Both the position numbers and the translations under genes were made by a program. 64,000 bases of DNA from Tachypleus tridentatus (Eukaryota; Arthropoda; Merostomata; Xiphosura; Limulidae). The stretch spans positions 22,708,034 through 22,772,033 of the forward strand of contig NC_134829.1 in assembly GCF_004210375.1 (NCBI RefSeq). The letters are read 5' to 3'. Under the pieces are notes generated by a model. It ran no database searches. It was not told where the DNA came from and saw nothing but the letters and a program-made list of their open reading frames with translations. Of the stretch, positions 1-64,000 are shown in pieces (the stretch's first letter is position 1; the number at the start of each line of letters is the position of its first letter).

Positions 1-95
1 TACACTGCTAAATTAAGGACAGCTAACACAAACAGCCCTGGTGTAGCTTTGCGCAAATTTTATTCAAAGAAACAAACAAAAAACACTCTTTCTGC
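1..95 (+). mobile_element. SINE-1 3' end
   Basis: TACACTGCTAAATTA to the AAACAAACAAAA tail; the head lies outside the window. Confidence 0.8.
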
Positions 96-3000
96 TCCCC
101 TTCACTTTTCTCTCGCATTTCTTGGAGGGTTGACAGTGACCCACATGGAAGTGATCAATTTCGAATTATTTGATAGAGATTGATCATGGTTGATACCACC
201 CGACCCGCTTCCTTTGGTGGAAGCTGGACAAGGACAACTGGTTTTCTTTCACTGTTCTTTTCACGGTCTTTTGACTGCATTGTCAAAGTTGTTGCTCAGT
301 CTATTCCTAAAATTTCGAAACGTTTCCATTGGTATCCTGTTGAATGACGGAATTCTATTTCCGACAAGTCACTGATGACGAAAAATGGAACCTATAATAC
401 CTTTCTTAGGTATGTCACATTTCAAAATGCATTTTATTTTGAAATATCCATGCACTTGTTTGACAGATAAAGTGTCAAAGCCAGAAGAAATTTTGGATTA
501 AATTCACAACCAGCATCTTTTCTACACACAATTTAAAAGTCATATGTGACAAGTTTTTGAAGGTCAGTGGATAGTATGCTTTTGATCCCTTTCAATTTGC
601 TCTTTGATGGCCAGAAATTGGCTGATGCCTAGAGCTTTGCCGATACTCTCAGAAAAAAAAAAATTCGTACATCTAGTACTTCTGTCTTATCACCACCTTC
701 ATAGCTATTAATCCTCAGGCATAGCCGTCACGTCTCTTTTGATTATGGCAGATCGCCTTTATGACTATAATCACCCCTTTAGATTGATAGAGCTCAAACT
801 TGCTCTTTATTAGTATGGAAGTACATAAGTCAGACCTGATGATATTCCTTACTAGATGCTGTGCCATCTCTCTCTTTGGGCCTGGCATGGCCTAGCGCGT
901 TAAAGCGTGCGCTTCGTAATCTGAGGGTCGCGAGTTCGCGCCCGAATCGCGCCAAACATGCTCGAGCTCCCAGCTGTGGGGGCGTTATAATGTGACGGTC
1001 AATCCCACTTTTCGTTGGTAAAAGAGTAGCCCAAGAGTTGGCGGTGGGTGGTAATGACTAGCTGCCTTCCCTCTAGTCTTACACTGCTAAATTAGGGACG
1101 GCTAGCACAGATAGCCCTCGAGTAGCTTTGTGCGAAATTCCAAAACAAACAAACAAACAAAATCTCTCTCTTGTATCTCTTGCTATTTGTTTGGACGTAT
1201 TTATACCAAAGATGGCAGAAAAATGCTTTTCGTGATGCTTAGCGCTTGGCTATTGTCCTCCCTTCTTCTAAGCATGGGAAAGATCCACAGATTCTGTCAT
1301 ACTACGATCCAATTGCTTTGACCAGCTGTCTCTGTAATATGTAACGAGAATAGATAATGCTCATTTTGTTTAATTCCTGGAATCAAACAATCTCCTGTCG
1401 CCCACCCAATGTGTGTTCCAATGACAACACTACACCATTAACCATCTGATTCGACTTGAAACGTTAATCAGGGAAACCCTTCTCAAATGGCAACATCTTT
1501 TTTCTATAATTTTTTTACCTTGAGAAGATTTATGATACCACGTGAATTTATGGCATTTTGTAAAACCTTTACTGATATGGGTTGCATGGCCATTTGCCCA
1601 TTTTTATGAAAAACATTTTTATTGGACTATTGATTCCAAGTTCTTATGGGTTTTACATTTTCCCGTTCTTTCCCACAGGAACTTAAACTCCTTAAGGATT
1701 GTGAATTATGTGTAACATTTTTCAGTATAAAGATTAATGACCATCACTGGATAACTCCTTCCTATAGTAAGAAACATACTCTATGTCAATGACTTCCACA
1801 TCTCATGCCAGTTGTCGAGCAAAATGTTTATTGAGCGGCAGCTACAGGCTGACCTTAGTTGTTTATTGAAGTAGACCACAACAAACAGTTTCACATTTTC
1901 TATTTCTAAAGCCATTTCTATGCACTTTTGCTACCAAAGAGGTTTTGACTCCTATCCTCAGCTCTGTTTTAATAAATTTATACTTCCATTTGTCCCTAAG
2001 GCAAAGTTCTTGAGGCTTACAATTGATTGTAAATTGACTTTCATTCCACACATCAAGCAGCTACACGTCAAATGTAGAAGGGCATTGAACATACTTAAGG
2101 TCTCTTTTTCGCCTCTTGGGCAGCAGAATAATATTTTATGCTAAAGATCTATCGTACCGTCATTTACTCAAAACTGGACTAAGAGACTCTAGTCTATGGC
2201 ACTGCCAGTGCATCAGCCTTAATGATGTTGGACCCCATTCACCATTGAGAGCTTTGGCTGTGCGAGGAGGTTTTCCACACTTTTCCCGTTTAGAGTTTGT
2301 ACACCGAGTCTCATGAATTTTCTCTGCACCCCCGACACTTGCAACTGTCTTTACTGTTTACCTCAAAATTTCAATCTTTACCACAAAATTTACCTGGGGT
2401 TGTTTTCTTTCCTCATCGGAAGATACAAGCTCCCATTATTTATTTTGGCTTTTGTATCCAAGTGCAACTGTCTGAACTGAGTCTGTTGTTGGATGACGAT
2501 GTTATTTCTACTGCTCAGCCCATCCAACTATGGCTTATTACCATTCTCACCTGTTACATTTCTTTCAGTCATCTGAGGAAGTTGGATACTCCCGACTGAA
2601 AGTGCCGTCTTTTACTTGCCGAATACTTTTGAGCAATCCCTCCATTCCTATTTATGTCGATGGTTCGAAATCAAGTCATTCTGTGGGTTCTGTCATGGTG
2701 GTTGCACACAACATCCCCTCTACATTTTCTCTTGTCACTGCCGAATTGTACGCAATTTTATTGCTGTGGATCATGTAGAAGCTATAAAGTACATGGATTG
2801 TCCAATTCATACCAAGTAACTTCATTCTCTACTGGCCTTGGAACTGCTTAACGTCAGTTCTTACGTTGGTCTAGTTGATATTGAAAACCGACTATCCCAT
2901 TATGTTGATCATCCATTTCTATCCAGTTCTTCTGGATATCAGGCCACGCTGGTCTTTGCGGGAAAAAGCTCGCTAACATTGCAGCTAAGTCCATCTGCTC

Positions 3001-3400
3001 TGGTGCTACCACGGTTGTGCCTGTCCCATATATGGACTATGGTCCTGTATTGTAGGCTTTACTTCGTGTCTGTTGACAGTCGACATGGAGTGAGACACAC
3101 GATAATAAGATTTTCCACTTTCAATTTCACTTTGTCTGTCTTGCTTCCATAGAGAAAGGAAGTTGTCCTAACTAGGCTACGTATTGGTCATAGTTTTATA
3201 ACTCATCGTATTCGATTATATGGTAGCGATGCACTAAGGTGTGTTTTGTGTGACAGTCAGGTCACAATAGCCTACATTTTAACATTGTGCCAATATACAG
3301 AAGAGAACAATTTTTTTAAAATTCTTTTGAGTCATCTTGAGGTTAATAATGTAAAAGTGACGAGAGTGTAAACGGGTACGGCACTGTAGGGGCGCTGCAG
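88..3400 (+). mobile_element. LINE remnant, I-superfamily (RT, RNase H, C-terminal finger), SINE-interrupted
   Basis: DNA similarity to the central LINE (14070 onward) begins right after the SINE tail at 88 and is interrupted by a SINE (879-1162). The decayed frames show the post-catalytic RT region (AKFLRLTIDCKLTFIPHIK near 2000-2070), an RNase H segment (PIYVDGSKS near 2650, AELYAI near 2740) and the C-terminal zinc-finger region (near 3160-3300, R-L-R-I-G-H then C-V-L-C). The RT catalytic YVDD site reads YVND at about 1782. RNase H after RT is the arrangement of the I-type LINE groups (I, Nimb and relatives). There are many stops and frameshifts; it is inactive. Confidence 0.7.
879..1162 (+). 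mobile_element. SINE-1, full length, reference copy
   Basis: The tRNA-like head GGCCTGGCATGGCCTAGCGC carries an A-box region and a B-box region (AGTTCGCGCC, degraded GGTTCGAATCC). The core contains GGCGTTATAATGTGACGGTC, TTGGTAAAAGAGTAGCCCAA and CTAGTCTTACACTGCTAAAT. It ends in an AAACAAAC tail. Inserted in the LINE at 879-1162. Confidence 0.9.
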
Positions 3401-3439
3401 TTAGTTGTTAGGTTATTAATTCATGTATGTATAAAGGTG

Positions 3440-4555
3440 TTCCTTTATATTGACTTAGTTTTAGTTGTTGTATAAGCAGGGCTTCGTGTATATTTCTTCC
3501 CTACTTAGTAACTCGATGTTTTCTATAGTTATGTTGTGTTTATGTGATTTTCAGTGATAAAAAATTGTGAAGGTGTTTTTTTTCATGTTATTTTAATCTA
3601 GTTGCTATTTTTCTGATTGTTTCTTCGAAAATGGGAATCGTGACAGTTGTTGTGTTGTATTTTATAAGTGATGTTGGTGTTGTGTTTGTCAGCGTCGTTT
3701 ATTATATAATATAGACATTAGTTTTGTATCTGGTTCTTGAATAAATTTGGTGTTTAATGGAATCTTGTGTTTTCTTATAGATTTTTCTTTTTCCAAATGT
3801 TGGTTATATTTTCGCTGATGTTGAGAATAAGTGGTATGCAGCAGTATAAGGTTTTTGTAGCTTGTTGTATCTTGGGATTTATTATTGTCTGTTTGTTGTT
3901 AAGGAAATTTGTAGACGTTGATGAAGTATTGTTTTATTTTGTTGATTTTACCCTTAATTTTATCGATTGAACATGGTTTTTATGGTTGTGTAATTTGGTT
4001 TCTTCATATATTGAGTTTTTATTTTGTTTCGTGTGCCAAGGGATGTATAATCCAATATGAGTTATTTTTATGTCGATTTCTGTTTTGAATTTTGAAATTG
4101 AGAAATGCTATTTGGTTAGTTTTATTTTCCCGTTCACATGTGAACATAATGTTTAGATGTATAGAGTCAACTTTCTTGAAAAAAAATAAGTGTGTGTTCT
4201 GTAGACGTGAATCCAGGAATTGTATCGTCAACCTACCTGTACCAGTATAGGGGTTGGTGTAAGGCTGAATTCATCGCCTCAGATTCAGTATGTGCCATGA
4301 AAATGTTGGCAAGAACCGGATTTCTCATACTTTGGCCATTTACTTTTAGGTAGTTTTGGTCACTGAACATAAAATTAGTTTGGGTGTTAGTGAATTCTAT
4401 AAGGTTTGCAAATTTGTTGCTTGTGATGTCTCTCAATGGGTTGAGGTCTCAGACGTAATGTTTTATAGCTATCTTGGAAGCTTCAGTGGTTGGGTCTTCT
4501 GTTAAGAGGGAGATTAGATCAAAACTTCCATTAAGGCTTTATGATTTAGTTGATT
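3440..4555 (-). mobile_element. Penelope-like element remnant (RT and GIY-YIG end)
   Basis: On the minus strand the order is an RT fragment (FANLIEFTNTQTNFMFSDQN, then PVLANIFM and YWYR near 4240-4430), a linker, and a degraded stretch resembling a GIY-YIG nuclease. PVLANIF, YWYRYVDD and FT-C-E are hallmarks of Penelope-type RT. Frame-broken. A SINE abuts the RT side at 4555. Confidence 0.6.
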
Positions 4556-4561
4556 AAGTTC

Positions 4562-4800
4562 GGTTTGTTTTCAATTTCACGCAAAGCTACATGAGGACAA
4601 TCTGCACTAGTCGTCCCTTATTTAGCAGTGTAAATCTAGAAGGAAGGCAGCTAGTCATCATCACCCACCAAAAACTCTTGGGATACTCTTTTACCAATGA
4701 ATACTGGAATGGATCGTTACATTATAACGCCCCCATGGGAGAGAAGGCAAGCATGCTTGTCGTGACGGGGATTCGAACGTGAGACCTTCTGATTAAGAGC
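4562..4800 (-). mobile_element. SINE-1
   Basis: Tail, core and partial head, reversed; starts in the Penelope remnant. Confidence 0.8.
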
Positions 4801-4975
4801 AAAGCACGTTATAATGTGATGGTTAATCCCACTATAAAACAGTAGCCCTAGAGTTGGCGGTGTGTGGTGGTGAATAGCTGTTTTCCCTTTAGTCTTACAC
4901 TGCTTACTTAGGAATGGCTAGCGCGGATAGCCCTGGAGTATCTCTGCGCGAAATTCAAAAAGCAAACAAATACTC
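4801..4975 (+). mobile_element. SINE-1, headless
   Basis: Core from CGTTATAATGTGATGG to tail, head to head with the previous copy. Confidence 0.8.
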
Positions 4976-5700
4976 TTATTGAAGTGTAACAATAAAGCTG
5001 ATCATATTGATAATACAGATCACATTGTGTCAAGTGTAAAAGAAGATAATACAATTTATTTTTCTTTACTTCATGCATATATATATGTCTATAAAATTTT
5101 AATGTTAATATGATAAATAGTGATCACAACTTTATCGCTCATCACCTACCCTTAACGACACACTTTGAAAATACTCGTCTCCAGAAGCACAAATTTGGAA
5201 CTATTTTTCTCCTAGCAACACAAATTAGGACAATCAGCCTTACGGCGCCATTTTCATTCTCCGCCACCTTTATGCCATCTGCACTTTGGTGGTACATTGT
5301 GAACCTATCACATCACATGACCTCTCCGGTCTCAAACTTCTATGTTAGAGAATATCTTGAAATATCCCATTTGAAAGATCAAAGATACTAATAGTTCACT
5401 CTCATCTCACTTAAGTTCCACATGAGCAGACGCCGTACGGTGATTTATTTTTAAAAGATGACTAATTTCTGTGTGACAGCGACACCTTGACTTGAAAGCT
5501 AACTTATCATGCAATTCCAGACAAAAATTATTTTCGTAGCTCTTAGCCACCTCGTCTTGTATGTTATGATAGTGTATTGTCACTTTTTTAAAATTCCATC
5601 TCATTTTCTATCTGAAATATTCATCTGAAAAACCAATTTTTAAATATAGAAATAAGATCTTTTCAAACTTTTCTAGTTTTCATATTCAATTTTTTTTCTT
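4976..5700. other. Unrecognised, unit 1 only
   Basis: AT-rich. Short frames on both strands lack domain, signal or codon support. In unit 2 the place is taken by the 37-bp array, a SINE and a gene relic. Confidence 0.4.
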
Positions 5701-5975
5701 TTGTTTTGTTTGGGAATTTCGCACAAAGCTACTCGAGGGCTATCTGTGCTAACCACCCTAATTTAGCAGTGTAAGACTAGAGGGAAGGCAGCTAGTCATC
5801 ACCACCCACCGCCAACTCTTGGGCTACTCTTTTACCAACGAAAATAGTGGGATTGACCGTAACATTATACACCCCCACGGCTGAAAGGGCGAGCATGTTT
5901 GGCGCGACGCAGGCGGGAACCCGCGACCCTCGGATTACGAGTTGCATGCCTTACGCGCTAGGCCATGCCAGGCCC
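5701..5975 (-). mobile_element. SINE-1, full length
   Basis: From TTTTGTTTGGGAATTTCGC to GGCCATGCCAGGCCC; replaces the 5' part of a hAT. Confidence 0.85.
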
Positions 5976-6806
5976 CCACATTTGGAAGAAGGAAACCTCT
6001 CTCATTTTCAGTGTTTCCATGAGTTTCATACTAGAACCACAGAAGGTGTCAACCTGGAGTTTCAGAAAGAAATATTGGTGATTTAAATAAGCATTTTTAG
6101 AGAGATTTTCAGATCTCGACAGAATCGAAAGTGACATTCTCCTTTTTCATAATCCTTTTGATTGTGTCATAGATGACGTGCCAGTGGAACTTCAGCTGGA
6201 GGTCATCGATTTGCAAGGAAATGACTTGTTGAAAGCAAAACACAGAGAGGGGCAACTTATTGAATTTTACAGCTGCATACTTGAAAATGATATTCCTAAG
6301 CTGAAGCAGTTTGCATCTAGTATGACATCAGTGTTCGGAACAACTTATGTCTGTGAACAAGCATTTTCAAAAATGAAGCATATGAAATCGGTACATCGAT
6401 CAAGGTTGACTGATGAACATTAGAAAGCAATTCTAATTATTGGATGCAGCAATTCAAAACCGAACATTGAAGATATTTTGAAAGCCAAACACCAATTTCA
6501 TAAATCTCACTAACTTTTTTGCGGCTTAGTGAAATTCAGATATGTACTCACTATGTGCGATGTGGCAATTGTTCTTGCTAACTTTTGATAACATTTTGGT
6601 AAATAAAAATGTTTGTTGTATTTTTCTTTGTTTTTTTATTATGTGTGTGTTGCATTCTACTCCCACATGGCTAATGTGGTAACCTAAACTTAGTGTTAAG
6701 TATTTTACAGAAAGCTTTCGTTCTAGCTTACGAGTATTGAACATAATGATCACGTGTCATTTTCCAAGTAATCTGGCCCCCTGTGAAAAAAGTTTAATGA
6801 TCCCTG
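5976..6806 (+). mobile_element. hAT transposon 3' remnant (GTF2IRD2-like), unit 1
   Basis: The frame at 6178-6500 reads QLEVIDLQGND, FGTTYVCEQAFSKMK and SRLTDEH, the C-terminal dimerisation region of hAT transposases. The 3' terminus (TTAATGATCCCTG, ending 6806) is the reverse of a CAGGGATCATTAA-type hAT end. The 5' side is replaced by a SINE at 5701-5975. Confidence 0.7.
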
Positions 6807-6814
6807 CCTTAGAG

Positions 6815-7925
6815 CAACATGTACAAAAAAGTGACTGTAGCTTTAAAGTTTTATCTGGGAAAAATATTAGAACAAGCTTCCGGGTTTCCAACACCTGGTG
6901 TACAAATGAATCATAAGTAGATACAGAATACCTGAGACAAAATTTAGAAAAAATTACTTTACTATACCGTGCTTACACATCTATTCTATACACGCCATGA
7001 AAAGGTATGATATTAAATAATCGCCCAAATAAGTATTTAACTTGAAAAGCAAGAAACAATAAAAATATAACAAGTTTTTGAAATACAGATATCTGAAATA
7101 TTTACGTCCACTTTTTGATTAATTGTGCTTTCTTTGATAAACTGGATCTCTGCGTCCCATTTACTTTTTACGCTGCTTTTTGAAACTGAAATATTAAATT
7201 AGGCGATAATTTAACAACATACACTTTAGTGATGAGTATATAAAACATCTGTAAGTAGGGTATATTTTGTGTATTCAGAAATTCAGGTGTTCAACTGTTC
7301 AAACGAGTGATACGTATACCTGTACAATTTGACTCTCAGATGATTACAATTATAAATGTAAAATAGAGCTTTAACTATGTAACTTATATGTAGAAGATTC
7401 GTACTGGCTTTCAAAAACAAATATTCGTATTTTCAACATAATCTTTGGCTACTTTAAACTATGTTATGACAAAAGAGTAAGAAAAGCACGCGATTCTTCT
7501 GGATTTTTAGGGTTCGTTGAAATATTACTACTAATAGTTTTTAATTACTCAAGTCTATCCTAATATAAACAGTTATCACTGGGACTATGTTAGGAAGATC
7601 GAACCTTGGGTTTATGCAGTGTAAGTTCCTAAACATACCATTGACCCAAAGCGTGACAATGTGATTGTGAACTGAAATCATTCTGGCTACAAAATTTCGA
7701 GGCAGTCTAGGAAGACATACAGAAAAATCAAACAAGAAACACTTATTGAACTGAGACAAATTTTGAATTATTCACAGTAAAAAAAAATTCTGAATATGAA
7801 TGATAGTTTTGTCTACGAATAGAAAATCTTCAAACATCTCTTGTTTTAAAACTGATATACGTTTTTCCACTTTTTAGCTCTATTTGTAGCTTTGTAATTA
7901 ACTAAAAAAACAGGTTAAACATTAA
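6815..7925 (+). repeat. Unclassified repeat A, unit 1
   Basis: A 1.1-kb non-coding block with TATGATATTAAATAATCGCC near the left and CATTGACCCAAAGCGTGACA near 7640. Also found at 36660-37800 and inverted at 62560-64000. No terminal repeats or protein match seen. Confidence 0.6.
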
Positions 7926-7931
7926 GCTTCA

Positions 7932-8024
7932 TAATGGGCTATCTGTGCCATGTCCATTACGGGTACCGGAAACCGGTTTCAATCGTTGTTAGCCGTCAGT
8001 CATACGCTGTGCCACTGAAAGGGG
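7932..8024 (-). mobile_element. SINE-2, reversed
   Basis: GGGTACCGGAAACCGGTTTC and GCTGTGCCACTGA; partial copy also at 37800-37870. Confidence 0.6.
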
Positions 8025-8084
8025 TGTTGGAATTAGAAACAGAACACAATATATTGTTCTTTACTTTAAATTTTGTAACACCAC

Positions 8085-8272
8085 ATACTCGTTCGTTCAA
8101 CAGTGGAGGCGTTATAATGTGACAGTCAATCTTACTATTCGTTGATAAAAAAGTAACCCAAGAGTTGACAGTGGGTTGTGACTAGTGGCTGCCTTTTCTC
8201 TAGTCTTACATTGCTAAATTAGGGACGGGATAGCCCTTGAGTAGCTTTGCGCGAAATTCAAAACAAACAAAC
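8085..8272 (+). mobile_element. SINE-1, headless
   Basis: Core and AAACAAAC tail; matches 38810-38995. Confidence 0.8.
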
Positions 8273-8289
8273 TTCAATCTTTTAGAATA

Positions 8290-8920
8290 TAAGTTTAGTA
8301 AAAATATAAAAATTTAATAAGACTATTCTTACTTTCACTTACTTTTCAAAAATATGTGCTTCCAAAATTTATATCAGTAAAAGTACACTGTACTTATTTA
8401 TTTACTGGTGGCGCTGAAGGGCTTGTTTTTGTTCACAAAGTTGTTTAATATCTGGAGTTGTAGATGTTACCTATAAGCGCAAATCATCTTAAATATTTAG
8501 TCTGTTTATAAATTTGGTATTTTTAACTGTTTACAATACAAATATTTGCTCACAAAGACATCTTGTTGAAAACGCATCAAACTTTTCAAATTTCTGTTAC
8601 TTATTTCAAGATATTCAATGGCCATTTGAATCCAAAATTGTGTAATTTTTTCCTGCTGAAATTTTGTTTTTAGGGTATAATTCTTTGAAATTTCAAAAAG
8701 TTGTTGTTTCTTTTTCGAAGGAAAATTGGTTCAAGCACTTGAGTTTTATCATCATACTCTGACATGCTGACCTAATATCAGTGTTTGATATGACAAAGTC
8801 AGAAATAAAGATTTGTGAAAAAAAAACTAGGCCGTAAGAATTATATATTATCACTAGTTTTTCTTTGTTTTTTATCAAAATTTTAAACCAAATAACAGAA
8901 ATATTAAGTCAGAACTGACG
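8290..8920 (-). mobile_element. Internally deleted hAT/ZBED remnant (unit 1)
   Basis: 8290-8730 matches 39010-39440 and 8730-8920 matches 40835-41020. The intervening 1.4 kb, the whole transposase body, is missing here, giving a short derivative. Confidence 0.55.
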
Positions 8921-8921
8921 T

Positions 8922-9188
8922 GCGACTAAATCTCGAACGAAGTGAAAAAAAATGAAACATGACATCATGCGGGTGTATGACGTCATAGTGCTCATTGATA
9001 CCAAGTTTGTCAAATGAAACTGCAACGAATCTAACCTAATATAGCAATTACTGAATATAGTTGTCATAAATATCATTATACCTCAAATAAATATATTCTG
9101 AAACTTTATCGCAATGATTCAAATTTGGACAAGTTTTAGCTGTGACGTCATGTTTCATTTTATTTCATTTCGTTCGAGATTTAGTCGC
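8922..9188. mobile_element. MITE-like 267-bp element with ~46-bp inverted ends
   Basis: The left end GCGACTAAATCTCGAACGAA is inverted at the right end (9169-9188). Similarity continues about 46 bp inward with a few gaps. There is no coding capacity. Two TGACGTCA sites lie inside (8978-8985 and 9143-9150). Confidence 0.6.
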
Positions 9189-10054
9189 TAATTTAGATAT
9201 GGCTTTTGAAAGATAGTTAGCATCTCTACTCAGGGTTAACCGATGTTTCATACGAAAATTACAAGTGTATGAAGCATGCGATCTTGAGATGGTACCATAT
9301 CTACAAGCAACCAGTGGTACCATTGTTGAAGTTAATTAACACTTCCCCTAAGCTACATAAAATCGTCTGGTGTTAAAGAGAATAAAATATTCATAGGTCC
9401 AATACCTGATAAACCTGTTATATGAAATATATATTTTACTTCTTTGTACAGCACATTCTAATTAAATGTTATAGTTTTAGGAAAAATATTAACATTCTAA
9501 AATTTCCTCACGGATCCGCAAATAACTATGGTGGAGCCCTAGTGCTGTGCGGAGCTTAGTTTGAAAAACAATGGCTTAGTACACCGTTATTAAATCAGGT
9601 TTAGGCACAGCAAAAAAGATCTTCAGAACAAACAATTAAAAAAACCTAGTATAATAGTATGAACACAACAGAGTAACATTTCTCAAAATAACATATTTCT
9701 CAAATAAATTATTACTTATTACTAAAGTGGGTGTTTTGTCTGCAGATTTACTATTAAATATAGGTCAAAGTGGGAACAGCATGAATCGGTGCTTTCATAT
9801 TTGATGCTCACAGTTTTATAATTACGAGCTCTGCTTTCCTCACAATATATTGTTAAAATTTCGTTTTATTCTATCAAATGATAACTGGGAGATTATCTTG
9901 CGACCTGCTAAAGTCCAGTCCAGCATCCATGTGTTGTCTTTCTCATTCCCTTGTGTGAATAAAGTCGGAAATTGGTATGTGTCGGTTCCAAGGGTATTTA
10001 ACCAGGACGATTAAACATAGGGGTATATTATGATGAACAAGTGACTGTACTCGT
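9189..10054. other. Unrecognised, duplicated upstream of genes 1 and 3
   Basis: Repeated at 41317-42202 with small indels. No coding signal seen. Confidence 0.4.
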
Positions 10055-10440
10055 TTAGTTTATTTGTTATTATGCGCAAAGCTACATAAAGGACTATCTG
10101 TGTTCTGCACACCACGATTATCGAAACCCGATTTCTATGACTATCAGAAACCTTCTCTTAGTGTTTTTTTTTAAATTTAGACTTCATCATAGTATTTAGG
10201 TTTATTTCTTTTGAATTTGGCGCAAATCTGCACATTCCTTTAGTGTCAAAGCGGTACGTTTGAGGACTTATAACGCTGGATACCGTCTTTCGATTTCCGT
10301 TATGGGCAAAAAACAGATAGTCCTTCGTGTAACTTCGTGCTTAAATAAAAATAAACATGTTAAGCATAGAACTACATAGCGAAATATGATGTTGTGCTCA
10401 TCACTTGTACCACAACCCGATTTTCAGCGCTGTACTACTT
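10055..10440. mobile_element. SINE-2 cluster (three pieces)
   Basis: Minus copy about 10055-10160, plus copy about 10215-10352, minus fragment about 10368-10440, upstream of gene 1. Confidence 0.55.
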
Positions 10441-10513
10441 GGATAAGTTGTTGTAATGAAGAACATCACACCATATAATGTTCTATTCTTTAACCTTATA
10501 GTTTTTAACCACA

Positions 10514-10726
10514 TTAACTTAACACAAGCCTAAATTCATTTGTTCGATGATTGTGTTTTACAAAGCTCAAATTATTATAGCAAGTAAAACACGTACATCT
10601 CCTTGTGGTAGACCAGTCTGTTGCAGTTATCAGGAAATCTAATGTGAACAGATGTGTTTGTGTTGTCATAATGACGCGTGACATAAACATCTGCATACAT
10701 AATTCCCTGAAGTAAATATTGTCCAT
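10514..10726 (-). CDS. Divergent small ORF upstream of gene 1 (doubtful)
   Basis: A 70-codon frame diverges from gene 1 and shares its upstream region. It contains C-T-C-F-T-C-Y and ends FRLVLS. Equivalent frames are open beside genes 2, 3 and 4. It has no recognised domain and no signal peptide. It may simply be conserved by recent duplication. Confidence 0.15.
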   Translation of the reverse strand: MDNIYFRELCMQMFMSRVIMTTQTHLFTLDFLITATDWSTTRRCTCFTCYNNLSFVKHNHRTNEFRLVLS

Positions 10727-10751
10727 ACAGAAACGAGTTTAACCTGTAAAA
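10665..10751 (+). promoter_or_regulatory. Gene 1 promoter: palindrome and degraded TATA
   Basis: GTCATAATGAC at 10665-10675 and TGTAAAA at 10745-10751, in the same 87-bp arrangement; the TATA box has a T-to-G-type change at its second position compared with genes 2 and 4. Confidence 0.4.
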
Positions 10752-10819
10752 GGTAGAGTATTTTCTCTCAAATATTCATTTCGTAGCACTAGAAAGCAGA
10801 ATACACTTAATCATCGAGA

Positions 10820-12243
10820 ATGAAGATTTGGGTGGTTCTAGCATTACTCGTAATAATCACCGTAATTCCACCGACTACAGGTAATAAATACACACGTCGT
10901 ATACTGTATTTATGAAATGAGAATGTTTAAGTCATTTATTTTTATTTTTTCCCAATATATACCATAAGTGAATCAAATATTTCTATATCGTCACTATGTG
11001 TTTATAGATATCCTTGATGGCTTGTTTGTTTATTTTAGAATTTTGTGCAAAGCTACATTAGGACCATCTGCTTTATCCTTACCTAATTTAGCAATGTACG
11101 GCGAGAGAGAAAAACAGTTGCTCATAACTGCCCACCACCTACTCTTGGACAATTCTTTTTTCAACGAATAGCGGAGTTGGCTGTCAGATTATAACGAATC
11201 CGTGTCTGAAAGCGACCATATTTGGTGTGACGGTTATTCCAAACCGTTACCTTCAGATAACAAGGAGAGCGCGTTAACCACTTGGCAATGCCGGGCCATA
11301 CACTCTTTAGAAAAGTTAATTTCGAAGTATAATACTAATGATGTATTATGAGTAGATGTTTATTTAATAAGTGACGTAACATTTTTAGAGTAAATAACCA
11401 GCAGAAGAAATCTGGTATTTGTCCAATTTTAACACTACATATATACACATACAGTTGAATACTGTAGTTCAGCTCAAACGTTCAATCACATCCTAAGCGG
11501 GAATGATAAATTTTGATATTTCTATTTAGGTAATTTCTTAAGAATTTTGCCCGAAGCTACTGCATACAGCCATACCTAACTTTCTACAGCAACCATTACC
11601 TTGTGTTACGCTATTTTTATTAGAGGGAGAAGGGGATATACAACCACTTACAGCACTCAAAGTGAAAAGTTCGATTATACAGAAAGTGTTGAACCAGAAA
11701 TCTTTGAATACACATTCTGGACACTAACCACTAGTTAACCACTAGATCTTGCGCTTTACTTTCGAGACAAAAATCGAAAGAAAAATGTAGTTAAACAGGA
11801 TTTGTTTGAAGGATACGATATCTTCAAGTTTTATTCTAAAGAATGATGAAGATATATGTTTCGTTTTCTTCAGACAATTGTATTAAGCTTTAAAATGGCA
11901 AAGGAATAGTATTCAAACTGTTAACTGGAAATCATTAACTCCAGCTTCTCCTGTATTATAAGGTTCATATTTTATAGCTAATATAGTTTATATGATGAAA
12001 TATTATTTTTAATGTTACCGTTTGGTGAGGTTAGACAGTATTTCTTTTGTTTTCTTTATCTAGAATCAGCGTTTCTCCATTTTCCCCAACAGAGAAAAAC
12101 GTTGGAAAAGAACCTATACCTTTCAGGCAACACCAAAGGAAGGTCTATCGCCAAATTTAACGTCATTTGAAGAAGAAAGGATAAATCCTAAACAGAAGCT
12201 GAGAGCAGCTGAAATTTCCGAAATCGACATCAGCAATAAATAA
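10820..12243 (+). pseudogene. Gene 1: two-exon secreted peptide copy, truncated in exon 2
   Basis: Exon 1 is 10820-10880 and reads MKIWVVLALLVIITVIPPTT plus the first base of a Glu codon. The intron is 10881-12063 (GT...AG). Exon 2 begins at 12064. The frame stops at TGA 12168-12170, giving about 55 aa, although DNA similarity to gene 3 continues to the homologous TAA at 12241-12243. A 4-base excess relative to gene 3 (around 12138-12142) causes the early stop. An AATAAA lies at 12516-12521. The TATA position is mutated to TGTAAAA (10745-10751). It is the tandem-duplicate counterpart of gene 3 (offset about 32.15 kb). It could still make a short secreted peptide, but truncation makes a pseudogene more likely. 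Confidence 0.5.
11022..11297 (-). mobile_element. SINE-1 in gene 1 intron
   Basis: Full-length reversed copy, ending GGCAATGCCGGGCC. It occupies the same intron place as 43158, 21083 and 53099. Confidence 0.85.
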
Positions 12244-12914
12244 TGTTTAACGTTTGTAGTTTCTTTTAATGTTACACTTAATCGATCAATGATACAGTAA
12301 ACTTTCTGATTTTATTATGTAGTTATATAAAAAAAATGCAATATATAATCTTGATTTCTTTATAATTTGTCTTTGATGAAGTAAATGACACCAAAAAACT
12401 CTACATGAAAATATATGTGTTCTTCTGCTAAATTAAAATATTCAAACTGATTGAACTAAGCAATGCAATCAGTTTCCTTTTTCTTAAAACTGTTACTGAA
12501 ATATATGTTCAACCAAATAAATTAATATACAAAAGTTCTATCAACAGTTGATTAGTCACAGTACGTTAGTTGTGATAATTAATTGAAATATCAATTTTTT
12601 TTCAAACCACTTTCTAAGTTGGATTTACTTTATTCTTAAACTCCAAGACATATAAAAACATTCTTTGTAACATGAACTAAAACACTGTATTCAGTTTTAT
12701 TTCAATATGGTCTCATATACTGACTGTTTTTCAAAAAACCAAAGCAAATCAATGAGCTATATCTGCTCTGCATATCACAAGTACGAAACCAAGTGTCGTA
12801 AGCGAGAAGTAGGGAGAGAGAAATAGTCACAGAAAAATACCATATTTATGTACACAACAACCGTAACATAACTCAATACGTTAAATGATAGAAAGAACAA
12901 AAATAATTTCGATT

Positions 12915-13205
12915 AGAGTCCGATAGACTCAATTCTATAAACACTTTTATATCGTTACATTAGAATAAATCGTTTATACACTTCTACATCGGTACATAAG
13001 ACAAATGTCTTTGCGAACTTCTATATCGGTACATGGGACTAAATCGTTTAAACACTTTTATATCGGTACATTGCACAAAATCATTTAAACACTTATATGT
13101 CAGTATAACAGACTAAGTTGTTTAAACACTTCTATACCGGTACTGAGGACTAAATCGCTTACACACTTCTATATCGGAACATTGGACAAAATTGTTTACA
13201 CAAAG
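12915..13205 (-). repeat. Degenerate 37-bp minisatellite (unit 1, inverted)
   Basis: About eight diverged units with the motifs ACACTTCTATATCGGTACAT and GACTAAATCGTTTA, the reverse of the array at 19225. It lies about 0.7 kb beyond gene 1. Confidence 0.75.
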
Positions 13206-15307
13206 TTTTGAAATCAACTTCAACATCCATCTCTGTCTCTAACATACATTCCAGCAAATCCTAGATCCACTTCCTTTGGTTCCGGGAAAGGCATTTCCTC
13301 AAGTACATTGTCTTCTCCCCTCTCAAGATGCTAAACGATCATTCGTTAACGTTCTCAGTCGCTGTAATCCTCGTCCAATAGCAAAGAACTGTCCAATCGA
13401 CCCAGGGCAGGATCTATGGAGGTCGATAGTCCTGTTTCGAATAAAGACAGTAAAGAAAGAAGAGGTGATCGTAAAAGAAGGGTTCTCCACCCAATTCGCC
13501 TACACGTAAATAGAAATGGTTCTCTTGATCCAATAAAACTGTTGAGATTTACGTTCTAATCTGGATGACATCAAAACACTAATTCCTTCTTACCATCCTG
13601 TATGTCTTTCCTTACAGGATACTTGTCTGAAACCTCCCAACACAGTCACTTTTCGTCTGTTTTCTTTGTACAGAAATGACAGACATGAAGGGGTGTCACT
13701 GTTGGTTGATCAGCATGTGCCCTCCTTGTCTTTGCCAAACAAAACACCCTTGGAGGCCGTAGCCATCTGTGTTTCCTTGGGTAATACCATAACTGTTTGT
13801 TTTCTCTACATGTCACCTGAAGAGACATATGATCAATCAGGCCTTGATATTGTCATTGAACAGTTGCTGTCTCTCTTTTTAATTTTAATCCTATGGGACT
13901 TTAACGAACATCATCACGCCTGGGGAAGTGCGGATATTGAAAGGAGGGTCGCTCCGTATTGCATATGCTATCTGATCACAATCTCTCTCTTTTCAGTACT
14001 GGTTCTTATACTTATTGTAACGCACCTAGTGTGTTCTTTTCTACAATTGATCTGTCAGTTTGCTCCCCTATTCTCCCATTTTTCTTCAAGGGTTGACAAT
14101 AATCAACGAGGCAGTGGTGATTTTCTTATAATTTTGAGAGAGACTGGCCGTGGTCGATACCACTTAACTCGCGGAAGCAGGATCAATTAATCTTGCCCTC
14201 TTTCACTACTCTCACAGAATTTGATCCTGTCATCGTAGGTAAACCATCAGCAGACGACAGTGTGGCAGCGGTAACTGACTCTATTATACAAGCAGCTCTT
14301 CAGTGTATTCCTAAAACCACGTTTTCCACAATATCCTCGTCTGTGATGGAATCCTGTCTGCCACATGGCATTGAAGGCTCTGGTACGATCCTGGTATACT
14401 TTTCGTTGATATTCCACACTCTCGCACTGCATCGCTTTCCAACAGGTCCGTGCACATCCTTGGTAGGAAAGACGTCGAAGCCAGAAGGAATCTTGGATTA
14501 ATTTCACAACCAGCATATCTTCTACCATCAGTTCCAAATTCACATGGGACAAGATTCAATAGGTCAGTGGACAATATAATTCTGTCCCCCTCTTGAACTT
14601 TCTCTCTGATTGCCATAAAGTAACTGATACTCGGAACATCGCCGAAAATCTAGGTGAAAGGTTTTGCTGGGTATCTAGCACTTCTGCTTGAAACTCAACC
14701 TATTTAGCTATCAATATTTGAGCAAAGCGATCACCGATTTCCTTTCGAGTTGACAGTCTCTACACTATGAAATGCTGCGCCATCTATCTTCTGCTTCTCT
14801 TTTTATTCTTCTGATTGTTTTTAACCGGATCTGGCAGGAAAATGTTTTCCTGATTCTTTGCACCAAACAATTCTCCTACCTTTCTCTAAGCCTGGGAAGG
14901 ATCCCAATATTCCTTCAAACTACCGTCCATTTGCTTTGACGAGCTGTCTCTGTAATACCTTGGAGAAAATGGTTAATGCTCGTCTTGTTTGGTTCCTCGA
15001 AAAGTCAATCAGAGAAGCCTATGTCAAACGACAACATCTTGTATCAATTTTATTTGACATTGAGAAATCGTATGATACAACATGGAGGTATGGCATATTG
15101 TGAGACCTCCATATATATGGGTTACGTGGCCATTTGCACATCTTTATTAAAAAGTTTTAATTGGCAGGAGATTTCAAGTTCATGTGGCTTCGACACTTCC
15201 CCGTTTTTTTCTTCAGGAATTTGAAGTACCGCAGGGCAGGAGTTTGAGTGTCACTCTCTTCTGTATAAAGATTAATGCCATCACTGAACAATCCCTTCTC
15301 ATTGTTG
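13205..15307 (+). mobile_element. LINE remnant, endonuclease plus RT half (unit 1)
   Basis: From about 13630 the frame shows an AP-endonuclease-like domain: TPLEAVAI, ITVCFLYMSP and WDFNEHHHAWGS (13666-14190), the LINE endonuclease D-F-N-x-H-H motif. Next come RT motifs: LLPFSKPGKDPNIPSNYRPF (about 14866), FDIEKSYDTTWRYGIL (about 15053) and VPQGRSLSVTLF (about 15230). The element is cut by a SINE at 15308, before the YxDD site. Stops and frameshifts between domains show it is dead. Confidence 0.7.
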
Positions 15308-15556
15308 TAAATGCTCTCGACTCGTATCTGAAGATCGCAGGTTCGAATCCCATTCACGACGAAAATGCCCGCCCTTTCGGCAGTGGGGCCTTATAATGTG
15401 ACGATCCATCACACTATTCTTTGATAAAGGAGTATCCAAAGAATTGGCGGTAAGTGGGGATGACTATCTGCTTTTACTCTTGCCTCACACTGCAAAATTA
15501 ATGACGACTAGCGCATATTGCTCTTGTGTAGCTTTTCGCGAAATTAAAAACAAACC
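15308..15556 (+). mobile_element. SINE-1 cutting the LINE, unit 1
   Basis: Head part GATCGCAGGTTCGAATCCCA, core and tail; then Penelope. Confidence 0.85.
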
Positions 15557-15845
15557 ACCAAACTTAATCAACTAAATCATAAAGCCTTAATGGACAGTTT
15601 TGATGTAATCTCCCTCTTCACAGAAGTCCCAACCACTGAAGCTTCCATGATAGCTATAAAACTTTACATCTAAGACCTCAACCCATTGACACACATCACA
15701 AGCAACAAATTTGCAAACCTTATAGAATTCACTAACACCCAAACTAATTTTATGTTCAGTGACCAAAACTACCTACAAGCAAATAGCCAAAGAATGAGGA
15801 ATCCGGTTCTTGCCAACATTTTCACCTTCTCTGTATCACGTGCTG
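15557..15845 (+). mobile_element. Penelope-like RT fragment (unit 1 core)
   Basis: Reads SFDVISLFTEVPTTEAS, then a stop, then FANLIEFTNTQTNFMFSDQN and RNPVLANIF. It is joined on its left to a SINE tail at the same base context as the copies at 4555 and 32040. Confidence 0.6.
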
Positions 15846-16104
15846 ACTTGGAAGAATGATAAATATTATTAAACTTGTATTAAGTGAAGGTTTTAATGAA
15901 CGTTAAAGCCTTTTAATCGTGCATCATGCTCTAGTATTGAGGAATATTTAAGCCTATCAAGCTTGAACGAATTGTAAGAATTAAAAAATGTGAAAGCCTG
16001 TTAACTTCTGGCAGATTTATTATTATATATTCATTTTAATATCGATGTTTCTTTCAATTAAATATACAGGAAGAAATACATGTAACTTATAATATTAAAT
16101 GTTA

Positions 16105-16335
16105 TAGCGTGAAAGACAGTATTGTAGATTTATCTGGAATTTATACAATTTATCCTGACGCTTATAAAAGATATTGTATGAAACTCTCGAAAAGGCAGCA
16201 TATATTAATTATTAATGTGCTTCGGTCGGTATACTATGAACTTCTAAAGTAATAACTGTCATTGACGCTATGTAATCGGGAACTTCAGATATTTGACCAC
16301 AAACGTTTAAATATATCAAATACTCCAAACCATTT
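16105..16335 (+). repeat. ~210-bp direct repeat, first copy (unit 1)
   Basis: Starts GACAGTATTGTAG and includes GACGCTTATAAAAGA and GGAACTTCAGATAT; repeated diverged at 19020-19235. Confidence 0.6.
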
Positions 16336-16384
16336 AACGTCGGACGTTGTTATTTATATGAAGTTATTACCTACCTTTAATAGT

Positions 16385-16505
16385 GAAGCCCCCTAGTGGC
16401 ACAGTGGTATATCTGCGGACACTTACACTAAAAACTTTCAATACCCGTGGTGGGCAGAGCACAGATATTGTGTAGCCTTGTTCTTAGTTCTAAACACACA
16501 AAAGA
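16385..16505 (+). mobile_element. SINE-2, reference copy
   Basis: A different, shorter tRNA-like SINE: CCCCTAGTGGCACAGTGGTA head, TTTCAATACCCGTGGTGGGC B-box region, then CAGAGCACAGATA and an A-rich end. Unit 2 copy at 48540-48658. Confidence 0.7.
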
Positions 16506-18366
16506 AATTAAACGGTGAAGAGCGAGGATTGTGAATAACTAGAGAGCTCCACGTTAACTGAATTGTACCTACATCAACTCAAATAATTAATTAGCTCATC
16601 GTGAACCGTCCACAATTTTTCAACGAAGTTCCCGCCCACAAGAAAGACTCAACGAGGTTTGTTATTTTCTCAAAACCTTGTATATAAATTATTATTTCTA
16701 TTAACTATTTGTAAGAATCGTTATTTAAAATTATATTATTACTTGTATATTAAAAAAAATATCTTTTTTCTCACAAATGCAAGTGGGAGTTACAACAACT
16801 GATACCTAATTAAAAATAGAACTTGAAGGCACAACAAATAATACTGAATTAAAAATACAAATGGCAGGTTACAATGATTCACACTGGATTAAAAATATAA
16901 ATTGGATGTACAAGAACTCGTATTGAATTAAAAATATAAATTGAAGGTACAAAAAGCTATATTGTCTAAAAAAAGCCAAATTGATAAAGCGACGTTTTCT
17001 AAGCCGTGAATTAATTAGAAAGATATATTGATATTAAATATTTAATCCACCGGTTGAAAAATCTAAGTTTAATCAAAAATATGATAATTACTTTAACAGA
17101 GGAATATTCATTTATTGATATGTTTTACAATTACACCTCTTTTTTAACGTCAGTACTTTGGAAGTGAACAAAGTTTATGTGGTACTGTACAACGAAACGT
17201 ACAATGAAAGAAATTAATTGGTACGATTGAAATTAAGAAGTTTTTAAGGTTGAAAAGTTGTCTGATTTAGCAGTACGTTTTCAATATGGTGCGTATATAG
17301 GTTGAGGAAATTTTTTATCAGTATATACTTATTATAACATATGTTTATTAGTTCTAAAATCAACTTTGATTTTCTATTCACTAGGGGAGGTCACACATTC
17401 TTCACATGAATATAAATTGTTAAACATTTACTGGAAACAGATTAATAAAAATAATGGTCACAGCTACCCCTTGAATTAAGCCTCACATATTATAGGGTGC
17501 GTCACATAGTCTTGATTTTCCCTCTTGCTGGTAATTGTGCGAGAATAATTAAAAACATGTCAACAAAGTAGTTATAGCGTATGTGGGCTATTGGTTAATT
17601 AAATTCTATCTTTGAAACTATCGGCCTAAGGTAAAATATGTCAATACCAAAGTTATCTGCGCAAAGATATTATTCCCAGAAATTTGTTCTCGTTATGGGT
17701 CATGTGTAAATGTTTATAATTTCTTAAATCTAAACAAATTTCTCTTTAATCCAGAGTACATTATAAATTAATGCAAGTCTCGGTATGTGCACATGAATAA
17801 ACTTATAGATTCTAATGTTTGTCGAGCAATACTTACTTCTGTAATTATAGCAAGGCCGTTGACAAGACGTCGTCTTTCTACCAAATATCATACACTATAA
17901 TGTTTATTAACATGCAAAAAGTTACCGCTTTTTGCCTTGCATCCACTTCTTCCTGAAACATGATGTGTTTTCTCAATGTTCACAGAGAATATCCTTCAAT
18001 AAACAAAAAAAACTATGATTTTCACATACTTTTCATGCAGTAACCCGTCCTAATCCCACTGTGGTTCCAAGCCATTGATTTAACTGAATTACATAGAAAA
18101 GTACTTTTTAAAAAATAAATATGCAAGTTTGGCATTCCGATTATTTTAATATTAATTTTATTTTCAGTGAAAACAAAGTGTTTATGCCACTTGTCTTGAA
18201 GTACCATATAAGCACATTCCGCTTGATTTTGGAATATATTTTATATAATATTTAAGGTATGACATTGTTTTTTCTCGGTGTAAATTATCAGCACTTTACA
18301 AGAGTGTATTTTATTTGTTTTGAGGAATATACCGTCAACAACGTAGAGGAATGTTTCATATAAATT
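16506..18366. other. Centre of the inverted module, no gene seen
   Basis: AT-rich DNA, duplicated at 48659-50487; apart from the ~45-bp tandem repeat it shows nothing recognisable. Confidence 0.4.
16785..16975 (+). repeat. ~45-bp tandem repeat (unit 1)
   Basis: Four units of the form GAATTAAAAATATAAATTG followed by G-GTACAA-AA-T. Confidence 0.6.
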
Positions 18367-18562
18367 GTTTTGTTTTGTTTTGAATTTCGCGCAAACGTGT
18401 ACGAGGCTTATACATATGCCAGTCCTCTCTAATTTAGCAGAGTGAGACAAGAGAAAAGACAGCTAGACATAACCTCTATCTCAAGAGCAACTTTTTTACC
18501 AACAATTGACTGCAATATATAATGCCCAAAGGCTGAAGGAGCGAGCATATTTGATGGTTAAT
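18367..18562 (-). mobile_element. SINE-1, partial
   Basis: Tail TTTTGTTTTGAATTTCGCGC and much of the core. Confidence 0.75.
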
Positions 18563-18746
18563 TTTAAGAAGAGTTAGATTTGCTTGCTTTCAGGGTAACT
18601 TGTAAGAGCAAAATATTTTTGAAGTGGTAAAAGAAAAATTTCATCTTGTAAAAAATGGGTTGATTAATTAAAGGCATTTAATTTGATTAGAAGTTTCTAA
18701 ATATCTGAGATCTCATATAATGTTTCTGTTTACAATTTTTCTATTG

Positions 18747-19015
18747 CCCGGCATTGCCAGTTGTTTGAAGAACTCGATTTGTAGTATGAGAGGCGCAATT
18801 TTACATTCAAGTCACACCAAAGATGCTCGCCCTTTGAGACATGGGGGCGTTATAATGTTTCGGTGAATTCCACTCTTCTTTGGTAAAAGAGTAGCCCAAT
18901 AGTTAACAGTGGGTGATGATGACTAGCTACTTTCCCTGTAGTCTTACACTGCTAAATTAAGGACCGATGGCGCAAATGGCCCTGGTGCAGCTATGCGCAA
19001 AATTAAAAAAAAAAA
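18747..19015 (+). mobile_element. SINE-1, full length
   Basis: Head GCCCGGCATTGCCAGTTG through an A-rich tail. Confidence 0.85.
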
Positions 19016-19019
19016 ACAA

Positions 19020-19235
19020 CAAGACAGTATTGTAGTTTTTTATCTACAATTTATACAATTTCTTCGGACGCTTATAAAAGAAAACTAATGAATGTCTCGA
19101 AAATAAGCATATATTACTAATGTACTACGATTGTTATACTATAAACTTCTGATGTTATAATTGTCATTGATGCTAAGTAATCAGGAACTTCAGATATCTG
19201 ACCAAAAACCTTTAAGATTTCGAATATAGTATTGT
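19020..19235 (+). repeat. ~210-bp direct repeat, second copy (unit 1)
   Basis: Matches 16105-16335 and leads straight into the 37-bp array. Confidence 0.6.
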
Positions 19236-19725
19236 GTAAATAGTTCAGTTTAATGTCCTAATATAGAAGTTTTTTTTACCCTTTAGACCGATGCACTGCT
19301 GCAAAAGTGCGAAAACATTTTGTCCAATGTACGGATATAGGAGTGTGTAAAGAACTTGGTCTAATCTAACGATATAAAAGATGTGTTAAGAATTTAGTTT
19401 AAAGCGATTTCTATATCCTTTACAGCGATATAGAAGTGTGTAAACAATTTCGTCCAATGCAAACACAGAAGTGTTTAAACAGTTTAGTTCAATGTACGAA
19501 AATAGAGGTGCGTAAACAATTTGTCCAATGTATTGAAAGATAATTTTTGCCTGATGCACTGATGTAGAAGTGTTTAAACAATTTAGTCAATATGGCGATA
19601 CAGAAGTGTGTAAAGAATTTAGTCTTATGTACTTATACAAATGTATGTAATGAATTTAGTCTAATATACCGGTATAAATGTGTGTATACAATTTACTCTA
19701 ATGTACCGATATAGATGTTTGTGAA
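19225..19725 (+). repeat. Degenerate 37-bp minisatellite (unit 1)
   Basis: About 13 diverged units such as GATATAGAAGTGTGTAAACA, ending about 0.3 kb before the 3' end of gene 2. Confidence 0.75.
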
Positions 19726-19930
19726 CAGACAGATTTGGTTGAACATATTTTTCAGTAACAGGTTGAGAAAAAGGATACTGATTGCATTACTTTAGTTCAA
19801 TCCAGTTGAATATTTCAGTTTATCAGAGAACCGCATATATTTTCATGGGCAACTTTTTATTGTCAATTACTTCACTAAAGACAGATCACAAAGAAATCAA
19901 GATTATATATCGCATTTTTTATTATATTAT

Positions 19931-19943
19931 TTTATTATTTATT
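19931..19943 (-). terminator. Poly(A) signals of gene 2
   Basis: Two AATAAA hexamers on the minus strand (19938-19943 and 19931-19936), about 90 nt beyond the stop codon. Confidence 0.4.
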
Positions 19944-20029
19944 TCACGATATAATAAATATTATAACAGTAATAAATGTTTACTGTTACATTTATCGGTT
20001 GAGTGTAACATGTAAAGAAACTAGAAACG

Positions 20030-21545
20030 TTATGCGTTATCTGTTGCTGATGTCGATTCAGCTGCTCTAAGCTTCAGTTTAGCTTTTATTTTCTTCACTA
20101 AATGACGTGTGGTATAGCCAATGACGGTTGGTGGTGCCTGAAAAGGTACAGGTTCTCTGCCAACGTTATTTCTCAAACTGTAATGGGGAAACCTGAGTTC
20201 TAGATAAAGAAAACAATACAAACACGTATATAACTTCAGGAAACGAAAACATTGAAAATAACATTCAATTATATAAACTATATTAACTATAAAATATGAA
20301 CCTTTATTATAGATTTTAAATGAATTTTTGCAGGAGAAGCTGGTGTTAATTAATTCCACTTGTAAGTTTGAAGAAAACACATTATAAATTTCATCATTCT
20401 CTAGAATAAAACTTGAAGTTACTATCTCCCCGCTCAGGATGTGATTGAGCATGTGGGTTTGTTTGTTTTTTTTGAATTTCGCACAAAGCTACTCGAGGAC
20501 TATCTGTGCTAGTCGTCTCTAATTTAGTAGAGTAAGACTAGAAGGAAGGCTTCTTGTCATCACCACCCACCGCCAACTCTTGGACTACTCTTTTACCAAC
20601 GAATAGTGGGATTGACCGTCACATTATAACGCCCCCATGGCTGAAAGGGCGAAAATGTTTGGAGTGATCGCGATGCGAACCCGCGACCCTCAGATTACGA
20701 GTCGCACGCCTTAACACGCTTGGACATGCCGGGCCGAAAGTAAACGCCCCTAAGTGGGCTCAAACCACCTACCTTTCGATTAACAGCCAAACGCGCTCGG
20801 CGATTGCGCCACGAAGGCGACGAGCGTGTGGCACGAGCTACAGTTTGTTTGTTTGTTTGGCACAAAGCTACAGTATTCAACAGCAGTGTAAGACTATAGG
20901 GAAATGTCATCACCAATATAACTGGACAAATACCAGATTTCACATTATCACCCCACGGCTGTGGTTATTTGTTTAAAACGACCCTCGGATTTTAAGTCAG
21001 GTCACGTATAAAATATAAACATAACTGGACAGTTATAATACATAATTATTATTATACTAAGTAACTGTTCTAAAGAGTGTACGGCCCGGCAATGCCAAGT
21101 GATTGAGGCGCTCGCCTTGTAATCTAAAAGGTAACGGGTTGGAATACCCGTCACACAAAACATGCTTGCCCTTTCAGGCACGGGGACGTTATAAGTTAAC
21201 GGTGAATTCCACTATTCGTTGTAAAAAGAAGAGTCCAGTAGAAGGTGGTGGGCAGTAATGAGTAAGTGCCTTCCCTCTAGTCTTATACTGCTAAATTAGG
21301 AAAGACTCCGGCAGATGGCTCTCGTGTAGCTTGCACAAAATTCTAAAAGAAACAAACAAGTCATCAATGGATATGAACAAACAGACAGTGACGCAACAGA
21401 AATACTTCATTTGGGAAAAATAAAAATAAATGACTTAAACATTCTAATTTTATAAATGCAGTATACGACGTGTGCATTTATTACGTGAAGCCAGTATCAT
21501 TACGGAAATGATTACGAGTGAAGCTAGAACCACCCAAATCTTCAT
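20030..21545 (-). CDS. Gene 2: intact two-exon secreted basic peptide, 76 aa, family not recognised
   Basis: Exon 1 is 21545 down to 21485 (61 nt), exon 2 is 20199 down to 20030, and the intron (21484-20200, 1285 nt) has a GT donor and an AG acceptor after a pyrimidine-rich tract. The joined frame is open for 76 aa. Exon 1 encodes MKIWVVLASLVIISVMILAS, a signal peptide with a plausible cut after L-A-S. The split codon gives Gln, so the mature peptide would start Q-L-R-F and could form pyroglutamate. The 56-residue mature part has no cysteine, a Pro-rich middle (REPVPFQAPP) and a basic stretch (RHLVKKIKAKLKLRAAES), with about ten Lys/Arg against three acidic residues. AATAAA signals lie about 90 nt past the stop and a TATAAAA box lies 70 nt upstream of the ATG. 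This is the only copy intact in the frame shared with gene 4. A host-defence role is inferred from charge and secretion only. Confidence 0.6.
20459..20735 (-). mobile_element. SINE-1 in gene 2 intron
   Basis: Full-length reversed copy; the tRNA-Asn-like sequence begins just past it. Confidence 0.85.
20745..20818 (-). tRNA. tRNA-Asn(GTT)-like pseudogene
   Basis: A 74-nt cloverleaf-like sequence on the minus strand: GCCTTCG acceptor arm, TGGCGCAATCGCCGAGCGCG D arm, anticodon loop CTGTTAA (GTT), TTTGAGC T loop, and GGGGC plus G at the 3' end. The acceptor stem has one mismatch and several G-T pairs, the D loop lost its GG and the T loop has TTT for TTC, so it is probably a pseudogene. It sits inside the gene 2 intron beside a SINE and is missing from gene 4. 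Confidence 0.55.
20838..20915 (-). mobile_element. SINE-1 fragment in gene 2 intron
   Basis: GTTTGTTTGTTTGG tail, CACAAAGCTAC and a short piece of core. Confidence 0.55.
21083..21358 (+). mobile_element. SINE-1 in gene 2 intron, ancestral position
   Basis: Full copy starting GGCCCGGCAATGCCAAGTG; the inverted equivalent of the gene 1 intron SINE. Confidence 0.85.
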
Positions 21546-21614
21546 TCTCGATGATTAAGTGTATTCTGCTTTCTAGTGCTACGAAGTGAATAAGTTGAGA
21601 GAAAATTCTCAACA

Positions 21615-21701
21615 TTTTATAGGTTAAACTCGTTTCTTTATGGACAATAATTACTTCTGGGAATAACGTACGCAGATGTTTATGCCACGCGTCATAATGA
21701 C
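21615..21701 (-). promoter_or_regulatory. Gene 2 promoter: palindrome plus TATA box
   Basis: TATAAAA (reverse strand, 21615-21621) lies about 70 nt before the ATG. The perfect inverted repeat GTCATAATGAC lies at 21691-21701. The pair spans 87 bp, exactly as in the other three copies. The palindrome holds TGAC half-sites; no binding factor can be named from this alone. Confidence 0.45.
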
Positions 21702-21879
21702 AACACAAACTCATCTGTTCACATTAGATTACTTAATAACTGCAACAGACTGGTCTGCCACTATGACATGTACGTGTTTTACTTACTATAATGATGTGAG
21801 CTTTGTTAAACACAATCATCGAACAAATGAATTTAGGCTCGTGTTAGTTAATGATGTTAAAACTTCAAGTCTAAAGTAA
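21676..21879 (+). CDS. Divergent small ORF upstream of gene 2 (doubtful)
   Basis: A 67-codon frame homologous to the one beside gene 1. It begins MFMPRVIMTT and keeps the SFVKHNHRTNEFRLVL segment. Same caveats. Confidence 0.15.
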   Translation: MFMPRVIMTTQTHLFTLDYLITATDWSATMTCTCFTYYNDVSFVKHNHRTNEFRLVLVNDVKTSSLK

Positions 21880-22014
21880 AGAGCATTATAAGAACATTTT
21901 ATCGTGTTCTGCTCTTCATTGCAACAACATATCCAAGGAGCACAGCGCTAAAAAGCTGTTTTTGATAAAAGTGGTGGGTACAGCACAGGTATATCACTAT
22001 GTAGCTCTGTGCTT

Positions 22015-22170
22015 TACATTTTTTATTTAAGTACAAAGCTACACAAAGGGCTATCTGTTCTTTGCTCATGAAGGAAATCGAAACACGGTATCTACCGTTG
22101 TAAGTCATCTGTCATACCGATATGACACTGAGGGGATGTGTAGCTTTGCGCAAAATTCAAAACAAACAAA
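22015..22170 (-). mobile_element. SINE-2 fused to a SINE-1 tail
   Basis: CACAAAGGGCTATCTGTTC through GACACTGAGGGG, then a plus-strand GTAGCTTTGCGCAAAATTC tail. Confidence 0.5.
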
Positions 22171-22324
22171 ACTTTAAGAAAACAAACATAAACGTTGATT
22201 ATATCATTTTCTATTGTTTTATTTTATTATACCGAAATAAAAAGAACTGGTGAAACACATTATAGTGTTTAAAAAAGAGGTTTTTTAATATTTTCACAAT
22301 TTGTTTTAATGTGAATAATTCAAA

Positions 22325-22460
22325 ATTTGTCTCACTTTAAAAAGTTTTTCTTTCTGTATATCTTTCTGGACTGCTTCTTAAACTTTAATATTGGAATGAC
22401 CTCAGTTTGCAGTCGTATTACTGTCCAAAAAACTGTCTCCTTGTGGGTCAATGTGGGAGT
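22325..22460 (-). repeat. Repeat A fragment beside gene 2
   Basis: TGTATATCTTTCTGGACTGC... to TTGTGGGTCAATG aligns to the inverted A copy at 62790-62875. Confidence 0.5.
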
Positions 22461-22461
22461 A

Positions 22462-22690
22462 TGTTTGTTTGTTTTTGATATTCGCGCAAAGCTACTGAAG
22501 AGGTATTTGCGCTAGCCGTCCACAAATGAGCAGTATAAGACTAAAAGGAAGGCAGCTAGTCATCATCACCCACCGTCAACTTTTGGGCTATACTCTTAGC
22601 AAGGAAGAGTGCGATTGATCTTGACATTATAGCGCCCCCATGGCTGAACGGGCGAGTATGTTTGGTGCGTCGGGGATTAGAATCCCCGAG
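22462..22690 (-). mobile_element. SINE-1 beside the Tc1 element
   Basis: Tail and core with the head cut at ATTAGAATCCCCGAGG. Confidence 0.8.
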
Positions 22691-22768
22691 GTGGCTGAAT
22701 ACACTGCACTGCAATGTTTCTGAAAAGTTTTTACTGATTGTGACAGGTACCTGTTGGGTTTGCACATA

Positions 22769-24362
22769 CAGTCATGTGTAAAAGTTAGGACACGCGACGA
22801 AATTCTGTGTATTTGTGTAACATTCTTGGAAATATAGATATTTAATCTCAATTTCAACAATACTGAGAGATTATAGGAATATAAGTAAACAATTAAAATG
22901 AAGAAAAGACTTTTTCAAGATCTTCTATTAATGTAATTCTAGAAAAATGGATATTCTAACAGGAAAAAGTTTGGACACCCAGCCTCTAATAGCTAGTGTT
23001 ACCCCTTTGGCTGAAATAACTGCAGTGTGACGCTTCTTCTAGCCGTCTACAAGTCTCTGAGATCGGACTGAAGAAAGTTTACCCCACTCCTCAATGCTGA
23101 ATTATTTCAGCTGTGAAATGTTTGAGAGGTTTCTTGCACGTACAGCCCGTTTTAAGTCACCCCACAGCATCTCAGTGGGATTAAGCTCTGGGCTTTGACT
23201 CGACCATTCCAGGACTCTCTATTTGTTAGTTTTCAGCCAGTCCTTGGTGGATTTACTGGTATGTTTTTGGGTCATTGTCGTGTTCCAGGGTCCAGTTCTG
23301 CTTCAGCTTTAATTTTCGTACAGATGATCTCACATGATCCCCAAGCACCCTCTGATGCACAGATGAATTCATGGTGGATTCTATGATTGTGAGCTGTCCA
23401 GGTCCTGCTCCAGCAAAGCAGCCCCAAACCACAACACTTTCACTTATGTTCTTTTCCTAAAATGCTCTATTTGGTTTACGCCAAACATGTCCTCTGTTCT
23501 GGTGTCCAAATAATTCAATTTTGGACTCATCTATCCAAAGAACGTTACTTCAGAAGTCTTGGTCTTTGTCTGCATTATCTCTGGCAAACTTCAGTCTGGC
23601 CTTGATCTTTCTCTTAGAGAGCAAAGAATTCCTCCTTGCACACCTCCCATGCAAGTTAAACTTGTGCAGTCTCTTTCTTATTATAGAGGCATGTACTTTC
23701 ACATCAACATTAGATAGAGCCTGCTGTAGGTCCCGTGATGACATGTTAGGGTGTTTGGAGACCTCTTTTAGCATCTTGCGGTCTGCTATCGGGGTGAACT
23801 TGCTTTTTCGACCAGACGTGGGCATGTTGGCAATTGTTTTGAAAGCCCTCCACTTGTTGATTATTTTACGGACAGTGGAATGGCTGATTTCAAAGTTTTC
23901 TGGATCTTTTTAAATCCCTTAACAGACTCATAAGCAGCTACGGTTTTCTTTCTGAAGGCCTCAGACAGCTCTTTTGCTCTAACCATGATGCTCACTCTCA
24001 CTTCAACAGTCAGGAGCAAAACTGAATGTCCGATGTTCAAATTGGGCAATCCTCATTCAAAATGTCGTGTAACTATCTTCTAAACATGTGCACCTGGTGT
24101 GATACACCTGTATGTGAGTTGAGCCATTTTAAGTAGGAATAAATGTGGGGCTGTCTTAACTTTTTCCTCAGTTATAACATGCATTTTTTCTAGAATTACA
24201 TTTATAGAATATCTTGAATAGTCTTTTCTTCAGTTTTAATTGTTTAGCTATATTCCTATAATCTCTCAGTATTGTTAAAATTGAGATTAAATATCTTTAT
24301 ATTAAAAAATGTTACAAAAATACACAGGCTTTCATAGAATGTCCTAAATTTTCACGTGACTA
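22769..24362 (-). mobile_element. Tc1-like DNA transposon with long terminal inverted repeats, inactive
   Basis: The 1594-bp element is flanked by TA (22767-22768 and 24363-24364) and has inverted repeats of about 210 bp (22769 to about 22985, and about 24150 to 24362). The transposase reads on the minus strand from an ATG at 23986: V-R-A-K-E-L-S-E-A-F helix-turn-helix start, SSRDLQQALSNVDVKVHAS second helix region (23825-23550), then WIDESKIELFGH, LEHDNDPKT and LNPTEMLWGDLK, which carry the D, D and E expected of a Tc1 catalytic triad. Several frameshifts break it. There is no copy at the matching spot in unit 2 (54360), so it arrived after the duplication or was lost there. Confidence 0.85.
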
Positions 24363-24483
24363 TATATAGTTTTGGTTTTGCTTCATCACGTAGGAAATCG
24401 TAGAAATAGACAGTTAACTCTCTAACGGCAATGACGTATTTAATTGCGTTTATGTTGCTACTACGCTAATAAGTTTAACATAA

Positions 24484-26074
24484 TTAAAAGTGTTTTGCTC
24501 CTGATTTTCGTTTGTACTCAATTTCTGGTGCATCACGTTGCAGTGTTCAACAGTAGTCAGCAATCATTGACGGATTCCAGTTATCCTGATATCGTTTTTT
24601 AATTGTAGCAATGTCCTGGTGAAACCTTTCACCGTGTTCGTCACTGACAGTACCGAGATGTGTGGGAAAAAAGTCCAAGTGTGACTGGAGTAAATGAGTC
24701 TTGAGTGACATGTTGCACTTCATCGTTTTGTATGCTTTGAGAAGTTTGTCTACCAGCTGAATGTAATGTGGGGCTCTATAATTGCCAAGAAAATTGTCAA
24801 CAACGTCTTTGAAGGCTTTCCTGGCAATCTTTTCCGGCCCAACTAACAGATCTTCGAACCGCTCGTCACTCATAACATGTCTGATCTGAGGGCCAACTAA
24901 AATTCCCTCTTTGATCTTGGCCTCAGTTATTCCTGGGAACATCTGTCTTAAATAACGAAAACCTTCGCCTTCTTTGTTCATTGTTTTCACAAAAGTCCCA
25001 ATTTTGTGTGATGAGGAGGCAAAAAAAATCTTTGCCGAGTCGACAAGCGGTTCTTGCGCCACATTTTTCTGTCATGGAACTAACTTTTTACAAAGTGGCC
25101 ACCTCTGTCTAAAATAATGTGATTCTTTGGCACGCCTGTCACATTCACAGATGAAACAACAGTACTTTGTATAGCCGAGATGCAGTCCCAGTAACAGAGC
25201 AACGACTTTCAGATCTCCACAGATATTCCAGTTGTACTTGTTGTACTGGATGTGCTTCAGCAACATTTCCATGTTTACGTAGGTTTCTTTCATGCGTTCT
25301 GCATAGCCAACAAGTATTAAAGTTGTCATTGTGTAACAGAAGATCTTTTAGGCTTAACATTGATGAATCAACTAAAAGACGTCACCCTTGGGGATCATGG
25401 TCACAACCCAAAGCGGAGAAGAATCCTTCAATGTCAACAAAGAAACAAAGACTATCAACTTGTGCAAAGAATTTGGTTATATCATCTTGGAGGCTTCGAT
25501 AAACAGAAATTTTTCTACCTGGTGACAGCAACACTATTCCTGCACTCGCTAACCAAACAATTCGGCTTTTGCCTTTGATAGACCTAAATCACTGACCAGA
25601 TCGTTTAATTCTGACTGTGTTATGAGATGTGGATTACCTGAGGAGCACGGTTCAAAATCCGGATCAATGTCACTGCCAGTTCTTTGCATTGCCGTTTCTT
25701 CATCTGGTTCGTGTAAGGTCCATTCCTCTGATGGTAACTGAATTGGAAGATTGTCGTCATATGTCACTGGTCTTATTGCGGAAGGCAGATTAAGGCATTC
25801 AATTGACTTCTTGTTTTTGGCAAAAACCAGACTCATTAGTCCAACAGAAGTAACAGTCCGTCGCATGGTCTTTCTGTTCTCGCCATATCATCGAGACAGC
25901 AAACGGCACTGTCTTTCGAGTGCCTCTGAGCCAAGTTCTAAGAGAGAGCGCACATGTTGCACAACAAATGTGAGGCGCCCATTCCTGGTCTTGATCACCA
26001 ATTTTACAATCAAAATACAGATGATACGCTTCTTCACAAGAGCAGTCATTGAGCGTCTCTGATAAACTCTCCAC
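24484..26074 (-). pseudogene. Decayed gene of a widespread arthropod repeat-associated zinc-finger protein family
   Basis: Minus-strand segments read in order: a Cys-rich start (ICCATCALSLRTW, then PFAVSMIWREQKDHATDCYF, 26074-25799), NLPSAIRPV and ELNDLVSDLGLSKAKAELFG (25866-25549), FFAQVDSLCFF and SSMLSLKDLLLHN (about 25540-25330), NICGDLKVVALLLGLHLGY and CCFICECDRRAKESHY (25329-25072), and MSLKTHLLQSHLDFFPTHLG with SDEHGERFHQDI (25062-24547), ending near a TAA at 24484. I recall this architecture from many multicopy uncharacterised arthropod proteins, probably transposon-derived, but cannot assign a superfamily. Frameshifts occur near 25870, 25545, 25330 and 25070, with stops at 25549 and 24547. 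Confidence 0.6.
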
Positions 26075-27469
26075 AAATATAGTAGAATGTATTGCGGCTG
26101 TTACGACATTGACGAAACATATTGGCCGACACCAATCGTCCTGTAAAACGTCTATAACATCTAACTTACTTGTTACAGTGCTACTGAGGCAATGCTATAT
26201 TCTGAAGCAATACGTACATACTCTGAGGTCTAAATTAATCCATTGAGCAGCGTCTGTGTATGCAAACCACTTTTATAGCCTGCTGAGACAGTGTAAAGCT
26301 GGCTTTGGCCTGCCCAGACATTCCTGGGCTGCATATTTCCACAGAACAGCTTTCAACCTAGCCTGATTTCATGCCTGGACATGCCCAGACTGCACAAAAT
26401 ATTGTTCATAGGTCTCTTACAGAAACGAAAATTTTTGAAATCAAATAAAAAAAACATGACAAAACAGAAGATTTCGATGAAACGGTACGTGATGAGCAAA
26501 TTTGGATGTGATTTACGTGATCAGCAGCCAAAAATCTATAAAAAAAAAAAACACTCAACAGTGTTCAAGAAGATAAAATCTTTGTTGTGCAGTGTAAATC
26601 ACGTGTAGGAAGTGCAAAAATTTCACGTCACTACCATTGTTTGTGCTGTCATCTGTGAATCAATAAAGACAACGTTTTGTCTTGACATTATGAAATAAAA
26701 AATCTCAGGCAGAATTCAGCTAAACTAAGATTTTTTATTATACAATTCATTCTACTTGCGTAAGTTTTCGTTTTATCCAATTTAACACGCATTAACAGGT
26801 ATAAGTGCATTGACAACTATAAGCACTTGCTGCCAAATTATCTCTATACTGTATTACCATTTATGGTCAAATCAATCCTCTCTTTGCAGTTAGCATCACA
26901 GAAAAACAAATGTAGATAAAAGTCAGTGAAACGATGTTTTTCACTCTGATTTATCCAAATAATTATTTTACTGCAAAAGTGAAATTTGTGTACATGTCCC
27001 ATACACATTTGTGTGTAAATACTAGTTACGGTCTTCCTTGTCCCATTCATGAGATTGTTTCTTGTATCAACATCTTGTGAATGCTCATGGTGGTTCATTT
27101 CACAATACATAGTTTTGCTCCAATCAGTTCACTTAGGATTAAGAAACCTTATTTGAATTAGCTGATACTATGCGTTATTCACTTCGCAAGTTATCAGATT
27201 AGGAATAAAAAGTGCATCTCTACATCATCACCCTACACAGCTCATCAAATAATTAAAATCTAAAATCAGCTCTTTGGTCAGTGAAGATTTTCCAGGTGCT
27301 ACTAAGAATTCTAGTCATTAGTCAACCAACGTGTCAAGAATGGACTGTAGTAACATAGCAAACAATAGATAAGATTTGGTCATCCAGTTCCTACAATTAT
27401 CAGCTGTATCTAGAGCAACAATTTGAAAAAGAAAGTCAGCAACTCTCTGATCGAGTTTACTATGTTTTG
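26075..27469. other. Unrecognised spacer
   Basis: Upstream of the zinc-finger pseudogene, with CCTGCCCAGACATTCCTGGG and CATGCCTGGACATGCCCAGA near 26310-26390 (p53-like half-site spacing, probably chance). No credible ORF. Confidence 0.35.
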
Positions 27470-28970
27470 GTCTGATATTCCACTGGACAACACTCATGAT
27501 ATTTGGTTTAGGTCTCAAGTTTAATACATTCAGAGAAACAAATCCGAAACAAGGAAGAAACGAAAGTATGATGGAACTTTTATTGAATATGGTTTTACAT
27601 TGACAGGCAATAAAAATGGACCTAGTGGGTTGTGTGTTGAATGTGAAACAGTGTTGAGTAATAGTAATTTGCATACAGCCATGTTAAAAGGGCATCTAGA
27701 AACCACACACTTCCAACTAAAAATCCGATTTCCAAGTATTTCAAAATAAAGTGTTCGCAATCAAATGCAATGAAAGCTACATTTATTACGTTTGTCCATC
27801 AGGACCGCATAGGTGCTCTTATTGCTTCATATCGTATTAGTTACAGTAATGCAAAATCAGGTAAAGCTCATACAATTGCAGAAGATTTAATAAAACCATG
27901 CTCAAAAGATTTTGTAGAGTGCACGAGTGATGAGAAATTTCTTAAAAACATTAACTCTGTACTCCTTTCTGACAACTCGGTTTCTCGAAGAATCATGGAT
28001 ATGTCAGCAATTTGCTTAAAGGAGTTAATAACGCAAGGAAAACGAAGTCCATGTTTTTCACTTTAGATGGATGAATCAACAGATGTGGAAGGTTAAGCGT
28101 TGTTCCTTGTGTCTGTTTGCTATATTCACGAAGCTAGTTTTGTTAATTTACAAATCTTTGATTACTCAAACAACAGGCGAAGAAATATTTGAAATGATCT
28201 ATATATTTATGGAAGAACATAAGATCCAATGGCAATTTTATTCAAGTATTTGCACTGAAGGGGCTGCAGCTATGAATGGAAAATTTTCAGGCGTAGTGGC
28301 ACTCACAAAAAAGAAAAACCCGAACATCGGGAATATCCATTGCTGTCTTGCAATGAAAAGAATGCTAGAAGACTTAAAAGAAGTTTTGGGTGATGACAAA
28401 AAATTAGTTTATTTTATAAAATCAAGACTGCTTCAGTTTCCTCTTTGAGGATATGGGAAGTCTCCATAAAACTTTCCTTCTTCAAACTGAAGTCCGATGA
28501 CTTTCTCATGGAAAAATTCTTGCTCGGTTTTATGAACTGCGTAACAAATGCTTGATACAGAAAGGGGTTTACCTTTCGGACATGAAATGAAAGCTACAAT
28601 ACACTGTATTAGGTTAACTTACTATGACGATCAGAGTAAAATGGAAGAGCTTCAACTTGAGCTAAAACTTTAGGGCGAATGTGTACTTTTAGAAGAACTT
28701 TACTGCTTCAGTGGTTTTTTTTTTACTTATAAATGAAATTTTGTTTTGTGAAGATGCAATAGGTTCAGTTTTGCAGCACATGTCTGATTTGTGTACAACT
28801 ATTTAGGGTCACTTTTCTCCCCATTTATAAAAATTACTGAGTATTCTACAAATACCAACGATTTTTTTAAAGAAAAATAATGGCTTATTGAAATTTCAAA
28901 GGATTATATCTTAAAAACAAAATTTCAGAAGGAAGAAATTATACAATTTTGGATTCAAGTGGCCATGGAT
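27470..28970 (+). mobile_element. hAT/ZBED transposon remnant
   Basis: A BED zinc-finger region (FTLTGNKNGPSGLCVECETV then LKGHLETTH, about 27585-27715) is followed by the catalytic-domain start (27770-28066), TTGEEIFEMIYIFMEEHKIQ and GAAAMNGKFSG (28165-28295) and a decayed C-terminal half to about 28970. It resembles ZBED5/SCAND3-type hAT proteins. It abuts the LINE at 28971. Several stops. Confidence 0.65.
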
Positions 28971-30800
28971 AATTCCTGGAATCAAACAATCTCCTGTCGC
29001 CCATCCAATGTGTGCTCCAATGACAACACTACACCATGAACCATCTGATTCCACTTGAAACGTTAATCAGGGAAGCCCTTCTCAAATGGCAGCATCTTGT
29101 TTCTATAATTTTTAACCTTGAGAACCATACGTGAACTTATGACATTTTGTAAAACCTTTACTGATTAGGTTGCGTTGCCAGTTGCCCATTTTTATGAAAA
29201 AGTTTTTATTCGACTAGCGATTCTAAGTTTGTGAGGGTTTAACATTTTACAGCTCTTTTCCACAGGAGCTTGAACTCCTTCAGGACTGTGTATTGTGTGT
29301 CACAGTATGAAGATTAATGACCATCACTGGACAACTTCTTCCTGAAGTGAGAAACATACTCTATGTGGATGACTTCCACATCTCATGTCAGTTGCCGAGC
29401 ATGATGTTTATTTAGCGGCAGCTGCAGGCTGACCTTAGTTGTGTATTGAAGTGAACCACAACAAACAGTTTCACATTTTCTATTTCTAAAGCCATTTCTA
29501 TGCACTTTTGCTACCAAAGAAGTTTTGACTCCTGTCCTGAGCTCTCTTTCAATGAATTTATCCTTCCATTTGTCCCTAAGGCAAAGTTCTTGAGGCTTAC
29601 ATTTGATTGTAAACTAACTTTCATTCCACAAATCAAGCAGCTACACGTCAAGTGTAGAATAGCACTGAACATTCTTATGGTCCTTGTACACCAAGTCTCA
29701 TGAAATTTTTCTGCACCCTCGCCATTTACAACTGTCTTTACTGTTTACTTAAAAATTTCAATATTTACCACAACATTCTACCTGGGGTTGTTTTTCTTCC
29801 TCATCGGAATCGACGAGTCCCATAGTTCAATTTGGCTTTTGTATCCAAGTGCAGCTGTCTGAATTGGTTCTGTCCTTGGATAACGATGCTGTTTCCACTG
29901 GTCAGCCCATCCAACTATGACCTATTACCATGCTTACCTGTTATCTTTCTTTGAGTCATCTGAGGAAGGTGGATACTCCCGACTGAAAGTACCGTCTTCT
30001 ACTTGCAAAATACTTTTTAACAATCCTTTCATTCCTATTTATATCGATGGTTCGAAATCAGGTGATTCTGTGGGCCCTGTCATAGTATGTTGTAGATCTT
30101 TTAGTTCCATACAAAATCTCCTCTACATTTTCTCTGGTCACTGTCGAATTGTACGCCATTTTTATTGCTGTTGATCATGTGGAAGCTATAAAGTATATCG
30201 ACTGTTCAATTCATACCAACTCACTTCAATCTCCACAGGCCTTGCAACTGCTTAACGTTAGTCCTAACCCTGGTCTACTTGATATTCAAAACCGACTATT
30301 TAATTCCTTTTGATCATCCATTTGCATCCAGTTCTTCTGGATACCAGGCCACGCTGGTCTTCGCGGGAACACGTTTGCTGACATTGCTGCTAAGTCCATC
30401 TCCTCTGTGCCTGTCCCATATATGTACTATGGTCCTGTACTAAAGGCTTTACTTCGTGTCTGTTGACAATCGACATGGAGTGAGACACACGATAATAAAA
30501 TTTTCCAGATCTAATTTCAATTTCACTTTGGCTGTCTTGCTTCCAAAGGATCGGAGAGAGGAAGTTGTCCTAACTAGGCTACGTATTGGTCACAGTTTTA
30601 TAACTCATCGTATTCGTTTATCTGGTAGTGATGAACAAATGTGTGTTCTGTGTGACATTCAGGTCATAATAACCAACATTTTACCGACGTATCAATATGT
30701 AGAAGAGAACAATGTTTCGGTCTTCTTGAATCATCTTCAGGTTAACATGGAGAAACTTTGCAACTGACCTTTGCGGGGAACATGTCTTTCGGACAAAAGT
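28971..30800 (+). mobile_element. LINE remnant, second copy of RT/RNase H end
   Basis: Matches 1371-3400 from the TAATTCCTGGAATC block onward. It keeps LYVDDFHISC (about 29358-29390), the RNase H D-G-S site (near 30050), PGHAG (near 30345) and a C-terminal finger region with the CVLCDIQV segment (near 30645). A deletion removes part of the RT/RNase H linker. The left edge is cut by a hAT remnant. Inactive. Confidence 0.7.
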
Positions 30801-30829
30801 GTAAACGGGTACGGCACTGTAGGGGGCGT

Positions 30830-32040
30830 TGCAATTAGTTGTTAGGTTATTAATTAGTGTATGAATAAAGGTGTTCAATTATATTGATTTAGTTTTAGTT
30901 GTTGTATAAGCAGGGCTTCGTTATTTTGGTATTTGTATATATTTGTTTCCTACCTAGTACCTCGATGTTTTATATGGTTATGTTGTGTTTATGCGATATT
31001 CAATGATCAAAAAATTGTAAAGGTGTTTTTTTTTCATATTATTTTAATCTAGCTGCTAATTTTTGATTGTTTTTCCAAAATGGGAATCGTGGCAGTTGTT
31101 GTATTGTATTTTATAAGTAATGTTGGTGTTGTGTTTGTCAGTGTGGCTTATAATATACTACATACTTTAGTTTTGTACTTGGTTTTTGAATAAATTTGAA
31201 TAAATAAATACTCGAATGTTGTGTTTTGTTATAGTTTTTTTTTTCTTCCAAATGTTGGTTATATTTTCGCTGATGTTGAGAATACTTGGTATGCAGCAGT
31301 ATAAGGTTTTTGTAGCTTGTTGTATCTTGGGGTTTGTTATTGTCTGTTTGTTGCTGAGGAAATTTGTAGATGTTGATGACGAATTGTTTTATCTTGCTGA
31401 TTTCATCATTAATTGTATCGGGTGAACATAGTTTTATGGCTGTGTTTATTTGGTTTCTTAATAGTTGAGTTTTATTTTTTTTTCGTGTGCCGAGTCCCAA
31501 TGAATGTACAAACTAGTATGGGTTATTTTTATGTGGATTTCTGTTTTGAATTTTGTATCGGATCTTGTGACCTCGAAACTGAAACATGCTATTTAATTAG
31601 TTTTTTTTGTTCATGTTCACATGTGAACATAATGTTGAGGTGTATAGAGTCAACTTTCTTGAAAAAAAAATAAGTGTGTTCTGTAGACGTGAATCCAGGA
31701 ATTATATCGTCAACATACCTGTACCAGTATAGGGGTTGGTGTAAGGCTGAATTGATCGCCAGAGATTCAATATGTGCCATGAAAATGTTGGCAAGAACCG
31801 GTTTCCTTATTCATTGGCCATTTATTTATAGGTAGTTTTAAACATTGAACATAAAATTAGTTTGGGTGTTAGTGAATTCTATAAGGTTTGCAAATTTGTT
31901 GCTTGTGATGTGTGTCAATGGGTTGAGGTCTTAGATATAAAGTTTATAGCTATCTTGCAGGTTTCAGTAGTTGGGACTTCTGTGAAGAGGGAGACTACAT
32001 CAAAACTGTCCATTAAGGCTTTATAATTTAGTTGATTTAG
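30830..32040 (-). mobile_element. Penelope-like element remnant, second copy
   Basis: Counterpart of 3440-4555, better preserved: LYWYRYVDDIIPGF (about 31730), a 120-codon linker frame (31500-31138) with I-K-L-C-S-P, and downstream a degraded Y-K-I-Q-Y-N-N-C-type GIY-YIG segment. The same SINE junction lies on the right. Confidence 0.6.
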
Positions 32041-32043
32041 TTT

Positions 32044-32335
32044 GGTTTGTTTTGAATTTCGCGAAAAGCTACACGAGGACAATCTGCACTAGTCGTCCAT
32101 TATTTACCAGTGTAAGTCTAGAGGGAAGGCACCACCCACCAAAAACTCTTGGAATACTCCTTTACCAACGAATAGTGGAATGGATCTTTACTTTATAACG
32201 CCACCACGAAGAGAAAACAAGCATGTTTGTTGTGACGGGGATTCGAAGCTGCGACCATCTGATTAAGAGTCAAGCACGTTATAATGCGACGTTTAATTCC
32301 ACTATTCGTTGGTGAAACAATTACCTTTGAATGCA
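32044..32335. mobile_element. SINE-1 inverted pair
   Basis: Minus copy to about 32275, then a short plus-strand core piece; the counterpart of 4562-4975. Confidence 0.75.
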
Positions 32336-32534
32336 AGTGGAGTTCACTGTGTTAAAATGTGGATGTTTCCACCAATCTGTCACCAGATCGAAGCTTTTTA
32401 CTGACGTAGGAGAGACAGCAAGTCCCTTTAGTCCCTTCTGAATGAGAAAGGGAGACATTTGGCGTAAAGGTTTATCTAAAAGAGAATGTAGAATAAGAAA
32501 ATGAGGTACATCAGGTGGTAAATATGTTGAAGAT

Positions 32535-33705
32535 TGCTGCTCAGAATGTGCAAACAATTTTATCTTATGTACCAATATAGAAGAGTGTAAAGAAATTAAT
32601 ATACCGGTATAGAAGTATATAAACATTTTAGTCCAATGTATCAATATAGAAGTTTGTAGACAATTTACTCCAATGTATCAATATAGAAGTATGTAAACAA
32701 TTTAGTCCAATGTATCAATATAGAAGTATGTAAACAATTTAGTCCAATGTATCAATATAGAAGTATATAAACAATTTAGTCCAATGTATCAATATAGAAG
32801 TTTGTAGACAATTTAGTCTAATGTATCAATATAGAAGTATGTAAACAATTTAGTCCAATGTATCAATATAGAAGTATGTAAACAATTTAGTCCAATGTAT
32901 CAATATAGAAGTATGTAAACATTTTAGTCCAATGTATCAATATAGAAGTATGTAAACAATTTAGTCCAATGTATCAATATAGAAGTATGTAAACATTTTA
33001 GTCCAATGTATCAATATAGAAGTATGTAAACATTTTAGTCCAATGTATCAATATAGAAGTTTGTAGACAATTTACTCCAATGTATCAATATAGAAGTATG
33101 TAAACAATTTAGTCCAATGTATCAGTATAGAAGTATGTAAACAATTTAGTCCAATGTATCAATATAGAAGTATATAAACAATTTAGTCCAATGTATCAAT
33201 ATAGAAGTTTGTAGACAATTTAGTCTAATGTATCAATATAGAAGTATGTAAACAATTTAGTCCAATGTATCAATATAGAAGTATGTAAACAATTTAGTCC
33301 AATGTATCAATATAGAAGTATGTAAACATTTTAGTCCAATGTATCAATATAGAAGTATGTAAACAATTTAGTCCAATGTATCAATATAGAAGTATGTAAA
33401 CATTTTAGTCCAATGTATCAATATAGAAGTATGTAAACAATTTAGTCCAATGTATCAATATAGAAGTATATAAACAATTTACTCCAATGTATCAATATAG
33501 AAGTTTGTAAACAATTTAGTCCAATGTATCAATATAGAAGTTTGTAAACAATTTAGTCCAATGTATCAATATAGAAGTTTGTAAACAATTTAGTCAAATG
33601 TATCAATATAGAAGTTTGTAAACAATTTAGTCAAATGTATCAATATAGAAGTATATAAACAATTTAGTCCAATGTATCAATATTGAAGTTTGTAGACCAT
33701 TTTGC
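32535..33705 (+). repeat. 37-bp minisatellite, ~31 homogeneous units
   Basis: Unit of 37 bp containing ATATAGAAGTATGTAAACAA and TTTAGTCCAATGTATCA. Variants (TTTGTAGAC, TATATAAAC, ACATTTTAG, TTACTCC) recur in order every 11 units, giving a 407-bp higher-order repeat (32640-33050 repeated at 33050-33460). Confidence 0.9.
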
Positions 33706-34028
33706 TTATTGTACTCTCATTGAAATGTGTTTTTCTTTTTTTCTGTCATTTGACGTAATGAGTGAAGTTACTTTACTTGAATACGGTATTGTTAGTGACA
33801 CTAGCCCTTACCCTAAAACCCAGCTCAGCACGAAGTCTGCAGGCTTATGACGCTATATATCTGGTTTTTGTATTCATAGTAGGAAGGTAGACCACGATAG
33901 CCCATTGTTTGGTTTTGACTTAAAAAGAACAACCAGTAAATGACACAAAAATGAAGTAAAACTGAAAGCAGTGTTTTAGTTCACTGCTCTTATTACAAAA
34001 TGTTTGAATTCTTAAAGAATAAAAGAGG

Positions 34029-34300
34029 CTCGGCCTGGCCAGGTGGGTTAAATCGTGCAACCCGTAATACGAGGGTAGCGGGCTTGCATCGCCGTCGCAC
34101 CATATATACTCCCCTTTTCAGCCGTGAGGGCGTCATAATGTGATGGTTAATCCCACTATTCTTTGGTAAAAGAGTAGCCCAAGAGTTGATAGTGGGTGGT
34201 GATGACTTGCTCCCTTCCCTCTGGTCTTGCACTGCTAAATTAGGGACGGCTAGCGCGAATATCCCTCTAGTAGCTTTGCGCGAAATTCAAAAACAAACGA
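34029..34300 (+). mobile_element. SINE-1, full length
   Basis: GGCTCGGCCTGGCCAGGTGG head through AAACAAACGAG. Confidence 0.85.
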
Positions 34301-34399
34301 GAATAAAAGAAATTCAAGTTAGAAAGAGCATTGCAGAAATAAATATTTCAACAAGTTATCACACCTAACCAAGTGTACCTTATCAACTGTTGTCAATAA

Positions 34400-34720
34400 T
34401 TTTATGCTTTAAGTGAACATACTTTTCAGTAACGCTTTCAAAAAAATAAGACTGTTTCAGTTCAGTTGATTTCATTGTTTCAATTTAGGCGAGAAACCCA
34501 CACAATTTCATACGAACCTTTTTATTATTATTTGCTTCAATAAAGACAGATTATGCATAAATATCGGTTTATGCTGCTGGTATTATAATAATATAACTAC
34601 ATTATAAACGCAGAAAATTGACGGGAACACCTTTCCTTTTAAGGAATCTAGAAACGTTACCCACGATTTATTATTACTGTCGATCGTTACTGTAGAATGT
34701 AGATGTTTAGAAGTGGCTGT
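34400..34720 (-). pseudogene. 3'-end relic of the secreted-peptide family
   Basis: The stretch resembles the 3' flank of gene 2 (19735-20075): similar GAACATA-TTTTTCAGTAAC start, CTTCAATAAAGACAGAT motif, and then AAACTAGAAACGTTA followed by about 40 nt like the end of exon 2 reversed. The rest of the gene is missing. As with genes 2 and 4, a 37-bp array lies on its left (32.5-33.7 kb) and a fragment of repeat A on its right (34.8-35.1 kb), so this is a collapsed third minus-strand copy. Confidence 0.4.
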
Positions 34721-34799
34721 ATGACAAAGCTTGAAGCGACATTGTTAAGAAAACAATGAAATAGAATAAAAAAAAATTATTTTTCGCTTTATATATATT

Positions 34800-35090
34800 T
34801 CACAGTCAATTCACAATCATATTGGTAACCAAAGGACTGTCTATGTGCGGGTCAAAGGTTAGTTTACGAGCTCACAATGTTAAAATCTAAGGTTCGATTC
34901 TTTTCATATAGCCCATCTATAAATTTGCAACACAACATAACAACGACAAGAAGTGAAAAGTTAAGGACTGTGTATCGTGATAACTGTTTATACTAAGTAG
35001 AGTTAAGTAATTAAAAACTATTAATAGTAACTTTTCAACGAAAAGTTGACATTATGATAAAAAGAAAAAAGTCTGTCACGCGCATTTTTA
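34800..35090 (-). repeat. Repeat A fragment beside the 34.4-kb gene relic
   Basis: Contains CAACGACAAGAAGTGAAAAG and GTGTATCGTGATAACTGTTT in the inverted-A orientation. Confidence 0.5.
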
Positions 35091-35229
35091 ACCAATAGGA
35101 AAATTCTTCTTTCGTCCTTACTGCCCGTTTATTCATATCGAGGCACGTATCTGTGAAAGCAATAGAATTTACAAAACAAGTACAGACTTAACCCTTGTCC
35201 TATCAACTCGTCTTATAAATTCAAGGACA

Positions 35230-36650
35230 TAGGGTCACCGCTTCAGCAGTCTCATTTCACTTATTACTTGTGTGATATGCACCGAAAGTGTTGCCGTTTT
35301 GAAAGAGTACAATCTTCGGCGTCACTTTGAAACAAAACACCTATCAACATGTTTGAAATTTTCAGGGAAGTTCCGTTCTGAAAAATTTGAATACATGAAA
35401 CGTGTTTTTGAATCTCAAAAGAATGTCTTAACGAGAAAATTTGCTGAAAATGAATCTGTCACTCGTACAAGTTACAAAATAGTGCATAGAATGGTAGAGC
35501 GAGGAAAAACTTTTAATGACAGCAACTTCGTCAAAGAGTGTATGATGGAAGCAGCAAATGAGCTGTGTCCTGAAAAAAGTCAATTTCTTTGAAAGTATCA
35601 GCCTTTCAGCAACTTCAGTTGTACAGAGAGCAGAAGAACTTGGAGAGAACATCGCATTACAGATACGCCAAAAAGCTAGAGACTTCCTATGGTATTCTCT
35701 GGCACTGGATGGGTCTACTGATCTCTTGAGTACGTTAGAATTTCTCGTGCTCATTCGTGGAGTTAATTTGATCTTTCAGATCACGGAAGAGTTGACATCA
35801 GTTTGCAGCATGCACGGAAGAACAACTGGAGAAGACATTTTAATGGAAATTCATTAAACTTTACAAGACTATAACCTCTCTCATTTTCAGCGTTTCAATC
35901 AATTTCATGCTGGTATCACAAGAGATGTCAACCTGCAGTTTCAGAAAAAGATTATTGGTGATTAAAATAAGAATTTTTAGATATATTTTCAGTTGTTCGA
36001 CAGAATCAAAAGTGACATTCTCCTTTTTCAGAATCCTTTTGAAAGTATCATTGTAGACGTGACAGTGGAACTTCAGTTGGAGGTCATCGATTTCCAAGGA
36101 AATGACTTGTTGAAAGCAAAACACAGAGAGGGGCAACTGAAGCAGTTTGCATCTGGTATGGCATCAGTGTTCGGAACAACTTATGTCTGTGAACAAGCAT
36201 ATTCCAAAATGAAGTAGGTGAAGTCGGTACATCGATCAAGGTTGACTGATGAACATTTGAAAGCAATTTTAATGATTGGATGCAGCAATTCAAAACCGAA
36301 AATTGAAGATATTTTGAAAGCCAAACGCCAATTTCATAAATCTCACTAACTTTTTTGCGGCTTAGTGAAATTCATACATGCACTCACTATGTGCGATGTG
36401 ACAATTGTTTTTGTTAATGTCACTTTCTTTGATAACCTTTTGGTAAATAAAAAGTTGGTTGTATTTCTGTTTGTTTTTTATTATATTTGTGTATTGCATG
36501 CTACTCCCACATGACTAATGTGGCATCCTAAACTTAGTGTTAAGTCTTTTACAGAGAGCTTTCGTTCTAGCTTACGAGTATTGAACATAATGATCACGTG
36601 TCATTTTCCAAGTAATCTGGCCCCCTGTGAAAAAGGTTTAATGATCCCTG
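35230..36650 (+). mobile_element. hAT transposon remnant (GTF2IRD2-like), longer copy
   Basis: Starts with a BED-like finger (C-V-I-C then HFETKH, about 35265-35345), then SYKIVHRMVERGKTF (about 35470), YSLALDGSTDLLSTLEFLVL (about 35690) and TTGEDIL (about 35825). After an internal deletion the C-terminal FGTTYVCEQAYSKMK (about 36165) follows. A frameshift lies near 35570 and stops follow. The 3' terminus is at 36650, matching 6806. Confidence 0.7.
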
Positions 36651-36659
36651 CCTTAGAGT

Positions 36660-37800
36660 AACGTGTACTAAAAACTGACTGTAGCTTTGAAGTTTTATCT
36701 GGGAAAAAAAAATTAGGACAAGTTTCCGGGTTTGCAAAAACAGGTGTACAATTGAATCATAAGTATATACGGAATACCTGAGAAAAAATTTAGAAAAATT
36801 ACTTTACTATACCGTGCTTACACATCTATGCTATACACGCCATGAAGGGATATGATATTAAATAATCGCCCAAATAAATATTTAACTTGAAAAGCAAGGA
36901 ACAATAAAAATATAAACAAAAATCTGAAATATTTACTTCCATTTTTTGATTAATTGTGTTTTCTTTGATGAACTGGATTTCTGCGTCTAATTTCTTTTTT
37001 TACGCTGCTTTTTGAAAATGAAATACTTATTTAGGCAATAATTTAACAACATATACTTTAATGATGTGTATATAAAACATTTGTAAGTAGGGTATATTTT
37101 CTGTATTCAGGAATTCAGGTGTTCAACTATTCAAACAAGTGATACGTATACCTGTACAATCTGACGCTCAGATGATTACAATTATAAATGTAAAATAGAG
37201 CTTTAAGTATGTAACTTATTTGTAGAAGATTCGTACTGGCTTTCACAAACAAATATTCGTATTTTCAACATACTCTTTGGCTACTTTAAACTATGTTATG
37301 ACAAAACAGTAAGAAAAGCACACGATTCTTCTGGATTTTTAGGGATCGTTGAAATGTTATTATTAATAACTTTTAATCACTTAACTCTATCTTAATATAA
37401 ACAGTTATAACGATACACAACCCTCTGCCTTACACTTGTTGTCGTTGTTATGATTTCAGCAAAGTTACAGAGGGACCATGTTAGGAAAATCGAACCTTGG
37501 GTTTTTGCAGTGTGAGCTCGAAAACTTACCATTGACCCAAAGCGTGACAATGTGATTGTGAACTGAAATCACTCTAGCTACAAAATTTCGAGGCAGTGTA
37601 GGAAAACATACAGAGAAAAACAAACAAGAAACACTTATTGAGGTGAGACAAATTTTGAATTATTCACTGTAAATTAAAATAAAATTGTGAATATAAGTGA
37701 TAAGTTTGTTTACGGATAGAAAATCTTTAAATATTACTTTTTTTAAAAATGATATACGTTTTGACCCCTTTTCAGCTCTTTTTGCAGCTGTGTAATTAAT
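36660..37800 (+). repeat. Unclassified repeat A, unit 2
   Basis: Same order of landmarks as 6815-7925, including ATAATCGCCCAAATAA and the CATTGACCCAAAGCGTGACA block near 37530. Confidence 0.6.
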
Positions 37801-37959
37801 TGCGGGTACCGGAAACCGGTTTCTAGCGTTGTAAGTCGTCAGAGATACGTTGTGTCACTGATAGTGGGTTGTAATTAGAAACAGAATACAATATATTGTT
37901 CTTTGGTTTAAATTTCGTGTCTACCTTAATTTAACATGACCATAAGATCATTGGTTCGA

Positions 37960-38200
37960 TGCTCGTATCTGACATAGCTCATATCATTATGGTCTCGTTA
38001 CACCAAATATGTTCGCTCTTTCAGCCGTGGAGACGTTTTAATGTGACGGTCATTCACACTATTTGTTGGTAAAAGAGGGTAGTCCAAGAGTTGGCGGTGC
38101 GTTGTGATGACTAGCTGTCTTCCCTCTAGTCTTACACTGTTGAAACAGGGAACGCTAGCGCAGATAACCTTCGTATAAACTTGCGCGATGTTTCAAAAAC
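37960..38200 (+). mobile_element. SINE-1
   Basis: Diverged head, then a core from CACCAAATATGTTCGC. Confidence 0.75.
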
Positions 38201-38454
38201 AAACACATTATTATGGCAGTAAAGCACGTATATCTCTCTGTGGCAGGCCTGTCTGTTCTTTAGGAAATCTAATGGGAACAGTTGAGTTTCTTTTGTAACA
38301 AGGGCACGTAACTTTAACATCTGTTTACATAATTCGCAGAAGTAATTATTCTCCATACTAAAACGAATTGAACCTACTAAACATAGAGTATTTCCTTTAA
38401 ACATACTATACTGTTTCAAGCAGAATAAAGCAGAATTCACTTAATCATTGAAGA

Positions 38455-38515
38455 ATGAAGAATTGGGTGGTACAAGGTTTACCCGTAATCTTCACCGTAA
38501 TTCCGCTGAGTACAG
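38455..38515 (+). pseudogene. Exon-1 relic of the secreted-peptide family
   Basis: This 61-nt block matches exon 1 of genes 1 and 3 without indels: start codon, hydrophobic run and the GTAATAAATACAC donor context. It reads MKNWVVQGLPVIFTVIPLST, so charged and polar changes have weakened the signal peptide. About 280 nt of the family's upstream region and the first part of the intron are also recognisable (38170-38600). No exon 2 follows; the next recognisable element is a SINE from 38775. The block is absent from the matching place in unit 1, between 8070 and 8085. Confidence 0.55.
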
Positions 38516-38774
38516 GTAATAAATACACGCGTTGTATACTGTATTTATGAAATTAGAATGTTTAAGTCATTTCTTTTCATTTTTTTAGATTTTCCAAACT
38601 TATGATTAAACAACTAAAATATCTTTAGATCGTTAGTATTTATTTATTCAGAATCTTTATGACTTAACTAAATAGTTACAAATTGATTTCTTTAGAAAAG
38701 TTACTTTGAGGGTGTGATACTAAGTATGCTTTGTGCAGATATTTATTTTATAAATGATGTAGCTTTGGCGTAAG

Positions 38775-38995
38775 CGGTTCGAATCCCCATAGTACCACAT
38801 ACTCGTTCGTTCATCTGTGGAGGCGTCACAATTTGACAGTCAATCCCACTATTCGTTGATAAAAAAGTAGCTCAAGAGTTGACAGTGGGTGATGACGAGA
38901 AGCTGCCTTCCCTCTAGTCATACACTGCTAAATTAGGGACGGTTAGCGCAGATAGCCTTCGAGTAGCTATCGAACTTCAAAACAAACAAACAAAC
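38775..38995 (+). mobile_element. SINE-1
   Basis: GCGGTTCGAATCCCCATAG head part, core and tail. Confidence 0.8.
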
Positions 38996-39009
38996 ATCAA
39001 TCTTTTAGA

Positions 39010-40830
<1,821 letters not shown>

Positions 40831-41024
40831 TTCGTTCAAGCACATGAGTGTTATCATCATACAATGACATGCTGATCTGAGATCACTGTTTGATATGACA
40901 AAGTCAGAAATAAATATATGTGAAACAAAAGGCTAGGCCGCAAGAATTATATATTTTCACCATTTTTTATTTTTTAACAAAATTTTAAGCCAAATAACAA
41001 AAAATATTAAGTCAGAACTGACGT

Positions 41025-41316
41025 ACGACTAAATCTCGAACGAAGTGAAAGAAAATGAAACATTATATCATGCGGATGTATGACGTCATAGTGCTCATTG
41101 ATACCAAGTTTGTCTAATTAAACTGCAACGAATCTAACCTAATATAGCAGTTTCTGATTATAGTTATCATAAATATAATTATACTTCATAATAATATATT
41201 CTGAAATTCATACAATTGATACTGCATCTAACTTTATCACAATGTTTCAAATTTGGACAACTTTCACCTATGACGTCATGTTTCATTTTATTTCATTTCG
41301 TTCGAGATTTAGCCGC
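41025..41316. mobile_element. MITE-like element, unit 2 copy
   Basis: Counterpart of 8922-9188 with about 25 bp extra inside. TGACGTCA occurs at 41081-41088 and 41271-41278. Confidence 0.6.
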
Positions 41317-42202
41317 TAATCCAGATCTGGCTTTTGAAGGATAGTTGGCATCACTACTCAGGGTTGACCGATGTTTCAAACGAAAATTAATAGTGTATCT
41401 AGCATCTCCAATGACGCATGCGATCTTGAGATGGTACCACATCTACCAGAAACCAGTCGAGCCATTGTTGAAGTTAATTAACACTTTCCCTAAGCTAAAT
41501 AAAATCGTCGGTTGGCAAAGAGAATAAAATATTAAAAAGCTCAATACGCGATAAACCTGTTATATTAAAGATATATTTTACTTTTTTGTACAGCACATTC
41601 TAATTAAACGTTGTAGTTTCACGGAAAATATTAACATTCTAAAATTTCCTCACGGATCCGCAAATAACTATGGTGCTCTGCGGAGCTTAGTTTGAAAAAC
41701 AATGGCTTAGTACACCGTTATTAAATCAAGTTTAGGCACAGCGAAAATAGCTCATTGTATAATTTGTGCTTCAAAACAAACAATTAAAAAACCTAGTATA
41801 ATAGTATGAACACAACAGAGTAACATTTCTCAAAATAACATATTTCTCAAATACATTATTACTTATTACTAAAGTGGGTGTTTTGTTTGCAGATTTACTA
41901 TTACATATAGGTCAAAGTGGGAACAGCATGAATCGGTGTTTTCATATTTCAGGCTCACAATTTCAAAATTAAAAGCTCTGCTTTCCTCACAACATATTGT
42001 TAAAATTTCGTTTTATTCTATCAAATGATAACTGGGAGATTATCTTGCGACCTGCTAAAGTCCAGTCCAGCATCAATGTATCATCTTTCTCATTCCCTTT
42101 TGTCAATAAAGTCGGAAATTGGTATGTGTCGGTTCCAAGGGTATTTAACCAGTACGATTAAAACTAGGGGTATATTATGATGAACAAGTGACTGTACTCG
42201 TT

Positions 42203-42590
42203 TAGTTTATTTGTTATTAAGCGCAAAGCTACATAAAGGACTATCTGTGTTCTGCACACCACGATTATCGAAACCCGATTTCTATCACTATCAGAAACCT
42301 TCTTTTAGTTTTTTTTTTAAATTTAGACTTCATTATAGTATTTAGGTTTATTTCTTTTGAATTTGGCGCAAATCTGCACATTCCTTTAGTGTCAAAGCGG
42401 TATGTTTGAGGACTTATAACCCTGGATACCGTCTTTCGATTTCCGTTATGGGCAAAGAACAGATAGTCCTTCGTGTAGCTTCGTGCTTAAATAAAAATAA
42501 ACATGTTAAGCACAGAGCTACATAGCGAACTATCTGTGCTGTGCTCATCACTTGTACCACAACCCGATTTACAGCGCTGTACTACTTGGA
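42203..42590. mobile_element. SINE-2 cluster upstream of gene 3
   Basis: Duplicate of 10055-10440. Confidence 0.55.
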
Positions 42591-42660
42591 TAAGTTGTTG
42601 TAATGAAGAACATCACACCATATAATGTTCTATTCTTTAACCTTATAGTTTTTAACCACC

Positions 42661-42873
42661 TTAACTTAACACAATCCTAAATTCATTTGTTCGATGATTG
42701 TGTTTTACAAAACTCACATTATTATAGCAAGTAAAACACGTGCATCTCCTTGTGGTATACCAGTGTGTTGCAGTTTTCAGAAAATCTAATGTGAACAGAT
42801 GTGTTTGTGTTGTCATAATGACGCGTGACATAAACATCTGCATACATAATTCCCTGAAGTAAATATTGTCCAT
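42661..42873 (-). CDS. Divergent small ORF upstream of gene 3 (doubtful)
   Basis: A 70-codon frame, near-identical to the copy beside gene 1, with a few replacements such as D-W-S to H-W-Y. Confidence 0.15.
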   Translation of the reverse strand: MDNIYFRELCMQMFMSRVIMTTQTHLFTLDFLKTATHWYTTRRCTCFTCYNNVSFVKHNHRTNEFRIVLS

Positions 42874-42898
42874 ACAGAAACGAGTTTAACCTGTAAAA
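42812..42898 (+). promoter_or_regulatory. Gene 3 promoter: palindrome and degraded TATA
   Basis: GTCATAATGAC at 42812-42822 and TGTAAAA at 42892-42898, 87 bp end to end, as in gene 1. The degraded TATA is shared by the two plus-strand copies. Confidence 0.4.
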
Positions 42899-42964
42899 CA
42901 TGGAGTATTTTCTCAAATATTTATTTCGTAGCACTAGAAAGCAGAATACACTTAATCATCGAGA

Positions 42965-44402
42965 ATGAAGATTTGGGTGGTTCTAGCATTACTCATAATA
43001 ATCACCGTAATTCCACCAACTACAGGTAACAAATACACATGTCGTATACTGTATTTATGAAATTAGAATGTTTAAGTCTTTTTTTTTTCATATATATACC
43101 ATAAGCGAATCAAATATTTCTATATCGTCACTATGGGTTCATAGATATCCTTGATGGCTTGTTTGTTTATTTTAGAATTTTGTGCAAAGCTACATTAGGA
43201 CCATCTCCTTTATCCTTACCTAATTTAGCAATGTACGGCGAGAGGGAAGACAGCTGCTCATAACTGCTCACCACCTACTCTTGGTCAATTCTTTTTTCAA
43301 CGAATAACGGAGTTGGCTGTCAGATTATAACGAATCCGTGTCTGAAAGCGAGCATGTTTGGTGTGACGGTTATTTCAAACCGTTACCTTCAGATAACAAG
43401 GAGAGCGTGTTAACCGTTTGGCAATGCCGGGCCATACACTCTTTAGAAAAGTTAATTTCGAAGTATAATACTAATGATGTATTATGAGTGGATGTTTATT
43501 TAATAAGTGACGTAACATTTTTAGAGTAAATAACCAGCAGAAGAAATCTGGTATTTGTCCAGTTTTAACGCTACATATATACACATACAGTTGAATACTG
43601 TAGTTCAGCTCAAACGTTCAATCACATCCTAAGCGGGAAAAGATAAATTTTGATATTTCTATTTAGGTAATTTCTTAAGAATTTTGCGCGAAGCTACTGC
43701 ATACAGCCATACATAACTTTCTACAGCAACCATCATCTTGTGTTACGCTATTTTTATTTGAGGAAGAATCGGATATACAACCACTTATAGCACTCAAAGT
43801 GAAAAGTGCGATTATACAGAAAGTGTTGAACCAGAAATCTTTGAATACACATTCTGGACACTAACCACTAGTTAACCACTATATCTTGCGCTTTACTTTC
43901 GAGACAAAAATCGAAATAAAAATGTAGTTAAACAGGATTTGTTTGAAGGATACGATATCTTCAAGTTTTATTCTAAAGAATGATGAAGATATATGTTTCG
44001 TTTTCTTCAGACAATTGTACTAAGCTTTAGAATGTCAGAAAGAATAGTCTTCAAACTGTTAAGTGGAAATCATTAACTTCAGCTTCTCCTGCACAAGTAA
44101 AGATTCATTTAAAATGCATAATAAGGTTCATATTTTATAGTTAATACAGTTTATATGATGGAATATTATTTTCAATGTTACCGTTTGGTGAGGTTAGATA
44201 GTATTTCTTTTGTTTTCTTTATCTAGAATCAGCGTTTCTCCATTTTCTCCAACAGAGAAAAACGTTGGCAAAGAACCTATACCTTTCAGGCAACACCAAA
44301 GGTCTATCGTCATACCAAACGTCATTTAGAGGAGAAAGGATAAATTCTAAACAGAAGCTGAGAGCAGCTGAAATTTCCGAAATCGACATCAGCAATAAAT
44401 AA
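42965..44402 (+). CDS. Gene 3: two-exon secreted basic peptide, 78 aa, open but with a shifted internal frame
   Basis: Exon 1 is 42965-43025, the intron 43026-44226 (GT...AG), and exon 2 is 44227-44402. The joined frame runs 78 aa to TAA. Exon 1 gives MKIWVVLALLIIITVIPPTT and the split codon gives Glu. The tail begins ESAFLHFLQQ and ends KLRAAEISEIDISNK. Aligned by DNA to gene 2, exon 2 carries indels of +2, -1 and +2, so the middle is read in other frames and the original frame returns before KLRAAE. The result is still basic and cysteine-free. The intron holds a minus-strand SINE at the place equivalent to the SINE of genes 1, 2 and 4. The TATA position reads TGTAAAA. Either this is a functional divergent member or a pseudogene that happens to stay open. 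Confidence 0.45.
43158..43434 (-). mobile_element. SINE-1 in gene 3 intron
   Basis: Duplicate of 11022-11297. Confidence 0.85.
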
Positions 44403-45074
44403 TGTATAACGCTTTTAGTTTCTTTTAATGTTACACTTAACCGATCAATGATACAGTAAACATTCTGATTTTATTATGTAGTTATATAAAAAAATGCAAT
44501 ATATAATCTTGATTTCTTTATAATCTGTCTTTGATGAAGTAAATGACAACAAACAACTCTACATGAAAATATATTCATGTGTTCTTCTGCTAAATTAAAA
44601 TATTCAAACTGATTGAACTAAAGCAATGCAATCAGTCTCCTTTTTTTTAAACTGTTACTGAAATATATGTTCAACCAAATAGGTTAATATACAAAAGTTC
44701 TATCAACAGTTGATTAGTTACAGTAGGTTAGTTGTTATAATTAATTGAAATATCAATTTTTTTCAAACCACTTTCTAAGTTGGATTTACTTTATTCTTAA
44801 ACTACAAGACATATAAAAACATTCTTTGTAACGTGAACTAAAACACTGTATTCAGTTTTATTTCAATATGGTCTCATATACTGACTGTTTTTCATAAAAC
44901 CAAAGCAAATCAATGAGCTATATCTGCTCTGCATATCACAAGTACGAAAACAAGTGTCGTAAGCGAGAAGTAGGGAGTGAGAAATAGTCACAGAAAAATA
45001 CCATATTTATGTGCACAACAACCGTAACATAACTCAATACGTTAAATGATAGAAAGAACAAAAATAATTTCGAT

Positions 45075-45365
45075 TAGAGTCCGATAGACTCAATTCTATA
45101 AACACTTCTATATCGTTACATGAGAATCAATCGTTTATACACTTCTACATCGGTACATAAGACAAATGTCTTTGCGAACTTCAGTATCGGTACATGGGAC
45201 TAAATCGTTTATACTTTAATATCGGTACATTGCACAAAATCATTTAAACATTTATGTGTCAGTATAATAGACTAAATTGTTTAAACACTTCTATACCGGT
45301 ACTGAGGACTAAATCGCTTACACACTTCTATATCAGAACATTGGACAAAATTGTTTACACAAAGT
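45075..45365 (-). repeat. Degenerate 37-bp minisatellite (unit 2, inverted)
   Basis: Tandem-duplicate copy of 12915-13205, about 0.7 kb beyond gene 3. Confidence 0.75.
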
Positions 45366-47463
45366 TTTGAACTCAACTTCAACATCCATCTCTGTCTCTA
45401 ACATACATTCCAGCAAATCCAAGATCCACTTCCTTTGGTTCCGGGAAAGGCATTTCCTCAAGTACATTGTCTTCTCCCCTCTCAAGATGCTAAACGATCA
45501 TTCGTTAACGTCCTCAATCGCTGGAATCCTCGTCCAATAGCAAAGAACTGTCCAATCGACCCAGGGCAGGATCTATGGAGGTCAATAGTCCTGTTTCGAA
45601 TAAAGACAGTAAAGAAAGAAGAGGTGGTCGTAAAAAGAAGGGTTCTCCACCCAATTCGCCTACACATAAATAGAAATGGTTCTCTTGATCCAATAAAACT
45701 GTTGAGATTTACGTTCTAATCTGGATGACATCAAAACACTAATTCCTTCTTACCATCCTGTATGTCTTTCCTTACAGGATACATGCAGAAACCTGCCGAC
45801 ACAGTCACTTTTCGTCTGTTTTCTTTGTACAGAAATGACAGACATGAAGGGGTGTCACTGTTAGTTGATCAGCATGTGCCGTCCTTGTCTTTGCCAAACA
45901 AAACACCCTTGGAGGCCGTAGCCATCCGTGTTTCCTTGGGTAATACCATAACTGTTTGTTTTCTCTACATGTCACCTGAAGAGACATATGATCAATCAGG
46001 CCTTGATATTGTCATTGAACAGTTGCTGTCTCTATTTTTAATTTTAATCCTATGGGACTTTAAACAACATCATCACGCCTGGGGATGTGCGGATATTGAA
46101 AGGAGGGTCGCTCCGTATTGCATATGCTCTCTGATCACAATCTCTCTCTTTTCAGTACTGGTTCTTATACTTATTGTAACGCACCTAGTGTGTTCTTTTC
46201 TACAATTGATCTGTCAGTTTGCTCCCCTATTCTCCCATTTTTCTTCAAGGGTTGACAATAATCAACGAGGCAGTGATTATTTTCTTATAATTTTGAGAGA
46301 GACTGGCCGTGGTCGATACCACCTAACTCGCGGAAGTAGGATCAATTAATCTTGCCCTCTTTCACTACTCTCACAGAATTTGATCCTGTCATCGTAGGTA
46401 AACCATCAGCAGACGACAGTGTGGCAGCGGTAACTGACTGTATTATACAAGCAGCTCTTCAGTGTATTCCTAAAACCACGTTTTCCACAATATCCTCGTC
46501 TGTGATGGAATCCTGCCTGCCACATGGCACTGAAGGCTCTGGTACGATCCTGGTATACTTTTCGTTGATATTCCACACTCTCGCACTGCATCGCTTTCCA
46601 ACAGGTCCGTGCACATCCTTGGTAGGAAAGACGTCGAAGCCAGAAGGAATCTTGGATTAATTTCACAACCAGCATATCTTCAACCATCAGTTCCAAATTC
46701 ACATGGGACAAGATTCAATAGGTCAGTGGACAATATAATTCTGTCCCCCTCTTGATCTTTCTCTTTGATTGCCATAAAGTAACTGATACTCGGAACATCG
46801 CCGATAATCTAGGTGAAAGGTTTTGCTGGGTATCTAGCACTTCTGCTTCAAACTATTTAACTATCAATATTTGAGCAGAGCGATCACCGATTTCTTTTCG
46901 AGCTGATAGTCTCTACACTATGAAATGCTACGCCATCTATCTTCTGCTTCTCTTGTTATTCTTCTGATTGTTTTTAACCGGATCTGGCAGGAGAATGTTT
47001 TTCCTGATTCTTTGCACCGGGCAATTCTCCTACCTTTCTCTAAGCCTGGGAAGGATCCCAATATTCCTTCGAACTACCGTCCATTTGCTTTGACGAGCTG
47101 TCTCTGTAATACCTTAGAGAAAATGGTTAATGCTCGTCTTGTTTGGTTCCTCGAAAAGTCAATCAGAGAAGCTGATGTCAAACGACAACATCTTGTATCA
47201 ATTTTATTTGACATTGAGTAGTCTTATGATACAACATGGAGGTATGGCATATTGTGAGACCTCCATATATATGGGTTACGTGGCCATTTGCACATCTTTA
47301 TTAAAAAGTTTTAATTGGCAGGAGATTTCAAGTTCATGTGGCTTCGACACTTTTCCGTTTTTTTCTTCAGGAATTTGAAGTACCGCAGGGCAGGAGTTCG
47401 AGTGTCACTCTCTTCTGTATAAAGATTAATGCCATCACTGAACAATCCCTTCTCATTGCTGTA
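45365..47463 (+). mobile_element. LINE remnant, endonuclease plus RT half (unit 2)
   Basis: Tandem-duplicate copy of 13205-15307 with the same domains and the same SINE cut at its 3' end. The endonuclease motif reads WDFKQHHHAWG, and a TAG interrupts the RT motif F-D-I-E-(stop)-S-Y-D at 47219, which is intact as FDIEKSYD in unit 1. Confidence 0.7.
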
Positions 47464-47708
47464 AATGCTCTCGACTCGTATCTGAAGATCGCAGGTTCAA
47501 ATCCCAATCACGACGAACATACCCGCCCTTTCGGAAGTGGGGGCCTTATAATGTGACGATCCATCACACTATTCTTTGATAAAGGAGTATACAAAGAATT
47601 GGCGGTGAGTGGGGATGACAATCTGCCTTCACTCTTGCCTCACACTGCAAAATTAATGACGACTAGCGCATATTGCTCTTGTGTAGCTTTTCGCGAAATT
47701 AAAAACAA
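47464..47708 (+). mobile_element. SINE-1 cutting the LINE, unit 2
   Basis: Duplicate of 15308-15556. Confidence 0.85.
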
Positions 47709-47998
47709 ACCACCAAACTTAATCAACTAAATCATAAAGCCTTAATGGACAGTTTTGATGTAATCTCCCTCTTCACAGAAGTCCCAACCACTTAAGCTTC
47801 CATGATAGCTATAAGACTTTACATCTAATACCTCAACCCATTGATACACATCACAAGCAACAAATTTGCAAACCTTATAGAATTCACTGACACCCAAACT
47901 AATTTTATGTTCAGTGACCAAAACTACCTACAAGCAAATCACCAAAGAATGAGGAATCCGGTTCTTGCCAACATTTTCACCTTCTCTGTATCACGTGC
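47709..47998 (+). mobile_element. Penelope-like RT fragment (unit 2 core)
   Basis: Tandem copy of 15557-15845, with a further stop replacing the Glu after the P-T-T motif. Confidence 0.6.
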
Positions 47999-48261
47999 TG
48001 ACTTGGAAGAATGATAAATATGATTAAACTTGTATTAGGTGAAGGTTTTAATGAAAGTTAAAGCCTCTTAATCGTGCATCATGCTCTAGTATTGAGGAAT
48101 ATTTAAGCCTATCAAGCTTGAACGAATTGTAAGAATTAAAAAATGTGAAAGCCTGTTAACTTCTGACAGATTTATTATTATAAACTCATTTTAATATCGA
48201 TGTTTCTTTCAGTTAAATATACAGGAAGAAATACATGTAACTTATAATATTAAATGTGTAT

Positions 48262-48485
48262 TGCGTGAAAGACAGTATTGTAGATTTATCTGCAATTTAT
48301 ACAATTTATCCTGACGCTTATAAAAGATAATATATGAAACTCTAGAAAAGGCAGCATATATTAATTATTAATGTGCTTCGGTCGGTATACTATGAACTTC
48401 TAAAGTAACAACTGTCACTGACGCTATGTAATCGGGAACTTCAGATATATGACCACAAACGTTTAAATATATCAAATACTCCAAA
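48262..48485 (+). repeat. ~210-bp direct repeat, first copy (unit 2)
   Basis: Duplicate of 16105-16335. Confidence 0.6.
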
Positions 48486-48539
48486 CCATTTAACGTCGGA
48501 CGTTGTTATTTGTATGAAGTTGTTACATACCTTTAATAG

Positions 48540-48658
48540 TGAAGTCCCCTAGTGGCACAGTGGTATGTCTGCGGACACGTACACTAAAAACTTTCAATAC
48601 CCGTGGTAGGCAGAGTACAGATAGTGTGCTTGTTCTTAGTTCTAAACAAACAAAAGAA
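48540..48658 (+). mobile_element. SINE-2
   Basis: Duplicate of 16385-16505. Confidence 0.7.
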
Positions 48659-48939
48659 ATTAAACGGTGAAAAGCGAGGATTGTGAATAACTAGATAGCT
48701 CCACGTGAACTGAATTGTACCTACATCAACTCAAACAATTAATTAGCTCATCGTGAACCGTCCATAATTTTTAAAGGAAGTTCCCGCCCACAAGAAAGAC
48801 TCAACGATGTTTGTTATTTTCTCAAAACCTTGTATATAAATTATTATTTGTATTAACTATTTGTAAGAATCGTTATTTAAAATTCTATTATTACTTGTAT
48901 ATTAAAAATATATCTTTTTCTCACAAATGCAAGTGGGAG

Positions 48940-49115
48940 TTACAACAACTGCTACCTAATTAAAAATAGAACTTGAAGGCACAACAAATAATACTGAATT
49001 AAAAATACAAATGGCAGGTTACAATGATTCACACTGAATTAAAAATATAAATTGGATGTACAAGAACTCGTATTGAATTAAAAATATAAATAGAAAGTAC
49101 AAAAGCTATATTGAC
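48940..49115 (+). repeat. ~45-bp tandem repeat (unit 2)
   Basis: Duplicate of 16785-16975. Confidence 0.6.
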
Positions 49116-50487
49116 TTAAAAAAGACAATTTTTTGATAAAGCTACGCTTTCTAAGTCGTGAATTAATTAGAAAGGTATATTGATATTAAATATTGAATTG
49201 ACGGGTTAAAAAATGTAATTTTAGTCAAAAATATGATAAATACTTTAACAGAGGAATATTCATTTATTGATATTTTTTACAATTACACCTCTTTTTTATC
49301 TTCAGTACTTTGGAAGTGAACAAAGTTTATGTGGTACTGTACAACGAAACGTACAATGAAAGATATTAATTGGTAATACTTAAATTCAGAAGTTTTTAAG
49401 GTCGAAAAGTTGTTTTCACTATGGTGCGTATAAAGGAAGTTTTCTGTCAGTATATACTGATTATTACAAGTGTTTATTAGTTCTCAAATCAACTTTGATT
49501 TTCTATTCAATAGAGGAGGTCATACATTCTCCACATGAATATAAATTTTCAAAAATGTACAGGAAACAGATTAATAAAAATAATGGTCATAGCTACCTCT
49601 TGAATTAAGCCTCACATATTATAGGATGTGTCACATAGTCTTGATCTTCCCTCTTGCTGGTAAGTGTGCGAGAATAATTGAAAATATGTCAACAAAGTAG
49701 TTATAGCGTATGTGGGCTATTGGTTAATTAAATTCTATCTTTGAAACTATCGGCCTAAGGTAAAATATGTCAATACCAAAGTTATCTGCGCAAAGATATT
49801 ATTCCCAGAACTTTGTTCTCGTTATGGATCATGCGTAAGTGTTTATCATTTCTTAAATCAAAACAAATTTCTCTTTAATCCAGAGTAAATTATAAATTAA
49901 TGCAACTCTTGGTGTGTGCACATGAATAACCTTACAGATTCTAATGTTTGTCGAGCAATACTTACTTCTGTAAAAATAGCAGAGCCGTTGTCTTTCTACC
50001 AAATATCATACACTAACATGTTTATTAGCATGCAAAGAGTTACCGCTTTATTCCTTGCATCCAGTTCTTACTGAAACATGAAGTGTTTCCTCAATGTTCA
50101 CATAGAATATCTTTCAATAAACAAAAAAAAAACTTTGATTTTCACATACTTTTCATGCAGTAACTCGTCCTAATCACACTGTGGTTCCAAGCCATTGATT
50201 TAACTGAATTACATAGAAAAGTAGTTTTTAAAAAAATAAATATGCAAGTTTGGCATTCCGATAATTTTAATATTAATTTTATTTTTAGTGACAACTAAGT
50301 GTTTATGCCAATTGTCTTGAAGTACCATATAAGCACATTCGGCTTGTTTTTGGAATATATATCTATAATATTTAAAGTATGACATTGTTTTTTCTCGGTG
50401 TAAATTATCAGCACTTTACAAGTGTGTATTTTATTTGTTTTGAGGAATATACCGTCAACAACGTAGAGGGATTTCTTAAATAAATTG

Positions 50488-50602
50488 TTTTGTTTTGTTT
50501 TGTTTTGAATTTCGCGCAAACGTGTACGAGGGTTATATGTGCTAGCCCTCTCTAATTTAGCAGAGTGAGACTAGAGGAAAGACAGCTAGGCATAACCTCT
50601 AA
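50488..50602 (-). mobile_element. SINE-1 fragment
   Basis: Duplicate of 18367 onward but cut short after the CTAGGCATAACC segment. Confidence 0.7.
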
Positions 50603-50736
50603 ATTGTTAGAAGTGGTAAAAGAAAAAAATTCATCTTGTAAAAAATGGGTTGATTAATTAAAGGCATTTAATTTGATTAGAAGTTTCTAAATATCTGAGA
50701 TCTCGTATAATGTTTCTTTTTACACTTTTTCTGTTG

Positions 50737-51012
50737 CCCGGCATTGCCAGTTGTTTGAAGCACTCTATTTGTAGTATAAGGGGCGCAAGTTTACATTCAA
50801 GTCACACCAAAGATGCTCGCCCTTTCAGACATGGGGGCGTTATAATGTTACGGTGAATCCAACTCTTCTTTTGTAAAAGAGTAGCCCAACAGTTAACAGT
50901 AGGTGATGATGACTAGCTGCTTTCCCTGTAGTCTTACACTGCTAAATTGAGGACCGCTAGCGCAAATGGCCCTGGTGCAGCTATGCGCAAAATTAAAAAA
51001 ACAAACAAACAA
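50737..51012 (+). mobile_element. SINE-1, full length
   Basis: Duplicate of 18747-19015. Confidence 0.85.
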
Positions 51013-51235
51013 GACAGTATTGTAGTTTTTTATCTGCAATTTATACAATTTCACCTGACGCTTATAAAAGAAAACTAATGAAAGTCTCGAAAAAAAGTAT
51101 ATATTACTAATGTCCTACGATTGTTATACTATAAACCTCTGAAGTTATAATTGTCATTGATGCTAAGTAAACAGGAACTTCAGATATCTGACCAAAAACC
51201 TATAAGATTTCGAATATAGTATTGTGTAAATAATT
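51013..51235 (+). repeat. ~210-bp direct repeat, second copy (unit 2)
   Basis: Duplicate of 19020-19235. Confidence 0.6.
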
Positions 51236-52180
51236 CAGTTTAATGTCCTAATATAGAAGTTTTTTTAACACTTTAGACCAATGCACCGATGCAGAAGTGA
51301 GAAAACATTTTGTCCAATGTACGGATACAGGAGTGTGTAAATAACTTAGTCTAATCTACCGATATAAAAGATGTGTTAAGAATTTAGTTTAAAGCACCTA
51401 TATTGAAGTGTGTAAAAATTTGTCTTATGCAACGATATAAAAGTGTTTAAACAATTTAGTTCAATATACCGATATATAGGTGTTAAAACAATTCAGTATA
51501 TTTTCCCTGTATAGTAGTGTTTAAATAATCTATCCTATACAACGATAAAAAGAGTTGAAATAATTTAATACAATGTACATACATAGATGTGTTTAAACAG
51601 TTTAGTTGATTTCACCGATACAGAAGGGTATACATTTTTTTTTAAAGTAGCGATGTAAAAGTCTGTAACAATTTAATCTAAAGTACCAATGTATAAGTCT
51701 TCAATGAATTTGTGGAATGCACCGATTTAGAAATGTTTAAACAATTTAATTCAATGTACCGATGTGAAAGTGTGTAAAGAACCTATCCTTTACAGCGATA
51801 TAGAAGTGTGTAAACAATTGAGTCTATTGCAACGATATAGAAGTGTGTAAAGAATTTGTTCTATGCTGCGATATAGACATGTTGCAACAAGTTAGTCCAA
51901 GGCACTGATATACACGTGTGTGAATGATTTGTTTAATGCACAAATATAGAAGTGTTTAAACAATTTAGACCAATGTACCAAAATAGAGGTGCGTAAACAA
52001 TTTGTCCAATGTATTGAAAGAAAGGTTTTGCCTGATGTACCGATACAGAAGTGTGTAAAGCATTTCGTCTTACGTACTTATATAAATGTATGTAATGAAT
52101 TTAGTCTAATATACCGGTATAAATGTGTGTATACAAGTTACTCTAATGTACTGATATAGAACTTTGTAAACAGATTTGGT
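51225..52180 (+). repeat. Degenerate 37-bp minisatellite (unit 2), expanded
   Basis: Counterpart of 19225-19725 but almost twice as long, about 25 diverged units, adjoining the 3' flank of gene 4. Confidence 0.75.
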
Positions 52181-52440
52181 TGAACATATTTTTCAGTAAC
52201 AGGTTGAGAAAACGATACTGATTGCATTACTTTAGTTCAATCCATTTGAATATTTCAGTTTATCAGAGAACCACATATATTTTTAGGGGCAACTTTTTAT
52301 TGTTATTTACTTCACTAAAGACAGATCACAAAGAAATCAAGATTATATATCTCATTTTTTTTATTTCACTACATAATAAACTCAGAAAGTTTACTGTTAC
52401 GTTTATCGGTTAAGTCTAACATTTAAAGAAACTAGAAACG

Positions 52441-53577
52441 TTATACGTTATCTGTAGCTGATGTCGATTCAGCTGCTCTGAGCTTCAGTTTAGCTTTTCT
52501 ATTTATTTTCTTCACTAAATGACGTGTGGTATAGCCAAAGACGATTGGTGGTGCCTGAAAAGGTACAGGTTCTCTGCTAACGTTATTTCTCCAACGTTGA
52601 TGGCGAAACCTGAGTTCTAGATAAAGAAAACAATACAAACACATATATAACTTCAGAAAACAAAAACTTTGAAAATAACATTCAATCATATAAACTATAT
52701 TAACTATAAAATATGAACCTTTATTATAGATTTTAAATTAATCTTTTCTTGTGCAGGAGAAGCTGTAGCTAATTAATTTCACTTGTAAGTTTGAAGGCTA
52801 TTCCTTCTGCCATTCTGAAATTTAATGCAATTTTCTGATGAAAAAACATATATCTTCATCATTCTCCAGAATAAAACTTAAAGTTACTGTCTCCCCGCTT
52901 TGGATGTGATTGAGCGTGTGGGACTAGCTACAGTATTCAACTGTATGTATATAAATGTAGCATTATAACTGGACAAATACTAGATTTCTTCATGTGGTTA
53001 TTTGTTCTAAAAACAATTTTAAGTCAAGTCACTTATAAAATAAACACCCACACATAATACATAATTAGTATTATACTAAGTAACTGTTTTAAAGCGTGTA
53101 CGGCCGGCATTGTCAAGTGATTAAGGCGATCGCCAAGTAATCTAAAAGGTAACGGGTTGGAATACCTGTCACACTAAACATGCTCGCCCTTTCAGGCACG
53201 GGGACGTTATAATTTAACGGTGAATTCCGCTATTCGTTGGTATATAAGAGATAAATAGAAGGTGGTGGGCAGTGATGAGTAAGTGCCTTCCCTCTAGTCT
53301 TACACTGGTAAATTAGGAAAGGCTAAGTCAGGTGGCCCGCGTGTAGTTTTGCAAAAATTCTAAAAGAAACAAACAAGCCGTCAAGGATATGAATAAACAA
53401 ACAGTGGCGCTACAGAAATATTTGATTTGCATACTGTATATATTTGGAAAAAATGAAAAGAAATGACTTAAACATTCTAATTTCAAAAATTCAGTATACG
53501 ACGTGTGTATTTATTACCTGTAGTCGGTGGAATTACGGTGATTATTAGAGTAATGCTAGAACCACCCAAATCTTCAT
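52441..53577 (-). pseudogene. Gene 4: two-exon secreted peptide copy with a 1-bp deletion in exon 1
   Basis: Exon 1 is 53577 down to 53518, only 60 nt against 61 in the other copies. The missing base turns CTC-GTA into CTC-TAA, a stop after ten codons. Exon 2 (52616 down to 52441) is fully open in the gene 2 frame, with 57 codons plus stop, and carries an in-frame 6-nt insertion that adds two residues within the basic stretch. It contains REPVPFQAPP and KLRAAESTSATDNV. The intron is 53517-52617, about 0.9 kb, and lacks the nested minus-strand SINE seen in gene 2. TATAAAA is intact 70 nt upstream. The coding tail looks well kept, so the exon 1 lesion is probably recent, or could be an assembly error. 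Confidence 0.55.
53099..53378 (+). mobile_element. SINE-1 in gene 4 intron
   Basis: Duplicate of 21083-21358. Confidence 0.85.
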
Positions 53578-53646
53578 TCTCGATGATTAAGTGTATTCTG
53601 TTTTCTAGTGCTACGAAGTGCATAAGTTGAGAGAAAATACTCCACA

Positions 53647-53733
53647 TTTTATAGCTTGAATTCGTTTCTGTATGGACAATAATTACTTCTGGGAATAACG
53701 TACGCAGATGTTTATGTCACGCGTCATAATGAC
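53647..53733 (-). promoter_or_regulatory. Gene 4 promoter: palindrome plus TATA box
   Basis: TATAAAA (53647-53653, reverse strand) and GTCATAATGAC (53723-53733) have the same 87-bp span and distance to the ATG as in gene 2. Confidence 0.45.
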
Positions 53734-53884
53734 AACAAAAGCTCAACTGTTCACATTAGATTACTTAACAACTGCAACAGACTGGTCTGACAATGAGAGA
53801 TGTTTGTGTTTTACTTGCTATAATGATGTGAGCTTTGTGAAACACAAACACCAAACAAAGGAATTTAGGCTCGTGTTAGGTTAA
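53708..53884 (+). CDS. Divergent small ORF upstream of gene 4 (doubtful)
   Basis: A 58-codon frame starting MFMSRVIMTT and ending FRLVLG, with the C-L-C-F-T-C-Y motif. It is open although gene 4 itself is broken. Confidence 0.15.
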   Translation: MFMSRVIMTTKAQLFTLDYLTTATDWSDNERCLCFTCYNDVSFVKHKHQTKEFRLVLG

Positions 53885-53984
53885 GGTGCTTAAAACTTCA
53901 AGGTTAAAGTAAAGAGTATTATATGGTGTCCTGTTCTTCATTACAACAACATATCCTAGTAACACAGCGCTAAAAAGCGGTTTT

Positions 53985-54070
53985 TGATCCAAAACTTGCG
54001 TTGTAAGTCATCTCTCATACCGATATGACACTGAGGGGATGTGTAGCTTTGCGCAAAATTCAAAACATAC
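53985..54070 (-). mobile_element. SINE-2 fragment fused to SINE-1 tail
   Basis: Duplicate of the right half of 22015-22170. Confidence 0.5.
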
Positions 54071-54224
54071 CAACACTTTAAGAAAACAGACATAAACGTT
54101 GATTATATCATTTTCTAATGTTTTGTGTTATTATACCGAAATAAAAAGAACTGGTGAAACACATTATAGTGTTTAAAAAAGAGGTTTTTTAATATTTTCA
54201 CAATTTGATTTTGTGTGAATAATT

Positions 54225-54600
54225 CAAAATTTGTCTCACTTTAAAAAGTTTTTCCATTCTGTATATCTTTCTGGACTGCTTCTTAAACTTTAATATTGGA
54301 ATGACCTCAGTTCGCAGTCGTATTAGTGTCCAAAAACTGCCTCCTTGTGGATCAATGACAATTTGTTTAGCTTACAATACAGAAACCCAAGGTCCGATTC
54401 TCTTCAGATAGCCTCTTTGTAACTTTGCAAAAGAACCTTACAAAGACAAAAAGTAAAAGGCTAACGATTGTGTATCGTGATAACTGTTTATATTAAGATA
54501 GAGTTAAGTGATTAAAAACTATTACTAGTAACTTTTCAAAGAACTGTAAGAATCCAGGAGAATCCTATGCTTTTTTTATTAGTTAGTTTAGTTCTCACCA
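54225..54600 (-). repeat. Repeat A fragment beside gene 4
   Basis: Extends the 22325 match through GTGTATCGTGATAACTGTTT, as at 62985-63005. Confidence 0.5.
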
Positions 54601-54687
54601 TTAAATTCCATCAAGGAACATAGGGCCGCAATCGCTTGCGGATTCTTCAACAGGTATTTAAGTGAGCAGGTTGTTAGCCCACTGCAC

Positions 54688-54909
54688 CGAGCCGTTCCTA
54701 ATTTAGTAGTGGAAGACTAGAGGGAAGGCAGCTAGTCATCACCACCCACCGCCAACTCTTGGGTTACTCTTTTACCAACGAATAATGGGATTGATCGTTA
54801 CGTTATAACGCCCCCACGGCTGAAAAGGCGAACATGTTTGGCGCAACGAGGATGGGAACCCGCGACCCTCAGAGTCGCACGCCTTAACAAGCTTGGCAAT
54901 GCCGGGCCT
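54688..54909 (-). mobile_element. SINE-1 without tail
   Basis: Core and head; ends GGCAATGCCGGGCC. Confidence 0.8.
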
Positions 54910-55231
54910 GTATCATGTGAAGGAACTGATGAGACTTAAAACCTATTAAACATGAATCATGGCCAGTAAATGAAGATAGTTTTCCATCGATTATATGCAG
55001 CTATCAAAAAATGTTAGAACCTGTCACGTGCTGATTTTGAAGGATGTTAGAGCCTGTTATTCATTAATCATGTCAACCTACTCAGGAATTTTAAACCTTC
55101 TCTTTATCATGTGCTGATTTGATAGAATGATAAAGATGATTAAACCTATATTAAGTGAAAGTTTTTATTTTCATTAGAAGTTTCTAAATATCTCAGAACC
55201 ATTATAATGTTTTTCTTTATAATTTTTGAAA

Positions 55232-55447
55232 TTCTTGTCTCACCAAACATGCTCGCCCTTTCAGAGGTGGGGGCGTTACAATGTGACTATCAACCCGACT
55301 ATTCGTTGGTAAAAGAGTATCCCAAGAGTTGGCGGTGGGTGGTGATGACTACCTACCTTCCTCCTAGTCTCACACTGCTAAAGTAGGAAATATTAGCTCA
55401 GATACTCCTAGTGTAGCTTTGCTCAAAATTCAAAACAAAGAAACAAA
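55232..55447 (+). mobile_element. SINE-1, headless
   Basis: TCACCAAACATGCTCGCC through CAAAACAAAGAAACAAAT. Confidence 0.8.
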
Positions 55448-56859
55448 TAAATATACTAGAGGAAGGGCAGATGAGCAACTCTATCTCACTTCTAAATCTC
55501 AGGCTAATATCGTCAGACGGATTTCACTGTCACTCTTAAGTAAAGTGCAGAGTGAAATCTCAGATGCACAGTCCAACACACCAAGCCCTGGACTGTCCTT
55601 GGTGCTAATTATAAGGCAGATCATGACATAAAGTTAGAAATAATTATATAATTAGGAAGTAACAATTTATCGCGATTAAAATCTGTTAAATCATCATATA
55701 GGAATTCCCGCTCTTAATAGTATTTTCAGCCACAAATAAATGAGCCTATAAAAATCGCTGTTTCAACGAATGAGAATAAGGCTTTCCTGATGGTCCTTTA
55801 TTTCTTGAGTTATTACCAAGACCGTTTCCAACTGCTACTAATCTTATAGAGTTGAAGTTGGACTGCATCATTGTCAGTCTGGTGGGGTAGACCATTAGTA
55901 TCACTATTGTGTGATGGGCAATAACTTTATAATTTATAAATCTAATTTATACGCATTTGAGAAACATTTTAATGTTGTCTCTACAGTTTTGGAGAGATAT
56001 GACGTTACTAAACCGTACGTGGCTATTCAGTTTGAATGTTCGTTAATCGTAGAGTAACTATTTCAACAGTTTAACGTTGTAGAGTGTGGGATGGCCGAAG
56101 AAAGGTTTAGCTCTTCTATTTAAACTCTTTTTTATTATTCCCACGTGTTGTTGTTAAATTTGATTCAAAAATTTCATTTGTAGGGAACGCAGAAAACCTA
56201 TCCAGCTGACGTCAGTGGAAAGTAAGATCAAATAAAAAAAGAAACAAATGACAATTACAGTTTACAATACCTTGTAGGTAATCATTATTCAGTCAAGGTT
56301 TTCTACTAAAAACTAGTTCAAGGTTGGATCCTGTAGGTAGGGCGGAGGTGGCACCACAAAATGTTTGATCAAGTGGAGTTAAGAACCTCAGACACTGAGA
56401 AGCAAGGTTTATGTCGTTGTCTTCTAAACAATAATCAGTCGAGCTACGTATCCCACTTGTCCGTTCCTACTTGTCTGCTCTATTTACCTGTCTACAGTAT
56501 TACTTAGATTGAAAGAGAACATTTTAGAAACGGTAAAACAATTCAGTTATATAGAACTAACGAAATAATCTCGCAGTTTGTGTTTTAACTTCTACATATT
56601 TAAAAATGAGTGTTTTTTTTATAAATCTTGAGTTATTGAAATAAGAGCAAACGCTATTATTACCAGTTCGTGAAATTTGTTAATGAATTGTTTTGAAGAA
56701 AAGAATTATACAAATGTGTTCTCGAAGTCATGCTAACAGTTATTACTGTTAAGAAGTACACGTGGTTATGAACATGAATGTTGCTGTGAGTAACAAACAG
56801 TCATGTACACGTCAGTACAAATGTTGTTCAGGGTAATACGCTCTCATATTGGTGTTACA
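55448..56859. other. Unrecognised single-copy DNA
   Basis: No copy elsewhere in the window and no convincing ORF. Part of 55020-55170 resembles 15830-15920, but this stretch does not. Confidence 0.35.
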
Positions 56860-57275
56860 GATTCAAATGTTGTGGTTAACGAGAGACCGTGATGGTGGTG
56901 AAATTAAATGCTTGTAAAGAGAGCACGTGATCATGTTGGTGGCCATGTTGGCAGGTCACGTGCATGTGTCTCAGGTGAATACAAGTTCATGATGATGGTG
57001 AATTAACTTTACTACGCCGAATGCATAACCACGTTGATAGGTCAAGTAAATATATCTGAGGTGAAAACGAGAGCATGTTGGTTGTTAATATAAACTTTGC
57101 TAAACTGAACATGTAATCATGTTAACAGGTCAATTAAATGTTTCCGAGGTGAACACGAGGTCAGAGTGGTCGTGGATTTGAAATTTGCTTAGTTGAACCT
57201 GGTAACCACATTGTTTGAGGTGAACAAGAGGAGGTCTTGTCAGTAATGAATTTCCGAGTTATTCATGTAACTATA
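56860..57275 (+). repeat. Degenerate ~85-bp tandem repeat
   Basis: About five weak units sharing CATGTTG-CAGGTCA-GTAAATGT, then C-GAGGTGAA-ACGAG and an ACTTTGCTAAACTGAA-type block. Confidence 0.5.
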
Positions 57276-57344
57276 CTGGAATTGCATTTTAACGTTGTAT
57301 AGCGAGCGCGTATAGTCATGTTGGAAGAAACTAAAAGAACGGCT

Positions 57345-57568
57345 CATAATGACCACGTGGTTAAGGCGCTTGATCCGCAATCTTAAGGTCGCGGGTTCGA
57401 ATCTCCGTCACACCAAATTTTCTCGCCCTTTCAGCCGCGGGAATGTTATAATGTGACAGTCAGTCCCACTATTAATTGGTATTACTAGTCTTACACTGCT
57501 AAATTAGGAACGGTTAGCACATACAGCCCTCGTATAGCTTTGGTCGAAACTCAAAACAAACAGACAAA
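57345..57568 (+). mobile_element. SINE-1 with core deletion
   Basis: Good head (GGTCGCGGGTTCGAATCTCC); about 55 bp of the core is lost after ATTAATTGGTA. Confidence 0.85.
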
Positions 57569-58824
57569 CTAACTAAAAGAAAGATTAAAAACTGAATAGC
57601 ATGAAACGGAGTAACTACTGGTAATCAGAAGGAATGTTAAAACAATACTAACTTGAGGTATGATCTTATTCATTCAAGGTAAAGTATTTGTGAATACGCC
57701 CGTTAACATAGACTGTAATAAACACAACACGAAATTTTACTTACAGCGCTATTTTAATCAGAATTCAAGAAGTTGAAAATAGACTGCCTAAGAGTGGATA
57801 ATACGCTGCTTAAAAGTTAACAATAGACTGCCTAAAATGAAGAAACACAAAAGCGACATTTATTAAGTTATACATTTACGTATAAAGTGTCTCTTATGTT
57901 CGATCATATCGATATACAGAATTCCTCTTTATACATTTATATATTCTCCAATACTTTTCTTTAACTGTCACATACTGATTTCAAGGCTGTTTTTTCAGTC
58001 TATTAAGCTGGACTTTAACTTCAAGACTGAAAATTCCTGATTGATGTAAAACCTCTTACTCTTGAGCTGCTAAAAAAGTGGAAAGAGGGGTGGAAGGAAG
58101 AACTGGCGAGGATCGAGACAAGAAAACGTTTTGTTAAAATATATTCAAAGCCTCTCGGCCCCATTGGTTAGACGCCCACGTTCTGTTACTCTCTTTGAAC
58201 TGTATTACAAACTAAAAGTTTCATTTAAGACGTTGGTTCCATGTTTCTTTTCTCATACGAAATTCAGCACCAGATCCTATGCGCCATCTTGGCATGAAAA
58301 GGATTTGATCTATGACTTCTTTTTCATTGTTTGTCTCTTTCTTAGATCCACCACCCTAAGCCTATTATCGTATAATATCCCTAAATTTATGTCCTCTCTA
58401 ATGAATGAAATATTACAAAACACTGGAATCCCTGTTACTAAATACGATGTTCTACAGTTACTTTAACAAAACTGGATTCTACACACACATATTTAATTTT
58501 ATGCTGCATTTTGGGGATTAATTAAAATTTTGTAGTTTTTCCCTCATGTATTGAATCTGAAGTAATGCAATAGCATTGCTCCAATCCTGGTTCATTTACT
58601 AATGGATGTAATTTAATTTAATTTATATATTATATAACAGGACTCCCAATAAGTATAGTTATCAGGAAGCACGTACAAAAGCCCGCCCAATTAACATTTT
58701 AGAGTATATTAAAAACTTTGCAATAAAAAATTCTCGAGAAATTGCATTTTACAGTTAACTAATATTATGGGAGCCCATATGTACATGATTACCCCTGGGC
58801 TTAGAATAACTTTCAGCGGCCTGT
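57569..58824. other. Unrecognised; possible old element ahead of the 67-bp array
   Basis: A 111-codon plus-strand frame at 58131-58466 has no recognised domain. A single array-like unit follows at 58590, hinting that frame and array belong to one repeat family. Not called as a gene. Confidence 0.3.
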
Positions 58825-59460
58825 TTTACTCTGCCATCTCTACACTCACGGTTCATTTGCTAATGAATGTGATTTTATTTATTTATTTTCCTATGCCATC
58901 TCTCCACTCCCGATTCATTCGCCAATGAATGAGATTTGATTTTATTTATTTATTTTACCATGTCATCTCTCTAGTCCAGGTTCATTCGCCAATGAATGTG
59001 ATTTGATTTTATTTATTTATTTTACCATGTCATCTCTCTAGTCCAGGTTCATTCGCCAATGAATGTGATTTTATTTAATTTATTTATTTTACTATGCCAT
59101 CTCTCCTCTTCTGGTTTATTTGTTAATTAAAGTGATTTAATATTATTTATATATTTTGCTATGCCAACTCTCCATTTCTGGCTCATTCGCTAATGAAAGT
59201 GATTTAATTTTATATATTTATTTTACTATACCATCACTCCACTTCTGACTCATTCGCTAATGAAAGTGATTTAATTTTATATATTTATTTTACTATACCA
59301 TCACTCCACTTCTGACTCATTTGCTTATGAAAGTGATTTAATTTTATTTATTTATTTTACTATGTCATCTCTCCACTTCTGTTTTCTTTGCTAATGAAAG
59401 TGATTTAATTTTATTTAATTGTTTTATATTATCATCTCTCCAATTCCGGTGCACTCGACA
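58825..59460 (+). repeat. ~67-bp tandem array
   Basis: About nine units carrying GCCATCTCTCCACT, GGTTCATTCGCCAATGAATG and an AT-rich spacer TTTTATTTATTTATTTTA. Two adjacent units (58955-59095) are nearly identical. A lone related unit lies at 58590-58640. Confidence 0.8.
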
Positions 59461-59574
59461 GTGTCTGTATTTTATTCTATTTATACGTTTTAAATCCTGG
59501 ATAAATTATGTGAGTCTAAGGCACAGTTTCGAACTCTATTATACAGTTATCTGCAAATTGTATCTTCCTTCTTT

Positions 59575-59831
59575 GTTTTTTTGATGAACTTCACTTAAAG
59601 CTATACAGTGGTCATTCTTCCTTAGTGACTGGTTGATCAGAGGGAAGGCAGATATTCAACACTATCTTCTATAGTACTATTGAGATACTGTTTACTAATG
59701 AATAATGGGATTGGCCATACAATTATAACACCTCCACGGCTAAAAGAAAGAGCATATTTAGAAACGATATACGAACTCGTAACCCGAATATCACGAATCG
59801 AGTATCTTAACCACCAGGCCATGCCAGGTCC
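59575..59831 (-). mobile_element. SINE-1, diverged
   Basis: Older copy ending GGCCATGCCAGGTCCC. Confidence 0.75.
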
Positions 59832-59936
59832 CATAACAGAAGAACTTCAATTTTGAAATAAATGGTCTATAAAACTATAAGCATCTTTTTCAAAACCATA
59901 CATGTTTTAGTACGAATTCTTCAGTCAGTTGGTTTT

Positions 59937-60150
59937 GGTTTGGTTTGAATTTCACGCAAAGCTAAACGAGGGCTATCTGCGTTAATCGTCCCTAATTTAG
60001 CAGTGTGGGACTAGAGGAAGGCAGCTAGTCTTACAACAACCGCTAACGTTTGGGCTACTTTTTTTACCAACGAATACTGGGATTGATCGTCACATTATAA
60101 TGCCCTCAGATCTAAAAGGGCGAGCATGTTTGATATGATGGGGACAGTCA
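59937..60150 (-). mobile_element. SINE-1, head truncated
   Basis: GGTTTGAATTTCACGCAAAG tail through GGGCGAGCATGTTTG. Confidence 0.8.
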
Positions 60151-60599
60151 ATTGGTTGTGCAACCATTTAAAACTTGGTCACAATGTTGTATATGTGTAT
60201 AGATAAGTTAGTAACGAAAACATATGGAATAACGTCACCCAGTTTAAATCATAAATTATCACCCAAAACTTCATCTGAATTACATCACATGTATTAGTTA
60301 TTAAAGTGTAATCTGAATGACATCATATGTATTAGTTGTTTAACTGGAAAAATAAATGATCTTTCGGAAGGTTGAAAATTATAATAAGTTTGTGATATTT
60401 AAAATATCAATATGGCAGCTTTCAATCTGGATAAATTACTTAGGAATCCTTTAATCAGTGATATAATATTGGGATGCATAGGTCAAAGATAAGTCTTCAC
60501 CATTATACTGAGACTAAACGGTGTGTGATACTACCTAAATCGGCTTTTATTTAGTGTTTTAATTTATAATTGTTGAAACTAATTATAAATTTGATTTTT

Positions 60600-60715
60600 C
60601 ATTTGGAATTAAGCACAATCTACACAATGGGATCTCTGTGCTCTGCCCACAACAGGTATCTAAACTAGGTTTGTAACGGATGTGAATCCTCAGACTCATC
60701 ACTGGTCTACTGGGG
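60600..60715 (-). mobile_element. SINE-2, reversed
   Basis: ATTAAGCACAATCTACACAA, CTGTGCTCTGCCCACAACAG and CTCATCACTGGTCTACTGGG. Confidence 0.6.
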
Positions 60716-61769
60716 AGGTTAATTATAATTATAGAGAAGTGAGCAATTATCGAATAAGCACTTCAGTTTGTTTGTTATTTACTTGTTATTGTTTTTTACA
60801 ATTGGTTAAACATTACTTCATTTATTATAACCTTTATTACTCCCATATTTACGAAATAACAATCACAAACCCATCTACTCTTCACACGTATTTATAACAT
60901 TATTACGACGATGATTGATAAGTGCTTAACGTTTCTAAAGAGCCTAAAAGACAGTCATGATTTCATGTGCAAATTAAACCGTCATATTTTTATATTGTAT
61001 TTATTGGTTGAATTAAAGCTGTAGCTGAGGCAGATTAATGGCAGAGAATTTCTTTAAAAATAAAGGTAAATAAAAATTTTAACCTGATCTCTGATCTAGC
61101 TATCTAATATGAAAATGTTCGTGCGTTGCTAAATGTTTCGATAAGATTTGAACAACAACAAAAAGTTTAACAGTGATCTGTCTCAGTGACACCTGGTGAC
61201 AGTCTTCTTCAGTAATGCTCTCCTGACATATAGTGTTGCTATGACGTTGTGGTGATTAAATCATGTATTCTTAACACACAAATATGACAGATGAAGTTTA
61301 TCAGTTCCCAAGACTACGTTAAGATCAAGTCCCTTGGCAGTTCACTCACATGTACTGTTTCACTGAAAAAAGAACAAAATCTTCCTTATTATTTCACTTG
61401 TCATAAAGAGATAATTTTTAATAGGCTCTTTATAAACGCTTTTCATATAAGTTGATGACGTTGCAATACAATGATGGTAATTATATGATAAAATTATGTT
61501 TTATTAGAAACATGTGTATTGCTTTGAAATTACTACTGTTTTCAATAAAGCTATAATTCTACAAGAAGATGCTTTTTAAAACCAACTTTACAGTATTCAT
61601 CCACCCGTGATGATCAGATTTTTCTCAAATCTCTCCAATTGTTGTGTTCGGATCTCTTCATGCTATTGGTGACTGGATCTTTTTAGGTAGTCTTCCAGTC
61701 ATGGCGATCAAATCTTTTCCGGAATCCCTCCACTCATACTGATTGGATATCTTCCGACAACTATCAAAG
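60716..61769. other. Unrecognised AT-rich DNA
   Basis: A 71-codon frame (60682-60897) starts inside a SINE-2. Nothing else is recognisable. Confidence 0.35.
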
Positions 61770-61962
61770 GGAGCCACCATGGCCAGATGGTTAGAAAGTT
61801 CAAATCGTAATCTGCTTGAGGACGTTATAACGCGACATTCAGTCCCACTATTTGTTGGTAAAAAGTAGCCCAAGCCTTTCACCTAGTCTTACACTGCTAA
61901 ATTAAGGACGGCTGATGAAGATAGCCTTCGTGTAGCTTTGCACAAAATTCAAAACAAATAAA
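61770..61962 (+). mobile_element. SINE-1 with internal deletion
   Basis: GGGAGCCACCATGGCCAGAT head, shortened core, AAATAAAC tail. Confidence 0.75.
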
Positions 61963-62277
61963 CAAGACCTCCAAGGGCACTTTTCCATTTATGTTAATTA
62001 GAACATTTATGGCTTTCCTCTACTTATGGTTATCGGCTGTTTACCAGCATTTCATCACTAGTGGTGATCGGAGTTCTACAGTTAGTGGTAATTGGATTTT
62101 TCAGGAAGTTATGCGCGAACACTGATGCGCAATATACGTATATGTAGACCAATTGTTTTACAACTCTTTTAACATTTACAAACATTTAGTTTATAAAAAG
62201 ATAATACTACAGAAATTATTAGTTAGTTGTGTTTGTCAGGTTAGTCAATACTTTATTTTAAACAGTTACTTAATGTT

Positions 62278-62540
62278 TGTTTTATTTTTTAAATTTCGCC
62301 CAGAGCTATACGAGGACTATCTGCGCTACCCGTCCCTAATTTAGCAGAGTAAAACTAGAGGGAAGGCCACTAGTCATCACCACCCACAACCAACTCTTGG
62401 GCTACTCTTTTACCAACTAATAGTGGGATTCACCGTCACATTATACACCCCCACGGCTGAAAGGATGAGCATGTTTAGCGCGACGCGGGCGCGAACCCCA
62501 CGACCCTCGGATTACGAGTCGCACGCCTTACGCGCTAGGC
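62278..62540 (-). mobile_element. SINE-1, full length
   Basis: From AAATTTCGCCCAGAGC to CGCGCTAGGC, abutting inverted repeat A. Confidence 0.85.
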
Positions 62541-62559
62541 TCCCGTAATGGACATGGCA

Positions 62560-64000
62560 CAGATCGCCCATTATGAAGCTTTATGTTTAACCTGTTTTTT
62601 TAGTTAATTATAAAGCTACAAATAGAGCTAAAAAAAAGTGAAAAACGTATATCATTTTTAAAAGAAGAGATATTTAAAGATTTTCTATCCGTAAACAAAA
62701 CTATCACTTATATTCACAATAATTTTTTTGTTTAGTGAGAAAACGTCAAAATTTGTCTTAGTTCAAGAAATGTTTCTTGTTTGTTCTTTTCTGTATGTCT
62801 TCCTAGACTGCCTCGAAATTTTGTAGCTAGAATGATTTCAGTTCACAATCACATTGTCACGCTTTGGGTCAATGGTAAGTTTAGGAACTTACACTGCAAA
62901 AACCCAAGGTTCGATTTTCCTAACATAGTCCCTCTGTAACTTTGCAAAAATCATAACAACGACAACAAGTGAAAGGCTAACAATTGTGTACCGTGATAAC
63001 TGTTTATATTAGGATAGACTTGAGTAGTTAAAAACTATTAATAGTAATATTTCAAAGAACCCTAAAAATCCAGAAGAATCGCGTGCTTTTCTTACTGTGT
63101 TATCATAACGTAGTTTAAAGTAGCCAAATATGATATTGAAAATACGAATTTTTGTTTTTAAAAGCCATTACGGAACTTCTACATGTAAGTTACATACTTA
63201 AAGCTCTATTGTACATTTATAATTGTAATCATCTGAGAGTCAGATTGCACAGGTATACGTATCACTCGTTTGAATAGTTGAACACGTGAATTCCTGAATA
63301 CACAAAATATACCCCATTTACAGATGTTTTAAATACACATCACGGTGTCCCCCGTTGCAACAGCGATAAGTCTTCCTATTTACAAGGCTAACATCAAGGG
63401 TTCGATACCCTTCGGTGGACACAGCAGATACCTTGATGTAGCTTTGCTAAAAGAAAACACACATACGCATCACAAAAGTGTATGTTGTTAACTCATCGTC
63501 CAAATGAGTATTTCAGTTTCAAAAAGCAACGAACACTAAACAATTAAATTGGACGCAGAAATCCAGTTCATCAAAGAAAACACAATTAATCAAAAGTGGA
63601 AGTAAATATTTCAGATTTCAGTATTTCAATAACTTGTGATATATTTATTGTTCCTTGCTTTTCAAATTGAAACACTCGTTTGGGCGATTATTTAATATCA
63701 TACCCTTTCATGGCGTGCATAGAACAGATGTGTAAGCACGGTATATTTACATTTTTCTAAATTTTGTCTCAAGTGTTCTGTATACACTTATTTTTGCCAG
63801 GTAAACCTTAAAAGGTGCATTTACTTTTCTGTACATGTTAATCTGAGGAATTCAAGTGTTCAACTATTCAAACGAACTATTATTTTGGATTGTTAAGGTT
63901 CGTTGAAAAGTTACTATAAATAGTTTTTAATTACTTGATTCTATCTAAATATAAACAGGTATCACGATACACAGTCCTTAACCTTTCACTTCTTGTCGTT
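62560..64000 (-). repeat. Unclassified repeat A, inverted copy at window end
   Basis: Reverse of 6815-7925, including the junction with GGGCTATCTGTGCCATGTCC, and split by a third-type SINE near 63345-63475. It continues past the window edge. Confidence 0.6.
63345..63475 (+). mobile_element. SINE-3, tRNA-like
   Basis: GTCCCCCGTTGCAACAGCGA head, AAGGGTTCGATACCCTTCGG B-box hairpin, GACACAGCAGATA and a CTAAAAGAAAACACACA tail; distinct from SINE-1 and SINE-2. Confidence 0.6.

Follow-up and report, generated by a model that had tools for sequence, protein, structure and literature searches.

The window analysed here, a 64,000-nucleotide stretch of the Tachypleus tridentatus genome (contig C5:22708034-22772033), carries on its minus strand two short exons that together read as the precursor of a small basic peptide. 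An initial annotation proposed a member of an undescribed family of secreted peptides, and the question raised by the locus is whether it represents a gene that can still make such a peptide or the remains of one. The family is real, local and unreported within the literature and databases searched. Slightly better than even, in our judgement, is the reading of a lineage-restricted birth-and-death family of once-coding genes for secreted cationic peptides, in which one copy, termed B, may still be active.

Anatomy of copy B

At base level, copy B possesses the gene parts that had been reported, in the following arrangement (window positions):

21615..21621, minus strand: TATA box TATAAAA, 70-76 nt 5' of the ATG; TATAAAA is present in 10 of the 15 exon-1 copies
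21485..21545, minus strand: exon 1, the signal exon, 61 nt, with the ATG at 21545; it encodes MKIWVVLASLVIISVMILAS plus the first base of the next codon and ends in the donor CAC/GTAATA
20200..21484, minus strand: phase-1 intron, GT-AG, 1285 nt, with SINE-like repeats
20030..20199, minus strand: exon 2, the cationic Cys-free mature region and stop; the TAA ends at 20030
19931..19943, minus strand: two AATAAA poly(A) signals, at 19943-19938 and 19936-19931, the second assigned by eye

The claimed 61-nt signal exon, phase-1 intron and second exon are confirmed on the minus strand, as are the TATA box, which starts at 21621, and the poly(A) signals, the first of which starts at 19943. On the acceptor side of the intron, TTTTCTTTATCTAG directly precedes the start of exon 2 at 20199. 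Of the consensus splice sites that had been claimed, the GT-AG borders stand but the full donor consensus does not: CAC/GTAATA lacks G at -1 and has T/A at +5/+6, and such a donor is weak by splice consensus. The spliced open reading frame (ORF) is 76 aa long (MKIWVVLASLVIISVMILAS-QLRFPHYSLRNNVGREPVPFQAPPTVIGYTTRHLVKKIKAKLKLRAAESTSATDNA), and its 56-aa mature part has a net charge of +7, a pI of 10.7 and zero cysteines, all in agreement with the product initially described (76 aa, no cysteine, charge about +7). Upstream into the intron, the exon 2 frame stays open to 20488.

We infer splicing, secretion, present-day expression and a defence role for copy B in the following form. The TATA promoter would drive transcription and the phase-1 intron would be spliced out; the product would then be secreted and its signal cleaved near Ser20/Gln21, and the freed lysine/arginine-rich, cysteine-free peptide could act on microbes or as a signal.

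A family found in one cluster

The whole assembly (2.17 Gb, 205 contigs) was searched with the repeat-free parts of the copies, the SINE-bearing part being excluded, and the counts are lower bounds. Homologs of exon 1 occupy at least 16 places genome-wide (15 copies and one 43-nt fragment), and exon 2 gave at least 20 matches, which amount to 18 copies, G and P each being split in two; three of the copies (T, O and U) are partial. Both exons are present in 13 copies, exon 1 only in N and E, and exon 2 only in R, S, T, U and V. All matches to either exon fall between C5 22664671 and 22947460, a single stretch of ~283 kb, and a protein search of the genome with exon 2 returned seven matches at E up to 10, all inside this cluster. 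The clustered, multicopy family of the initial annotation is thus borne out, with at least 15 exon-1 and at least 18 exon-2 copies, every one on contig C5.

Five copies lie in the window: A and C on the plus strand, B and D on the minus strand, and a lone signal exon, E, on the plus strand. Those other than B are arranged as follows:

10820..10880, plus strand: copy A exon 1, an open signal exon with TGTAAAA at the TATA position
12064..12170, plus strand: copy A exon 2 with stop, in a frame that differs from that of B and stops early; spliced ORF of 55 aa
38455..38515, plus strand: copy E, a signal exon alone, exon 2 not found
42965..43025, plus strand: copy C exon 1, an open signal exon, with TGTAAAA
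44227..44402, plus strand: copy C exon 2 with stop, open, spliced ORF of 78 aa, its centre in another frame than B
52441..52616, minus strand: copy D exon 2 with stop, open in the frame of B and two codons longer
53518..53577, minus strand: copy D exon 1, broken by a 1-nt deletion

The window consists of two related halves ~32 kb apart, with an inverted copy pair in each. Farther along the contig, exon-2 copies H, R, J and G (C5:22785-22819 kb) recur 95-104 kb away as S, V, Q and P (22882-22923 kb), a pattern suggestive of a large recent duplication; S adjoins a run of N. The family would have grown by local tandem and inverted duplication within the one ~283-kb cluster and lost members through stops, frameshifts and lost splice sites, in a process of birth and death.

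The position of all relatives found, in one ~283-kb stretch, fits a local multigene family and not a transposon. A transposable element with an ORF-like stretch might be suspected from the SINE-like sequence of the intron, which matches many contigs, and from transposon relics within the window; once the SINE part is excluded, however, a single contig accounts for every match in the 2.17-Gb genome, all of them inside 283 kb. Transposons would be dispersed and these matches are not, so this reading, by far the most improbable that we considered, is rejected. The initial annotation would have yielded to a match with a known transposon; what was found is that every match to the non-SINE parts lies at a single locus.

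Decay and constraint

The copies are decaying. A codon-4 stop (TGG to TGA) is common to J, Q, I, G and P, five of the 15 exon-1 copies; the acceptor AG is missing in G and P, and O has none either. The spliced ORFs measure 78 aa in C, 76 in B, 68 in M, 64 in H, 55 in A and 41 in K. Because of indels, exon 2 of A and C is read in another frame than that of B, and exon 2 of M partly so. The frame of B over the exon-2 core is common to D, J, Q, H, S and I (from translations), to K and, read by hand, to R and V; its wide sharing makes it the probable ancestral frame. At the DNA level, R and C finish in an EISGIDISNK-like tail, from which the tail of B and D differs through a 10-nt gap. The best reading of copy B is that of the best preserved member of the family. 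That the locus is a working gene, as first proposed, is not supported: a spliced ORF of 55 aa or more persists in five of the 13 two-exon copies, the other eight being broken or cut short, and exon 2 is without purifying selection.

The two exons behave differently in tests of selection. In exon 1, pN/pS was 0.65 across 14 copies and 0.47 across 11 (B, E and O omitted by choice), and the deficit of change at codon positions 1+2 reached p=0.092 and p=0.042, respectively; judged from these sequence comparisons, exon 1 appears mildly constrained. In the five copies with the codon-4 stop, the rest of exon 1 is conserved nonetheless, and its conservation is thus no proof of coding. For exon 2, no purifying selection was detected in the frame of B among seven copies (pN/pS 1.63; the two shifted frames give 0.68 and 0.49), and positions 1+2 showed a non-significant excess of change (p=0.07 with seven copies, 0.11 with nine and 0.19 with 12). 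From the pN/pS and codon-position tests, the mature exon is either unconstrained or diversifying, and the data fit both. Between A/C and B/D, exon 2 differs by 24-28% and the flanks by 15-19% (p 0.003-0.19 in eight comparisons), an excess that is absent between B and D and between A and C. The second half of exon 1 is unusually diverged in copy B (p 0.002-0.011 against A, C and D, for a block picked after inspection); nine changes in exon 1 are unique to B, of which eight alter an amino acid, a hint only, with positions read by hand. Bursts of change at positions 1+2 in exon 2 of H (p=0.013) and in exon 1 of B (p=0.010) are likewise hints only, being uncorrected among 21 tests. Diversification could be taken further, to cysteine-free defence peptides restricted to horseshoe crabs and under diversifying selection, in which the shifted exon-2 frames of A, C and M relative to B would make new peptides behind a fixed signal exon; we hold this version to be improbable.

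How much of the surviving coding capacity could be due to chance depends on the depth of decay. Shuffling alone leaves a fixed 57-codon frame free of stops in 1-3% of cases. Neutral-decay simulations were started from B's own ORF, with divergence and indels varied. With indels, an ORF of at least 55 aa survived per copy in 23-28% of runs at 8% divergence, 9-17% at 12-16% and 6-7% at 20%; without indels, the figure was 17-48%. Against the 12-16% settings, the five surviving ORFs among 13 copies have P=0.004-0.055, or P=0.018-0.13 when A and C are counted once (4/12). The excess favours a degree of retained coding without proving it, varies with the depth of decay assumed, and is gone at shallower decay (8% divergence) or without indels. 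The openness of copy C was set aside as proof of coding: when B's core was subjected in simulation to three random indels and 15-25% substitution, it stayed open in 16-21% of runs.

The chief alternative is a relict cluster, in which the gene is dead, the copies are pseudogenes carried by segmental duplication and B is open by luck. The large share of broken or short two-exon copies, the stop codon common to five of them, the unconstrained exon 2 and the missing -1 G of B's donor all agree with it, as do the simulations of neutral decay with indels, where 2-16% of runs per copy still end with an ORF of 70 aa or more; at that rate, B and C among 13 copies are unsurprising. Weighing against it, B combines a full ORF in the common frame with a retained TATA box, acceptor and AATAAA, exon 1 is mildly constrained, and ORF survival is somewhat above neutral at the deeper settings. 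We regard a wholly dead cluster as unlikely, though the most serious competitor of a once-coding family with B possibly active.

Constraint might also reside in the nucleic acid, as a non-coding transcript or a function in the conserved block around exon 1 and the opening 70 nt of the intron. The intron start diverges least between A-D and E (0.04-0.12 per 30-nt window, against 0.20-0.25 in exon 1), and a 9-bp hairpin is possible there. Of the three sequences folded, however, two give this hairpin an ordinary energy (z -0.36 and -0.41) and B gives z -1.85, the covariation amounts to one compensated pair in one copy (B), and Rfam had no match in the block at gathering thresholds. The hairpin is a weak candidate, and a non-coding function seems to us quite improbable.

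Peptide character and nearest analogues

All eight mature or exon-2 peptides scored were net positive and free of Cys. AlphaFold2, applied to the 55-aa exon-2 peptide (two sequences), predicted a helix at residues 30-54 and an N-terminal half without regular structure, with a mean pLDDT of 70 and a pTM of 0.32. The amphipathic alpha-helix first proposed for copy B did not hold, though AlphaFold2 draws a helix: the moment at 100 degrees of a hand-picked segment, chosen post hoc, was equalled by 74% of shuffles, and the maximum helical moment found with sliding windows over this region of B was matched by 23-35% (3-8% for D, 17-50% for J). At the strand angle of 160 degrees, the same hand-picked lysine segment has a high moment, reached by 2.7% of shuffles. 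By eye, two adjacent lysines (KK) sit inside the helix of copy B, whose short tail, AAESTSATDNA, includes a single E and a single D; a clear propeptide is not seen.

The same product could be parsed as a neuropeptide or hormone precursor, with the N-terminal Gln converted to pyroglutamate and VGR/VGK in exon 2 serving as amidation and cleavage site, the usual meanings of such motifs. Copy B reads QLRFPHYSLRNNVGRE, and copy J reads NKVGKE and TKR; the glycine-basic site is absent, however, in D, H and I. Genes for neuropeptides tend to be conserved, not amplified into decaying clusters, which counts further against a precursor of this type, and we consider it very unlikely.

Database searches supported the view that no known family is represented, in that Pfam, the PDB and the literature gave no meaningful match. 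Pfam at E up to 10 had no match for copies B, C, A, H or J; hits of exon 2 of D to an alpha-mannosidase domain (E 0.0069; 16.9 bits, where the cut-off is 31.1) and of copy M to SdpI (E 2.9) were taken as chance, as were the sequence matches in the PDB, where E went no lower than 0.18 for B and 0.13 for the family profile. A PDB sequence search with copy C returned no match. Viral contigs contained 77 stretches with the peptide pattern, of which zero encode an exon-2 relative, and the SINE pattern was not found in viral and prokaryote contigs. The literature covered, which takes in few of the subscription papers, contained no match to the peptide or SINE strings and nothing relevant on a secreted-peptide cluster in horseshoe crabs.

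Membership of the established peptide families was rejected on cysteine content. Copy B has neither a Cys nor the six-cysteine, beta-defensin-like C-terminal domain of big defensins, and no Pfam match; the six conserved cysteines of CS-alpha-beta defensins are absent; and the cysteine-stabilised mature peptide of tachyplesin, tachystatin and tatritin is missing. Mature tachyplesin is a disulfide-bonded peptide. A genome-wide search for Defensin_big had no match, and none was obtained in 14 control genomes either, hence the search is uninformative on the genome.

By analogy only, the family is most like host-defence peptides in habit, and host defence is the role that we favour. Nearest in habit are the myticalins, linear cationic antimicrobial peptides of mussels (PMC5577615), which were set beside the family by description. 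As in myticalins, the family is multigenic, linear, cationic and lineage-restricted, includes pseudogenes and has a phase-1 intron, with a conserved signal peptide and a hypervariable mature part (PMC5577615); in copy B, too, a Cys-free cationic mature peptide follows a signal peptide, the signal being judged by eye. In contrast, myticalins encode signal and mature peptide in one exon, with the phase-1 intron after a dibasic site, and have an acidic C-terminal propeptide (PMC5577615), of which there is no clear counterpart here. The gene layout resembles that of scorpion CS-alpha-beta defensins (PMC6435467), with two exons, one phase-I intron and the whole mature peptide in the second, although their intron splits the signal peptide and they carry a six-Cys pattern, whereas here the intron follows the signal and there is no Cys.

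Horseshoe crab big defensin (PMC7203481, PMC7011531) comes from the same animal group and is likewise secreted, with a cationic part and a phase-1 intron, but has a six-cysteine domain that is missing here. In big defensins a phase-1 intron precedes the Cys domain; here one follows the signal exon, and introns of this kind are also seen in other secreted-peptide genes (PMC6435467, PMC5577615). Tatritin, a horseshoe crab antimicrobial peptide (PMC8984021), is also short, secreted and cationic (signal of 21 aa, pI 9.99), but has a cysteine-rich mature peptide and three exons. The tachyplesin precursor (PMC7011531), at 77 aa, is similar in size to the product of copy B; in it, a mature peptide of 17-18 aa precedes a Gly-Lys-Arg amidation signal and a further 22 aa at the C-terminus, unlike the long, cysteine-free mature region found here. 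The horseshoe crab antimicrobial peptides covered by PMC8984021, PMC7011531 and PMC7203481 are cysteine-bearing, and a Cys-free clustered family would widen this repertoire. It would also be a clear example of birth-and-death evolution in a lineage that changes slowly; should its copies be dead, the cluster would still record how a secreted-peptide family decays.

Repeats and neighbours of the cluster

A tRNA-Asn-like SINE head lies in the intron of copy B (window 20744-20819), with related sequence on many contigs; at the start of the same intron, window 21450-21484 has diverged less from copy E than exon 1 has. Minisatellites with a period of ~37 nt form a largest array at 32608-33702 (~30 units) and smaller ones at 12924-13202, 19430-19722, 45102-45361 and 51214-52172; four of the smaller arrays are downstream of gene copies. 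Transposon relics occur at window 23550-23909, 6091-6423 and 13546-14190; they derive from transposases of the Tc and hAT types and from an endonuclease of retrotransposon type, the endonuclease falling below the Pfam cut-off. Inside the cluster, two adjoining ORFs on the minus strand (C5:22849172-22851190) encode leucine-rich repeats, then Ig and fibronectin III domains, and probably represent a host-like adhesion or receptor gene. To our knowledge, the Coagulin family is restricted to horseshoe crabs; it has 19 matching places in the 2.17-Gb assembly, against 0 of 14 control genomes.
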